A DNA stretch of 49,786 nt from Candidatus Colenecus caballi (GTDB lineage: Bacteria > Bacteroidota > Bacteroidia > Bacteroidales > Bacteroidaceae): assembly GCA_018065615.1 (NCBI GenBank), contig JAGHSY010000079.1, forward strand, positions 1-49,786, in the 5' to 3' direction. Position numbers and translations under genes: made by a program. Within the stretch, counting starts at the first letter, position 1; the number at the start of each line of letters is the position of its first letter. Positions 1 to 49,786 of the stretch are shown here, piece after piece. The notes under the pieces were generated by a model. It saw only the letters and a list, made by a program, of their open reading frames with translations. It searched no databases and was not told where the DNA came from.

Positions 1-1
1 A

Positions 2-142
2 TTCATTCTTCACGGCGCCGGCTGGGGGCACGGTGCCGGCCTGTGCCAGATTGGCGCAGCCGTCATGGGGGCAAAAGGCTACAGCTACAAGGAAATCCTG
101 CAGCACTACTACCCGGGAACAAAACTTGGCCGTTTCTACTGA
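2..142 (+). CDS. SpoIID/LytB domain protein, C-terminal fragment
   Basis: The reading frame enters from the left edge and ends at TGA 140-142. The 46 visible residues contain [15 protein letters not shown], then a [16 protein letters not shown] segment, which is the typical end of SpoIID/LytB domains (family knowledge: peptidoglycan-associated proteins related to amidase enhancers or glycan-cleaving SpoIID). The start and any signal peptide are outside the window. The gene converges on the MurU-like gene: its stop codon and that gene's stop codon share the palindrome TGATCA with no base between them. Its placement beside amino-sugar salvage genes fits a role in cell-wall turnover, which is inference. 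Confidence 0.85.
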
Positions 143-901
143 TCAGCTGCACAACGGGGACAGTCCCTGCCAAGCAATTATCCTTTCAGCCTCGGCTAGC
201 GTTTCCGGCTTGCCGGCATCAACCCAGTCTTGGCAGTCTGAAAGAACTGATCTGAGTTGCAGGCTGGCGGCATTGTCCACGTAGAAGTCTGTGATTGAGA
301 ACTTTGCCGCCGGGACTTGCTCAAGTTTGGGCAGTAGCGAACGTGACAGGACATGTATTCCCTGAAATGCGCATGGAGCATACAGACTTTTGTCAAAGCC
401 GGCAAACGGCGAACGCACCTGCCCCGTCTTCTCATTGCTCCATCCGCGAAGCATCCCTTCCGCGTCAAAATACAGATATCTTGATGTAGTCCGATGCGCC
501 ACCAGCAGCGTGGCATCGGCCTTGCTCTGAACATGTCCCTGATAGAGCGCACGCAGGTCCGTCATGGAAAATATGTCCACATTATGCACCAGAACCGGAT
601 CCTGATTGTCAAACAGGCGGAACGCCTTGCGGATGCCGCCGCCCGTGTCAAGCAGCAGGTCCGATTCATCACTCAGGCGTATGTCCAGCCCGAAATTGCC
701 GTTCTCTTCAAGAAAGGCCCGGACCTTGGGCGCAAAATGGTGTATGTTGATGACAAAACGGTCAAAGCCGGCAGCAGAAAGACGGCGCAGCTGGTGTTCC
801 AACATGGTCTTTCCGGCCACCTGGACCAGTGCTTTTGGGCGGTCCGATGTCAGTTCGCCCAAACGTGTGCCAAGACCTGCCGCAAGAATCAGCGCGTTCA
901 T
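143..901 (-). CDS. MurU-like nucleotidyltransferase (sugar-1-phosphate uridylyltransferase)
   Basis: A 252-residue NTP_transferase protein. The N-terminus has the nucleotide-binding signature AAGLGTRL followed by DRPKAL, and VHNVDIFS supplies the metal-binding Asp region. In the known MurU/AmgK salvage route this enzyme turns MurNAc-1-phosphate into UDP-MurNAc in the cytoplasm; here the assignment rests on family resemblance and on the AmgK-like gene directly upstream. The start ATG overlaps the stop of that gene (ATGA), implying translational coupling. The last nine residues, WQGLSPLCS, are encoded by a palindromic repeat, so the natural C-terminus has probably been replaced or extended. A mannose- or glucose-1-phosphate nucleotidyltransferase is the main alternative. 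Confidence 0.82.
   Translation of the reverse strand: MNALILAAGLGTRLGELTSDRPKALVQVAGKTMLEHQLRRLSAAGFDRFVINIHHFAPKVRAFLEENGNFGLDIRLSDESDLLLDTGGGIRKAFRLFDNQDPVLVHNVDIFSMTDLRALYQGHVQSKADATLLVAHRTTSRYLYFDAEGMLRGWSNEKTGQVRSPFAGFDKSLYAPCAFQGIHVLSRSLLPKLEQVPAAKFSITDFYVDNAASLQLRSVLSDCQDWVDAGKPETLAEAERIIAWQGLSPLCS
148..172. repeat. REP-like palindromic element, copy 1
   Basis: One unit with arm TGCACAAC, core GGGGACAGTCCC and tail TGCCA. It lies wholly inside the 3' end of the MurU-like gene and encodes its last residues. The same unit recurs at 2308, 5469 and 39511. Confidence 0.8.
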
Positions 902-2298
902 AATTCCTTACATATATTCTGTTCGCGGTGTTCAAGAACCACACGGATTCTGTCACCGAATCTGTCCTTCAGATACGCAGCCGTATGTTCGGCACAGTAC
1001 AGCGAGCGGTGCTGGCCGCCGGTACAGCCAAAGCAGACCATCAGGCTGGTGAATCCGCGTTTCAGATATTTTTCAACAGCCGGGCCTGTCAGCCCGTACA
1101 CATTCTCAAGGAATGTCTGCACCTCGCCCCTGTCCTCAAGGAACTTTATCACAGGAGCATCGGCCCCGGTAATCCGCTTGTACTCATCGTACTTGCCGGG
1201 GTTGTGCATGCTGCGGCAGTCGAACACGAATCCGCCGCCGTTGCCGCTGGTATCCTGCGGTATGCCCTTGCGGTAAGAGAAACTCATGACGCGTACTGTC
1301 AGACGGTCATCGGACCGGACAGGCTGCGGCATGAACTGCGGCATTTCCACCAGTCTGGACAGCAGTACCGTCAGATACGGGTAGTCCGATGCGCCGACGT
1401 CAAGGAGCGTACGCAGGTTGGCCATGGCCGCCGGTATGCTCTGCAGGAAATGTGCCTTGTGTTCAAAGTAGCCGCGGTAGCCGTATGCGCCCAGCACCTG
1501 CAGCGTGCGGAACAGCACAAAGTGCATCAGACTCTTTCTGAAGGCCGATGCATCCACCTGGCGGTAGCGTTTCAGCGACTCCAGATACACGTCAATAAGG
1601 TGCTGCTTGAGCTCGTCGGGATAAGCGGCACGGGCCTGCCACAGGAATGACGCCACATCGTACTGAATGGGGCCGCGGCGTCCGCCCTGGAAGTCTATGA
1701 ACCAGGGCTGTCCGTCCTTAACCATGACATTGCGGGCCTGGAAGTCGCGGTACATGAAAGTGTCATACGGGGCATCGGCCAGAAGGATGTCTGCAAAACG
1801 CTCAAAGTCGTCTTCCAGGCGGGCCTCATGGAACTCCAGTCCGGTGGCTTTCAGGAAACAGTACTTGAAATAGTTCAGGTCCCACAGTATGCTGCGGCGG
1901 TCAAATGACTCCACGGGGAAACACACCTTGAAGTCAAAGCCCTGTCCGCCCTTGAACTGCAGGTCAGGAAGAAGAGTCATGACCTTTTCCAGAAGCCCGG
2001 TATTGTCCAGGTGGGCGAACAGCGATTCGTCTCCCAGATCCTGCTGCAGATAGCACATGCCGTCATCCGAGACAGCAAGGAGTTCAGGAACAGGCAGGCC
2101 GGCAACATGGAGATGACGGTCTATGGCAAAGAACGCCGCATTCTCATCGGCATTCGTGCCCTCCACTCCAACCAGCGATACGGAATCGGACTCCATGCGG
2201 TAATACACACGGTTGGATCCGGCCGCAGTCAGCGGTCTTACACATTGCGGTTCCTTACCGGCAACCTTCAAAAACAGTCTGCCCAGTTCCTCGTTCAT
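898..2298 (-). CDS. AmgK-like aminosugar kinase fused to RapZ C-terminal domain
   Basis: A 466-residue protein with two parts. Residues 1-325 form an aminoglycoside-phosphotransferase fold with the catalytic-loop motif YRDFQARN (Asp about 185) and the metal-binding motif FIDFQGGRRGP (Asp about 202), as in anomeric MurNAc/GlcNAc kinases. Residues about 334-460 match the C-terminal RNA-binding domain of RapZ, including CTGGQHRS; the RapZ Walker P-loop domain is absent. An in-frame ATG exists at 2355, but the extra 19 residues come entirely from a palindromic repeat, so I choose the ATG at 2298 (MNEELG). It feeds into the MurU-like gene by a 4-base overlap. Role: probable phosphorylation of cell-wall amino sugars; what the RapZ part does is unknown. 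Confidence 0.85.
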   Translation of the reverse strand: MNEELGRLFLKVAGKEPQCVRPLTAAGSNRVYYRMESDSVSLVGVEGTNADENAAFFAIDRHLHVAGLPVPELLAVSDDGMCYLQQDLGDESLFAHLDNTGLLEKVMTLLPDLQFKGGQGFDFKVCFPVESFDRRSILWDLNYFKYCFLKATGLEFHEARLEDDFERFADILLADAPYDTFMYRDFQARNVMVKDGQPWFIDFQGGRRGPIQYDVASFLWQARAAYPDELKQHLIDVYLESLKRYRQVDASAFRKSLMHFVLFRTLQVLGAYGYRGYFEHKAHFLQSIPAAMANLRTLLDVGASDYPYLTVLLSRLVEMPQFMPQPVRSDDRLTVRVMSFSYRKGIPQDTSGNGGGFVFDCRSMHNPGKYDEYKRITGADAPVIKFLEDRGEVQTFLENVYGLTGPAVEKYLKRGFTSLMVCFGCTGGQHRSLYCAEHTAAYLKDRFGDRIRVVLEHREQNICKEL

Positions 2299-2307
2299 AG
2301 TAAAATC

Positions 2308-2354
2308 TGCACAACAGGGACGGTCCTTGCCTGGCAGGGACAGTCCCCATTGCA
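2308..2354. repeat. REP-like element, copy 2 (two head-to-head units)
   Basis: Two units in inverted orientation: TGCACAACAGGGACGGTCC leftward, then GGGACAGTCCCCATTGCA. Together they can form a 47-base hairpin or cruciform. It fills the gap between the GH3 gene stop (2358) and the kinase start (2298). Confidence 0.8.
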
Positions 2355-2357
2355 CGG

Positions 2358-4982
2358 TTAAAGGGTTACCTCAATGCTCTTCAGGTCCTTGTCAAGTGAA
2401 GAACCGCCGTACAGGATCTGATAGCGGCCGGGTCTGAATGCAAGTTCGTCAATCTTCTCGTCATAGAAGCTGAAGGCGTCCTTTCCAAGACTGACCTTGA
2501 CCGTTGCGGTCTGGCCGGCAGCAATGTTCTGGCGCTTGAATCCGGCCAGAGACTTGATTGGAGCTGCAGGATCATCAAGAGCCTTCACGTAAACCTGAAT
2601 GACTTCATCACCGTCAACTGAACCTGTGTTGGTGACGGGAACGGTCAGTGTCATTGAAGCCGGCTTGCCTGCAACCTTGCCCTCACCATAGCTGAAGCTG
2701 GTGTAGCTCAGACCGTAGCCGAATGCGTACAGAGGCTCGCCCTTGAAGTAACGGTATGTGCGGTTCTGCATTGAGTAGTCCTGGAAATCGGGCAGCTGTT
2801 CAGTCGAAGCGTAGAATGTGACAGGCAGACGACCGCCCGGGTTGTAGTCACCGAACAGCACGTCAGCAACAGCCTTGCCGCATGCCTGACCGCCGTACCA
2901 TGCCTGCACAAGTGCATCGTACCTGTTTTCAACATTACCGAATCCGATGGCGCTGCCGGACACGTTTACCAGAACGACCGGCTTTCCTGTAGCGTCAAGT
3001 TCTGCAAGCAGCTGCTGCTGGATTTCCGGCAGTTCAATGGTTGAACGGTCGTGACCTTCGCCTTCAATGTCACTTGAAATGCCGCTGACCATCACAATGA
3101 CATCGGCCTTGGCAATCTTGCTGACAACCTTGCTGAAGTCAACCGGACCGCGGCTGTAGATGTCAAATGAGAACGATGCGGAACGGGCCTCGGGCTGGCT
3201 CAGCTCAATGTCAATGTTGTAGGTCTTGCCGGCCTCGACCTTGAATGTGGTTGCAGCCATGCCGCGTCCGAAACCGCCAAAACCACCGAATCCGCCAAAG
3301 CCGCCGCGTCCGCCGGCCTGTTCTGAGATGGTCTCACCGTTCAGCTTGAAGATGTACTTGCCGCTTCCGCGAACCGAATAGATCATGTCACCGGTATAGT
3401 CCGATGTAAAACTGCCGCTGTAGCGTGCGCTGAATCCGGTCAGGTTCAGACCGGGCTCCCATGCGCAGTCCTCATGTGCAAGGGCGGGTGAAGTGGTGTT
3501 CAGGTTCACCTTTTCATTATAGTCAGCCTTGGCTACGACATTGCCGCTGTAGTCAAGTGTGTTGTAATATTCGGCATGCAGGCCCTTGCCGCCGTTCAGC
3601 ATGGGAACATAATGTGTGGTCAGGAATGCCTCATTCAGGTCGCAGCCCTTCTCGTAAATGATATTGGCGCCGGGAGCAGCCTTACGAATGGCACCCAGAA
3701 TGGTCTGCGTGTTCTCCTTTGACGGGTAGCCGTTATAGTTGCCAAGAATCACGCGTGCGTCATCGGCATTCGGGCCCACAACTGCAATGGTCATGTCCTT
3801 TTTGAGAGGAAGAACGCTGTTCTCATTCTTGAGCAGCACAATTGCCTCATGTGCGGCCTTGTCAGCCAGAGCGGTATGTTCGGGGCTGCTCAGAGTCTCA
3901 AGTCCAAGGTCTGCCCATGGCAGCATGTCTTCAGGATCGAACATGCCAAGCTCGAAACGTGACTTGAGTATGCGGCGTACGTTCACGTCAATGTCGGCCT
4001 CGGAAATCAGCCCCTGCTCAATGGCGCCGACCAGCGCCTGATAGCTTGTGCCGCATTCCACGTCAGTGCCTGAAAGGACGGCGTCAACTGAAGCCTCGGC
4101 AGCGTTGGCATGCGTGCCGTGCTGGTTTTTGTTGAAGAAGTCGCCAATGGCACCGCAGTCCGATACCACCAGACCGCTGAATCCCCATTTCTGGCGCAGG
4201 ATGTCATCAAGCAGGAAATTGCTGGCGCAGCAGGGGTCGCCGTCATAACGGTGGTATGCGCACATGACTTCCTGAACGTTGCCGTCCTTTACGAGTGAAC
4301 GGAATGCGGGCAGATAAGTTTCCCAAAGGTCGCGGTCCGATACTTTGACATCGAACTGGTGGCGCAGAGGCTCCGGTCCGCTGTGAACGGCAAAGTGCTT
4401 GGCGCATGAATGGAGCTTGTAATACTTCTTGTCATTGCCCTGCATGCCCTTTACGGTCTGGGTTCCCATGACGGAGTTCAGATATGGATCCTCACCGGGA
4501 GTCTCCTGACCGCGGCCCCAGCGCGGGTCACGGAAAATGTTCACGTTGGGGCACCAGAATGAAAGTCCCTGATGCCAGATGCTGCCGTTGGGACGGGTCA
4601 CGCCCAGTTCATGGTGGTCCGTGGTGTTCCATACGGCACGGGCCTCATCGGACACTGCCGTATATATTTCATACTGCTGCGCATCATCAAAAGTAGCGCC
4701 CAGGGCAATTACCTGCGGGAATACGGTCACATCATCATAACATATTCCATGGCAGGCTTCATTCCACCAGTTGTAGGCGGGAATGTCAAGACGGTCCACA
4801 GAAACGGAGCCGTTCATCATAAGTCCGATTTTCTCTTCCGGGGTCAGAAGTGAAAGCAGGTTCTCAACCCTCCTGTCAACGGACAGTTTGGGGTTCTGAT
4901 AGGGATACTCATACTTGCTGCCGCAGCCGGAAAGCAGCAGGGCGCCGCCAAGGACGCACAGGGATAATGTCAGTTTACGCAT
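2358..4982 (-). CDS. GH3 beta-glycosidase lipoprotein with PA14 insert
   Basis: An 874-residue predicted lipoprotein: signal peptide with lipobox LLLSGC (Cys 20). The GH3 N-terminal barrel carries the nucleophile in VVSDCGAIG (Asp about 275); the C-terminal GH3 domain has EGEGHDRSTIELP (acid/base region about 640-650). A PA14 domain (about 467-608) is inserted in the C-terminal half, and a fibronectin-III-like domain lies at about 795-865. The SDCGAI form is common in beta-xylosidases and in some beta-glucosidases, so the substrate is uncertain. The PA14 domain contains an unusual GGFG-rich run at 557-575. It probably acts on oligosaccharides in the periplasm or at the outer membrane. No SusC/SusD pair is nearby. 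A minus-7 box lies at 5021-5028. Confidence 0.92.
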   Translation of the reverse strand: MRKLTLSLCVLGGALLLSGCGSKYEYPYQNPKLSVDRRVENLLSLLTPEEKIGLMMNGSVSVDRLDIPAYNWWNEACHGICYDDVTVFPQVIALGATFDDAQQYEIYTAVSDEARAVWNTTDHHELGVTRPNGSIWHQGLSFWCPNVNIFRDPRWGRGQETPGEDPYLNSVMGTQTVKGMQGNDKKYYKLHSCAKHFAVHSGPEPLRHQFDVKVSDRDLWETYLPAFRSLVKDGNVQEVMCAYHRYDGDPCCASNFLLDDILRQKWGFSGLVVSDCGAIGDFFNKNQHGTHANAAEASVDAVLSGTDVECGTSYQALVGAIEQGLISEADIDVNVRRILKSRFELGMFDPEDMLPWADLGLETLSSPEHTALADKAAHEAIVLLKNENSVLPLKKDMTIAVVGPNADDARVILGNYNGYPSKENTQTILGAIRKAAPGANIIYEKGCDLNEAFLTTHYVPMLNGGKGLHAEYYNTLDYSGNVVAKADYNEKVNLNTTSPALAHEDCAWEPGLNLTGFSARYSGSFTSDYTGDMIYSVRGSGKYIFKLNGETISEQAGGRGGFGGFGGFGGFGRGMAATTFKVEAGKTYNIDIELSQPEARSASFSFDIYSRGPVDFSKVVSKIAKADVIVMVSGISSDIEGEGHDRSTIELPEIQQQLLAELDATGKPVVLVNVSGSAIGFGNVENRYDALVQAWYGGQACGKAVADVLFGDYNPGGRLPVTFYASTEQLPDFQDYSMQNRTYRYFKGEPLYAFGYGLSYTSFSYGEGKVAGKPASMTLTVPVTNTGSVDGDEVIQVYVKALDDPAAPIKSLAGFKRQNIAAGQTATVKVSLGKDAFSFYDEKIDELAFRPGRYQILYGGSSLDKDLKSIEVTL

Positions 4983-5020
4983 ATTGTCATTAGTGAATCA
5001 GTTGTTTGTCAAAGATTTCC

Positions 5021-5052
5021 CAAAGATAGGAATTTGCAACGGTTTTGCAACG
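5021..5052 (-). promoter_or_regulatory. Promoter of the GH3 gene with direct repeats
   Basis: On the minus strand TATCTTTG (5021-5028) fits the Bacteroidota minus-7 consensus TAnnTTTG, 38 bases before the ATG. Just upstream, TTTGCAACG (plus-strand reading) occurs twice, at 5033-5041 and 5044-5052, 11 bases apart, about one helical turn, across the minus-33 region. A regulator binding there is inferred. Confidence 0.5.
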
Positions 5053-5097
5053 CAGATTCAGACATTTGAAATCAAAAAAACAGTGACCTTTGACGAT

Positions 5098-5463
5098 ATG
5101 AAAATCAGAAAAATCAGAATCCGCCTGTCAAAGGCATGGGCAAAAGTCACTTTCGCCACAGCATCACTGCTGCTGTCTGTCATTTCCCATGCCCAGCAGA
5201 GAAGTGACACCGTCAGGAGCCGTCTTCCGGAACCGGAGCCAATTGCCTTAAGAAGTGACAGCATAAAGCCCCAGCCCATAGATACAGCCAAGTTAAAAGA
5301 CGTCGGTATCATCTCCGTTGACAAAGCGTTGGCAGGACGACCTGTCATGTACGGCGCGTACATGATCATTTATGATAAATACGAACCTCTGCCCGGTTCC
5401 ACGACCATTGATGAGACCCTCCAGGGCACCGACGGCAACCATTACTTCAACAAACGCAGATAA
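5098..5463 (+). CDS. Small secreted protein of unknown function
   Basis: A 121-residue protein. I start at ATG 5098 (MKIRKIRIR) because a signal peptide follows directly: basic N-terminus, hydrophobic ATASLLLSVISHA and a probable cut before QQRSD. The mature part is short, proline-rich at first (LPEPEPIALRS), then has a folded-looking segment around RPVMYGAYMIIYDKYEPLPG. I do not recognise the family. It is divergently oriented from the GH3 gene and ends just before a palindromic repeat that separates it from the convergent barrel receptor gene. Confidence 0.6.
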   Translation: MKIRKIRIRLSKAWAKVTFATASLLLSVISHAQQRSDTVRSRLPEPEPIALRSDSIKPQPIDTAKLKDVGIISVDKALAGRPVMYGAYMIIYDKYEPLPGSTTIDETLQGTDGNHYFNKRR

Positions 5464-5468
5464 TGAAC

Positions 5469-5517
5469 TGCACAACGGGGACGGACCTTGCACAACAGGG
5501 ACAGTCCCCGTTGCGCA
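5469..5517. repeat. REP-like element, copy 3
   Basis: A tandem arrangement: TGCACAACGGGGACGGACCT, then a full palindrome beginning TGCACAACAGGGAC and ending GTCCCCGTTGCGCA. It sits between two convergent genes, where it could also act as a bidirectional terminator. Confidence 0.8.
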
Positions 5518-5521
5518 CTGG

Positions 5522-7855
5522 TCACTTCATCCTTTCCAGAGTCTCCTGACCGGCACCGGTACCCTTGTACTTGCTGCGGGCTGCATTAAAGGTGTAACGC
5601 AATGTGCAGGTCAGTTTCTGGGTATCCATAATGTTGTTCTGGTCATGGATATGGCCACCAAAATCGGCATGTATGAACGTGTTGGCCGTGCGTGTCAGAT
5701 CCTTGCCGTCAATACGCAGGACAAGCGACCGGTCAGGCAGGAAAGTCTTCTGTATTGAAGCGTTCAGACAGAAGTAATTCACTGTCAGCCACATGTTCTG
5801 GGTATATGCCTTGCTGTGGAATTCTCCGTCAACAGAAGCCTGAAATCCTAACGGTAGCGTGAACGTGTTGAAAGCCTGGATGACCCACATCGGCTTGTTG
5901 CTGAAATCAAGTTCCCTGCCCGGATAGTCAATCTTGAACCACTGGTTCTGGAAACCGACAAGATAATTCATTGTCCATATGCCGATTGTTGGAGCGGCAT
6001 TCACATAACATGCCAGAGTACGGATTGGCTTTTCCTTATTCTGAAGGTCAACCATGACAACACCGTCATTGTTATAAAGGTAAGACCACTGTACTATCGG
6101 ATTGTCCGTGCGTGAATACTGGGTAATGAAGGTGAACACGTTCCAGCGTGCGCTCAGTCCAAGTTCATGCTGTGTCATACTCTGCAGTTTTGAGTTGCCG
6201 CGCTGCCATACATAACGGCTGTTGTATCGGACTGCATCACTCAGATTGCTGAAACCTGGACGCTGTGTCTTGGCATTGTAGCTGAGAGAAGCCTGAACGG
6301 GGCCTATCACACCGGCCAGAGCGACTGTCGGGAAGAGATTGTCATATGTAATTGAAGTGTCTCTAACACCAGCAAGGTCATCATAGTTATAGCCCACATG
6401 CTCGTAACGGAGTCCTACGCTCATCTGCGCACGGCCAAACAGGACACGTCCGTACTGCGCAAAGAAGCCCAGATTGTTCTCCTTCACTTCCGATGATGAT
6501 GAAGCCATGATGTTGGTGGTGTATTCATCGCTGTGGCGGGCAAAGGTCTGTTCGGTTCCCGCTTCCAACATACCGCCTGCAACAGGATATCCAAGAACCA
6601 GCTTGTAAGCCAGCAGATTGCTGCTGTTCTTTGAGTCAGTCCTTACAACAGCATCCTCAACCATACCCTTTTCAAAGGTTTCGGCCTTGTTGCCGGAGTT
6701 CGATGCATACCAGTCCGCATTCAGATCGATTGACATCTTGCCGACCACGCCGTTGTAATATGCGTTGATTCCTGTCGATACGGGATTGCCGTCCTCACGG
6801 TCAGTGCCTATTGTGCTCAACGTGTCTGCCAGCAGTCCGTCCTTGTAGAACTTTTCAGTCATACGCTGGTCTGTACGGGCTCTGTAGTCCGATGAACGGT
6901 CAATGCGGAAACCGACAGAATGGATGTCATTGATCTGCCAGTTGATACCGCCGTTCGCATTCCAGCCACGGTAGTCCATGTCATTGTAAAGGGCCGCATC
7001 CTGTACATATCCGGGAGTGCCGAATGTCTGCTGGATGAATGTGGCGTCCTGCCTGTTATGATAGGTGAAGAAAGTGCCGCCGGCAAAGAAGTCAAGACCG
7101 TTTACACGGTAGTTCATATTCAATGTCGTGGTCGGGTCATTGAATGACTTGTAGCGCAATGACTGCTCGTCCTTGGCCACCGCATTGAAACTGAATCCGT
7201 CACCCTGATGCTTTACGGTCTTGATGCGGACGACAGCGGTCACTGACGCGTCATACTGGGCTCCCGGATTGTTTATAACCTCAACACTCAGAATTTCATT
7301 GCTCAGCAGGCGGTCCAGTTCCGCAGCGTCACGCATAAGACGGCCATTGATGTAGACAACCGGCTTGCCCTTGCCAAGCACCTCAAGACCATCCTGGCCC
7401 CTGATCATGCCCGGCACATTCTCAAGCACGTCCTTGGCGCTTCCGCGTGTTTCCAGGACAGTACCCTGAATGGAAGTCTCAAGACCTTGTGGAGTCAGCT
7501 GCGTCTTTGGACGCGTAGCCTTGATCTCCACCTCTGCCAGCTGCTGTGATTCCGGTTTCAGGACAACTGTCATGTTCTCTGCAACAGGCAGATTCAGATA
7601 TGCAGTCTCATACCCGATTGACGATATGCGCAGGATGCCCTGAGTCACATTGGTCGGAATCTCAAACAATCCGTCCATATCAGACACCGTGCCTTGTACA
7701 AAAGTGGAATCATTTGTAAGAAGAACGACTGTGGCATACGGCATTGACTCATTTGAAGAATCAACTACCTTACCTTTGAAATCAGGATTAGTCCCTTTGG
7801 CCTGACCGGCCACTGCAGCCATCACGGTTGCCAAAAACAGAATTGACCTTTTCAT
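5522..7855 (-). CDS. TonB-dependent-receptor-type outer membrane barrel protein
   Basis: A 777-residue outer membrane protein. The start at 7855 (MKRSILFLA) gives a clean signal peptide ending near GQAKG. Residues about 30-115 form a carboxypeptidase-regulatory-like domain (FKGKVVDSSNESMPYATV), followed by a plug-type region (DVLENVPGMIRGQDG and VVYINGRLM) and a long barrel of the OMP_b-brl_3 type found in many Bacteroidota. Family knowledge: such proteins resemble TonB-dependent receptors but often lack a known substrate. No SusD partner or TonB box is evident. It is an isolated gene divergent from the AmpG-like transporter; its ligand is unknown. Confidence 0.88.
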   Translation of the reverse strand: MKRSILFLATVMAAVAGQAKGTNPDFKGKVVDSSNESMPYATVVLLTNDSTFVQGTVSDMDGLFEIPTNVTQGILRISSIGYETAYLNLPVAENMTVVLKPESQQLAEVEIKATRPKTQLTPQGLETSIQGTVLETRGSAKDVLENVPGMIRGQDGLEVLGKGKPVVYINGRLMRDAAELDRLLSNEILSVEVINNPGAQYDASVTAVVRIKTVKHQGDGFSFNAVAKDEQSLRYKSFNDPTTTLNMNYRVNGLDFFAGGTFFTYHNRQDATFIQQTFGTPGYVQDAALYNDMDYRGWNANGGINWQINDIHSVGFRIDRSSDYRARTDQRMTEKFYKDGLLADTLSTIGTDREDGNPVSTGINAYYNGVVGKMSIDLNADWYASNSGNKAETFEKGMVEDAVVRTDSKNSSNLLAYKLVLGYPVAGGMLEAGTEQTFARHSDEYTTNIMASSSSEVKENNLGFFAQYGRVLFGRAQMSVGLRYEHVGYNYDDLAGVRDTSITYDNLFPTVALAGVIGPVQASLSYNAKTQRPGFSNLSDAVRYNSRYVWQRGNSKLQSMTQHELGLSARWNVFTFITQYSRTDNPIVQWSYLYNNDGVVMVDLQNKEKPIRTLACYVNAAPTIGIWTMNYLVGFQNQWFKIDYPGRELDFSNKPMWVIQAFNTFTLPLGFQASVDGEFHSKAYTQNMWLTVNYFCLNASIQKTFLPDRSLVLRIDGKDLTRTANTFIHADFGGHIHDQNNIMDTQKLTCTLRYTFNAARSKYKGTGAGQETLERMK

Positions 7856-7925
7856 ATATATTTCCAATACGCTAATTAGACGTAGGACAAATTCACTCGT
7901 TACACTTTCAAATCAAAAAAAACCT

Positions 7926-7933
7926 TAACTTCG
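7926..7933 (+). promoter_or_regulatory. Minus-7 box before the AmpG/MurT-like gene
   Basis: TAACTTCG is one mismatch from TAnnTTTG and ends 6 bases before the ATG at 7940, so the transcript would be nearly or fully leaderless. Confidence 0.4.
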
Positions 7934-7939
7934 CACAAT

Positions 7940-9205
7940 ATGAGCAAAGGACGAACATCATGGGCTTGGGTGCCCACACTCTATTTCGCTGAAGGTCTGC
8001 CTTATGTGCTGATAGTGACCGTTTCAGCCATCATGTTCAAGCAGCTTGGAACAAGCAATGCCGATGTCGCGCTGTACACCAGCTGGCTGTATCTGCCATG
8101 GGTAATCAAACCTATCTGGAGTCCTTTTGTGGACCTTGCAAAAACAAAGCGCTGGTGGCTGCTGCTCACACAGCTCATTCTTGGAGCAGGACTGGCAGGA
8201 ATTGCCCTGACTCTTCATGCCGGCAATTTCTTCAAATGGTCACTGGCAATCATGTGGCTTCTGGCATTCAGTTCTGCTACTCATGACATTTCCATTGACG
8301 GCTTCTACCTGCTGGGGCTGGATGAGGGCGAACAGTCTCTGTTTGTAGGCATCCGCAACACGGCATACCGCATTGCCATGATAGCAGGTCAGGGCGGTCT
8401 GCTCATTCTGGTCGGCTACTTTCAGAACCGTTTCGGAGACGTGACCAGTGCATGGAGCCTGGGGTTCCTGATAGCGGGAGGACTGATGATCCTGCTCTTC
8501 CTTTACCACTCATCCATACTGCCACACCCGGTTGCAGACTGCACTATTGCCGTCTCAGGCAAGAACATATTGAAGGAATTCGGACGCACATTCGTTTCAT
8601 ATTTCTCCAAGCCCGATATTCTCACAGCAGTTCTGTTCATCCTGCTGTTCAGATTCCCGGAAGCACAGATAGGCAAGATAGCCCCGCTATTTCTGGTTGA
8701 CTCAATTGAAAACGGCGGTCTGGGGCTGACAACCGCCCAGATAGGTTTTGCGCAGGGGACCCTTGGTGTCATCGGACTTCTTCTTGGCGGAATCCTTGGA
8801 GGAATAACCCTGTCACGCCACGGACTGAAGAAATGTATCTGGTGGATGGTCGGAGCCATCTCTCTGCCTGACCTTGTATATGTATATCTGAGCTGGATGC
8901 CTACGCAGAACATAGCTGTTGTAAGTTCCTGCATATTCATTGAGCAGTTGGGGTACGGATTCGGCTTTACCGCCTTCACCCTGTTCCTCATGTACGTTGC
9001 ACGCGGCGAGCATCAGACTTCACATTATGCCATAAGCACCGGAATCATGGCACTGGGCATGATGTTGCCCGGCATGATATCGGGCAGGCTTCAGGAAATG
9101 ATGGGATACAGATGGTTCTTTGTATGGATCATTGCCTGCTGCGCCATAACATGCCTTGTATCGGCACTCATAAAATACGAACCTGAATTCGGAAAGAAGC
9201 AATAA
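7940..9205 (+). CDS. AmpG/MurT-like MFS transporter
   Basis: A 421-residue polytopic membrane protein with about 12 hydrophobic segments. The opening WVPTLYFAEGLPYVLI, the early SWLYLPWVIKPIWSPFVD and the HDISIDGFYL segment are typical of the AmpG group of the major facilitator superfamily, which imports cell-wall sugars or muropeptides. Established in related Bacteroidota (Tannerella MurT-MurK-MurQ): an AmpG-like MurNAc importer is encoded with a BadF-type kinase. Here the next gene, one base downstream, is exactly such a kinase, so import of MurNAc or GlcNAc species is the best inference. No MurQ etherase follows. Confidence 0.85.
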   Translation: MSKGRTSWAWVPTLYFAEGLPYVLIVTVSAIMFKQLGTSNADVALYTSWLYLPWVIKPIWSPFVDLAKTKRWWLLLTQLILGAGLAGIALTLHAGNFFKWSLAIMWLLAFSSATHDISIDGFYLLGLDEGEQSLFVGIRNTAYRIAMIAGQGGLLILVGYFQNRFGDVTSAWSLGFLIAGGLMILLFLYHSSILPHPVADCTIAVSGKNILKEFGRTFVSYFSKPDILTAVLFILLFRFPEAQIGKIAPLFLVDSIENGGLGLTTAQIGFAQGTLGVIGLLLGGILGGITLSRHGLKKCIWWMVGAISLPDLVYVYLSWMPTQNIAVVSSCIFIEQLGYGFGFTAFTLFLMYVARGEHQTSHYAISTGIMALGMMLPGMISGRLQEMMGYRWFFVWIIACCAITCLVSALIKYEPEFGKKQ

Positions 9206-9206
9206 C

Positions 9207-10049
9207 ATGAAACTGACTGTTGACAGCGGATCGACCAAGACCGACTGGGGTTTCTTTGACACCCCTGACAATTTGAAGACATACGGCACACAGGGCATCA
9301 ACCCGTGCCATCAGAGTGAAGTTGAAATACGTTCAATCATTGACAGCGAACTGGTCACAAAGGCAACAGGCACAGACTTCGGTACCATTACAGAAGTGCA
9401 CTATTACGGTGCCGGCTGCGCGACAGCTGAAATATGTTCGCAGATGGCAGGTATTCTTGCCGCATTCTTTCCCAATGCAGCCATCAGCGTTGAAAGTGAC
9501 ATGCTGGGCGCCGCCCGTGCATTGTGCGGAAACTCCGAAGGTGTGGCATGCGTCCTGGGAACAGGTTCGAACTCATGTCTTTACAACGGCAGGGAGATAG
9601 TTGATCAGGTACCTTCATTAGGCTATATTCTTGGCGATGAAGGAAGCAGTGCAGCCCTTGGCCGCCGTCTCATAAGCGACTGCCTGAAACGCCAGCTGCC
9701 TGAAAGCGTATGCCGCGAGTTCCTTTCCAAGTATGGTCTGGACAAGGACACAATAATTGAAAATGTGTACCGCAAGCCCATGGCAAACCGCTACATAGCC
9801 GGTTTCGCCCCATTCCTGTATGAAAAGCGTTCAATCTCCGAAGTCCACAAGATAATAATCCAGTGCTTCTCTGAATTCTTCACCAGAAACGTCATCAACT
9901 ATCACCGCCCCTGGCTGCCTGTTCATTTTGTGGGTTCTCTTGCCGACAATTTTGCGGCCGAACTTGCCGAAACGGCCGATTCACTTGGAATGACAATAGG
10001 AAAGATAGTAGCCAGCCCGCTTGAAGGACTTGTGCAGTATCACAAGTAA
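9207..10049 (+). CDS. BadF/BadG-type sugar kinase, MurK-like
   Basis: A 280-residue ASKHA-fold ATPase. DSGSTKTDWG near the N-terminus is the phosphate-1 motif, VLGTGSNS the phosphate-2 motif, and LGYILGDEGSSAALG matches the adenosine-side loop of GlcNAc/MurNAc kinases in the BadF/BadG/BcrA/BcrD family. It probably phosphorylates GlcNAc and/or MurNAc imported by the transporter encoded one base upstream. It overlaps the convergent phosphopantetheinyl transferase gene by 10 bases at the 3' end. A generic N-acetylglucosamine kinase is the alternative. Confidence 0.85.
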   Translation: MKLTVDSGSTKTDWGFFDTPDNLKTYGTQGINPCHQSEVEIRSIIDSELVTKATGTDFGTITEVHYYGAGCATAEICSQMAGILAAFFPNAAISVESDMLGAARALCGNSEGVACVLGTGSNSCLYNGREIVDQVPSLGYILGDEGSSAALGRRLISDCLKRQLPESVCREFLSKYGLDKDTIIENVYRKPMANRYIAGFAPFLYEKRSISEVHKIIIQCFSEFFTRNVINYHRPWLPVHFVGSLADNFAAELAETADSLGMTIGKIVASPLEGLVQYHK

Positions 10050-10597
10050 ACTGCAGTTGAAACAACATATTTCAGGGCATCATTCACTGATGTCTCAGTT
10101 TCTGCATTCCCCGAAAGGACAGTAAGAATGTCATCCGTTATTCCTGTGCCCATCAGCTTGAACACTGCCTCCTTCCTTGTCCACAGTTCAATGAATGCCC
10201 TTTCCCTGCAGTCCGATGCCTCCACCATGCGTATCTCGTCCTCATTCATGGTCCTGTGCAGCAGCGCATCATCGGCCTTGCGGAATGACTCCACGTCAAT
10301 CCCCACCGGGCTGTCGCTGACGGCCACAGCAATGGCGTGCTGACAATGGCTTATGCTGAAATGAATTTCAGGGTGTCCTGCAATTGAAGGCTTTCCGTAT
10401 TCGTTGTAGGTGAACCCGAATTCCGTCAATCCCGTCAGTTCAGACAGCATGAGATATGATTTCAGGCAGGCAAACCGTCCGAACACGAATTTGAATTTCA
10501 AGGCCTGCTCACGACGCTGGTCGCTGACAAGAGGCAGCATTCGGTTCACCTCCTGCTCCGTACACAGTGACATGTCATCGAATACGGAAACCCTCAT
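10040..10597 (-). CDS. 4'-phosphopantetheinyl transferase superfamily protein
   Basis: A 185-residue Sfp-type enzyme. Motifs in order: KPSIAGHPEIHFSISHC (substrate motif), VGIDVESF (metal-binding Asp/Glu) and ERAFIELWTRKEAVFK (WxxKEA). It would transfer phosphopantetheine from CoA to an acyl or peptidyl carrier protein. The ATG at 10597 is preferred to an in-frame GTG one codon earlier. It lies 6 bases after the DUF1846 gene and is probably cotranscribed with it. No carrier-protein gene is in the window, so its partner is elsewhere. Confidence 0.9.
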   Translation of the reverse strand: MRVSVFDDMSLCTEQEVNRMLPLVSDQRREQALKFKFVFGRFACLKSYLMLSELTGLTEFGFTYNEYGKPSIAGHPEIHFSISHCQHAIAVAVSDSPVGIDVESFRKADDALLHRTMNEDEIRMVEASDCRERAFIELWTRKEAVFKLMGTGITDDILTVLSGNAETETSVNDALKYVVSTAVYL

Positions 10598-10603
10598 CAC
10601 TGT

Positions 10604-12088
10604 TCAGGATTTGGTGTTCGGGAAATATTTCTTCCTGACAGGGTCGCAGGTCAGGCCCACACCAAGCTTGCGGAAAATCTTGCGGTCCACTTCACTCAGC
10701 AGGACGGTCGAATGCACCTGGCAGCCGCGCAGTTCAGGCAGCATGTCCAGTGCCCGGCGGCAGTTGCTGTCCTGCGGACTCAGCATTGAAAGCGCCACCA
10801 GGACCTCATCGGTATGAAGTCTTGGGTTATTGCCGTGCAGATATGACACCTTTGTCTTCTGGATAGGTTCAATCATGTTCTGCGGAATGAGCTTCACATC
10901 ATGGTCTATTCCGGCCAGATACTTGATGGCATTCAGTATAAGCGCGGCGCTGGGTCCCAAAAGTGCAGTGGTCTTTGACGTGATTATTGTACCGTCACAC
11001 ATCTCCATGGCTGCTGCCGGAACGCCTGTGGCTTCCTGACGTTCCTTGGCGGCAACTGTGCATCGGCGTGAAGCCGTCGTTATGCCTGCCTTGTTCATGA
11101 GCATGGCAATTTTCCCGACTTCAGTCTCATTGGTCTTGCCGCTTGCCATGTCACCAAGAGCAGTATAATAACGTCTGATGATTTCATCCTTGGCGGCCTT
11201 GCGGCAGACCTCCTCATCACTCATGCAGAAGCCGGCCATGTTGACACCCATGTCTGTCGGTGACTTGTACGGATTGTCTCCATAAATGCCGCGGAACAGG
11301 GCATCCAGAACCGGGAAAATCTCCACGTCACGGTTATAGTTGACGGCAGTCTTTCCGTATGCCTCAAGATGGAACGGGTCTATCATATTGACATCATCAA
11401 GATCCGCTGTAGCGGCCTCATAGGCTATGTTTACCGGATGGTTCAAAGGCAGGTTCCAGATGGGGAACGTCTCGAACTTTGCATATCCGGCCTTGACTCC
11501 ATGCCTGTGCTCCTGATAGAGCTGGCTCAGACAGACAGCCATCTTGCCGCTGCCGGGACCTGGAGCGGTGACGACAACCAGAGGACGTGATGTCTCAACG
11601 TAATCGTTAAGTCCGAAACCCTGATCGGAATCTATAAGCGCCACATTGTTGGGATAGCCGTCAATGGTATAATGCACATAAGTCCGGATTCCCAGACGGG
11701 TAAGACGCTCACGGAAGGCATCGGCACTGGCCTGACGGTTATAGTGTGTTATGACTACCGATCCCACCAGAAGGCCACGGGTCTGGAACTCCTCACGGAG
11801 ACGGAGCACGTCCATGTCATAAGTGATTCCAAGGTCGCTGCGTACCTTGTTCTTTTCAATGTCAAGGGCGCTTATTACAATGACAATCTCCGCATAGTCA
11901 CTGAGCTGCATGAGCATGCGCAGTTTGCTGTCAGGCTGGAAACCAGGCAGGACACGGCTTGCGTGATGGTCATCGAAGAGTTTTCCTCCGAACTCAAGAT
12001 AAAGCTTGTCTCCGAACTGCGCAATGCGCTGTTTGATGTGTTCGGACTGTATCTGAAGATACTTTTCGTTGTCAAATCCGTATATCAT
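10604..12088 (-). CDS. DUF1846 family protein
   Basis: A 494-residue protein when started at ATG 12088 (MIYGFDNEKYLQIQSEHI), the usual opening of this family; an upstream in-frame ATG at 12175 would add residues overlapping the promoter region. A glycine-rich loop APGPGSGKMAVCLSQLY lies near residue 205, followed by conserved NLPLNHPVN and DPFHL segments. The family is broadly conserved but its biochemical function is not established to my knowledge; the loop suggests nucleotide or phosphate binding (inference). A TATATTTG box lies 9 bases before the ATG. Confidence 0.88.
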   Translation of the reverse strand: MIYGFDNEKYLQIQSEHIKQRIAQFGDKLYLEFGGKLFDDHHASRVLPGFQPDSKLRMLMQLSDYAEIVIVISALDIEKNKVRSDLGITYDMDVLRLREEFQTRGLLVGSVVITHYNRQASADAFRERLTRLGIRTYVHYTIDGYPNNVALIDSDQGFGLNDYVETSRPLVVVTAPGPGSGKMAVCLSQLYQEHRHGVKAGYAKFETFPIWNLPLNHPVNIAYEAATADLDDVNMIDPFHLEAYGKTAVNYNRDVEIFPVLDALFRGIYGDNPYKSPTDMGVNMAGFCMSDEEVCRKAAKDEIIRRYYTALGDMASGKTNETEVGKIAMLMNKAGITTASRRCTVAAKERQEATGVPAAAMEMCDGTIITSKTTALLGPSAALILNAIKYLAGIDHDVKLIPQNMIEPIQKTKVSYLHGNNPRLHTDEVLVALSMLSPQDSNCRRALDMLPELRGCQVHSTVLLSEVDRKIFRKLGVGLTCDPVRKKYFPNTKS

Positions 12089-12097
12089 AACGGACTG

Positions 12098-12105
12098 CAA
12101 ATATA
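12098..12105 (-). promoter_or_regulatory. Minus-7 box of the DUF1846 gene
   Basis: TATATTTG on the minus strand, an exact TAnnTTTG match, 9 bases before the chosen ATG. It supports that start and suggests a very short leader. Confidence 0.5.
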
Positions 12106-12160
12106 TCGAATTTGACACAATATACAATACGCGCATAAGGTCAGTTTTCCACTTTTTTGC

Positions 12161-12168
12161 TATTTTTG
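12161..12168 (+). promoter_or_regulatory. Minus-7 box of the first MG2-type gene
   Basis: TATTTTTG, an exact TAnnTTTG match, 16 bases before the ATG at 12185. It sits back to back with the DUF1846 promoter. Confidence 0.5.
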
Positions 12169-12184
12169 CAGACACATCAGGACG

Positions 12185-14803
12185 ATGTTCAATTTCATGC
12201 TATCCAGACTGACCTCCATATGCAGAAAGACCGTACTGGCATTTCTGACAGTTATCTTTCCGGTGTTGCCAGCCCGTGCTGATTCAGGCAGCGTGGACTC
12301 CCTCATGAATTTTGCCGGCAACATACACCAGTTCAACACAATATATCCTCAGGAAAAGGTCTTTCTGCAATTTGACAACACATCATATTACACAGGTGAA
12401 GTAATCTGGTTCAAGGCATTTGTTGTCAGTGCCTCCACTCTTGAAAGGGCACAGAGCAAAGTGCTTTATGTGGATCTCATTTCACCCAACGGCATCCTGT
12501 TAAAGCAGGAGAAGCTGAAGATTGTTGCCGGTCAGGCCGACGGCTCGTTCTCTCTGCTTGACGGTTCCACAACCCAGGCCAGAGACAAGCGCGGCGTTGT
12601 AGGGTACCCCAGCGGATTTTATGAAGTCAGGGCATACACCAACTACATGCAGAACTTCAGTCCGGAAAGCATTTTCTCACGCGTCTTTGCCGTGTATGAG
12701 AAGCCGCAGGAGGAAGGCCATTATTACGACTCGAACCCCGTTATCACGCTCAGAAAGTTTGAGACCGATGAAGTCCGTCCCGCCACTGAGAAACTCAGGA
12801 ACATCAACGCATCGTTCCATCCGGAGGGAGGCCATCTCATCATTGGCAAACCCTGCCGTGTGGCATTCAAGGTCACTGACGGTTCCGGATTCGGAGTCGG
12901 AGCCTCATGTTCCGTTGAAGGCACCGGCCTTACAGCAGGCACAGTCCATGACGGAATGGGAAGTTTCACCATAACGCCTCAGGACAGGCGCAACCAGGTA
13001 GTTATAACCGTTGGTGAGAATTCACGTTCATTCGCTCTGCCCGATGCCGAACCTTCAGGCTGTGCGCTGAAAGTCTGTCCGTCAGGGCGCGACAGCCTTT
13101 CCATTGTGCTGGACTGCACACCAGGCCTGTCAGGAATGACATTGGGACTCACAGTCACCTGCCGCGGGGAGCTCATGGATTTCTGCACCATTGAGACCGG
13201 CCGGTCCGCCATCAGCAAGACCATCTCCATGAGCGGCGTACCGGAAGGCGTCTGCCGCATTCACATATTTGACAGTGAAGGCAACATTTACGCAAGCCGG
13301 TCAGTCTATCACCGCAGTCTCTCAGTCAGGAAACCTGTTCTTGAGGTCACCCCGGACAAGAATCATTATGCCCCATTTGAAAAGATCAGCATGAAACTTG
13401 AGCTTAAAGACGGAGAATCCAATCCGTTCCGGGACCGTTTCTGCCTGTCTGTGCGCGACATTCGCGGACAAGGCAACCGTTTTGCCGATGACCTGCGCAC
13501 ATCCATGCTGCTCTCATCGGACCTGAAGGGCTTGATTGAGAATCCCGCATGGTACTTTGATTCCGATGATTCCGACAGGGAATCCGCCCTTGACCTGCTC
13601 ATGATGATCCAGGGATGGGAAAGGTATGACTGGGAAACCATGACCGGCCGGAAAAAGTTCACTGAGACACACCGTCAGGAGGAGAGCCTCACACTGAACG
13701 GATGGATTCTGAATCCGTCTGGCAAAAAGACCATGGGAAACGTTGAAGTCCTGGGGGCCGTCATGCCGCAGGACAAGACCTTGTCCGAAACATACATCTA
13801 CACGACAGACTCATCGGGCTATTTCGGATTTGACATCGGGGTTGACTTCTATGACAAGGCGCGGGTCACCATTGACACACGCGTACCAAGAGAACGTCTG
13901 GTGGGCACAAGCGCCAGAATCAGGTTTGACCGCTCCATGATACCGGCAATACGTGCATACCTTCCCGGCGAGACGCAGTTCAACAGCCTTCAGGGAGGCA
14001 GGACTGGCAAGAGTGCAGGCAGCACTGAAGATGACGGACTTGCCACCGTGATCAACATGGACACAGGCTACCTGCTTCCAGACGTTGACATTGATGAAGA
14101 GCGCATGTACCTTGATTACTTCACATTCAACGCCTTTGATGTCGTGAAGGACGTGGAGGCCGATCTTGACAAGGGCGAATATTCGACAGACCTCATGGGA
14201 TATCTGCTTGAGAAAGGCTATCAGGTCCTGTCCGATGAAGACGGCAGCATTGCCAGCATCAACGGCTTCGAGCCTTTCTTCTATGTCCACAACCAGACAA
14301 AATACCAGTATCAGGGCATATTTGAAAATCCAAGCTCCATAGACTCGAAAGACATAAAGAGCATAATCGTCTATGAGCACCCCATGTACCTGATGAACAT
14401 TATCAGGGTGTGTCCACTGTTCCAGAAATATCTCACCAAGACATTACAGGACCTGACAGGAGACGAATCCCTCTACAACAGGATGCTGCTTGTTGACATC
14501 CTTGTCAAGGAGGACACGGAACTGAGCACGCGCAAGGAACTGCGCAAGATAAACAAACGCATAACGACAGTGGACGGATTCTCCAGACCTTACGAGTTCT
14601 ATTCTCCACAATACCCTGACGGTGCCGTTTTCGGAGAAGTTGACTACAGACGGACTTTATACTGGAATCCAAATGTCGTGACCGACAGCATAGGGCAAGC
14701 CACTGTCGAGTTCTACAACAATTCAATAACCGACCATTTCAACGTATCGGCTGCGGGGCTGACATCCAGCGGCATACCATACGTCTTTGACAGCAACTAC
14801 TGA
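12185..14803 (+). CDS. Secreted MG2 (alpha-2-macroglobulin-like) protein, paralogue 1
   Basis: An 872-residue secreted protein with a signal peptide (hydrophobic TVLAFLTVIFPVLPARA). Residues about 50-165 form an MG2-like domain (QEKVFLQFDNTSYYTGE, IWFKAFV), and at about 545 there is a carboxypeptidase-regulatory-like strand pattern (YFGFDIGVDFYD). Residues about 617-740 resemble a TonB-plug-like fold (LEKGYQVLSDEDGSIASING, DIKSIIVYE), followed by YWNPNVVTDSIGQATVEFYN near the end. No thioester CxEQ motif or transmembrane barrel is present. Proteins of this layout are common in Bacteroidota; the function is unknown. It is followed after 2 bases by a full-length paralogue, so the two probably form an operon. 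Confidence 0.85.
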   Translation: MFNFMLSRLTSICRKTVLAFLTVIFPVLPARADSGSVDSLMNFAGNIHQFNTIYPQEKVFLQFDNTSYYTGEVIWFKAFVVSASTLERAQSKVLYVDLISPNGILLKQEKLKIVAGQADGSFSLLDGSTTQARDKRGVVGYPSGFYEVRAYTNYMQNFSPESIFSRVFAVYEKPQEEGHYYDSNPVITLRKFETDEVRPATEKLRNINASFHPEGGHLIIGKPCRVAFKVTDGSGFGVGASCSVEGTGLTAGTVHDGMGSFTITPQDRRNQVVITVGENSRSFALPDAEPSGCALKVCPSGRDSLSIVLDCTPGLSGMTLGLTVTCRGELMDFCTIETGRSAISKTISMSGVPEGVCRIHIFDSEGNIYASRSVYHRSLSVRKPVLEVTPDKNHYAPFEKISMKLELKDGESNPFRDRFCLSVRDIRGQGNRFADDLRTSMLLSSDLKGLIENPAWYFDSDDSDRESALDLLMMIQGWERYDWETMTGRKKFTETHRQEESLTLNGWILNPSGKKTMGNVEVLGAVMPQDKTLSETYIYTTDSSGYFGFDIGVDFYDKARVTIDTRVPRERLVGTSARIRFDRSMIPAIRAYLPGETQFNSLQGGRTGKSAGSTEDDGLATVINMDTGYLLPDVDIDEERMYLDYFTFNAFDVVKDVEADLDKGEYSTDLMGYLLEKGYQVLSDEDGSIASINGFEPFFYVHNQTKYQYQGIFENPSSIDSKDIKSIIVYEHPMYLMNIIRVCPLFQKYLTKTLQDLTGDESLYNRMLLVDILVKEDTELSTRKELRKINKRITTVDGFSRPYEFYSPQYPDGAVFGEVDYRRTLYWNPNVVTDSIGQATVEFYNNSITDHFNVSAAGLTSSGIPYVFDSNY

Positions 14804-14805
14804 TT

Positions 14806-17412
14806 ATGAAACGCATTTTAGCCATTTTATATACATGTCTTCTGCTTTCTTCCGGAATGTACGCCAGAAACGATGCGTATGACGCTCTCATGAAGTTTGC
14901 AGGAAACATACACCAGTTCAACTCCATATTCCCGCAGGAAAAAGTATTTCTGCAGTTTGACAACACATCATACTACACAGGTGAGACCATCTGGTTCAAA
15001 GCGTTCGTAGTCAGTGCCTCAACGCTGGAAAGGGCACAGAGCAAAGTACTGTACGTTGACCTGATTTCCCCTGACGGAGTGCTGCTCAAACAGCAGAAAC
15101 TCAAGATTGTTGCCGGACAGGCCGACGGTTCCCTGCCCCTTCTTGACGGCAGCACCCAACAGGCCAGGAATCTGCGTGGCGTGATAGGTTATCCCAGCGG
15201 TTTCTATGAAGTCAGGGCTTACACCAATTTCATGCAGAATTTCTCTGAAGAGGCAATATTCTCACGTGTGTTCGCCGTTTACGAAAAGCCCAAAGAGGAA
15301 GGCGGCTATTATGATGAAAGCCCCAACATCATCTACAAGAAGAACACCGGCATCCAGCAGAAACGCCCGGAAACGCCAAAACAGAAGAACATAAACGTCA
15401 CATTCCACCCTGAAGGCGGGCACCTCATTCTTGACCAGCCCTGTCAGGTAGCATTCAAGGTAACCGGAGAAAACGGTCTTGGAATTGATGCGGAAGGAAT
15501 TCTCAATGACGGGGAAATGACATTCGGCACTGTCCACAACGGCATGGGTTCATTCACCTTCACCCCGACAAAGCGGCACAACAGCGTGGAATTCACCGTG
15601 GGCGGCAGCTCCCGGCTGTTCGATCTGCCCGGCGCTGAAACTGACGGCTGTGCCATTCAGCTCCAGTCCGTCACCCCTGACAGCATTGATATAACTCTCC
15701 GGCCCACGTTGAGTTTCAAGGGCAGGACCCTGGGACTGACACTCACCTGCCGCGGAGAGCTCATGGACTTTTCAGCCATAGACATAGAGCATGCCGAAAT
15801 CTCTCACCACATCGGACTTGGCAGCATGCCTGAAGGCGTTTTCAGACTGACCCTGTTTGATGAGCGCGGACTTGTGCTGGCAACCCGTTCGTTCTATCAT
15901 TCCAAGGCCGATGTTTCCGCTCCGACCATTGGAATTTCCACTGACAAGGATGCTTACGGTCCATTTGAAAAGGTCACCATAAGTTTCCAGCTTACTGACG
16001 GCAACGGCGTTCCTTTCCGTGACCGTTTCTGTCTTGGAGTCAAGGACACACGCGGATATGACAACATATTCCGTGACGACCTGAGAACAAACCTGCTTCT
16101 TTCATCAGATCTGAAAGGACTTATTGAGAATCCTTCATTCTATTTCAACAACAGCAATCCGGACCGCATCCGGGCTCTTGACCTGCTCTGTCTTGTCCAG
16201 GGCTGGGAGCGCTACGACTGGCAGCTTATGGCTGGAGTAAGCGAATTTCAGGAAAAGCACCGTCTGGAGCAGGGGCTCACCCTGAACGGCTGGGTACTTG
16301 ATCCGTCAGGCAAGGAACCTCTTGGCGGCGTTGAAGTCAATGCCGCACTCATGCCGCGGGACAGGACGCAGACCGAAACATACGCCTACAGCACTGACGA
16401 ATCAGGCTATTTCGGTTTTGACATCGGAGTTGACTTTTACGACCGTGCACGGTTCACAATCAGTGCCACCACACAGAAGGACCGCCTGCTGGGTTCACCT
16501 GCCAGACTGCTGTTTGAACGTTCCATAACCCCTGCTATCCGCGCATACATGCCGGGAGAAACCGTTTTCAACGGCAACAGCGTCATAAGGTCCAGAAAAA
16601 AGGACATCAGGCCCGACGCAGCCGCAGATAACGAATATCCGGTAGTCATCTCCGTCGATGACGGATTCCTGCTGCCCGATGTCGAAATTGACGAGCACCG
16701 CAAATACATTGACTACTACACATTCCAGGCTTACAACGTAATGGAGGACGTGGAACTGGATCTGGACAAGGCAGAATATACGACTGACGTGCTTGGCTAT
16801 CTCATAGACAAAGGCTATCAGGTGCTGTCCACCATGGACCAGTACGGAAACGACTCCATTGAATCGATAAACGGATTCGAACCGTTCTTCTACGTCCACA
16901 ACAACACAAAATACAGGAACACAGGCATATACTCCGAACCCACAAAGATTGACACCCGTGACATCAAGAGCATCATGGTATATGACAGAGCCATGTACAA
17001 GAAGGAGGCATGGATGCTTGCCCCCCTTTTCATGGACTACATTGCATCGACCGTCAGCAGTCTGGTCGGCAGCCCCGATGAATATGACCGCGTCATTATG
17101 GTGGACATACAGCTCAAGGAGGACGAAGCGTTGAGCACACGCAAGGACCTGTACAAGATCAACCGCCGCATCACAACCGTTGACGGTTATTCATCCCCAT
17201 ACATGTTCTATTCCCCTGAATACCCGACCGGCCCGATTATGGGCGATGTCGATTACCGCCGTACGCTTTATTGGAATCCGAATGTGGTCACAGACAGTGA
17301 CGGCAAAGCCAGTGTGGAATTCTACAACAGTTCCATAACCAGCCACTTCAACGTCCAGGCCGCCGGAATCACTGCATCGGGACTGCCATATACAGCCGAT
17401 GAGGACTTCTGA
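14806..17412 (+). CDS. Secreted MG2 (alpha-2-macroglobulin-like) protein, paralogue 2
   Basis: An 868-residue tandem paralogue of the preceding protein. It has a shorter signal peptide (MKRILAILYTCLLLSSGMYA) and the same domain order: MG2-like domain, central beta-rich region, regulatory-like strand (YFGFDIGVDFYD), plug-like segment (DKGYQVLSTMDQYGNDSIES) and conserved YWNPNVVTDSDGKASVEFYN end. The first 160 residues are nearly identical to paralogue 1 while the middle (about 170-360) is strongly diverged. The stop of paralogue 1 and this ATG are separated by two bases, implying cotranslation and perhaps a complex of the two. Function unknown. Confidence 0.85.
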   Translation: MKRILAILYTCLLLSSGMYARNDAYDALMKFAGNIHQFNSIFPQEKVFLQFDNTSYYTGETIWFKAFVVSASTLERAQSKVLYVDLISPDGVLLKQQKLKIVAGQADGSLPLLDGSTQQARNLRGVIGYPSGFYEVRAYTNFMQNFSEEAIFSRVFAVYEKPKEEGGYYDESPNIIYKKNTGIQQKRPETPKQKNINVTFHPEGGHLILDQPCQVAFKVTGENGLGIDAEGILNDGEMTFGTVHNGMGSFTFTPTKRHNSVEFTVGGSSRLFDLPGAETDGCAIQLQSVTPDSIDITLRPTLSFKGRTLGLTLTCRGELMDFSAIDIEHAEISHHIGLGSMPEGVFRLTLFDERGLVLATRSFYHSKADVSAPTIGISTDKDAYGPFEKVTISFQLTDGNGVPFRDRFCLGVKDTRGYDNIFRDDLRTNLLLSSDLKGLIENPSFYFNNSNPDRIRALDLLCLVQGWERYDWQLMAGVSEFQEKHRLEQGLTLNGWVLDPSGKEPLGGVEVNAALMPRDRTQTETYAYSTDESGYFGFDIGVDFYDRARFTISATTQKDRLLGSPARLLFERSITPAIRAYMPGETVFNGNSVIRSRKKDIRPDAAADNEYPVVISVDDGFLLPDVEIDEHRKYIDYYTFQAYNVMEDVELDLDKAEYTTDVLGYLIDKGYQVLSTMDQYGNDSIESINGFEPFFYVHNNTKYRNTGIYSEPTKIDTRDIKSIMVYDRAMYKKEAWMLAPLFMDYIASTVSSLVGSPDEYDRVIMVDIQLKEDEALSTRKDLYKINRRITTVDGYSSPYMFYSPEYPTGPIMGDVDYRRTLYWNPNVVTDSDGKASVEFYNSSITSHFNVQAAGITASGLPYTADEDF

Positions 17413-17465
17413 CTCTCAGATTTCACTTTTTTGGTCCGATTCCTATTTTTATAATAAGAAATAGC

Positions 17466-17473
17466 TATCTTTG
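17466..17473 (+). promoter_or_regulatory. Promoter of rpsA
   Basis: TATCTTTG matches TAnnTTTG; a T-rich minus-33 region lies at 17446-17450, 20 bases upstream. It leaves a leader of about 80 bases before the rpsA ATG, the longest leader in the window. Confidence 0.6.
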
Positions 17474-17533
17474 CGCCCGCTAAGCGCAGCATTGCGTCTT
17501 GGCAGTGATTACAACATATTGTCTAACGTTATC

Positions 17534-17554
17534 TTAGTTTCAAATTTTAACTAA
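17534..17554 (+). promoter_or_regulatory. Hairpin immediately before the rpsA start codon
   Basis: TTAGTT (17534-17539) pairs with AACTAA (17549-17554) around a 9-base AT-rich loop, ending one base before the ATG. No Shine-Dalgarno sequence is visible. The location would suit translational control of S1, which is inference. Confidence 0.4.
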
Positions 17555-17555
17555 A

Positions 17556-19346
17556 ATGGAAGAATTGAAGAATGTAGCTCCCCTGCAGGATTTTGACTGG
17601 GATGCATTTGAAAACGGAAATGCCAATGCCGGCATGACCAAGGAACAGCTTGAGCAGGCTTATGACAGCACCCTGAACAAGGTCGCTGACAACGAAGTCG
17701 TAATGGGCACCGTAACAGCCATCAACAAGCGTGAAGTTATCGTCAACATCGGTTACAAGTCAGACGGTATCATCCCCGTCAGCGAATTCCGCTACAACCC
17801 AGAACTCAAAGTCGGTGACGTAGTTGAGGTTTACATTGAGAACACAGAAAACAAGAAGGGACAGCTGCTTCTTTCACATAAGAGAGCACGTGAATCACGT
17901 TCATGGGATCGCGTAAACGAGGCTCTGGATTCACAGGAAATTGTAAAGGGTTACATCAAGTTCCGCACAAAGGGTGGTATGATTGTCGACGTATTCGGCA
18001 TCGAAGCCTTCCTTCCCGGTTCACAGATCGATGTCAAGCCCATCCGTGACTATGACGTATTCGTTGGCAAGACCATGGAATTCAAGGTCATCAAGATCAA
18101 CCAGGAATACCGCAACGTAGTCGTATCACACAAGGCTCTCATTGAAGAGGAACTTGAACAGCAGAAGAAGGAAATCATCAGCAAGCTCGAAAAGGGTCAG
18201 GTACTTGAAGGTACCGTCAAGAACATCACCTCTTACGGTGTATTCATCGACCTGGGCGGTGTTGACGGTCTCATCCATATCACAGACCTCAGCTGGGGCC
18301 GCGTAAGCGATCCTAAGGAAATCGTTGAACTTGACCAGAAGATCAACGTCGTTATCCTTGACTTTGATGACGAAAAGAAGCGTATCGCCCTCGGTCTGAA
18401 GCAGCTCACTCCGCACCCATGGGATTCTCTCGATTCAGAACTCAAGGTCGGTGACGTTGTCAAGGGTAAGGTTGTCGTCATGGCTGACTACGGTGCATTC
18501 ATCGAAATCGCTCCCGGTGTTGAAGGTCTCATCCACGTATCAGAAATGTCATGGAGCCAGCACCTGCGTTCAGCTCAGGACTTCATCAAGGTTGGAGATG
18601 AAGTTGAAGCTGTCATCCTGACACTTGACCGTAACGAAAGAAAGATGTCTCTGGGTATCAAGCAGCTCAAGCAGGATCCATGGGAGAACATCGAAGACAA
18701 GTACCCCGTCGGTTCAAAGCACACTGCAACCGTACGCAACTTCACCAACTTCGGTATCTTTGTAGAGATTGAAGAAGGTGTTGACGGTCTTATCCATATC
18801 AGCGACCTGAGCTGGACCAAGAAGGTAAAGCATCCGTCAGAATTCACAACAATCGGTGCTGCCATCGATGTACAGGTTCTTGAAATAGACAAGGAGAACC
18901 GTCGTCTCAGCCTTGGTCACAAGCAGCTGGAAGAGAATCCTTGGGACAACTATGAAGCTGTTTACACCGTTGATTCAATCCACGAAGGCAAGATCACAGA
19001 AATGATGGACAAGGGCGCAGTCATCTCTCTGGCAGAGGGTGTTGAAGGCTTCGCTACTCCAAAGCACCTTGTCAAGGAAGACGGTTCACAGGCTCAGCAG
19101 GGTGAGACTCTGCAGTTCAAGGTCATTGAATTCAACAAGGATTCAAAGCGCATCATCCTGTCACACAGCCGTATCTTTGAAGATATTGCCAAGGCTGAAG
19201 CCCGTGCTGAAAAGAAGGCAGCCCGCAAGGCAACTCCCAAGAAGGAAGAAGAAAAGCCGCTTATCCAGAACCAGGCAGCTTCCACCACTCTTGGTGACAT
19301 TGACGCTCTTGCAGCCCTGAAGGAGCAGCTTGAAAATGGCAAATAA
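17556..19346 (+). CDS. rpsA: 30S ribosomal protein S1
   Basis: A 596-residue protein with six S1 RNA-binding repeats, recognisable by strands such as GVFIDLGGVDGLIHITDLSW, GAFIEIAPGVEGLIHVSEMS and GIFVEIEEGVDGLIHISDLS, with a lysine-rich tail (KKAARKATPKKEEEKP). It binds mRNA on the small ribosomal subunit. Length is typical for Bacteroidota S1. It is a single-gene unit: own promoter, about 80-base leader, and a strong intrinsic terminator 27 bases after the stop. Confidence 0.97.
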   Translation: MEELKNVAPLQDFDWDAFENGNANAGMTKEQLEQAYDSTLNKVADNEVVMGTVTAINKREVIVNIGYKSDGIIPVSEFRYNPELKVGDVVEVYIENTENKKGQLLLSHKRARESRSWDRVNEALDSQEIVKGYIKFRTKGGMIVDVFGIEAFLPGSQIDVKPIRDYDVFVGKTMEFKVIKINQEYRNVVVSHKALIEEELEQQKKEIISKLEKGQVLEGTVKNITSYGVFIDLGGVDGLIHITDLSWGRVSDPKEIVELDQKINVVILDFDDEKKRIALGLKQLTPHPWDSLDSELKVGDVVKGKVVVMADYGAFIEIAPGVEGLIHVSEMSWSQHLRSAQDFIKVGDEVEAVILTLDRNERKMSLGIKQLKQDPWENIEDKYPVGSKHTATVRNFTNFGIFVEIEEGVDGLIHISDLSWTKKVKHPSEFTTIGAAIDVQVLEIDKENRRLSLGHKQLEENPWDNYEAVYTVDSIHEGKITEMMDKGAVISLAEGVEGFATPKHLVKEDGSQAQQGETLQFKVIEFNKDSKRIILSHSRIFEDIAKAEARAEKKAARKATPKKEEEKPLIQNQAASTTLGDIDALAALKEQLENGK

Positions 19347-19372
19347 GTGATTCACTATCACATTATTTAATA

Positions 19373-19402
19373 AAAGGACCGCATCTCGCGGTCCTTTTTT
19401 TT
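19373..19402 (+). terminator. Intrinsic terminator after rpsA
   Basis: Perfect 7-bp stem GGACCGC / GCGGTCC with loop ATCTC (19376-19394), followed by eight T. The T run leads directly into the rnz minus-7 box. Confidence 0.9.
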
Positions 19403-19403
19403 G

Positions 19404-19411
19404 TACTTTTG
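19404..19411 (+). promoter_or_regulatory. Minus-7 box of rnz
   Basis: TACTTTTG matches TAnnTTTG, one base after the rpsA terminator T run and 10 bases before the rnz ATG. The minus-33 region would lie within the terminator stem. Confidence 0.5.
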
Positions 19412-19421
19412 ATGCGGTCTT

Positions 19422-20336
19422 ATGGAAAAGTTCAGCGTCACCATTCTGGGCTGTGGTTCAGCCACTCCAAGCCCCAAGCACTACACATCATCCCAGGTTG
19501 TCGAAATGCGCGGCAAACTGTTCATGATAGATTGCGGTGAAGGAACACAGATCCAGCTAAGACGCTCACGCGTGGCATTTGCACGGATCAACCATATATT
19601 CATTTCACATCTTCACGGAGACCACTGTTTCGGACTTCTTGGAATGATTTCGTCATTCGCCCTGCTGGGACGCACTTCACCTCTTTATATACATGCGCCT
19701 CAGGAACTGTGGACAATACTGGAGCCCGAGCTTGCATTCTACTGCAAGGACATCGAATTCAATGTGGAATTCCAGGGATTTGCCCCCAGTGCTGTCAGTG
19801 TCATTTATGAAGACCGCTCGTTGACAGTATCCACCATTCCCTTGAAGCACCGTGTTCCGTGCGCAGGTTTCCTTTTCCGTGAAAAACCGACAGCAGATCA
19901 TCTTGACCGTGCTGCCGCCGACTTCTATGGAGTTCCCCAGTGGGACTACGCACGCATAAAGAACGGAGGAGACTTCACCACATCGGACGGTACTGTAATT
20001 CCTCACGACAGGCTGACAAAGCCGGCCGGAACTGTCCGCAGTTACGCGTACTGCTGTGACACTGCATTCAATCCTTCAATGTTCCAGCAGATATCCGGTG
20101 TCAGTGCCATATATCATGACTGCACCTACCGGCAGGACGATGCCGACAGAGCAGAAAAGCATTTTCACAGCACTACGGCCGATGCCGCACGCAGTGCTCT
20201 GGAAACAGGTGCAGGCAAACTCATTCTCGGACATTTTTCAGCCCGCTACACTGATGAAAACATGCTTCTGGAAGAGGCATGCAGCATATTTCCGGCAACT
20301 GTTCTGGCCAAAGAAAATCTGACAGTAGATATCTGA
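19422..20336 (+). CDS. rnz: Ribonuclease Z
   Basis: A 304-residue metallo-beta-lactamase-fold enzyme. The zinc motif SHLHGDH is at residues 62-68, the N-terminus LGCGSATPSPKHYTSSQ is typical of RNase Z, and further ligands are seen in YAYCCDTAF and GHFSARY. It trims the 3' ends of tRNA precursors in the cytoplasm. It is first of a probable operon: the sigma factor gene starts one base after its stop. Confidence 0.95.
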   Translation: MEKFSVTILGCGSATPSPKHYTSSQVVEMRGKLFMIDCGEGTQIQLRRSRVAFARINHIFISHLHGDHCFGLLGMISSFALLGRTSPLYIHAPQELWTILEPELAFYCKDIEFNVEFQGFAPSAVSVIYEDRSLTVSTIPLKHRVPCAGFLFREKPTADHLDRAAADFYGVPQWDYARIKNGGDFTTSDGTVIPHDRLTKPAGTVRSYAYCCDTAFNPSMFQQISGVSAIYHDCTYRQDDADRAEKHFHSTTADAARSALETGAGKLILGHFSARYTDENMLLEEACSIFPATVLAKENLTVDI

Positions 20337-20337
20337 T

Positions 20338-20901
20338 ATGGCAGGAATGATGGCATATGACGAACAGCGCATACTGGAAATGCTTCGGGATGATGAAGTG
20401 TCCAGGAGGCGGGCCTTTGAAGCCATAGTCCGCAATTTCAGCGAACCCCTGTACTGGCAGATCCGTCACATGGTCCTGTCTCATGATGATGCCAATGACA
20501 TTCTGCAGAACACTTTCGTCAAAGCATGGACCAACATTGAATCATTTATGGGCTATTCACGCATTTCCACATGGCTCTACCGGATAGCCGTCAATGAAAC
20601 TCTCACCTTCCTGAACAGGCAGAAAATGACTGTATCAATTGATACCGGTGCCGATGAACAGAATATATGTGACACGCTTGAAAGCGACCCGTACTTTGAC
20701 GGTGACGAAACGGAGGCCCAACTTCAGGCGGCCATTGCCACACTGCCGGACAAGCAGAGGCTGGTCTTCAACATGAAGTATTTCAATGAAATGAAATATG
20801 AGGAAATGTCTGATATTCTAGGAACAAGCGTAGGAGCCCTCAAGGCATCCTTTCATATTGCCGTCAGGAAAATTGAAGACTATTTCAACAGAAACGATTA
20901 A
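20338..20901 (+). CDS. ECF-type RNA polymerase sigma factor
   Basis: A 187-residue sigma-70 family protein with only regions 2 and 4. Region 2 is seen in SHDDANDILQNTFVKAWTNI and STWLYRIAVNETLTFLNRQ, region 4 in LPDKQRLVFNMKYFNEMKYE and GTSVGALKASFHIAVRKI. It would direct polymerase to envelope-stress-type promoters. The next two genes encode a single-pass membrane protein and a CpxP-like periplasmic protein, a usual Bacteroidota set, which suggests control by a membrane anti-sigma factor. Confidence 0.93.
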   Translation: MAGMMAYDEQRILEMLRDDEVSRRRAFEAIVRNFSEPLYWQIRHMVLSHDDANDILQNTFVKAWTNIESFMGYSRISTWLYRIAVNETLTFLNRQKMTVSIDTGADEQNICDTLESDPYFDGDETEAQLQAAIATLPDKQRLVFNMKYFNEMKYEEMSDILGTSVGALKASFHIAVRKIEDYFNRND

Positions 20902-20933
20902 ACCATTTATTCCTTCAATTGTCAAAACAACGA

Positions 20934-21299
20934 ATGGAAAAGGAACGTAACATATTGGACAAGTGCGCAGGACGTGAACCGTTCTCAGTTCCGGACGGAT
21001 ACTTTGCCGGTCTGACAGACAGCATCATGTCCTCACTGCCACAACCGGAAAATGACAATAATGCAGTGGTTGTGACCCCATGGATGCGTCTCAGACCATA
21101 TTTATATATGGCTGCAGCTTTTGCCGGAATGTTCTTCTGCCTGAAATGGGCGGCAGGTCTGAATACGTCCAATCAGACCGATGTCGCACAGACTCAGGAA
21201 ACGACAATCTATTCCGATGAATACATTGATTCATTCCTGGAAACTGCAATGATTGATGACTACACACTCTACTATTCCTTCGTTGACGCAGCCAACTGA
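20934..21299 (+). CDS. Predicted single-pass membrane anti-sigma factor
   Basis: A 121-residue protein. I choose ATG 20934 (MEKERNILDKC) over a TTG at 20919. The cytoplasmic part has FSVPDGYFAGLTDSIMSSLP, a motif common in small proteins encoded after ECF sigma genes in this phylum. One transmembrane helix (YLYMAAAFAGMFFCLKWAAG) lies near residues 60-78, and an acidic periplasmic tail follows. No zinc-binding HxxxCxxC motif is present, so the anti-sigma role comes from its position and topology. Confidence 0.72.
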   Translation: MEKERNILDKCAGREPFSVPDGYFAGLTDSIMSSLPQPENDNNAVVVTPWMRLRPYLYMAAAFAGMFFCLKWAAGLNTSNQTDVAQTQETTIYSDEYIDSFLETAMIDDYTLYYSFVDAAN

Positions 21300-21301
21300 T
21301 T

Positions 21302-21880
21302 ATGAAAAAGTCCATTCTCTTTACCGTATGCCTCATGTTGTTCCTCGGAGCAAACGCACAGACACCCCAGCGCCAAGGTTGGGGACAGAGGAATCAGCAG
21401 CAACAGAATGCGCCCAAGCGCAGTGGAGAGTTTTCTGCTGCAGAATACTGGACTCATCAGACAGAATTCCTTACCAAAGCTGCAGACCTTTCAGAAGAGG
21501 AAGCAAAGGCCTTCTTCCCCGTTTACGGTGAACTGCAGCATCAGAAACGCGAACTTAACCGCAACCTGCGTCAGCAGCTCCGTCAGGCAGGTCCTGAAAT
21601 GAATGAAGAACAGAGTACCAAGGCCATTGACGCCATGGCAGACAATAAGATAAAAATAGCGGAACTGGAAAAGGAATATCTGGCCAAGTTCAAAAAGATT
21701 CTTCCTGCTTCAAAGATCAGAAAGGTACTGGACGCAGAAGAACAGTTCAACAGTCAGATGCTGAAAGACATCCAACAATCCCGCGGGCACCAATTCCAAC
21801 AAAATCAGCAAAGGCCGATGCAACCGCAGCTCGGTCCTGCTCCCAGCCAGCCAACCAAGCAGGGAACAGAAAAGAAATGA
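21302..21880 (+). CDS. CpxP/Spy-like periplasmic protein
   Basis: A 192-residue secreted protein with signal peptide (MKKSILFTVCLMLFLGANA) and a helical, charged core (LTKAADLSEEEAKAFFPVYG, then long Gln/Glu/Lys helices) resembling CpxP/Spy stress chaperones. The C-terminus is Gln/Pro-rich and disordered. It starts 2 bases after the anti-sigma gene. Its stop codon lies inside the terminator hairpin. It probably acts as a sensor or chaperone in the sigma-factor pathway (inference). Confidence 0.75.
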   Translation: MKKSILFTVCLMLFLGANAQTPQRQGWGQRNQQQQNAPKRSGEFSAAEYWTHQTEFLTKAADLSEEEAKAFFPVYGELQHQKRELNRNLRQQLRQAGPEMNEEQSTKAIDAMADNKIKIAELEKEYLAKFKKILPASKIRKVLDAEEQFNSQMLKDIQQSRGHQFQQNQQRPMQPQLGPAPSQPTKQGTEKK

Positions 21881-21903
21881 ACGGCAACACCGTTCATTTT
21901 TTT
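21877..21903 (+). terminator. Intrinsic terminator after the CpxP-like gene
   Basis: Perfect 8-bp stem ATGAACGG / CCGTTCAT with loop CAACA, followed by a T run. The stem begins inside the stop codon of the CpxP-like gene. Confidence 0.85.
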
Positions 21904-21906
21904 ATT

Positions 21907-21914
21907 TATTTTTG
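21907..21914 (+). promoter_or_regulatory. Minus-7 box of crcB
   Basis: TATTTTTG, exact TAnnTTTG match, starting 3 bases after the terminator T run and ending 7 bases before the crcB ATG. A leaderless transcript is likely. No fluoride riboswitch can fit. Confidence 0.5.
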
Positions 21915-21921
21915 CAGCACT

Positions 21922-22284
21922 ATGATACGGAACATTCTCCTGGTAGGATTGGGCGGTGCCACCGGCGCCATGCTGCGTTACGGCATTACCCTGCTGTTCA
22001 ATTTCATGCACTGGTCCACCAACATTTGTACACTGCTCACCAACATGACAGGTTCTTTCGTCATGGGTATGCTGGTCAGCCGCTTTGAACAAAGTCCGCT
22101 CCTGCTTCTTGCAACAGTAGGCATCTGCGGCGGCTTTACCACCTTCAGCACATTTTCCATGCAGTCAGTCACATTAATGCAGCAGGGCCGCTATGGAACA
22201 GCAGCCCTGTATATGCTTGGAACAATGGTTCTTTGTGTCGGTTTTGCAGCCCTCGGATGTATGGCTGCAAAACAGCCCAACTGA
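21922..22284 (+). CDS. crcB: Fluoride channel CrcB/Fluc
   Basis: A 120-residue membrane protein with four hydrophobic helices. Diagnostic motifs: LGGATGAMLRYG near the N-terminus, NMTGSFVMG (channel Asn) and GICGGFTTFSTFSMQS (phenylalanine box). It forms a dual-topology dimer exporting fluoride. I use ATG 21922 because the upstream in-frame ATG at 21877 lies inside the previous gene's terminator. Its stop TGA directly abuts the stop of the convergent serine hydrolase gene. Confidence 0.95.
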   Translation: MIRNILLVGLGGATGAMLRYGITLLFNFMHWSTNICTLLTNMTGSFVMGMLVSRFEQSPLLLLATVGICGGFTTFSTFSMQSVTLMQQGRYGTAALYMLGTMVLCVGFAALGCMAAKQPN

Positions 22285-23340
22285 TTACAGCACCGGAATC
22301 AGGTACTTCCAGATAATGTCCATGTACGGCTGGTACTGGTTTGAATCGGTCGTAAGCACAAGTACGGCGTCCTTTTCCGGGAACACCATAATGTACTGGC
22401 CGTTGGCGCCGTCAGCACGGTAACCGCCGTCACTGCAAATCCACATCTGGTAGCAGTAGCCCTTTGCCCATTCATTGTTGTCTTTCGTTATTCCCAGACG
22501 CGGCATATCCTCAAGGCGCGTACCGGCAGGACCGGACTCGACCTTATATGTGGTCATCTCCTTTACCCAGTCCGATGGAATTACCTGTTTTCCGTTCCAC
22601 TTTCCGCCCTGCAGCAGGCACTGGCCCATGCGTGCCATGTCCTCAGTCTTGAGGTGAAGTCCCCAGCCTCCGCAGCTTATGCCCTGGACATCGTCCCATT
22701 CAGGTTTCTGAATGCCCAGAGGCTGCCAGAGACGTGAGTCAAGCCAGTCGTTCATGACCTGGCCTGTCAGTTTTGTTATGATGGCTGACAGCATGTAGGT
22801 ACCGACTGAATTGTAGACGAAATATGAACCAGGAGTATGTGTCACCGGAAATTCCAGGAATCCGCGCACCCAGTCATCGGACTGGAACGTATTGAAATTG
22901 ATTGCCACATCATGACCGCATGTCATGGTCAGCAGATCACGGACCGTAATGGCGGCAAGATTGTCGCTGACCTGGGCCGGCAGTTTGTCAGGAAAGAAGG
23001 ATACCAGCTTGTCATCAAGTGTCAGAAGGCCTTCCTCAATGGCAAAGCCTATTGCCGTAGCAGTGAAAGTCTTGCTTACGGACCACATGGTATGCGGTTT
23101 TTCTGCTGACTCGCCGTTATACCAGCGTTCTTCAACCACCTTGCCGTGCTTGAGCACCATAATACTGTGCAATGTTATATGGTCACGGCCCTGGGGAACC
23201 GTCTCTGTAGCCTCATGGAAGGCATCGACGGCGGCTGTAAGTTCTGCACTTGCCTTTCCGCGCGGAAGGGCGTCTGACTGTGGCTGGCATCCTGCCAGAA
23301 CGGCTGCAACTGCAAGCAGCAGCAAAATGACTTTCTTCAT
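22285..23340 (-). CDS. Serine hydrolase lipoprotein, class C beta-lactamase family
   Basis: A 351-residue lipoprotein with lipobox VLAGC (Cys 18). Catalytic SxxK is seen in MWSVSKTFTATAIG, and YxN in FVYNSVGTYMLSA. The C-terminal part has DGGYRADGANGQYIMVFPEK in place of a standard KTG box. The family includes esterases, DD-peptidases and beta-lactamases; the lipid anchor and lack of a neighbouring AmpR suggest a periplasmic esterase or peptidase rather than resistance. It is the last gene of a leftward run starting at valS, 11 bases after the helicase. Confidence 0.88.
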   Translation of the reverse strand: MKKVILLLLAVAAVLAGCQPQSDALPRGKASAELTAAVDAFHEATETVPQGRDHITLHSIMVLKHGKVVEERWYNGESAEKPHTMWSVSKTFTATAIGFAIEEGLLTLDDKLVSFFPDKLPAQVSDNLAAITVRDLLTMTCGHDVAINFNTFQSDDWVRGFLEFPVTHTPGSYFVYNSVGTYMLSAIITKLTGQVMNDWLDSRLWQPLGIQKPEWDDVQGISCGGWGLHLKTEDMARMGQCLLQGGKWNGKQVIPSDWVKEMTTYKVESGPAGTRLEDMPRLGITKDNNEWAKGYCYQMWICSDGGYRADGANGQYIMVFPEKDAVLVLTTDSNQYQPYMDIIWKYLIPVL

Positions 23341-23351
23341 ATCTGTTGGAA

Positions 23352-25250
23352 CTATCTGCGACCTTTCTTTTTAGGCTTGCCCTGATCGGCATTCCGGCCG
23401 GCACCGCGGCGGGCTTTGGGCTTTCCTTCATTTCCGCGGAAGAACTGGCGCCAGTCACCGGTATCGAAATCATCGGTCCAATAGTCATCATGACGCTCCT
23501 TGACTTTCGGGGCGCGCTGCGGGGCATGCTTGTATTCCTTTTCCTTCTTTTCCGGCTTTGCCTTGATTTCGGGTCTTTTGGGCTTGGCAGCTTCCTTTTT
23601 GACAGGTTTGTTCTCCGGTTTCTTTTCCCCCTGTGGTACCTGTGCAATCTCAACATGGACATCCCTGCCCTTATACTGTATGCCGTTCATACCGGCAACA
23701 ATCTCCTCGGCAAACTCTTCGGGGCATTCAAAGAACGAGAAATTGCGCATCAGGTCAATACGGCCCACATCAACACGACCGGGCACATTGCGGTTAAGCA
23801 TTTCAATGATATGGACAGGCTGGACATGGTCCATCTTGCCAATGTTTATGAAGAACCGGGCATATCCCTTCTGGGCGCGATGCTTCTCCTTCTTGCCGCG
23901 TTCGGCATCATCGGCATTCTCTGACGTTACCTCCTCAAGTTCCGGAGCATCCTGATAGTAGCGGACAAAACGCCCGAACTCACGGGTCACAATGCGCTTT
24001 ATGATGTCATTCTTGTCCATCCAGTCAAGACGGCGGAAAATGTCCGGCAGGAAGTCTGCAATCTGCTCTTCATCGACCTGTATGCGTTCCAGATCATCAA
24101 TCACCTTGAACAGCTGCTTCTCACATATCTTGCGGCCGGACGGCATCTCACCCTTCACGAATGACTTGCCAATAGCCTTCTCTATGAAACGTATCTTGCC
24201 CTTTTCCCTCAGATTGACAATAGAGATCGATGTTCCGGTCTTGCCGGCACGTCCTGTACGCCCGCTGCGGTGGGTATAGTTCTCAGTATCATCAGGAAGT
24301 CCGAAGTTGATGACATGCGTAAGGTCATCGACATCAAGTCCGCGGGCTGCCACATCGGTTGCCACCAGCAGCTGGAGCTTGCGCTTGCGGAACTTGTTCA
24401 TTGTAAGGTCACGCTGTGCCTGTGACAGGTCTCCGTGCAGGGCATCGGCATCATAGCCGTCCTGCATGAGTTTGTCTGCAATCTCCTGGGTCTCCAGACG
24501 GGTACGGCAGAAAATGATTGCATAAATTGACGGATAGTAGTCCACAATGCGCTTCAGGGCCAGATACTTGTCTTTGGCGTGGACCATGTAGTACACATGA
24601 TTTACGTTCTGAGCGCCTTCGTTGCGTGTACCTATGACTATCTCTTCCGCATTGTTCAGGTATTTCTTTGATATGGCCGATATCTCACTGCTCATGGTGG
24701 CCGAGAACATCAGCATCTGGCGTTCTGCCGGAACTGATGAAAGAATCTTCTCCAGGTCTTCAGAAAAACCCATGTTCAGCATTTCATCGGCCTCGTCAAG
24801 AATGACGGTACGTATGGTGTCAAGCATGACAACCCCGCGTTCCATCAGGTCAATAAGACGGCCGGGAGTGGCTACAATGATATGTGCGCCACGGCGGAAA
24901 TTGCGTATCTGGTTCTCTATTGACGAACCGCCGTACATTGGAATGACGTGCAGGCCTTCAATATAATGTGAAAAGTCAGCCAGGTCACTGGCAATCTGAA
25001 CGCACAGCTCACGTGTGGGACTCAGTATCAGGAACTGGGCATCACTGCTTGACGCGTCAGTCTGCTGTATCACCGGAATGCCGTAAGCGGCAGTCTTTCC
25101 TGTACCTGTCTGCGCCAGAGCAACCACGTCACCGTGGCCCTCAAGCAAATATGGAATCACTTTCTCCTGGACCGGCATAGGCTGCTCGAATCCAAGTTCC
25201 TCTACGGCTCTGAGTATCGGGTCCGATACCCCCAAGTCTTTGAATGTCAT
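23352..25250 (-). CDS. DEAD-box RNA helicase with DbpA-type RNA-binding domain
   Basis: A 632-residue helicase with all core motifs: AQTGTGKTAAYG (Walker A), PTRELCVQ, DEADEMLNMGF, SATMS, ATDVAARGLDVDDLTHVIN and HRSGRTGRAGKTG. Residues about 463-540 form a DbpA/CsdA-type RNA-binding domain (YARFFINIGKMDHVQP), followed by a Lys/Arg/Pro-rich tail. It probably acts in ribosome assembly or cold-shock RNA unwinding. It lies 22 bases after the coiled-coil protein gene and was probably transcribed from valS onward. Confidence 0.95.
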   Translation of the reverse strand: MTFKDLGVSDPILRAVEELGFEQPMPVQEKVIPYLLEGHGDVVALAQTGTGKTAAYGIPVIQQTDASSSDAQFLILSPTRELCVQIASDLADFSHYIEGLHVIPMYGGSSIENQIRNFRRGAHIIVATPGRLIDLMERGVVMLDTIRTVILDEADEMLNMGFSEDLEKILSSVPAERQMLMFSATMSSEISAISKKYLNNAEEIVIGTRNEGAQNVNHVYYMVHAKDKYLALKRIVDYYPSIYAIIFCRTRLETQEIADKLMQDGYDADALHGDLSQAQRDLTMNKFRKRKLQLLVATDVAARGLDVDDLTHVINFGLPDDTENYTHRSGRTGRAGKTGTSISIVNLREKGKIRFIEKAIGKSFVKGEMPSGRKICEKQLFKVIDDLERIQVDEEQIADFLPDIFRRLDWMDKNDIIKRIVTREFGRFVRYYQDAPELEEVTSENADDAERGKKEKHRAQKGYARFFINIGKMDHVQPVHIIEMLNRNVPGRVDVGRIDLMRNFSFFECPEEFAEEIVAGMNGIQYKGRDVHVEIAQVPQGEKKPENKPVKKEAAKPKRPEIKAKPEKKEKEYKHAPQRAPKVKERHDDYWTDDFDTGDWRQFFRGNEGKPKARRGAGRNADQGKPKKKGRR

Positions 25251-25272
25251 ATATGTTACACTCCTTATTGAA

Positions 25273-26166
25273 TCAATTCAGAGTCACGCTCTGTTCACCT
25301 ATCATAACACCGTCAACAAACAGATAGGCGTTGTAGGTACCGGCAGTGAGATACTCCTCAACATCCCAGTACATGGTCACTTCCTGCTGTTCTCCGGTGT
25401 ATTCTATGAATTTCTTGGCCGAATACTCCAGATCGACATTCTCATAGCGGAAAGTGTTGCCGGCATCCTTCATGAGCGGCTGGCCATCGGGCTTTGTAAT
25501 GCGCAGGTAAACCGTCTTCTCGCCGGTCTGAACGGTAATGTTCTTGACTATGGTGAAATTCACGACAAACTGTGTGACATTCTTGACCTTGGACTCCACC
25601 TTGCCGCGTTTGTTATTGGGTATGATGCTTATGGCGGCGGCATCAAGCTGTGAAGCCAGAGCCACCTTCTCTTCTGCAATCTGCTTCTCCACAGTCAGTT
25701 TGTCAACCTGTTTTGACACTTCCTGATACTGCTGGCGGACCTTGGTATTCTCTTTGGCCAGCTGCTTGTTGATCTGGTCAAGAGAGTCAATCTGCATTAC
25801 GTAATTGCGCATGACCGCACGGACAGTTGCCAGTTCCTTCTTCAGGCGGGTTATCTCAGCGGCATTGGTAGCCTTGGTCTGACGCAGTTCCTCCAGAAGC
25901 TGCTGTGTGCGCAACTTTTCCCTTTCCAGCTGTCGTGCAAGCGAATCATTTGACAGGTGCACCTGCATTTCATCATATTGGACCGCAAAACTGGAATATT
26001 CACTTTCCATCTCCTCCTTCTCAATCTCAAAAAGCTGGGTCATCTCTTCAATGTCCTGGTTGCTCTTCTTGAGTGAGAGGACAAGATACACGACAGCACC
26101 GGCCAGTGCAATAATGGCAATTACCGCAATGACCAGTCCTGACTTGCTGTTCTTCTTTTCTTCCAT
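25273..26166 (-). CDS. Membrane-anchored coiled-coil protein of unknown function
   Basis: A 297-residue protein with a short Lys-rich cytoplasmic start, one transmembrane helix (GLVIAVIAIIALAGAVVYLV), a long coiled coil rich in Glu/Gln/Lys heptads (about residues 35-180), and a beta-rich C-terminal domain (about 190-297: TVYLRITKPDGQPLMKDAG, YNAYLFVDGVMIGEQSVTL). I do not recognise a named family beyond a general Bacteroidota hypothetical. Its ATG is directly next to the valS stop, so translation is probably coupled. A scaffold or envelope role is inferred from topology. Confidence 0.75.
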   Translation of the reverse strand: MEEKKNSKSGLVIAVIAIIALAGAVVYLVLSLKKSNQDIEEMTQLFEIEKEEMESEYSSFAVQYDEMQVHLSNDSLARQLEREKLRTQQLLEELRQTKATNAAEITRLKKELATVRAVMRNYVMQIDSLDQINKQLAKENTKVRQQYQEVSKQVDKLTVEKQIAEEKVALASQLDAAAISIIPNNKRGKVESKVKNVTQFVVNFTIVKNITVQTGEKTVYLRITKPDGQPLMKDAGNTFRYENVDLEYSAKKFIEYTGEQQEVTMYWDVEEYLTAGTYNAYLFVDGVMIGEQSVTLN

Positions 26167-28851
26167 TTACTTTTTAAGAGCAGCCATGCTCTCCCTTATG
26201 GTTGCTATCTTCTGTGTGGCATCGGCCTGCTTCTTGCGCTCGTTCTCAATGACGGCGGCAGGAGCATGAGCCACAAAGTTCTCATTCGCCAGCTTTGCGT
26301 TGACACCCTTCAGGAAGCCCTCCAGGTGGTCAAGTTCAGCCTGCATCTTCTTAAGTTCAGCCTCAACGTCAATAAGGTTGCCCAGACGGACGGCGAATTC
26401 CGATGTACCCACCATGAATGATGTCGTACCTTCACTCTTGGCATCGACACTGACAATCTGCTCCAGTCCGGCCATCTTCAGGATTACCGGTTCAAGGTTC
26501 TTTACCGGATTGGTGCCGACTGATTCCACGGTCAGCGGTTCACGCGGACCGATGTTCTTGGACTTGCGGATTGAGCGGATTTCAGTGACCAGCTGCTTGG
26601 CTGCCTCAAAGTCAGAGAGCAGCTTTTCATCGGCCTTACCGCCAATGATGTCCAGAATGCTCTGGTTCATTATGCTGTCACCCTCCCCACGCTCGCGTAC
26701 AGCCTGCCACAGTTCCTCTGTTATGAACGGCATGAACGGATGCAGCAGGAGCAGCAGGTGTTCGAACAGTTCAAGAGTGGCTTCATAGGTCATGCGGTCA
26801 ATTGGCTGCTGGTAGGCGGGCTTGATGATTTCCAGATACCAGCTTGCAAATTCGTCCCAGAACAGCTTGTACACGGCCATCAGAGCCTCACTGATACGGT
26901 ACTTTGACATAAGGTCATCCATATCGGCTGCAGTCTTGTGAAGCTGGCTGCGGAACCATTCCACTGCCAGACGTGAACTCTCGGGCTGTTCAATGTCAGC
27001 GACCGTCCAGCCCTGAGTCAGACGGAACGCGTTCCATATCTTGTTGTTGAAATTGCGTCCCTGCTCACAGATAGCCTCATCGAAAGGAATGTCATTGCCG
27101 GCCGGAGCAGAAAGCATCAGACCCATGCGGACACCGTCAGCACCGTACTTTTCAATAAGTCCGATGGGGTCAGGTGAGTTTCCAAGAGACTTGGACATCT
27201 TGCGGCCCAGCTTGTCGCGGACAATGCCTGTAAAATATACGTTGCGGAAAGGCATGTCACCGCGGTATTCGTATCCGGCCATGATCATACGTGCAACCCA
27301 GAAGAATATGATGTCCGGGCCTGTAACCAGGTCATTGGTCGAATAGTAATAGTTGATTTCCTTATTGTCAGGATTGTTAATGCCGTCAAACAGGCTGATG
27401 GGCCAGAGCCATGAACTGAACCATGTATCCAGAACGTCCTCATCCTGGCGAAGGTCTGCAGCGGTAAGATTCCTGTCCCCGCTCTTCTCCTGAGCCAGAC
27501 GGACAGCTTTCTCAATGTTCTCGGCCACCACAAAACCGCCCTTCGGAAGGAAATATGCCGGAATTCTGTGACCCCACCACAGCTGGCGGCTTATGCACCA
27601 GTCCTTGATGTTCTCAAGCCAGTTGCGGTATGTGTTCTTGTATTTTGCAGGATAGAACTTCAGTTCATCGTTCATGACAGGCGGCAGAGCCATGTCTGCA
27701 AAATGCTGCATCTTGAGGAACCACTGCATTGAAAGCTTGGGCTCGATTACAGTATCCGGATTTCGCTCGCTGTAACCCACCTTGTTGGTGTAGTCCTCAA
27801 TCTTTTCAAGAAGTCCTGCGGCATCCAGGTCAACTGCAATCTGCTTCTTGACGGCAAAGCGGTCCATTCCGATGTAAAGGCCGGCCTTCTCACTCAGAGT
27901 ACCGTTGTCGTTGAATATGTCAATGGTTTCCAGATTATACTTTTCACCCAGCATGTAGTCGTTCACGTCATGTGCGGGAGTGACTTTCAGACATCCGGTA
28001 CCGAATTCTATGTCAACGTATTCGTCCTCAATGACAGGAATTACGCGGCCTACCAGAGGAACTATGACCTTGTGTCCCTTGAGCCAGCCGTTCTTGGGGT
28101 CAAGCGGGTTGATGCACATAGCGGTATCACCCATTATTGTCTCAGGACGCGTGGTGGCTACCACTGCATAATATCCCTTGGCATCCTTATGGACAATCTC
28201 ACCTTCTGCGCCGGTCAGTTTCACCGTCTCCTGGTCAGCGACATAGTACTTGAGATAGTACAGTTTGCTATGTTCCTCCTTATAGACCACCTCTTCATCG
28301 CTCAGGGCAGTCTGTGCCTTGGGATCCCAGTTCACCATACGGACACCGCGGTAGATGAGGCCCTTGTTGTACAGATCTACAAACACCTTGATGACGCTCT
28401 CTGAACGGAGTTCGTCCATTGTGAATGCGGTACGGTCCCAGTCACAGCTGCAGCCCAGACGGCGCAGCTGCTTCAGGATAATGCCTCCGTGCTCCTCCTT
28501 CCATTCCCATGCATGCTTGAGGAATTCCTCACGTGTAAGATCGGTCTTCTTAATGCCCTGGGCGGCAAGTTTGGCCACAACCTTGGCCTCTGTTGCAATT
28601 GATGCGTGGTCGGTTCCGGGAACCCACAGGGCGTTCTTGCCCATCATGCGGGCACGGCGCACCAGAATGTCCTGAATGGTGTTGTTCAGCAAGTGGCCCA
28701 TGTGCAGGACACCTGTCACATTGGGTGGCGGAATGACTATTGTATACGGTTCACGGCCATCGGGCTCCGAATGGAAGAACTTACCGTCTTCCCAGTACTT
28801 GTACCACTTTCCCTCAACGTCTGCGGGATTGTATTTGCTTGCTAATTCCAT
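26167..28851 (-). CDS. valS: Valyl-tRNA synthetase
   Basis: An 894-residue class I aminoacyl-tRNA synthetase. The HIGH-type motif is [13 protein letters not shown] (residues 41-53), the KMSKS motif [10 protein letters not shown] is near 551-555, and a C-terminal coiled coil ([19 protein letters not shown]) is typical of ValRS. The editing domain is present ([13 protein letters not shown]). It charges tRNA-Val. It heads a probable four-gene leftward operon with the coiled-coil protein, helicase and serine hydrolase. Confidence 0.97.
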
Positions 28852-28888
28852 AGAATGAGACTGATTTTCCTATTTTTCAAATTAGGTG

Positions 28889-28896
28889 CAAAGGTA
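28889..28896 (-). promoter_or_regulatory. Minus-7 box of valS
   Basis: TACCTTTG on the minus strand, exact TAnnTTTG match, 37 bases before the valS ATG. Confidence 0.5.
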
Positions 28897-28909
28897 CTTA
28901 TTTTATGCG

Positions 28910-28917
28910 TATTTTTG
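28910..28917 (+). promoter_or_regulatory. Minus-7 box of mazG
   Basis: TATTTTTG, exact match, 21 bases before the ATG at 28939. It supports that start rather than the in-frame ATG at 28855. Confidence 0.5.
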
Positions 28918-28938
28918 CACAAAATAAGCCAGAACAAT

Positions 28939-29724
28939 ATGCATAGCAAGGAAGAGAAAATGCAGGCGTTCGGACGTCTGCTTGACATAATGGATGAACT
29001 GCGTGAAAAATGTCCCTGGGACAGCGTCCAGACAAACCAGTCATTGCGTCAGAACACCATTGAGGAAGTGTTTGAACTATGTGACGCCATCATGAAGGAT
29101 GACAGGACCAACATCTGCAAGGAACTGGGTGACGTCCTGCTCCATGTGGTGTTCTACGCCAAGATTGGCAGCGAGACCGGAGACTTCGACATCAAGGACG
29201 TCTGCGACAAACTCTGCGACAAGCTCATATACCGCCACCCGCACATATACGGCACGGTTCAGGTCGATGGTGCCGGCCAGGTCCTCCAGAACTGGGAACA
29301 GCTCAAGCTCAAGGAAAAAGGCGGCAACAAACGCGTTCTGGCCGGAGTGCCCGACTCCCTCCCTTCAACCATCAAGGCTTTCCGCGTCCAGGAAAAGGCC
29401 GCCCATGTAGGCTTTGACTGGGACACGCCGCAAGGTGCGCTGGACAAGGTTCAGGAGGAATATGAAGAACTGAAGGCCGAACTTGAAGCCGGCAACCAGA
29501 AGAATGCCGAACTTGAACTGGGCGACCTTCTCTTCTCAATCATCAATGTGGCACGCAAATACAAGATCCAGCCTGACAACGCCCTGGAAAAGACCAACCA
29601 GAAGTTCATAGGCCGGTTCAATTACGTTGAAGAATCGGTCCTGGCTCAGGGCCATGCCATGAAGGACATGAGCCTGGACGAACTTGACGCACTCTGGAAC
29701 GAAGCCAAGGGAAAAGGGTTATAG
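28939..29724 (+). CDS. mazG: Nucleoside triphosphate pyrophosphohydrolase MazG
   Basis: A 261-residue enzyme with two MazG domains. Domain 1: CPWDSVQTNQSLRQNTIEE with metal-binding EVFELCDAI and KELGDVLLHVVF. Domain 2: EEYEELKAEL with ELELGDLLFSIINVARKY. It hydrolyses NTPs to NMPs and pyrophosphate, a house-cleaning role. The chosen ATG (MHSKEEKMQAFGRLLDIMDE) fits the family start and lies downstream of a promoter box. It stands alone, divergent from valS. Confidence 0.95.
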   Translation: MHSKEEKMQAFGRLLDIMDELREKCPWDSVQTNQSLRQNTIEEVFELCDAIMKDDRTNICKELGDVLLHVVFYAKIGSETGDFDIKDVCDKLCDKLIYRHPHIYGTVQVDGAGQVLQNWEQLKLKEKGGNKRVLAGVPDSLPSTIKAFRVQEKAAHVGFDWDTPQGALDKVQEEYEELKAELEAGNQKNAELELGDLLFSIINVARKYKIQPDNALEKTNQKFIGRFNYVEESVLAQGHAMKDMSLDELDALWNEAKGKGL

Positions 29725-29796
29725 GCACATTGCAGTTGAAACATCAGCAAAATGTGAGCCTTTCATCTGACCGGTTTAAAACAGTAACAGTATTAC

Positions 29797-31077
29797 CTAT
29801 AAAACCAGTTGCAGGTTTGGCACTATCTTGTCTATCATTATTTTAGGGACATCACATTCCTTGGCAATCTTTGGCCAACCGGCACAAGTGTCGCACACCT
29901 TGTCAATGATCTGTCCGGCATTTCTAATGTTGTTTCTGGCAGCCAGTTCCAACAGGTCGGCACGTGTAATGTCGTCGAACTTTCCGTTTACTGACATCTG
30001 GTGCGCCGATGTCCATGCACCGTTTGGATTGCAGGCATACCCCATGTCGTAGGCGGGTGACAAGCGCCACTTGCCCTGTTTGTCCATTAGGAATGAGATA
30101 TTCTTAGTGTGGTCATCCTGATTTCTCATTACCACATTGAACACAACCCTGTGAAACATTTCCTGTGCCTCCTGATATGAAAGCCTCAATCCTCGCATCA
30201 CGTTGAAGGCCTGTTCGTAAGAGTAGCCTCTGAGCAGACGGTAATCATAATGGGCAATTCCGCAAAGTGTCTGCATGTGAACCTTTTCGCCACCTGTCCG
30301 GTCAAAACGCCTGGTAAGGAAATGGGCACGGCCGTTCTCCTCTATAAGCGAACATTCCGTCATGTCTATTCCACAGGCTTTCACCAACTTGGCAAACGAA
30401 TACTCCAGCCGGCCAAAGTTCTCCGTCTCTTTGAATCCGGCAGTAGCTGACACTCCGTCCAACTTAATTATGTAATAGTCAAATCCTTTTGGAGCCTCTA
30501 TCTGTCCTGAGCGGACTTCGCCCGTCTGCTTGTTATAGGCTATAATAGCTTTTGCCCTTTGTCCACCGGCAGATGTTCCAAGACGCAGGATTTCAGCAAT
30601 GGCAGTTTTCCGGTCATCGCTTAAATTGGTCATAAAACTGTCTTTCTCCAACAGAGCCTCTCGTGCTACGGTAACAAGGTTGTCAAGTTCTATCTGCTGT
30701 TGCCTGTCTGAACCCCCTTCAATTGCAGGTTCAAACTCCAACGCTCCCATGCATCGTTTTCCCATGAAACACAGAGGCTCAATGACATTACCGCTTGTTC
30801 TTCCTGTCAGAGCCAGCCACTTGTCAAACAGAGCGCGGCCGTATGTGTCCGGCAAGGAATCGGCCAACATTCCGGGGAGTCCCTTGAATGTCTCACGGTT
30901 CAATTCGCCAAAACTGTACACTCTGCCTTCTATTGCCGGCATAAGCAGCGGTGATGGCTGAATACCGCTTTTGACAAAGTTGCTGTCGTACTCAAATCGA
31001 GCTGCACCGTACTGCCTGCTCCAACTTACAGCTCCAACGGTTTTGCCAAACAATCTGACTTGTGCTACATCTACCAT
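29797..31077 (-). CDS. hipA: HipA-family serine/threonine kinase toxin
   Basis: A 426-residue HipA homologue. Couple_HipA N-terminal domain (VRLFGKTVGAVSW, GLPGMLADSLPDTYGRALFD); nucleotide loop LGTSAGGQRAK at 167-176; catalytic NQDDHTKNIS (about 319-328) and metal-binding SPAYDMGY (Asp 344). Family knowledge: E. coli HipA phosphorylates glutamyl-tRNA synthetase and causes growth arrest. It overlaps the antitoxin gene by 7 bases. Locally AT-richer DNA than the flanking glycosidase gene suggests acquisition by transfer (impression, not measured). Confidence 0.92.
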   Translation of the reverse strand: MVDVAQVRLFGKTVGAVSWSRQYGAARFEYDSNFVKSGIQPSPLLMPAIEGRVYSFGELNRETFKGLPGMLADSLPDTYGRALFDKWLALTGRTSGNVIEPLCFMGKRCMGALEFEPAIEGGSDRQQQIELDNLVTVAREALLEKDSFMTNLSDDRKTAIAEILRLGTSAGGQRAKAIIAYNKQTGEVRSGQIEAPKGFDYYIIKLDGVSATAGFKETENFGRLEYSFAKLVKACGIDMTECSLIEENGRAHFLTRRFDRTGGEKVHMQTLCGIAHYDYRLLRGYSYEQAFNVMRGLRLSYQEAQEMFHRVVFNVVMRNQDDHTKNISFLMDKQGKWRLSPAYDMGYACNPNGAWTSAHQMSVNGKFDDITRADLLELAARNNIRNAGQIIDKVCDTCAGWPKIAKECDVPKIMIDKIVPNLQLVL

Positions 31078-31421
31078 TCGGTTTCCTCCTTGTCTGTGTT
31101 TTTAATGTTACTCCGTGATGCACGTTTGCGTTGTTTTGTTCTGACGGAATGCACCAACCTGTAGTATTCGTTTGGACCGATTTCCTCTTCCTGTAACAGC
31201 GACGCAAAGATTTCCATTTTGCCTAATGTCCTGACAATGCGCATGAAAGACTCGAACGACTTGATTTCTCCGTCTTCCATACGAACAATCGAAGACGCAG
31301 ACACTCCTGAACTTGCCGCCATATCCTGACGTGAAATGTTCTGTTTCAGCCGCAATTCTTTCAGTTTTGCAGAAATCTTTTTGGTTATCTCTGCATCGGA
31401 AAGCATGTAAATAGTTTCCAT
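31071..31421 (-). CDS. hipB: HipB-like Xre-family antitoxin
   Basis: A 116-residue DNA-binding protein. The helix-turn-helix spans LKELRLKQNISRQDMAASSG followed by VSASSIVRMEDGE, and the tail is Lys/Arg-rich. It should neutralise HipA and repress the operon. Two palindromes with core TCAATATTGA flank its promoter and are likely its operators. The stop overlaps the hipA start. Confidence 0.9.
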   Translation of the reverse strand: METIYMLSDAEITKKISAKLKELRLKQNISRQDMAASSGVSASSIVRMEDGEIKSFESFMRIVRTLGKMEIFASLLQEEEIGPNEYYRLVHSVRTKQRKRASRSNIKNTDKEETEW

Positions 31422-31425
31422 TATT

Positions 31426-31478
31426 TATCAATATTGATATCTTAGAGCGCAAATATAATACTTATTTCTCAATATTGA
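31426..31478 (-). promoter_or_regulatory. hipBA promoter with two operator palindromes
   Basis: Operator 1 is the perfect 14-bp palindrome TATCAATATTGATA (31426-31439); operator 2 is TCAATATTGA (31469-31478), centres 41 bp apart, about four helical turns. Between them the minus strand carries TATATTTG (31450-31457), an exact minus-7 box, with the minus-33 region inside operator 2. Operator 2 also contains the stop codon of the upstream GH30 gene (31469-31471). Confidence 0.75.
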
Positions 31479-32962
31479 CATTTTGCGTGTAATATAAACG
31501 TGGTGACCGAATTCGGTTTGAGCGTAACAGCCAGCTGTGAGCCCACCGGTTTCGGTCTTTCCGTTTCCGTCCACTGCTCATCCAGGCTGGTACGTATCTG
31601 ACGGACCTTGCCTCGTACTTTGAATTCACTCAGGTCAAATGACATGTTCTTGTCTGCAGCAGTAGTGTTCGTACAGACAATTGTCAGAGTCTTCCCGTCC
31701 TTTGCCGCAAGCACCCTGCACCCGCTTCGGCGGTCTGTCATGCAGTTGATCAGGGTCGAACCGGGACGGATGTAACGGGAGAACTGGCCGAAAGCATAGT
31801 ACTTCTTAGTGACTTCTATCACCCCACGGTCATGGTCAGCCCAAGCTGTGCCCCAATAGCCGCCGGCTTTGTTGAGCGGCCCCTTGTCCTTACGTCCCTG
31901 GTATCCTTCTTTTGAAACATGCGTATCAATGACCTGCCACAGCACCCAGGCCGATGGTTCCAAAGCCTGGATATCGGATATTATCTTGTCCGCAAGCCAC
32001 AGACCGGCCGCCATTTCACCGGCATTCTGTCCGGCTGTACCGTTTCCGTCAACCTCACTCATCCACAGGTTTATCTTCTCGTCTTTGGCCAGCTGCCCCA
32101 TTTCACGTATGCTGTTGGTTCCGTATGTATGGACGCTTATGCGGCTGATTGCGGCACGGGCCTCTGGAGTCAGTGTCTGTATCTCTTCAATCTGCTTGCC
32201 GGGATTGGTCTCGTCACTGGCTGTCAGGACCACATCAAGACCATATCTCTTCAATGCCTTTGACGTCTCTTCAAGCAATGTGGACTGGGCTTGACCCGCA
32301 TCAATGTGGCAGCCCTCCTGCTTGTAGTTCATGGCCGGCCAGTAGTTCGTGTTCGGTTCGTTCATTGGGGACACGCTGCGCACTTTCAGGCCAAGTTTCT
32401 TTGTCATGTAACTGGCCACATGAGCCATGTATTCGGCAAAGGCAGCATACTCTTCGGGTCTGATATTGTTCTCATCGGACTTGAAATTACCTGTGGAACA
32501 GCCGCTTACAGTCATGAAATATGGTGGGGAATTGGAGAATATCTCAAGGTAGGCATCCTGACCGGCGGCCTTCATTGCGGCTTTGGTCACATTGAGCTGA
32601 CGGGCGTCGGCGTCATAGTCCCACACGCGGTTACCGCCCTCATCAAGCACCATCCAGCCGGGAACGTCACTGTCAGTACGCGTAATGTGATGGTGAGTGG
32701 GATCGTCGCCACCGCCCACATTATAGCGCATTATATTCAAGCCAAGACCTTTCTCCTTGTCAAAGAACAGGTCTGCAGCCTTCTGCGTCAGCACTTCATG
32801 ATAGCCTATACGGTTGGCCCACCAGCAAAGGCTTGTGCCCCAACCTTCCCATCTGCCGCCATTGGTCATGATGGCGTTATCCATTGATACTTTAACCTGA
32901 ACACTCTGTGCGTGCCCCGTCACTGTGACAGTCAGCAGCAATAAAGCAATGACTTTCCTCAT
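31469..32962 (-). CDS. Secreted GH30 family glycosidase
   Basis: A 497-residue secreted enzyme: signal peptide ending GHAQS, then a catalytic (beta/alpha)8 barrel with the acid/base Glu in SPMNEPN (Glu 202) and the nucleophile in LWMSEVDG (Glu 302), followed by a C-terminal beta domain (YIRPGSTLINCMTDRRSGCR onward). The arrangement fits GH30 enzymes acting on beta-1,6-galactan or related glycans; the subfamily cannot be fixed here. It is preceded by the terminator of the upstream gene and a TATCTTCG box 6 bases before the ATG. Its last codons run into the hipBA operator, so the end may have been altered by the arrival of the hip module. Confidence 0.9.
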   Translation of the reverse strand: MRKVIALLLLTVTVTGHAQSVQVKVSMDNAIMTNGGRWEGWGTSLCWWANRIGYHEVLTQKAADLFFDKEKGLGLNIMRYNVGGGDDPTHHHITRTDSDVPGWMVLDEGGNRVWDYDADARQLNVTKAAMKAAGQDAYLEIFSNSPPYFMTVSGCSTGNFKSDENNIRPEEYAAFAEYMAHVASYMTKKLGLKVRSVSPMNEPNTNYWPAMNYKQEGCHIDAGQAQSTLLEETSKALKRYGLDVVLTASDETNPGKQIEEIQTLTPEARAAISRISVHTYGTNSIREMGQLAKDEKINLWMSEVDGNGTAGQNAGEMAAGLWLADKIISDIQALEPSAWVLWQVIDTHVSKEGYQGRKDKGPLNKAGGYWGTAWADHDRGVIEVTKKYYAFGQFSRYIRPGSTLINCMTDRRSGCRVLAAKDGKTLTIVCTNTTAADKNMSFDLSEFKVRGKVRQIRTSLDEQWTETERPKPVGSQLAVTLKPNSVTTFILHAKCQY

Positions 32963-32968
32963 ACTGCG

Positions 32969-32976
32969 CGAAGATA
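32969..32976 (-). promoter_or_regulatory. Minus-7 box of the GH30 gene
   Basis: TATCTTCG on the minus strand, one mismatch from TAnnTTTG, directly following a terminator T run and 6 bases before the ATG. Confidence 0.4.
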
Positions 32977-33005
32977 AAAAAAGGGGCGGAAAAACTCCGC
33001 CCCTT
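32976..33005 (-). terminator. Intrinsic terminator of the small barrel protein gene
   Basis: 10-bp perfect stem AAGGGGCGGA / TCCGCCCCTT with a 5-base loop (32981-33005) and a T run on the minus strand, 21 bases after the gene's stop. Confidence 0.9.
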
Positions 33006-33026
33006 ATGACATGAAATCTGTCTGTA

Positions 33027-33554
33027 TCAGAACTTGTAGGAAATACCTACACGGAACTCAGGCATGCGGTCCGAGTAACCGGTTTCTGCCATAACAGCCA
33101 GGTTGTCTGCAAAGAAATAGCGGCAACCTATCATATCTTCGTAGAATGAATAGACATGGTTGTCCTTACGTGCCTTACCGTCAATGTCGTCCCACTTTTC
33201 TGCCGAGAAGAGGACACCAAGAGACACGGTTGCATGAACTTCAAAATTGTCAGTGATGTTCAGACCGTATGTGCAGCGCGGAGAAGCAGCAATGTATCTG
33301 AACTTGTCGCTTGATGAGAACTTCCATGTTGACAGACCGACAATGCCGCCGACTGTAAAATGGCCCATCCACCATTCATCAACAAGAACATAGTCAAGAG
33401 ATGCAGTGGTTCCGAAATCAACACCGCCAAGGAAACCGACATTGACGTTGCCGACCATTGTGCCCTTTTCCCACTGGGGAGCGAGTTCAGCTGATGCGTT
33501 GTAAGAAACCATTGCCAGAGCGGCAATTGCGAGAAGTTTTCCAAATTTCTTCAT
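33027..33554 (-). CDS. Small outer-membrane beta-barrel protein
   Basis: A 175-residue protein when started at ATG 33554 (MKKFGKLLAIAALAMVSYN), which gives a standard signal peptide ending ASA. The mature part has alternating aromatic strands (VGNVNVGFLGGVDFGTTASL, WMGHFTVGGIVGLSTWKF) and ends in the barrel signature FRVGISYKF with terminal Phe. About eight strands are plausible. The specific function is unknown. It has its own terminator; no exact promoter box is seen. Confidence 0.82.
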   Translation of the reverse strand: MKKFGKLLAIAALAMVSYNASAELAPQWEKGTMVGNVNVGFLGGVDFGTTASLDYVLVDEWWMGHFTVGGIVGLSTWKFSSSDKFRYIAASPRCTYGLNITDNFEVHATVSLGVLFSAEKWDDIDGKARKDNHVYSFYEDMIGCRYFFADNLAVMAETGYSDRMPEFRVGISYKF

Positions 33555-33620
33555 AGGTTTATTGTTTAGGTTATTGGTTTGTTCTATCTGCAAATTTCAG
33601 CATTTTGCATGAATGTGCAA

Positions 33621-35465
33621 TCATTTTTCATCGGAATTTGCACAGACCAGCATCTGGCAGTGCGCGCAGTCAAATTTCAGCGGGAAACAGCGGCCGTCAG
33701 CACCGGCAAGTGTCAGGGGTTCATTCAGTTTCACGGAGCCTTTACGTTTGGGACATGCACCCAGCGCATAGCGCAGGCAGTGGCGGCAGAACATGATGAC
33801 AGCGCCATCGGGCTCCTGAATCTCAAATGCGTCCGATACTCTCACCACGCCGTGGTCCCTGTAGAAAGTGCGGGCCTGAGCGTTCATCACGTTGCCCAGA
33901 TACGTCAGCTCATTCTGAGGATAATTCAAGACAGCTGCCGTTCCCTTTGCCGGACGCATATAACATTCCATACGCCTGGCCTCAAGCGCTTCCACCGCCC
34001 GGCGCCTCATGTCTGACAGCACTGATGACGGAATGAACCAGTCCGATGTCATATTGACCGTCACGTCCCTTGCCTCAAACTGAGTCGTCCCCAGTTTTGA
34101 CAGCTGTGTACGTATGTTCGCCTCCTGGCTGCTCTTTGCAGGTTCCTTTTTCCATTCTGTCAAGACCGATGACTCCACCCCGTCCTCATCGGTGAATGTG
34201 GTCCTGAAACCGTTGTCAGTCTCAGAAAAGCCAATGCTGACCTTTATCCTGCGTATCGCGCTCTCCTTTGCCAGGGTCTTCTCAAACTCCTGGTCATAAT
34301 TCCTGAACACATCGGTCCCCACGCGTACCGCCGGCATCTGACCGTTCTCCAGATACAGGAAAATGCGGCCGCCCTCGACCCTGTTCACGCGGTAGCCCTG
34401 CAGCTGGCCGTCATGCCCCATGAAACACAGGCCGTCACCGTTGTGGAAAGCCTTGAATCCGGCCACAACCAGCCATCCGCGGCCCACTTCCTTCAGTGTC
34501 CCCATGTGTTCGCCCATGGACTTTGGCGTGTCAAATGAGAAAATGTCACCGGTGCGCCCAAACAGGAAATAGTCTGTAAATCCGCGGTTGAAACTCTTTT
34601 CCGGCGCAGGCCTGAACATCGGACTGCTACAGCCCGATGATGCACGCGCATATTCCGGGCGCCTTGCCAGTATGCTGTCAAGACGGGCGTTGTATGCAGC
34701 CACAATGTTCTTGACGTATGATGTCTCCTTCAGTCTGCCTTCAATCTTGAACGAACACACGCCCGCATCAAGCAGCTGCTCAAGATACTCCAGACGGTTC
34801 ATGTCCTTGAGCGACAGCAGGTGCTTGCCCTTTAACAGGACATTGCCGTCAGCGTCCTGCAGATCAAACTTCAGCCGGCAGAACTGTGCGCACTCTCCGC
34901 GGTTGGCGCTGCGTGAAAAGCAGTGCTGTGACGCGTAGCACTGGCCGCTGTAGCTCACGCAAAGGGCTCCGTGCACAAAGCACTCAATCTCAACTTCAGG
35001 ACATGCCTGATGTATGTCGGCAATCTCCTTCAGCGACAGTTCCCTGGCCAGCACCACGCGGGTGAATCCGCACGATGCCAGGAACCGGACCTTCTCCACA
35101 CTGCGTACGTCACACTGCGTACTTGCATGAAGCGCTATCGGAGGCAGGTTCATCCTGAGCACCGCCATATCCTGCACCAGCAGGGCATCGGCCCCGGCCT
35201 CATACAGCTGCCATATCAGCTTCTCCGCATCGGCCAGCTCATTGTCTTTAAGAATGGTGTTGACAGTCACATAGACCTTGGCCCAGTACTTGTGGGCAAA
35301 CCCGCATAGCGCGGCAATGTCCTCAACGCTGTTGCCGGCCGCCTGACGCGCACCGAACCTTCCGGCACCGATGTAAACCGCATCGGCCCCGTGCCTTATG
35401 GCCTCAATGCCGCACTCCAGATTCCGCGCCGGAGACAGCAGCTCTATCTTTCTTCCTTCCTTCAT
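33621..35465 (-). CDS. U32 family protein (collagenase-like / RNA hydroxylation type)
   Basis: A 614-residue protein from ATG 35465 (MKEGRKIELLSPARN), one base after the stop of the upstream peptidase gene; an upstream ATG at 35510 would overlap that gene. The U32 signature is seen in ECFVHGALCVSYSGQC, followed by cysteines in NRGECAQFCR. A second cysteine cluster lies near the end (FCRHCLRYALGACP, FDCAHCQ). Family knowledge: members TrhP and RlhA introduce hydroxyl groups in tRNA or 23S rRNA, and the old name is collagenase-like peptidase. An RNA-modifying role is more likely than protein cleavage. Confidence 0.88.
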   Translation of the reverse strand: MKEGRKIELLSPARNLECGIEAIRHGADAVYIGAGRFGARQAAGNSVEDIAALCGFAHKYWAKVYVTVNTILKDNELADAEKLIWQLYEAGADALLVQDMAVLRMNLPPIALHASTQCDVRSVEKVRFLASCGFTRVVLARELSLKEIADIHQACPEVEIECFVHGALCVSYSGQCYASQHCFSRSANRGECAQFCRLKFDLQDADGNVLLKGKHLLSLKDMNRLEYLEQLLDAGVCSFKIEGRLKETSYVKNIVAAYNARLDSILARRPEYARASSGCSSPMFRPAPEKSFNRGFTDYFLFGRTGDIFSFDTPKSMGEHMGTLKEVGRGWLVVAGFKAFHNGDGLCFMGHDGQLQGYRVNRVEGGRIFLYLENGQMPAVRVGTDVFRNYDQEFEKTLAKESAIRRIKVSIGFSETDNGFRTTFTDEDGVESSVLTEWKKEPAKSSQEANIRTQLSKLGTTQFEARDVTVNMTSDWFIPSSVLSDMRRRAVEALEARRMECYMRPAKGTAAVLNYPQNELTYLGNVMNAQARTFYRDHGVVRVSDAFEIQEPDGAVIMFCRHCLRYALGACPKRKGSVKLNEPLTLAGADGRCFPLKFDCAHCQMLVCANSDEK

Positions 35466-35466
35466 A

Positions 35467-37425
35467 TCACCATATTTCCGCCCTGTCTTCAGGTGCAATG
35501 TACATGGCATCGGACTCAGTTATTCCAAATGCCCCGTACCATTCGTCCATATGCTGCAGGGTGGCGTTCACGCGTAGCCGTGACAGCGAATGCTCATCGC
35601 TCTTGGTCTGCGTCAGCACCAGTTCGTCACTTATGTTCTCAGCCCAGGTGCACGCGTATGCAATGAAGAAACGCTGTGCCGGAGTCAGACCCAACTTTTC
35701 CTCTGTGTCCATAACTTCACGGAAAGCCTCAAATGCGACCTTCAGTCCACCAAGATCAGCTATATTCTCACCTAACGTCAGCTTTCCGTTGGCATGCAGG
35801 CCATCCATAATCTCAATCGAATCAAAGAACTCGACCAGACGGCGGGCCCGGCGGTTGAAACGTCCGGCATCACGCCTGCTCCACCAGTTGTTCAGGTTGC
35901 CCTTCAGGTCAAACTGACGTCCCTCATCATCAAATCCGTGAGTCATCTCATGTCCGATGATTGACCCTATGGCACCGTAATTGAACGCGTCATCGGCCTC
36001 CAGGTCAAAGAACGGGTACTGAAGGATTCCGGCCGGGAAACACACCTCATTGACTGACGTGTCATAGTAAGCGTTTATTTCCTGCGGATTCATGTACCAT
36101 TCAGTGCGGTCAACCGGCTTCCCGAACTTGCGGCGCACCATATCGTCCCAGAAGAAACGGCTAATCTCCACATTGTTTTCATAGAGACTCTTCCTTGGGT
36201 CGATGTCCATACCGCTGTAGTCCTTCCACTTTTCAGGATAGCCAATCTTGAACTTGAACGCCTTCAGTTTGCGCTGCGCGTATGCCCTGGTCTGCTCTGA
36301 CATCCAGTCCTGCGCGTCAATGCGGCGCGACAGTGCCTTCTGCAGCCTGCGCACAAGATCCTCCATACGCAGTTTGGCTGCTGTCGGGAAGTATCTCTCC
36401 ACATACAGACGTCCTATGGCATCGCCAAGTGTACCGTTCACCGTAGCGGTAGCCCTTTTCCACATGGGTTTCTGCTCCTGCTGACCGCTCATGGTGCGGC
36501 CGTAGAAATCAAAATCGGCCTCATCCATGTCACTGCCCAGACGGGCACCGTTGGAATCAATCAGCTGCCACTCCATGAGCACCTTCTGATCCTCCAGGCT
36601 CTCTTCATTGAACACGCTTATGGCCTGGGCAATAGCCTTGGGCTGGCCCACATCGACATAATCCACGCCGCCAAGACCAAGCCTTTCAAAGAACCGGTCC
36701 CATTCAAATGCGGGGAATTTTCTCTTGAGCCGCCCGATGCTCATCTTGTGGCAGTTCGATTCCGGGTCGCGCAGCCCCACGTTGTTTTTCGATGCCCTGG
36801 CCAGACGCATCTCAATGCGCCAGACAATCCGCATGCGGCGTCGCGCCTCATGTTCATCATAGCCGGCCAGCATAAGCATCCTTACCACATGCTTCTTGAA
36901 AGCCGCCCTGATTTCCCTGGTCCGGGTGTCACGGTCAACGTAATACTCCTTGTCGCCCAATGTAAGACCGCCCTGACACAGTCCCACAATATTCATGCGG
37001 CTGTTCTTCATGTCCGGTCCGATGCCCACATCGAAATATCCCGTCACACCATGAGGGTCAAGGTCAATCATGGCGTCAAGCAGTTCCTGCAAGGAAGCGA
37101 TGGAAGCAATACGTTCACGGGCCCCTGCCAGCGGCATCACGCCTTCAAGGTCCCTGCGCTGTGTATCCATGACCAGTCCGTACAGGTCACAAATACGGGC
37201 GGCATCTGTGCCGGGAGCATGCTGCCCCGCAATAATGCCGTCAATAAGTTCCTTTATCTGACAGCGGTTCTTCTCCGCCAGTTCATCGTATGTACCGTAA
37301 CTGGAATATTCAGGCGTAAGCGGATTGGCATCCAGCCAGCCGCCGCAGCTGTAGCGGTAAAAATCAGAACCGGGCTTTACAGTCCGGTCCAGATTGCTTT
37401 CCTTTATGCCAGGGGCGGCATTCAT
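35467..37425 (-). CDS. M13 family metallopeptidase without signal peptide
   Basis: A 652-residue neprilysin/PepO-type zinc protease. Zinc motif HEMTH at about 492-496 with ENIADLGG at about 553, and substrate-contact motif INAYYDTSVNEVCFPAGILQ. It is a tandem paralogue of the next protein upstream but begins directly with MNAAPGIKESNLDRTVKPGSDFY, with no hydrophobic signal, suggesting cytoplasmic location. It starts 3 bases after the stop of the paralogue, so the operon is M13-M13-U32. Active-site residues are all present, so it is not an obvious pseudogene. Confidence 0.92.
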   Translation of the reverse strand: MNAAPGIKESNLDRTVKPGSDFYRYSCGGWLDANPLTPEYSSYGTYDELAEKNRCQIKELIDGIIAGQHAPGTDAARICDLYGLVMDTQRRDLEGVMPLAGARERIASIASLQELLDAMIDLDPHGVTGYFDVGIGPDMKNSRMNIVGLCQGGLTLGDKEYYVDRDTRTREIRAAFKKHVVRMLMLAGYDEHEARRRMRIVWRIEMRLARASKNNVGLRDPESNCHKMSIGRLKRKFPAFEWDRFFERLGLGGVDYVDVGQPKAIAQAISVFNEESLEDQKVLMEWQLIDSNGARLGSDMDEADFDFYGRTMSGQQEQKPMWKRATATVNGTLGDAIGRLYVERYFPTAAKLRMEDLVRRLQKALSRRIDAQDWMSEQTRAYAQRKLKAFKFKIGYPEKWKDYSGMDIDPRKSLYENNVEISRFFWDDMVRRKFGKPVDRTEWYMNPQEINAYYDTSVNEVCFPAGILQYPFFDLEADDAFNYGAIGSIIGHEMTHGFDDEGRQFDLKGNLNNWWSRRDAGRFNRRARRLVEFFDSIEIMDGLHANGKLTLGENIADLGGLKVAFEAFREVMDTEEKLGLTPAQRFFIAYACTWAENISDELVLTQTKSDEHSLSRLRVNATLQHMDEWYGAFGITESDAMYIAPEDRAEIW

Positions 37426-37428
37426 GTC

Positions 37429-39462
37429 TTACCAGATTACAGCGCGCTTTTCCTTGGGCAGGTAAAGTGGATCGCTTTCGGTAATTCCGAACGCATCGTA
37501 CCATGCGTCAATGTGCGGCAGGGTGCCGTTCACGCGCCAGCGGCTCAGTGAATGTACATCGCTCTTGGTACGGTTGCGTATTTCCTCGTCACGGACATTT
37601 CCAGCCCATACTCCGGCGTATGCCAGGAAGAAGCGCTGGTCAGGAGTAAGGCCCTGCTCGTCTTTCAGAGGAGCATCCTTTGTGGCATTCTTATAAGCCT
37701 GATAGGCAACCATCAGACCTCCGTGGTCAGCAATGTTCTCACCCAGGCACAGTTCACCGTTGGCATTCAGGCCCGGCAGGACCTCAATTCCGTTGAAATG
37801 GTCAACGATGACCTTTGCATGTTCGTTGAAACGGTCTGCATCACCCTCGGCCCACCAGTCGTTGAAGTTTCCTTCCTTGTCAAACTGACGGCCCTGGTCA
37901 TCGAATTCGTGAGTCATCTCATGTCCGATGACAACACCAATTGCACCATAGTTGAATGCGTCATCGGCATTCATGTCAAAGAACGGATACTGCAGGATAC
38001 CGGCCGGGAAACAAATCTCGTTGGTTGTCGGGTTGTAATATGCGTTCACGGTCTGGGGTGTCATGAACCATTCCGTATTGTCAACAGGCTTCTTGTACTT
38101 GCGCTCAATCATGTCCTGAACTAAGTAGTGTGAAATGGCTATGTTGTTCTCAAACAGAGACTTGTTTGGATCAATTGTCAGCTTTGAGTAATCCTTCCAC
38201 TTGTCAGGATAACCAATCTTCACATAGAATGCATCCAGCTTCTCATGTGCGCGCTGTTTGGTTTCGGGACTCATCCAGTCCTGCTGGTCAATGCGCTGAC
38301 CAAGTGCAATCTGCAGGTTCTTTACAAGTTCATCCATGCGGGCCTTTGCCTGTGGCGGGAAATGCTTCTCCACATAAAGCTGTCCGATGGCTTCACCCAG
38401 CACACCGCTTACAGTGCTTGTGGCACGCTTCCAAAGGGGCTGCTGCTCCTGCCTGCCGCTCATCACGCGGCCGTAGAAATCAAAGTTGGCCTCATCAATC
38501 TCAGTTGTCAGACGTGAAGTGTTGCCGTCAATCAGATTCCACTCCATATATGACTTCTGCATCTCGACCGGGACAGTTGCCAGAATGGCCTCAATCTCAT
38601 GAATGGGTTCGGGCTGTCCTACATCGACAACGTCAACGTCCGATATGCCCACCTTGTCAAATATCATCTGCCAGTCAATGCCGGAATAGTCCTTCTTGAG
38701 CTGTTCGACAGTCATCTTGTGGTAGTTGGCTGCCACGTCACGCTGCTGCACGCCGCTGTAGGTCTTTTCTGCTATGCGGGTCTCGATTGTCAGAACGTCC
38801 TGCATCTTCTGCTGTGCCACGTCCTCACTGAATCCGAACAGTTTGAACATGCGTACAATGTGCTTCTTGTATGCCTCACGGATGGCGGTTGTGGCCTCAT
38901 CGGTATCAAGGTAATATTCCTTTTCGCCAAGAGTCAGACCACCCTGACCAATGCTCAGAATGTTGCTCTTGCTGTCCATCATGTCAGCACCTATACCATA
39001 TCCGAAATATCCGCCCGATATGCCGTCCAGGTCAAAGTCAATCATCATGGGCAGAATCTCGCTGCGGTCCTTTATTGCTGCAACCTTCTCAAGGTACGGA
39101 CGCAGCGGCTCTATTCCGGCAGCATTGCGGCTTACGGTATCCATAACCAGATTGTACAGGTCCGCAATCTTCTGGGCGTTGGTTCCGAATTCATGTTCAG
39201 TTGAAACAATCTCATCAATAAGGTCCTTCAACTGCTGGCGGTTATCCTCGGCCAGTTTGTCAAAACTGCCATACCGCGCATACTCGTCAGTCAGCGGGTG
39301 AGCCGCATTCCAACCACCGTCCGCATACTGGAAGAAATCCGTTCCAGGCTTCGCGCTCCGGTCCATGTTCTCCAACTTTATGCCAATTCCCTGTCTGTTA
39401 CCACATGATGTCATTGCCATTCCTGTAAGTAATACTGTCAAAAATACGTTTCTACTTTTCAT
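37429..39462 (-). CDS. M13 family metallopeptidase lipoprotein
   Basis: A 677-residue zinc protease with lipoprotein signal (MKSRNVFLTVLLTGMAMTSC, Cys 20). HEMTH is at about 514-518, followed by ENIADHGG, and the substrate motif VNAYYNPTTNEICFPAGILQ is intact. It probably degrades oligopeptides in the periplasm. First gene of the M13-M13-U32 run, with a TATCTTTG box 25 bases before the ATG. Confidence 0.95.
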   Translation of the reverse strand: MKSRNVFLTVLLTGMAMTSCGNRQGIGIKLENMDRSAKPGTDFFQYADGGWNAAHPLTDEYARYGSFDKLAEDNRQQLKDLIDEIVSTEHEFGTNAQKIADLYNLVMDTVSRNAAGIEPLRPYLEKVAAIKDRSEILPMMIDFDLDGISGGYFGYGIGADMMDSKSNILSIGQGGLTLGEKEYYLDTDEATTAIREAYKKHIVRMFKLFGFSEDVAQQKMQDVLTIETRIAEKTYSGVQQRDVAANYHKMTVEQLKKDYSGIDWQMIFDKVGISDVDVVDVGQPEPIHEIEAILATVPVEMQKSYMEWNLIDGNTSRLTTEIDEANFDFYGRVMSGRQEQQPLWKRATSTVSGVLGEAIGQLYVEKHFPPQAKARMDELVKNLQIALGQRIDQQDWMSPETKQRAHEKLDAFYVKIGYPDKWKDYSKLTIDPNKSLFENNIAISHYLVQDMIERKYKKPVDNTEWFMTPQTVNAYYNPTTNEICFPAGILQYPFFDMNADDAFNYGAIGVVIGHEMTHEFDDQGRQFDKEGNFNDWWAEGDADRFNEHAKVIVDHFNGIEVLPGLNANGELCLGENIADHGGLMVAYQAYKNATKDAPLKDEQGLTPDQRFFLAYAGVWAGNVRDEEIRNRTKSDVHSLSRWRVNGTLPHIDAWYDAFGITESDPLYLPKEKRAVIW

Positions 39463-39487
39463 ATCAATAGTCCATTTTTTGGAAATG

Positions 39488-39495
39488 CAAAGATA
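39488..39495 (-). promoter_or_regulatory. Minus-7 box of the M13 operon
   Basis: TATCTTTG on the minus strand, exact TAnnTTTG match, 25 bases before the ATG. Confidence 0.55.
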
Positions 39496-39510
39496 AGAAT
39501 TTTAATTGTG

Positions 39511-39559
39511 TGCACAATGGGGACAGTCCCTGCACAATGGGGACAGTCCCTGTTGTGCA
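39511..39559. repeat. REP-like element, copy 4 (tandem)
   Basis: A 20-bp unit (TGCACAATGG + GGACAGTCCC) repeated exactly twice head to tail (39511-39530, 39531-39550), then the inverted arm TGTTGTGCA. It separates the FISUMP lipoprotein gene from the M13 promoter and lies about 55 bases after the FISUMP stop. Confidence 0.85.
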
Positions 39560-39613
39560 CAGCCCTGCGGCTGAATGCTTGCTTTGCCAGTCATACCAGT
39601 GGCGGGACAAATC

Positions 39614-40606
39614 CTACTTGCAGACAGGCCTGACGGACCGACCGAGGTAACGGTCGTCGAAGTACGTGTAGCTGTAGCCTGAGAAGAAGTAGAGGTTAGG
39701 CGCGCCGTACGAGTAGCTCTCTTTGAGCGAACTGGACCAGTAGTAGCCGCTTGAACCGACACCGTAGAGACCCGTGCCGTAGCGGTAGCCGGCAGCTGGA
39801 AGAAAAATCCAATTGCCTGCGTAGCCGGACTTCTTGCTTACTACCTTATAACCGCTAACGCCGTTCATGGTGGTCCAGGTCCAGGTGCAGTTGCTGGTGT
39901 TTAGCAGTTCTTCGAATTCGGCATTAGTGGGCATGCGCCAACTGCCGCCCCAGTTCACATGGGCGGCATCGTCGCTCAGGTCAAGCACGGTTTTGTTATC
40001 TACTGTACCGTATGAACTGCTGGTGCAGTATTTGGTCATGGTGTCATCTGAGCCTTTGCAATACTTATAGGTGGACCAGCTGTAATCGGACTTCGGACTG
40101 GTCTCGCCCCAGGCAAAGTAGTCGCCGTAGTCTTCGGGCTTTTCGGCACCGACGTTGAATGTGGCCCACTTGACGCTCAGGCCAAGGTCAACGCAGGCAT
40201 ATTCCGGCATTGCCTTCTGGCTCACATTGAGTTTGACGCTGTAAGACCAATATGGAACTGTCGAGCTTAAAGTTATTGTCCCAATTCTCGGAGATTTGGA
40301 TTTGTTTTCCGATGCCTTAATTGTGATAGTCTTCGGACCTTTTCCCGATGTTTGAGATACCGTTATCCAACTTGGAATATCCTCAAGTCTCCATGGTGTA
40401 TCATAAAAGTCATAACTATTGATATCGACTGATAGAGTCTGAGGATTTGAAGACTTGAATGATATGTCTTTTTTTGAAAAGCTCAGCGAATAGCCGTAGT
40501 CTGACGCCACCATATCCTTCATGTGATTCTCATCCTCACAGGAACTGTTCAGCAGCAGGAATGCTGTCTGCAACAATATAGCAGTTATGCAAAAAAATTT
40601 CTTCAT
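39614..40606 (-). CDS. BACON-FISUMP lipoprotein, single FISUMP domain
   Basis: A 330-residue lipoprotein (lipobox LLNSSC). A BACON-like domain spans about 40-132 (LSFSKKDISFKSSNPQTLSV, IPSWITVSQTSGKG), then one FISUMP domain about 138-330 beginning VDLGLSVKWATFNVGAEKPE and ending LGRSVRPVCK. FISUMP domains are C-type-lectin-like folds found on surface proteins of gut Bacteroidota. The gene starts 6 bases after the PEGA protein gene and forms a module with it. The C-terminal loop differs sharply from the related domains at 43.4-45.7 kb. Probably surface-exposed and ligand-binding (inference). Confidence 0.85.
   Translation of the reverse strand: MKKFFCITAILLQTAFLLLNSSCEDENHMKDMVASDYGYSLSFSKKDISFKSSNPQTLSVDINSYDFYDTPWRLEDIPSWITVSQTSGKGPKTITIKASENKSKSPRIGTITLSSTVPYWSYSVKLNVSQKAMPEYACVDLGLSVKWATFNVGAEKPEDYGDYFAWGETSPKSDYSWSTYKYCKGSDDTMTKYCTSSSYGTVDNKTVLDLSDDAAHVNWGGSWRMPTNAEFEELLNTSNCTWTWTTMNGVSGYKVVSKKSGYAGNWIFLPAAGYRYGTGLYGVGSSGYYWSSSLKESYSYGAPNLYFFSGYSYTYFDDRYLGRSVRPVCK
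39635..39792 (-). other. Variable segment of FISUMP domain 4
   Basis: Coding segment between GYRYG and the invariant SVRPVC end. It shares the frame GSxGYYWSSSL with the other copies but differs at most following codons (YFFSGYSYTYFDDRYLG). Candidate hypervariable lectin loop. Confidence 0.5.
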
Positions 40607-40612
40607 AGGACA

Positions 40613-42262
40613 TCAAAAATAAAAGTCTATTCCGAATCTTGCGCTGAAACCGTCAAACCAGTCATCGAAAACGTTTGTATTCTCATTCATCCTTTTTGCA
40701 ACATTGCCCATCATCAGCGGAATTGAATAAACAGGTGCCGCAACAATTGAAAGGTGGCGTATTGGCGACCATTCCATACGCATTGATGCTGTACCGCTTA
40801 CTGTATATGTAACAGGGTCTCCCTGATATGCAACCTGATTATAGTTAATGCCTATCTGGGGTGTGAACACCAATGATTTGGCCAGAAACAGTCCGTAACC
40901 GGTTCTGACCGATATCACATTGGAAATATCATAGCTGCAACTATTTGTGAATTGGTCATTCTGATACGGCAGCCAATGAACAATCTTCGCGCCGCTACCT
41001 CCCTCATTATAAGCAATTTCAAAGTTAAAATTCTTTCTGTACAGGCCCAATTCACCGGACGGTCCCCATAACCTGCCTGTCTGCCATCCTAAACCGACAT
41101 ACAGATTACGGCTGTCCAACCTGCGTTTTTCTGTCGTCCGCCTGCTCTTGGGGGTCTTTACACCGGAACCGGTTGTCCTGTCTGCAGGCTGCACTGTTGC
41201 CGCAGCCGTGTAATTGCCCCTCATATCGGCCTCGACAGGAGTCATTTTGCCTTCCAGGACTGATACAGTCATTCTATAGGGCGTATAGTCCTTCTTTCTG
41301 AATTCCAGTTCGTGTTCACCGACAAGAAGATTACCCGTCAACAGCGGAGTCTCACCAATTTCCACACCATCAATCAGTATTGTCGCCTCATTGGGTGTAC
41401 TCATGATTGAAAGTGTACCGTATATGGGTTGAGGTGCCGGTACCGATACCGTCTTCTCCTCCTGGACATCAAGTGAGAATGTAATGCTACGCGTTCTGTG
41501 TCCTTCAAGCTTGGCTTCCACAAGGTACATCTGAGCAGGATCAAGCTGACCGTTCCATTTGCCGTCACCAACGTAATTACCATCAAGATACAGCCTGGCA
41601 TCAGACATCGGACAAGACAATGTTACCGTTCCTTTGGTCGATTTCAGAACCACTTCCTTTTTCTGTTTTTCTCCCGTGACTTCAAATGTGCCAGACTCGG
41701 AAAGATATCCTGCCGCATCAATCCTATAAACATGACTGCCAAATGGCAGCATCAGTGACAGCGTTCCATCGTCCCCCAATGCTCTTGGCTGTCCGTCATC
41801 AACAGTCACCGTGGCTGTTCCGGGCTGAACGCTGAATGTGACGAACTGTCCGTTGGGACGATCCTCAACATAAGTATGAACTACACCGGCAACAAGCCGC
41901 AGTTCATACGTGCGTCCCTTCTCGACCGGGATTGGGATGTTCCAGTCACGCAGCACACCAAGCTGCTGATGTGCTATTGTCAGTTTGCTGGTTCCGAACG
42001 GCACATAAACCCATACCTCGCCAGTTTTCTGTTCCGATGCAACTATACCCATCATCCCATTCTCAAAAGTGAATCCGGTTTCTGATGTGACTATCCTGAT
42101 TAATGCAGCTACATCACCGTTCTGGTCACGCTTCATGGTGCCGGCTGTGTTGGCAGTAAGGTCCGTCTCAAGCAGTCTGAAGCTTTCGACCGACAGGGAC
42201 TGCGCACCTATTGCGGCAGAAAACATCATACAGACAAATGCTGATATTATCTTCTTGAACAC
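40613..42262 (-). CDS. PEGA-domain protein with predicted C-terminal barrel, copy 1
   Basis: A 549-residue secreted protein starting at GTG 42262; the GTG is supported by alignment with the ATG start of copy 2 (MFKK in both). Signal peptide ends near AIGAQ. The N-terminal 120 residues (SLSVESFRLLETDLTANTAG, GEVWVYVPFGTSKLTIAHQQ) are nearly identical to copy 2; PEGA-type repeats follow (YGTLSIMSTPNEATILIDGV, GTVTLSCPMSDARLYLDGN), a Lys/Arg-rich linker, and a C-terminal strand-rich region ending ARFGIDFYF with terminal Phe. It probably sits in the outer membrane or binds peptidoglycan; function unknown. It lies 18 bases after the vapC-type gene. Confidence 0.82.
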   Translation of the reverse strand: MFKKIISAFVCMMFSAAIGAQSLSVESFRLLETDLTANTAGTMKRDQNGDVAALIRIVTSETGFTFENGMMGIVASEQKTGEVWVYVPFGTSKLTIAHQQLGVLRDWNIPIPVEKGRTYELRLVAGVVHTYVEDRPNGQFVTFSVQPGTATVTVDDGQPRALGDDGTLSLMLPFGSHVYRIDAAGYLSESGTFEVTGEKQKKEVVLKSTKGTVTLSCPMSDARLYLDGNYVGDGKWNGQLDPAQMYLVEAKLEGHRTRSITFSLDVQEEKTVSVPAPQPIYGTLSIMSTPNEATILIDGVEIGETPLLTGNLLVGEHELEFRKKDYTPYRMTVSVLEGKMTPVEADMRGNYTAAATVQPADRTTGSGVKTPKSRRTTEKRRLDSRNLYVGLGWQTGRLWGPSGELGLYRKNFNFEIAYNEGGSGAKIVHWLPYQNDQFTNSCSYDISNVISVRTGYGLFLAKSLVFTPQIGINYNQVAYQGDPVTYTVSGTASMRMEWSPIRHLSIVAAPVYSIPLMMGNVAKRMNENTNVFDDWFDGFSARFGIDFYF

Positions 42263-42280
42263 GGTAGAACACTTGAAAAA

Positions 42281-42691
42281 TTACACATTAAGCCTGGCAA
42301 GAAACTCGGCAGGAGAAAAAGCAGGAACAGGCGAGTCTGCAAAATGTCTGGAATCCCGGGTAAGAATAATGTCGCAGCCACCCCGGTCCGCACATGACAC
42401 CTGCATGGCATCCTCCATGTCCGTTATGTGGCCGGATAACGCATAACGGACATCCTTATCGTCCATTGGAAGAATATGGATATTGCCAAGTCTGTTACCT
42501 ATTGTGGCAGCAACATCTGTTTCTTTACGAAGAATGTAAAAACTGTTGGATACTGTAATGGGAGATATGTAAAATTCGAAGCCATCAAGTGCTGCTATCT
42601 TCAGCAGCCTGAAAGCATTTTCGTTGTCTTCCCGCTTGTCCCTACGAACAATAGTATCCAGAAATATGTTTGTATCAAGAAATACTTTCAT
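42281..42691 (-). CDS. PIN-domain toxin, VapC-like
   Basis: A 136-residue PIN-domain ribonuclease. Acidic residues are in FLDTNIFLD (Asp 6), DMEDAMQ (91-94) and LTRDSRHF (Asp 113). The usual second acidic residue is absent (ISPITVSNSFYILRK), as in the PIN_3-type Bacteroidota group. It overlaps the antitoxin gene by ATGA. It lies between two copies of the PEGA/FISUMP module. Confidence 0.88.
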   Translation of the reverse strand: MKVFLDTNIFLDTIVRRDKREDNENAFRLLKIAALDGFEFYISPITVSNSFYILRKETDVAATIGNRLGNIHILPMDDKDVRYALSGHITDMEDAMQVSCADRGGCDIILTRDSRHFADSPVPAFSPAEFLARLNV

Positions 42692-42981
42692 TTTCCAAGA
42701 ATATATGACATACGTTCATCATTCTCAAGTTCAAGGGCAGACGGCTGCGTAAGTCCTTCAATGAAACTCTGCATTTCTGTATCCGATACTGACGGAATCC
42801 TTATCTTGGGGAAGACCGGACTTTCCTTTGCAGACACCTTCCTGATACGAATAGCCGAATCAACTTCAAGGCTCAATTCGAACTTTGTGTTCTCCTTAAG
42901 ATTCATCTGCTTGAGAATCCTGGACGGTATAATGAAGGCATTGCTGTTGCCTACCTTGACTAATGAAACTGGTACTGCCAT
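42688..42981 (-). CDS. AbrB/MazE-like antitoxin, VapB-like
   Basis: A 97-residue protein with an N-terminal swapped-hairpin AbrB fold (VSLVKVGNSNAFIIPSRILK, LKENTKFELSLEVD) that binds DNA, and a C-terminal tail (LTQPSALELENDERMSYILG) likely to wrap the toxin. Promoter box TATTTTTG lies 23 bases before the ATG and is flanked by an inverted repeat. Together with the PIN protein it forms a type II toxin-antitoxin pair. Confidence 0.87.
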   Translation of the reverse strand: MAVPVSLVKVGNSNAFIIPSRILKQMNLKENTKFELSLEVDSAIRIRKVSAKESPVFPKIRIPSVSDTEMQSFIEGLTQPSALELENDERMSYILGK

Positions 42982-43004
42982 AACGATTATACAATTGTTA
43001 GCAA

Positions 43005-43044
43005 CAAAAATAGTATATTATAACCAAAACGCCAAAGGTTATAA
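43005..43044 (-). promoter_or_regulatory. Promoter and operator of the vapBC-type pair
   Basis: On the minus strand TTTG (43033-43036), 20 bases, then TATTTTTG (43005-43012) fit the Bacteroidota consensus at both elements. The inverted repeat TTATAACC (43018-43025) / GGTTATAA (43037-43044) brackets the minus-33 element and is a likely antitoxin operator. Confidence 0.65.
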
Positions 43045-43449
43045 CACAAAATATATCAAACGTTAATGCGTACGTATTTATCCGACTTATTGAACCGAGC
43101 AGGGAACAGTTCATCCACTCGCGTTCCCGTGCAACCAATTTATCCATAGCCTAAGCAATTAAGATATTGCGGATATTTTATATCAACATTTTATCCGTAA
43201 TTGCCACAATATTACCACTTACGGACAAAACTCTACTACAAAGATATGTATTACTGCTTGTCTTGCAATAGATTTGCAGAATAATCCAGCATATCTCAAA
43301 TTTTCGTGCAAAACAGCTTTCTGCCCACACTAAATTCCGATTGAGCCTAGGCGACCTGCGCCGCAGGCGGTGCCGGGCGACTCCGTCGCCTCCTGTAGGC
43401 ACCACCCGCCTCGCACGCCGAATGCCTGCACGTCGGGGCAGGACAAATC
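43045..43449. other. Gene-free AT-rich stretch with GC-rich hairpins at its right end
   Basis: No supported gene here. A minus-strand TATCTTTG box (43239-43246) points left toward the vapBC pair with no reading frame directly after it. An imperfect inverted repeat TCCGTAA / TTACGGA lies near 43194-43225. At the right end two GC-rich hairpins follow the FISUMP stop: CCTGCG/CGCAGG (43355-43367) and GGCGAC/GTCGCC (43376-43390); an outer GGCGAC at 43350 could pair with the same GTCGCC. They may terminate the long FISUMP gene. Confidence 0.55.
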
Positions 43450-46400
43450 CTATGGGCAGACGGGCCGTACGGACCGACCGGAGTCGCGGAGGTGGTGGTG
43501 CCAATTCACACCTCCCGAATCGAAGTCCAGGTAGTACGCGCCGTCCGGGTTGCCCGTACTGAGCGAACTGGACCAGAAGTAGCCGTAGGAACCAACGTCG
43601 TAGAGGGTCGTGCCGCCGCGTAATCCCGCTGCAGGAAGAAAGATACAATTGCCCACGTAGCCGGATTTCTTGCTCACTATCTTGTAACCGTTAACACCAT
43701 TCATTGTGGTCCGCGTCCAGGTGCAGTTGCTGGTGTTGCGTAATTCGTCCTGCTCGGCATTAGTCGGCATTCGCCAATCTCCACCCCAGTTTGCATGGGC
43801 GGCATCGTCTTCAGGGTCAAGGACACTATTGTTATCGGTAAAGCCGTTGTAACCATAGCTGCTATTGGTGCAGTATTTGGTCATGCTGTCATATGAGCCT
43901 TTGCAGTACTTGTAGGTGGACCAGCTGTAGTCGGACTTTGGTTCTGTCTCACCCCAGGCGAAGTAGTCACCATATTCCTCTGGCTTTGTGGCACCGACGT
44001 TGCAGTTGGCCCACTTGACACTCAGGCCAAGGTCAACGTACTCTGGTTCAATTGGCTTGACTGTCACTGAACAGGTGGCAGAAAACGAGCCGCTGGAGGC
44101 AGTGATGGTACAGGTGCCAACGGATACGGCAGTTACCTTGCCAATCTGATCAACGGTGACAACGCTGCTGTTGCTGGTGGTCCAGGTGACAGTGTTGCTT
44201 GTTGCTCCATTTTCGTACCGTACAGTCGCCGTCAAAGTTTCCGTTTCGCCTGGCTGAATTTCGATGGACTGTTTGCCAAGGCTGACGCCTATGACAGGAA
44301 CAGGGCAGACGGGCCGCACGGAGTTGCCGCAGTAACGGGCAACGTAGTTTCTCGAGGAATAAAAATTCGAGTTGGAAATCAAGTAGGATGCACCATCCGA
44401 CAAGCCCGCGAGGGAACTGGACAAGTAGCCGCCATCGGAGCCACTAAGAAGACCAAGTTTCGTACCTTTACAATATCCAGCCGCGGGAAGAAAAATGTAA
44501 TTGCCAACATAACCCGACTTTTTGCTGACGACCTTGTAACCGCTAACGTTGTTCATCGTAGTCCAAGTCCAGGTGCAATTGCTGCTGTTACAAAGTTCAT
44601 CCTGCTCAGCACTGGTAGGCATACGCCAGTCTCCGCCCCAGTTCACATGGGCGGCATCGTCCTCAAGGTCAAGGATAGTCTTGCTGTCGGTATATCCGTA
44701 GTAGCCGTAGCTGCTATTATTGCAGTACTTGGTCATGGTGGTTTCACTGCCCTTGCAGTACTTGTAAGTGGACCAACTGTAACTGGACTTTGGTTCTGTC
44801 TCGCCCCAGGCAAAATAGTCACCATATTCTTCCGGCTTTGTGGCTCCAACGTTGAAAGTAGCCCATTTGACACTTAGGCCAAGATCTACGTACTTATATG
44901 GGCTAGAGACTATTACGGAGCAAGTGGCGGAGTACGAGCCGCTGGTGGCTGTGATGATGCAGGTGCCAACTGATACGGCTGTAACCTTGCCAGTCTGGTC
45001 AACAGCGGCGACACCAGTGTTGCTGCTGGACCAAGTTACGGTGTTGCCGGTTGTTCCATTTTCGTACTGGACCGTTGCTGTCAGAGTTTCTGTGCCGCCT
45101 TCCATTATTTCAACGGACTGTCTGCTAAGGCTGATGCTTGTGACAGGAACTGGGCAGACGGGCCGTACGGACTGACCGTAGTCGCGGCCGCCGCTGCCGT
45201 CCCAATACACACCCCCCGAACCGAAGTACAGGCAGTACGCGCCGCCCGGGCTGCCCGTATTGAGCGAACTGGACCAGTAGTAGCCGTCGGAGCCAACGCG
45301 GTAGAGGGCCGTGCCGCCGCGGTATCCCGCTGCGGGAAGAAAAATATAATTGCCTGCGTAGCCGGACTTCTTACTTACTACCTTGTAACCATTAACGCCA
45401 TTCATCGTGGTCCACGTCCAGGTACAGTTGCTGGTGTTGCGTAATTCGTCCTTCTCGGCCTTAGTCGGCATTCGCCAATCTCCACCCCAGTTTACATGGG
45501 CGGCATCGTCCTCAGGGTCAAGGACACTATTGTTATCGGTAAAGCCGTTGTAACCATAGCTGCTATTATCACAATATTTGGTCATGCTGTCATATGAGCC
45601 TTTGCAGTACTTGTAGGTGGACCAACTATAGTCTGACTTTGTTTCTGTCTCGCCCCAGGCAAAGTAGTCGCCGTAGTCTTCGGGCTTTTCGGCACCGACG
45701 TTGCAGGTGGCCCATTTGACGCTCAGGCCAAGGTCAACGTACTGCATATCTACTCTGTCCTTCTGCACTACTGTCACGTTCTTGTTCACCGAGCCGGTCA
45801 CGACATCGGTCAGAGACAGAGAAAGTGTGGCCTGACGCTCTTCTGTACCGTCAGTATAGTCCTGCGCCGTTACCGTAAACTGGGTTGCGGACAGCCTGTT
45901 GACGGTAATCCACGCTGCGGTGTTAGTGATTTCACATACGCCATCAGTCTCAATAAGAACGGCATCGGATGTGCCACCCCTTCTGAAGAATGTCAGCGTG
46001 TCAGCCGATGTGCGCAGATAACGGGCGGCCTGAGTGGCCTGGATGCTGATGGGTGTCAAACCTTGTACCTTGACCGTAACATAGCTGCTGCGCGGTGTCG
46101 CAGACGGGTTATCCTTTGCCTTGATGGTGACAGAACTGTCATCAGAGCCACCGGTCAGAGATGCAGAAAGCCAGTCGGCCCCTGACTCTATTGTCCAATC
46201 GACATTGGACGACAGGCTGACCTGTGTGCTGCCACCCTTTGATGTAAAGTCCAAAGCCTTTGATGAAACAGTCAAATAGCGGCCGGCCTGATACACAGGT
46301 ATTGCAATTGTCCGGCCTTCAATTTCAACCGATACAATACCGGTACGTGCCGTCCCAGATTCATTTGCAGTAGCACTGACACAAATGGTCTCATTTCCTG

Positions 46401-47721
46401 TGCCAGATGTGGGGCTTACGCTAATCCAGCCATTGTCCGAGCCTGCTACCCAGTCGGCATCGGACTCCAACTGAAATGTGAGCTGGCCGGCACGGGCCGA
46501 AAAATGGAGGGCGGTAGAATCGGCCGCAAGCGTATGACCGGCCTGGAAGACGTCTATTTCCCGCGGGCTGTCAACGGCTGCAGGAGTTATGTAAATCCTG
46601 TACTGGCGGGAGTCCGCATTATTGTTTTTCTTTACCTCAACCGTCACTGATGCGTTGCCCGTGCCGCTTGACGGTGTCACGGTTAACCACTCAGGCATAC
46701 CGTCACAGAACTTCCACGGAGCATTGGATGTTACCTGTATCTGCAACTTTGCAGACGTTACAGGGAATTCAAGTTCCGTCCGGTCAACGCTAAGGTGTAT
46801 GCCTTCCTGCCTGACAGGTATTTCTATCCGGTTCTGGGCAGACAGTTCAAGATAGACGAATCCCTCTCTGTCCAGAGTGGTGTTATTGGCCAACGCCTTT
46901 ACACTGACTATAACAGTCCCGGCAGGACCTGTCTGCGGCGTGATTTCAAGCCATGAATATGCAGTCCTGGCTGTCCACCCGGCATCGGACTGTACTGATA
47001 CGCTTTCCGTACCGCCGCCAACAGGGAAAGTCAGATTTTTGGTCGTACTGCTTATGTTGGCGGGACGCTGTGTGACAGTAATGTATTCCAGGCTCTCACT
47101 GGTTGACACCTCTATCTTGACAGAACGGGATACGTTTGTTGTGTTGGCTGTAACTGTGACCGTCACGTTGTCTGCAGACTTGGATGCACTGCACCAAGAT
47201 GACGAATTGGACGGTACAGATACCTTCCATGAGTCGGTATTGGAAATGACCGGCACTTCTTTGCTTCCGGCAGCACCGTCAAGAACTATACTTGAAATCT
47301 GGGGAACTGCCGAATAGCTGCAGCGGTCCTGCGTGACTGTAAGCTGTGTGCTGTAGTTCCAGTCATCTTCACGGGAGCGCAGGGTTATGATGCCGACCCT
47401 TGACGTTGTGCTGGCGTTCTCCTTGACCGTCACTTTGATTATTGCAGTATTTGAGCCGGATAAAGATGATAAGGTTATCCATGATGGTATATCCGTGAAC
47501 TCCCATGATGTATTGGTTGAACTCACCGACAAATCTGAAGATTCTGATTCCGAGCTGAATGTCAGACTATGAGCCGATATGTTCAGCTGGCGGATTGTTA
47601 CAGAAGGCACCATCCCGCTGAACGGCTCTCCTTTGTCTTCACATGAAATCAGAACTGCTGCAAGGAATGGTATTGCCAGCAATGGCAGTATTATATTTTT
47701 CAGTCTCATTGTCATCTGCAT
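43450..47721 (-). CDS. Large surface lipoprotein with BACON array and three FISUMP domains
   Basis: A 1423-residue lipoprotein (lipobox AVLISC). About seven BACON-like repeats occupy residues 45-655, each with a pattern like SWITLSSLSG or WLTVTPSSGTGNASVTV. Three FISUMP domains follow at about 660-855, 943-1140 and 1229-1423, each starting YVDLGLSVKWA and ending SVRPVCP, separated by Big_2-type immunoglobulin-like domains (ETLTATVQYENGTTGNTVTW; ETLTATVRYENGATSNTVTW). FISUMP copies 1 and 3 share long identical DNA blocks, yet their last ~50 codons differ by replacements. The start ATG overlaps the PEGA gene stop (TAATG). Probably displayed on the cell surface for binding glycans or partner cells (inference). 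Confidence 0.88.
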   Translation of the reverse strand: MQMTMRLKNIILPLLAIPFLAAVLISCEDKGEPFSGMVPSVTIRQLNISAHSLTFSSESESSDLSVSSTNTSWEFTDIPSWITLSSLSGSNTAIIKVTVKENASTTSRVGIITLRSREDDWNYSTQLTVTQDRCSYSAVPQISSIVLDGAAGSKEVPVISNTDSWKVSVPSNSSSWCSASKSADNVTVTVTANTTNVSRSVKIEVSTSESLEYITVTQRPANISSTTKNLTFPVGGGTESVSVQSDAGWTARTAYSWLEITPQTGPAGTVIVSVKALANNTTLDREGFVYLELSAQNRIEIPVRQEGIHLSVDRTELEFPVTSAKLQIQVTSNAPWKFCDGMPEWLTVTPSSGTGNASVTVEVKKNNNADSRQYRIYITPAAVDSPREIDVFQAGHTLAADSTALHFSARAGQLTFQLESDADWVAGSDNGWISVSPTSGTGNETICVSATANESGTARTGIVSVEIEGRTIAIPVYQAGRYLTVSSKALDFTSKGGSTQVSLSSNVDWTIESGADWLSASLTGGSDDSSVTIKAKDNPSATPRSSYVTVKVQGLTPISIQATQAARYLRTSADTLTFFRRGGTSDAVLIETDGVCEITNTAAWITVNRLSATQFTVTAQDYTDGTEERQATLSLSLTDVVTGSVNKNVTVVQKDRVDMQYVDLGLSVKWATCNVGAEKPEDYGDYFAWGETETKSDYSWSTYKYCKGSYDSMTKYCDNSSYGYNGFTDNNSVLDPEDDAAHVNWGGDWRMPTKAEKDELRNTSNCTWTWTTMNGVNGYKVVSKKSGYAGNYIFLPAAGYRGGTALYRVGSDGYYWSSSLNTGSPGGAYCLYFGSGGVYWDGSGGRDYGQSVRPVCPVPVTSISLSRQSVEIMEGGTETLTATVQYENGTTGNTVTWSSSNTGVAAVDQTGKVTAVSVGTCIITATSGSYSATCSVIVSSPYKYVDLGLSVKWATFNVGATKPEEYGDYFAWGETEPKSSYSWSTYKYCKGSETTMTKYCNNSSYGYYGYTDSKTILDLEDDAAHVNWGGDWRMPTSAEQDELCNSSNCTWTWTTMNNVSGYKVVSKKSGYVGNYIFLPAAGYCKGTKLGLLSGSDGGYLSSSLAGLSDGASYLISNSNFYSSRNYVARYCGNSVRPVCPVPVIGVSLGKQSIEIQPGETETLTATVRYENGATSNTVTWTTSNSSVVTVDQIGKVTAVSVGTCTITASSGSFSATCSVTVKPIEPEYVDLGLSVKWANCNVGATKPEEYGDYFAWGETEPKSDYSWSTYKYCKGSYDSMTKYCTNSSYGYNGFTDNNSVLDPEDDAAHANWGGDWRMPTNAEQDELRNTSNCTWTRTTMNGVNGYKIVSKKSGYVGNCIFLPAAGLRGGTTLYDVGSYGYFWSSSLSTGNPDGAYYLDFDSGGVNWHHHLRDSGRSVRPVCP
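43474..43626 (-). other. Variable segment of FISUMP domain 3
   Basis: Coding segment between the conserved FLPAAG and SVRPVCP. Against copy 1 nearly all differences are replacements at codon positions 1 or 2; the segment reads LDFDSGGVNWHHHLRDSGR where copy 1 has LYFGSGGVYWDGSGGRDYGQ. Confidence 0.6.
44322..44478 (-). other. Variable segment of FISUMP domain 2
   Basis: The most divergent of the three in this gene: GYCKGTKLGLLSGSDGGYL, then LISNSNFYSSRNYVARYCGN before SVRPVCP, compared with copies 1 and 3. Confidence 0.5.
45173..45327 (-). other. Variable segment of FISUMP domain 1
   Basis: Reference copy for comparison with domain 3: GYRGGTALYRVGSDGYYW then LYFGSGGVYWDGSGGRDYGQ, one codon longer than domain 3 in the last loop. 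Confidence 0.6.
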
Positions 47722-49478
47722 TAGAAGTATAGTTCAACACCAATTTCAGCAGCAAACCCGGAACACCAGTCACAGACAAGTGACGTGTACTTGTCAAGCT
47801 GTTCGGCAATAGGACCCATCCGGACCGGTTTAAGATAAGATGGTCTTGCAACAAGGGCAATATGCCTTAAAGGAGAGTATTCAAGTTTAAGACCGGCCAT
47901 GGCACTCAGTACGCCGGTCTCCTGGTCTTCACTCTGTATTACCAGGTTTGAAACGCCGGCCTGCGGCGTTATCCGGAACATATTGTTCAGCCTTATGCCG
48001 TAACCCAATACGGCAGACAGTTTTGACTTGCACTGATACTGGCATTCCACATATCGGGTCGAGGAGGCCTCTGTCGCAGGGTCAGTCACCCAGTATATGG
48101 TCACTTTATCCTTATTGGGACTGTAATAACCTATTTCCATGTTCAGGTCATGCAGGTATATTCCGGCACTGAAGTCAATGTCTCCACCAAGACCGTACAA
48201 TGCACTCAGTTGTAACTGGTTCCGTGTCAGCAGACGTTTTGGCATATCAATGGAAATTTCCGGATGAATGGCATCTATATGCATAGTCTTGTGGTATGTC
48301 TCATAGCCCTGCTTGGAAAGCCGTATGTCGTGGTCACCCGATGACATTTCCTTCTGGAACGGAGTTATTCCCTGCGCCTGTCCGTCAATTGTCAGTGACG
48401 CTCCTGACGGATTCGACTTGAATACAGCCTGGAATACATCACTCAACTTGACACTGACACTTTCCATCTGACCTTCCTTTACAGTTACCGTTGTCTTGTA
48501 CGGGCTGTAGTCTTGGCGAATGAGTTCTATTTCATGGTCACCTATCAGGATGTCTCCCTGCAACAACGGTGTCTCACCCACCTCCTTGCCGTCCAGCAGG
48601 ACTGTAGCCCTGCCGGGAGTGCTGGTTATGGACAGCGTTCCGTAAATGGGCTGCGGTGCCGGAGCCGATACCGTTTTGGTTCCACGGGCTTCAAGCGTGA
48701 ATGATGTCACTCTTGACCTGTGCCCAGCAAGACGCGTTTCCACCTGATACATGGCCGGATCCAACTGACCTGTCCATGAACCGTGTCCTACCAGTTCGTT
48801 GTTGAGGTAAATTTCGGCATCGGACATGGGGCATTCTATGGTGACCGTTCCCTTTGACGACTTGAGCGCAACGCTTATTGTCTTCTTTTCAGAATCGACC
48901 TGGATTATTCCGTCCTCAGGACTGTAACCTGGAGCCTCTACATGATAGCTGTGACTGCCGTATGACAGAAGTTGCGACACGCTGCCTTCCAAATCAAGCT
49001 GGTACAGGTTGTCATCAATTCTTACCGATGCCGTTTTGGGTTCGACCATAATAGTCACGAACTGTGCCGATACCTGATCTTCAACTATGGTACGCACTTT
49101 GCCTGAAACAAGCCGCAGTTCATACGTGCGTCCCTTCTCGACCGGGATTGGGATGCTCCAGTCACGCAGCACGCCAAGCTGCTGGTGCGCTATTGTCAGT
49201 TTGCCGGTTCCGAACGGCACATAAACCCATACCTCGCCGGTCTTCTGTTCCGATGCGACAATGCCAAGCATGCCGTTGTCAAAGGAGAACCCGGTCTCTG
49301 ATGTGACCACCTTTATGAGCGCTGCAACATCGCCGTTCTGGTCTCGTTTCATGGTGCCGGCAGTGTTGGCTGTAAGGTCCGTCTCAAGCAGTTTGAAGCT
49401 CTCTACCGACAGGGACTGCGCACCCAGTGCAACCGCAGTCAGAACAAATGCAATTGAAAGGAATATCTTTTTGAACAT
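47721..49478 (-). CDS. PEGA-domain protein with predicted C-terminal barrel, copy 2
   Basis: A 585-residue secreted protein with signal peptide ending ALGAQ. The first ~120 residues are about 90 percent identical to copy 1; then three PEGA-like repeats (GTLSITSTPGRATVLLDGKE, AVFKSNPSGASLTIDGQAQG and an earlier GTVTIECPMSDAEIYL) and a C-terminal strand-rich part ending AAEIGVELYF with terminal Phe, strongly diverged from copy 1. One PEGA repeat more than copy 1 explains the extra length. The stop overlaps the start of the giant lipoprotein gene. It may help anchor or export the lipoprotein encoded with it (inference). Confidence 0.83.
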   Translation of the reverse strand: MFKKIFLSIAFVLTAVALGAQSLSVESFKLLETDLTANTAGTMKRDQNGDVAALIKVVTSETGFSFDNGMLGIVASEQKTGEVWVYVPFGTGKLTIAHQQLGVLRDWSIPIPVEKGRTYELRLVSGKVRTIVEDQVSAQFVTIMVEPKTASVRIDDNLYQLDLEGSVSQLLSYGSHSYHVEAPGYSPEDGIIQVDSEKKTISVALKSSKGTVTIECPMSDAEIYLNNELVGHGSWTGQLDPAMYQVETRLAGHRSRVTSFTLEARGTKTVSAPAPQPIYGTLSITSTPGRATVLLDGKEVGETPLLQGDILIGDHEIELIRQDYSPYKTTVTVKEGQMESVSVKLSDVFQAVFKSNPSGASLTIDGQAQGITPFQKEMSSGDHDIRLSKQGYETYHKTMHIDAIHPEISIDMPKRLLTRNQLQLSALYGLGGDIDFSAGIYLHDLNMEIGYYSPNKDKVTIYWVTDPATEASSTRYVECQYQCKSKLSAVLGYGIRLNNMFRITPQAGVSNLVIQSEDQETGVLSAMAGLKLEYSPLRHIALVARPSYLKPVRMGPIAEQLDKYTSLVCDWCSGFAAEIGVELYF

Positions 49479-49510
49479 GACTTCAAACCTTCATGCGGAA
49501 TAATGAGTTT

Positions 49511-49518
49511 CAAAAATA
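49511..49518 (-). promoter_or_regulatory. Minus-7 box of PEGA copy 2 operon
   Basis: TATTTTTG on the minus strand, exact TAnnTTTG match, 32 bases before the ATG. No clear minus-33 TTTG at the expected spacing. Confidence 0.45.
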
Positions 49519-49610
49519 AACAAAAATTTGCATCTATCGGATTAGACCAAATCATTATCTTTACACGTGGAATTGGATACCAATGACAATTTGTAAAAAT
49601 ACCATTCACT

Positions 49611-49709
49611 ATGAAAACAGGAAAATTGACAGAAGAGTCAGCAAACGCCGTGGATACTCCCGTCTGCGGCAAGTATGTAAATCTTATGAACGATGTGGCG
49701 TTATCTTAA
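49611..49709 (+). CDS. Possible 32-residue small protein
   Basis: A short frame beginning MKTGKLTEESANAVDTPVCG and ending NDVALS. A weak TATCTTTA box lies about 50 bases upstream. It is too short to classify and may be a remnant or a chance frame; nothing else is seen between 49519 and the window end. Confidence 0.2.
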   Translation: MKTGKLTEESANAVDTPVCGKYVNLMNDVALS

Positions 49710-49786
49710 GTGGAGGATAAGGCGAATTATCACAAGTATATTGTTATCACAAGTTGACGATTATTAATTGGCATAAATGATTGATA

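Follow-up and report, generated by a model that had tools for sequence, protein, structure and literature searches.

The tails of four FISUMP/Lcl_C-type domains encoded in a 49,786-nucleotide stretch of Candidatus Colenecus caballi DNA (the window) carry the substitution pattern of a retroelement, and their interpretation as products of a diversity-generating retroelement (DGR) is supported. In our judgement it is highly probable that these tails are variable repeats (VRs) written by a DGR whose reverse transcriptase (RT) and template repeat (TR) have most likely been lost, leaving the sites dormant, and that the copies lying inside a protein are DGR-made variants kept by duplication or conversion. 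DGRs acting on the FISUMP domain are already known; newer are the retention of such targets without an RT across species and the array of domains within one protein.

The window is the entire contig C88 of its source draft genome (G000; 2.25 Mb, 125 contigs, 90.8% complete), in which 26 FISUMP-like matches were found in total (E <= 1e-3). All four domains of the window are on the minus strand. Three of them, N3 (45151-45741), M2 (44302-44892) and C1 (43453-44040, the last in the protein), lie within a 1,423-residue open reading frame (ORF) at 43450-47721, N3 and C1 being copies 3 and 1 of an earlier note on this DNA; the fourth, S4, is an extra copy not used in that note's comparison and lies within a 330-residue ORF at 39614-40606. 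The larger target gene (43450..47721, minus strand) encodes a signal peptide, BACON repeats and the three FISUMP/Lcl_C domains with Big_2 between them, for which Pfam returned seven stretches of BACON, two of Big_2 and two of Lcl_C (E 1e-13 for Lcl_C in the target protein, by sequence). The smaller one (39614..40606, minus strand) has one BACON and one FISUMP domain, its Lcl_C match being under the Pfam cut-off (22.1 of 34.9 bits). By eye, the first signal peptide has a lipobox-like cysteine and the second is likewise lipobox-like; from these signal peptides and the BACON, Big_2 and Lcl_C domains, the sequences suggest that both genes encode surface lipoproteins whose binding end is lectin-like. 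A structure model of the FISUMP domain (pLDDT 95.9) had no Foldseek match in the PDB at E <= 0.001 and weak ones to Lcl_C and lectins, the best relevant match being the Lcl C-terminal domain at a non-significant E of 0.48, and a PDB sequence search with FISUMP gave no meaningful match. By eye, the gene pairs at 39614-42262 and 43450-49478 are alike, each with a PEGA-domain gene and then a BACON-FISUMP lipoprotein-like gene. Between the two FISUMP genes, on the minus strand, are a PIN-domain toxin-like gene (42281-42691) and a MazE-type antitoxin-like gene (42691-42981).

When the four domains were aligned codon by codon, C1 and N3 showed 22 silent and 12 replacement codon differences in the framework (codons 1-133), against 2 silent and 18 replacement differences in the tail (codons 140-191, 50 of them comparable; Fisher p=7.8e-5), close to the 23 and 13 and the 2 and 15 that had been counted by hand in the earlier note. 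Framework and tail also differ when codon positions 1 and 2 are set against position 3 (p=8.7e-6). The third base, which that note had described as kept in the tail replacements, is indeed unchanged in every replaced tail codon except codon 140 (TAC/TTA), and third positions differ at 3 of 50 codons in the tail and 26 of 133 in the framework (p=0.024). The scarcity of silent changes in the tail is weak evidence alone, and we rejected it as proof by itself, the framework being patchy as well, with a single silent change in codons 58-105. Both features could arise with no retroelement ever involved, through positive selection on the binding face combined with recombination between tandem copies: a replacement excess by itself can result from selection, and patchy silent differences are what sequence exchange between such copies leaves. 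This explanation makes no prediction about the template of another species, and on that point it is largely refuted by the comparisons below.

A search for a DGR RT and template in related genomes, whose failure would by the earlier note have refuted its reading, instead turned up a complete DGR within the same genus. RVT_1 was matched at 13 places in the genus, spread over 7 of its 37 genomes, and the RT of one of these, G018, has the motif IGNLTSQ and an adjoining FISUMP gene. On its 8-kb contig (L052) the order is a FISUMP gene (L052:2037-3965) with a VR (3772-3978), an accessory gene (4137-4667), an AAC-rich TR (4833-5039) and the RT (~5059 to 6243). By sequence, the best PDB match of this RT is 8ub7 (E 2e-34), which we take to be a DGR RT. 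The TR reads FLPAAGYRNDTNFNNAGSNGNYWSSSLNTDNPNNAWNINFNSSNVNANINNRNNGFSVRPVCP, that is, the window tail with Asn codons at the positions that vary among the window copies. Of 207 sites compared, 27 are not the same in VR and TR: 24 lie at template adenines and the remaining three at the far 3' end; over the core, 24 of 51 adenine sites differ and none of the 135 others.

Genome contigs scanned with the G018 RT yielded 42 loci, in Bacteroidales and some Saccharibacteria, 27 of which (the G018 contig counted) have an adenine-specific TR/VR pair adjoining the RT and on its strand. In these 27 the TR ends where the RT match starts or a short way before it, and the YWS/FWS core of the FISUMP tail is visible by eye in 24 of the 27 printed TRs, that of L115 being read in the wrong frame. 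The repeat pair reported for L140 was rejected as a scanning artefact. A conserved accessory protein of ~180 residues, with the core EG.F.RAYEWSAWL (by eye), lies between VR and TR; the G018 copy finds 25 of the 27 loci of the L103-L141 set (itself included) and has no match in Pfam, NCBIfam or PHROGs. It occupies the place that Avd has in other DGRs.

The tails of the window were compared on the G018 TR, which belongs to another species, so that the test addresses an excess of differences at the adenines of a relative's template. On this template, N3 (45154..45342) and C1 (43456..43641, from FLPAAG to SVRPVC by codon alignment to the TR) differ at 20 of 51 adenine sites and at 6 of 135 others (p=1.5e-8), which places 20 of their 26 nucleotide differences on template adenines. 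With the template placed at 61 codon-wise shifts, the count on adenines was at most 14 (mean 8.7), and the excess persists when codon positions 1 and 2 alone are counted (20 of 50 against 2 of 74; p=9.5e-8). The DGR-like character ascribed to these tails in the earlier note is thereby borne out on the template of a relative. The S4 tail (39620..39805) differs from C1 at 28 of 51 adenine sites against 32 of 135 others and from N3 at 24 of 51 against 33 of 135; its adenine excess with the diverged, VR-like M2 tail (44305..44493) is not significant (p=0.056), and between M2 and C1 many non-adenine sites (53 of 135) differ as well. In the five pairs tried with shifted templates, no codon-wise shift matched the true register. 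Against the relative's TR, the adenine excess is thus strong in the three pairings of N3, C1 and S4.

The same excess extends through the genus: it was seen in all 20 pairs of 61-codon tails compared within a genome (p<0.05, uncorrected), a set from which 17 tails of other length, N3 and M2 included, were left out and in which one G016 tail was off register (p = 6.6e-6 and 0.052 once realigned). As a control, one pair of G000 FISUMP tails without an IMH showed no adenine bias (25 of 51 against 74 of 132; p=0.85). Selection with recombination does not predict differences on the adenines of another species' template, nor the conserved 12-base IMH and the hairpin that stand behind the terminal copies; on these grounds, and given the unbiased control pair, we hold it to be very improbable. 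In tandem FISUMP proteins of two other genomes (L149, G010:C4; L034, G025:C8), internal tails have adenine-biased differences too, and the last copy is followed by a degenerate form of the IMH.

The IMH, TAGGATTTGTCC, follows C1 at 43441..43452 (minus strand), with its 12 bases identical to those of the G018 VR, and S4 at 39605..39616 (minus strand); a tail-end-plus-IMH pattern found both. In both, TAG is the stop codon, so that the IMH comprises the stop codon plus nine noncoding bases. The G018 TR carries TAGCACTTGTCC where the VR carries this IMH; their 3' ends have TAG-GATTTGTCC in the VR and TAG-CACTTGTCC in the TR, and a similar switch is seen in many other loci. An IMH differing from the TR's IMH* is thus present after C1 and S4 and absent from N3 and M2. 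With up to two mismatches, the pattern found 33 places in 16 of the 37 genus genomes (reversed control, 0), a count that includes the G018 TR as one place and rests on the pattern rather than on a check of each FISUMP gene. Of 41 tail readings, 19 are followed by TAGGATTTG. Two more G000 FISUMP tails outside the window were caught by the tail search expression, neither with an IMH.

Behind the IMH of C1 is a GC-rich predicted hairpin (43357..43415, minus strand) with an imperfect stem of ~22 bp in the centroid fold; its folding is weakly distinguished from shuffles (z -1.66, 9 of 200 equally good), and its position agrees with that of the VR hairpins of relatives. The corresponding element of S4, a foot GCAAGCATTCAG with its hairpin (39510..39582, minus strand), folds at z -3.25 (0 of 200 shuffles equally good), and the 3' flanks of N3 and M2 have no hairpin (z 0.05 and 0.82). 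A foot near GCAAGCATTCAG is common to the VR hairpins of the genus, and a longer pattern for the foot was found at 10 places in 7 of 37 genus genomes (none in its reversed control), always at a distance of 15-32 bases behind an IMH site; it caught neither hairpin of the window. In RT-bearing loci, by z-scores from home-made shuffles, z was -4 or lower for 24 of 30 VR flanks but for 2 of 30 TR flanks, both in L106, the VR flank folded for L115, L118 and one L135 pair beginning >100 bases behind the VR. The largest predicted stems in these loci have 13-38 pairs in VR flanks and 7-19 in TR flanks. The hairpins themselves vary in sequence (in L052, L148, L155, L160, L205 and others): among 23 flanks folded in the genus, many form long stems that differ in sequence yet keep their pairing, and some form none.

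These features can be joined into one course of events. In the related loci, an AAC-codon TR stands just upstream of a DGR-type RT, and the VRs differ from the TR almost only at template adenines. In the lineage of the window, mutagenic cDNA from such a template would have overwritten the FISUMP genes at their 3' end, the replacement being anchored at the IMH (TAGGATTTGTCC) and aided by the hairpin behind it, with the outcome that part of a lectin-like surface lipoprotein was rewritten. C1 and S4 would then retain the landing site. N3 and M2, which lie inside the protein with neither IMH nor hairpin, would be DGR-made variants kept through tandem duplication of the domain. Because N3 has no IMH, its close agreement with C1 points to conversion from C1, or to duplication with partial exchange; N3 may thus have undergone a later gene conversion with C1.

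The caution that the earlier note had voiced over the absence of an RT was right and extends past the window, as neither RT nor TR was found in the G000 assembly. The RVT_1 profile (PF00078) had no match in G000, and the G018 accessory protein found no relative there. With the G018 RT protein as query, a single match on G000:C108 (E 0.06) runs antisense to a histidine-kinase-like ORF and was rejected as chance. The C1 tail as a blastn query (E <= 1) found places on C88 only, plus matches of 32 and 21 bases (E 0.19 and 0.65), and the G018 TR (E <= 1e-5) found C88 only, hence no template elsewhere in the assembly. The tail-end-plus-IMH pattern, which with two mismatches also caught the G018 TR, found only C1 and S4 in G000. 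Elsewhere in the genus, a scan of all 13 RT loci for repeat pairs with adenine-specific differences revealed two further DGRs, in G010:C31 (L056:5418-7464; RT 26% identical to that of G018, a TR with 40 adenines, 18 of 21 mismatches at adenines) and in G024:C26 (L054:6392-8255; RT 31% identical, 21 of 25 mismatches at adenines). Their targets are non-FISUMP ORFs of ~440 residues, perhaps phage-like or prophage proteins, and as their templates do not read as a FISUMP tail, both were rejected as the source of the window's template. G010 also has IMH-marked FISUMP sites and G024 has none; three further RT regions examined at greater length (L053, L055, L057) contained no repeat pair.

For the VRs of the window, the best reading is thus that the machinery has been lost or is located elsewhere. 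The latter would mean a DGR that is still active, its RT and TR lying on sequence missing from the draft, such as a short contig or an unbinned mobile element, and writing C1 and S4 in trans. An assembly of 125 contigs at 90.8% completeness could indeed lack the RT, and the G018 cassette sits on an 8-kb contig of the kind that a bin can lose; moreover, the IMH is kept exactly at both C1 and S4, and the tails of C1 and N3 agree at nearly all non-adenine sites. We nevertheless regard continued activity as unlikely, if far from negligible. C1 and S4 differ at 32 of 132 non-adenine sites, as compared with 4 of 112 and 1 of 147 between the paired VRs of two RT-bearing loci, and thus were not recently written from one template; at third positions, their tails differ at 15 of 50 codons, about as often as their frameworks do (46 of 130). 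In addition, RTs of the G018 family do assemble elsewhere on long contigs, of up to 1.1 Mb, and 15 of the 16 IMH-bearing genomes of the genus have no detected FISUMP-type RT. The chance of missing a cassette in all 15 would be ~7e-14 if completeness applied to the cassette, an assumption that may fail for mobile DNA.

Loss of the RT/TR cassette from the lineage of the window, with the sites now dormant, is therefore the most likely reading, given the lack of RT, TR and accessory gene in G000, the non-adenine divergence of C1 and S4, and an RT fragment in G013. That fragment, of 51 residues at 56% identity, stands among other genes in a genome with eight IMH-like sites and is likely the remnant of a lost RT. 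An intact IMH, in part with a long hairpin, in genomes without the RT is odd for old relics. A portable cassette of RT and TR, entering and leaving lineages while IMH and hairpin stay behind the chromosomal FISUMP genes as landing sites open to any incoming cassette of the family, would fit the finding that 16 of 37 genus genomes carry IMH-marked sites and G018 alone was found to have a FISUMP-type RT/TR, as well as the long stems of differing sequence behind the VRs of several genomes without the RT, the remnant in G013, and the scatter of RT relatives over genera: at E <= 1e-30 the RT matches 22 of 399 sampled genomes of the family, in 10 of 30 genera, a set not established throughout as DGRs of FISUMP type and including G024. 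Such portability seems to us distinctly unlikely. Recurrent loss without re-entry gives the same counts, some VR flanks in genomes without the RT have no long hairpin (for example, L146-8770 and L200), and around the G018 cassette the one sign of a mobile element identified is a gene for a BRO/antirepressor-like protein (by eye). Equally tentative is the wider notion that this genus of gut Bacteroidales keeps many ready chromosomal landing sites, each with VR, IMH and long hairpin, without a matching RT, for travelling cassettes, and that tandem duplication archives successful variants in one surface protein; if it were true, the three-domain gene of the window would be an example of such an archive.

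Loss with retention of the targets has a parallel among known systems. Treponema denticola isolates without the core DGR keep VR-bearing target genes, for which the authors propose multiple gains and losses (PMC4891356); as in the window, targets with VRs persist where RT and TR are gone, although that case lies within one species, whereas here the retention spans a genus, IMH and hairpin have been followed as well, and several domains stand in tandem within a single protein. Among DGRs of the human microbiome, DUF1566 (now Lcl_C) is the commonest target (47 proteins), and Fib_succ_major occurs in 9 targets, Big_2 in 9 and one target is a predicted lipoprotein (PMC4159848); DUF1566 is also a target in PMC6642488. 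The window resembles the DUF1566/Fib_succ_major systems in the domain family of the target, a VR at the 3' end of the gene and adenine-specific substitutions, and differs from them in an assembly without RT or TR, four related domains and two variable tails inside a protein (PMC4159848). As in the BPP-1 DGR of a Bordetella phage, the VR is followed by an IMH unlike the TR copy (IMH*) and then by an inverted repeat, which in that system aids homing (PMC3240598, PMC12875486). Phage DGR hairpins have stems of 7-10 bp and 4-base GRNA loops, in contrast to the 13-38 pairs predicted in VR flanks of the G018 family (PMC3240598, PMC12875486). A further difference from BPP-1 is that the accessory protein of G018 has no Pfam match. 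A review cites DGRs that diversify Bacteroides tip pilins (PMC12632263), and a DGR survey states that remote targets, with the VR away from the RT, would escape it (PMC8144416). Our literature search, with subscription literature largely outside its scope, found no report of FISUMP targets without an RT.

DGR-made hypervariable surface domains can thus be recognised without a nearby RT, from the template adenines of a relative together with the IMH and the hairpin, and surveys that begin from the RT would miss such targets. The case poses a testable question about the survival of DGR targets beyond that of their mutator and about the gain and loss of cassettes; the tandem array, for its part, suggests a way for a bacterium to retain one hypermutated binding face as further ones are made. 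As to where relatives of the G018 RT occur, those in phage and plasmid collections are all below 60% identity (28 and 22 records, respectively), and a viral contig collection held three, at 35-49%. Relatives of this RT are also found in Candidatus Saccharibacteria (L137-L140), two of which (L138 and L139) have an A/T-specific repeat pair on the opposite strand.
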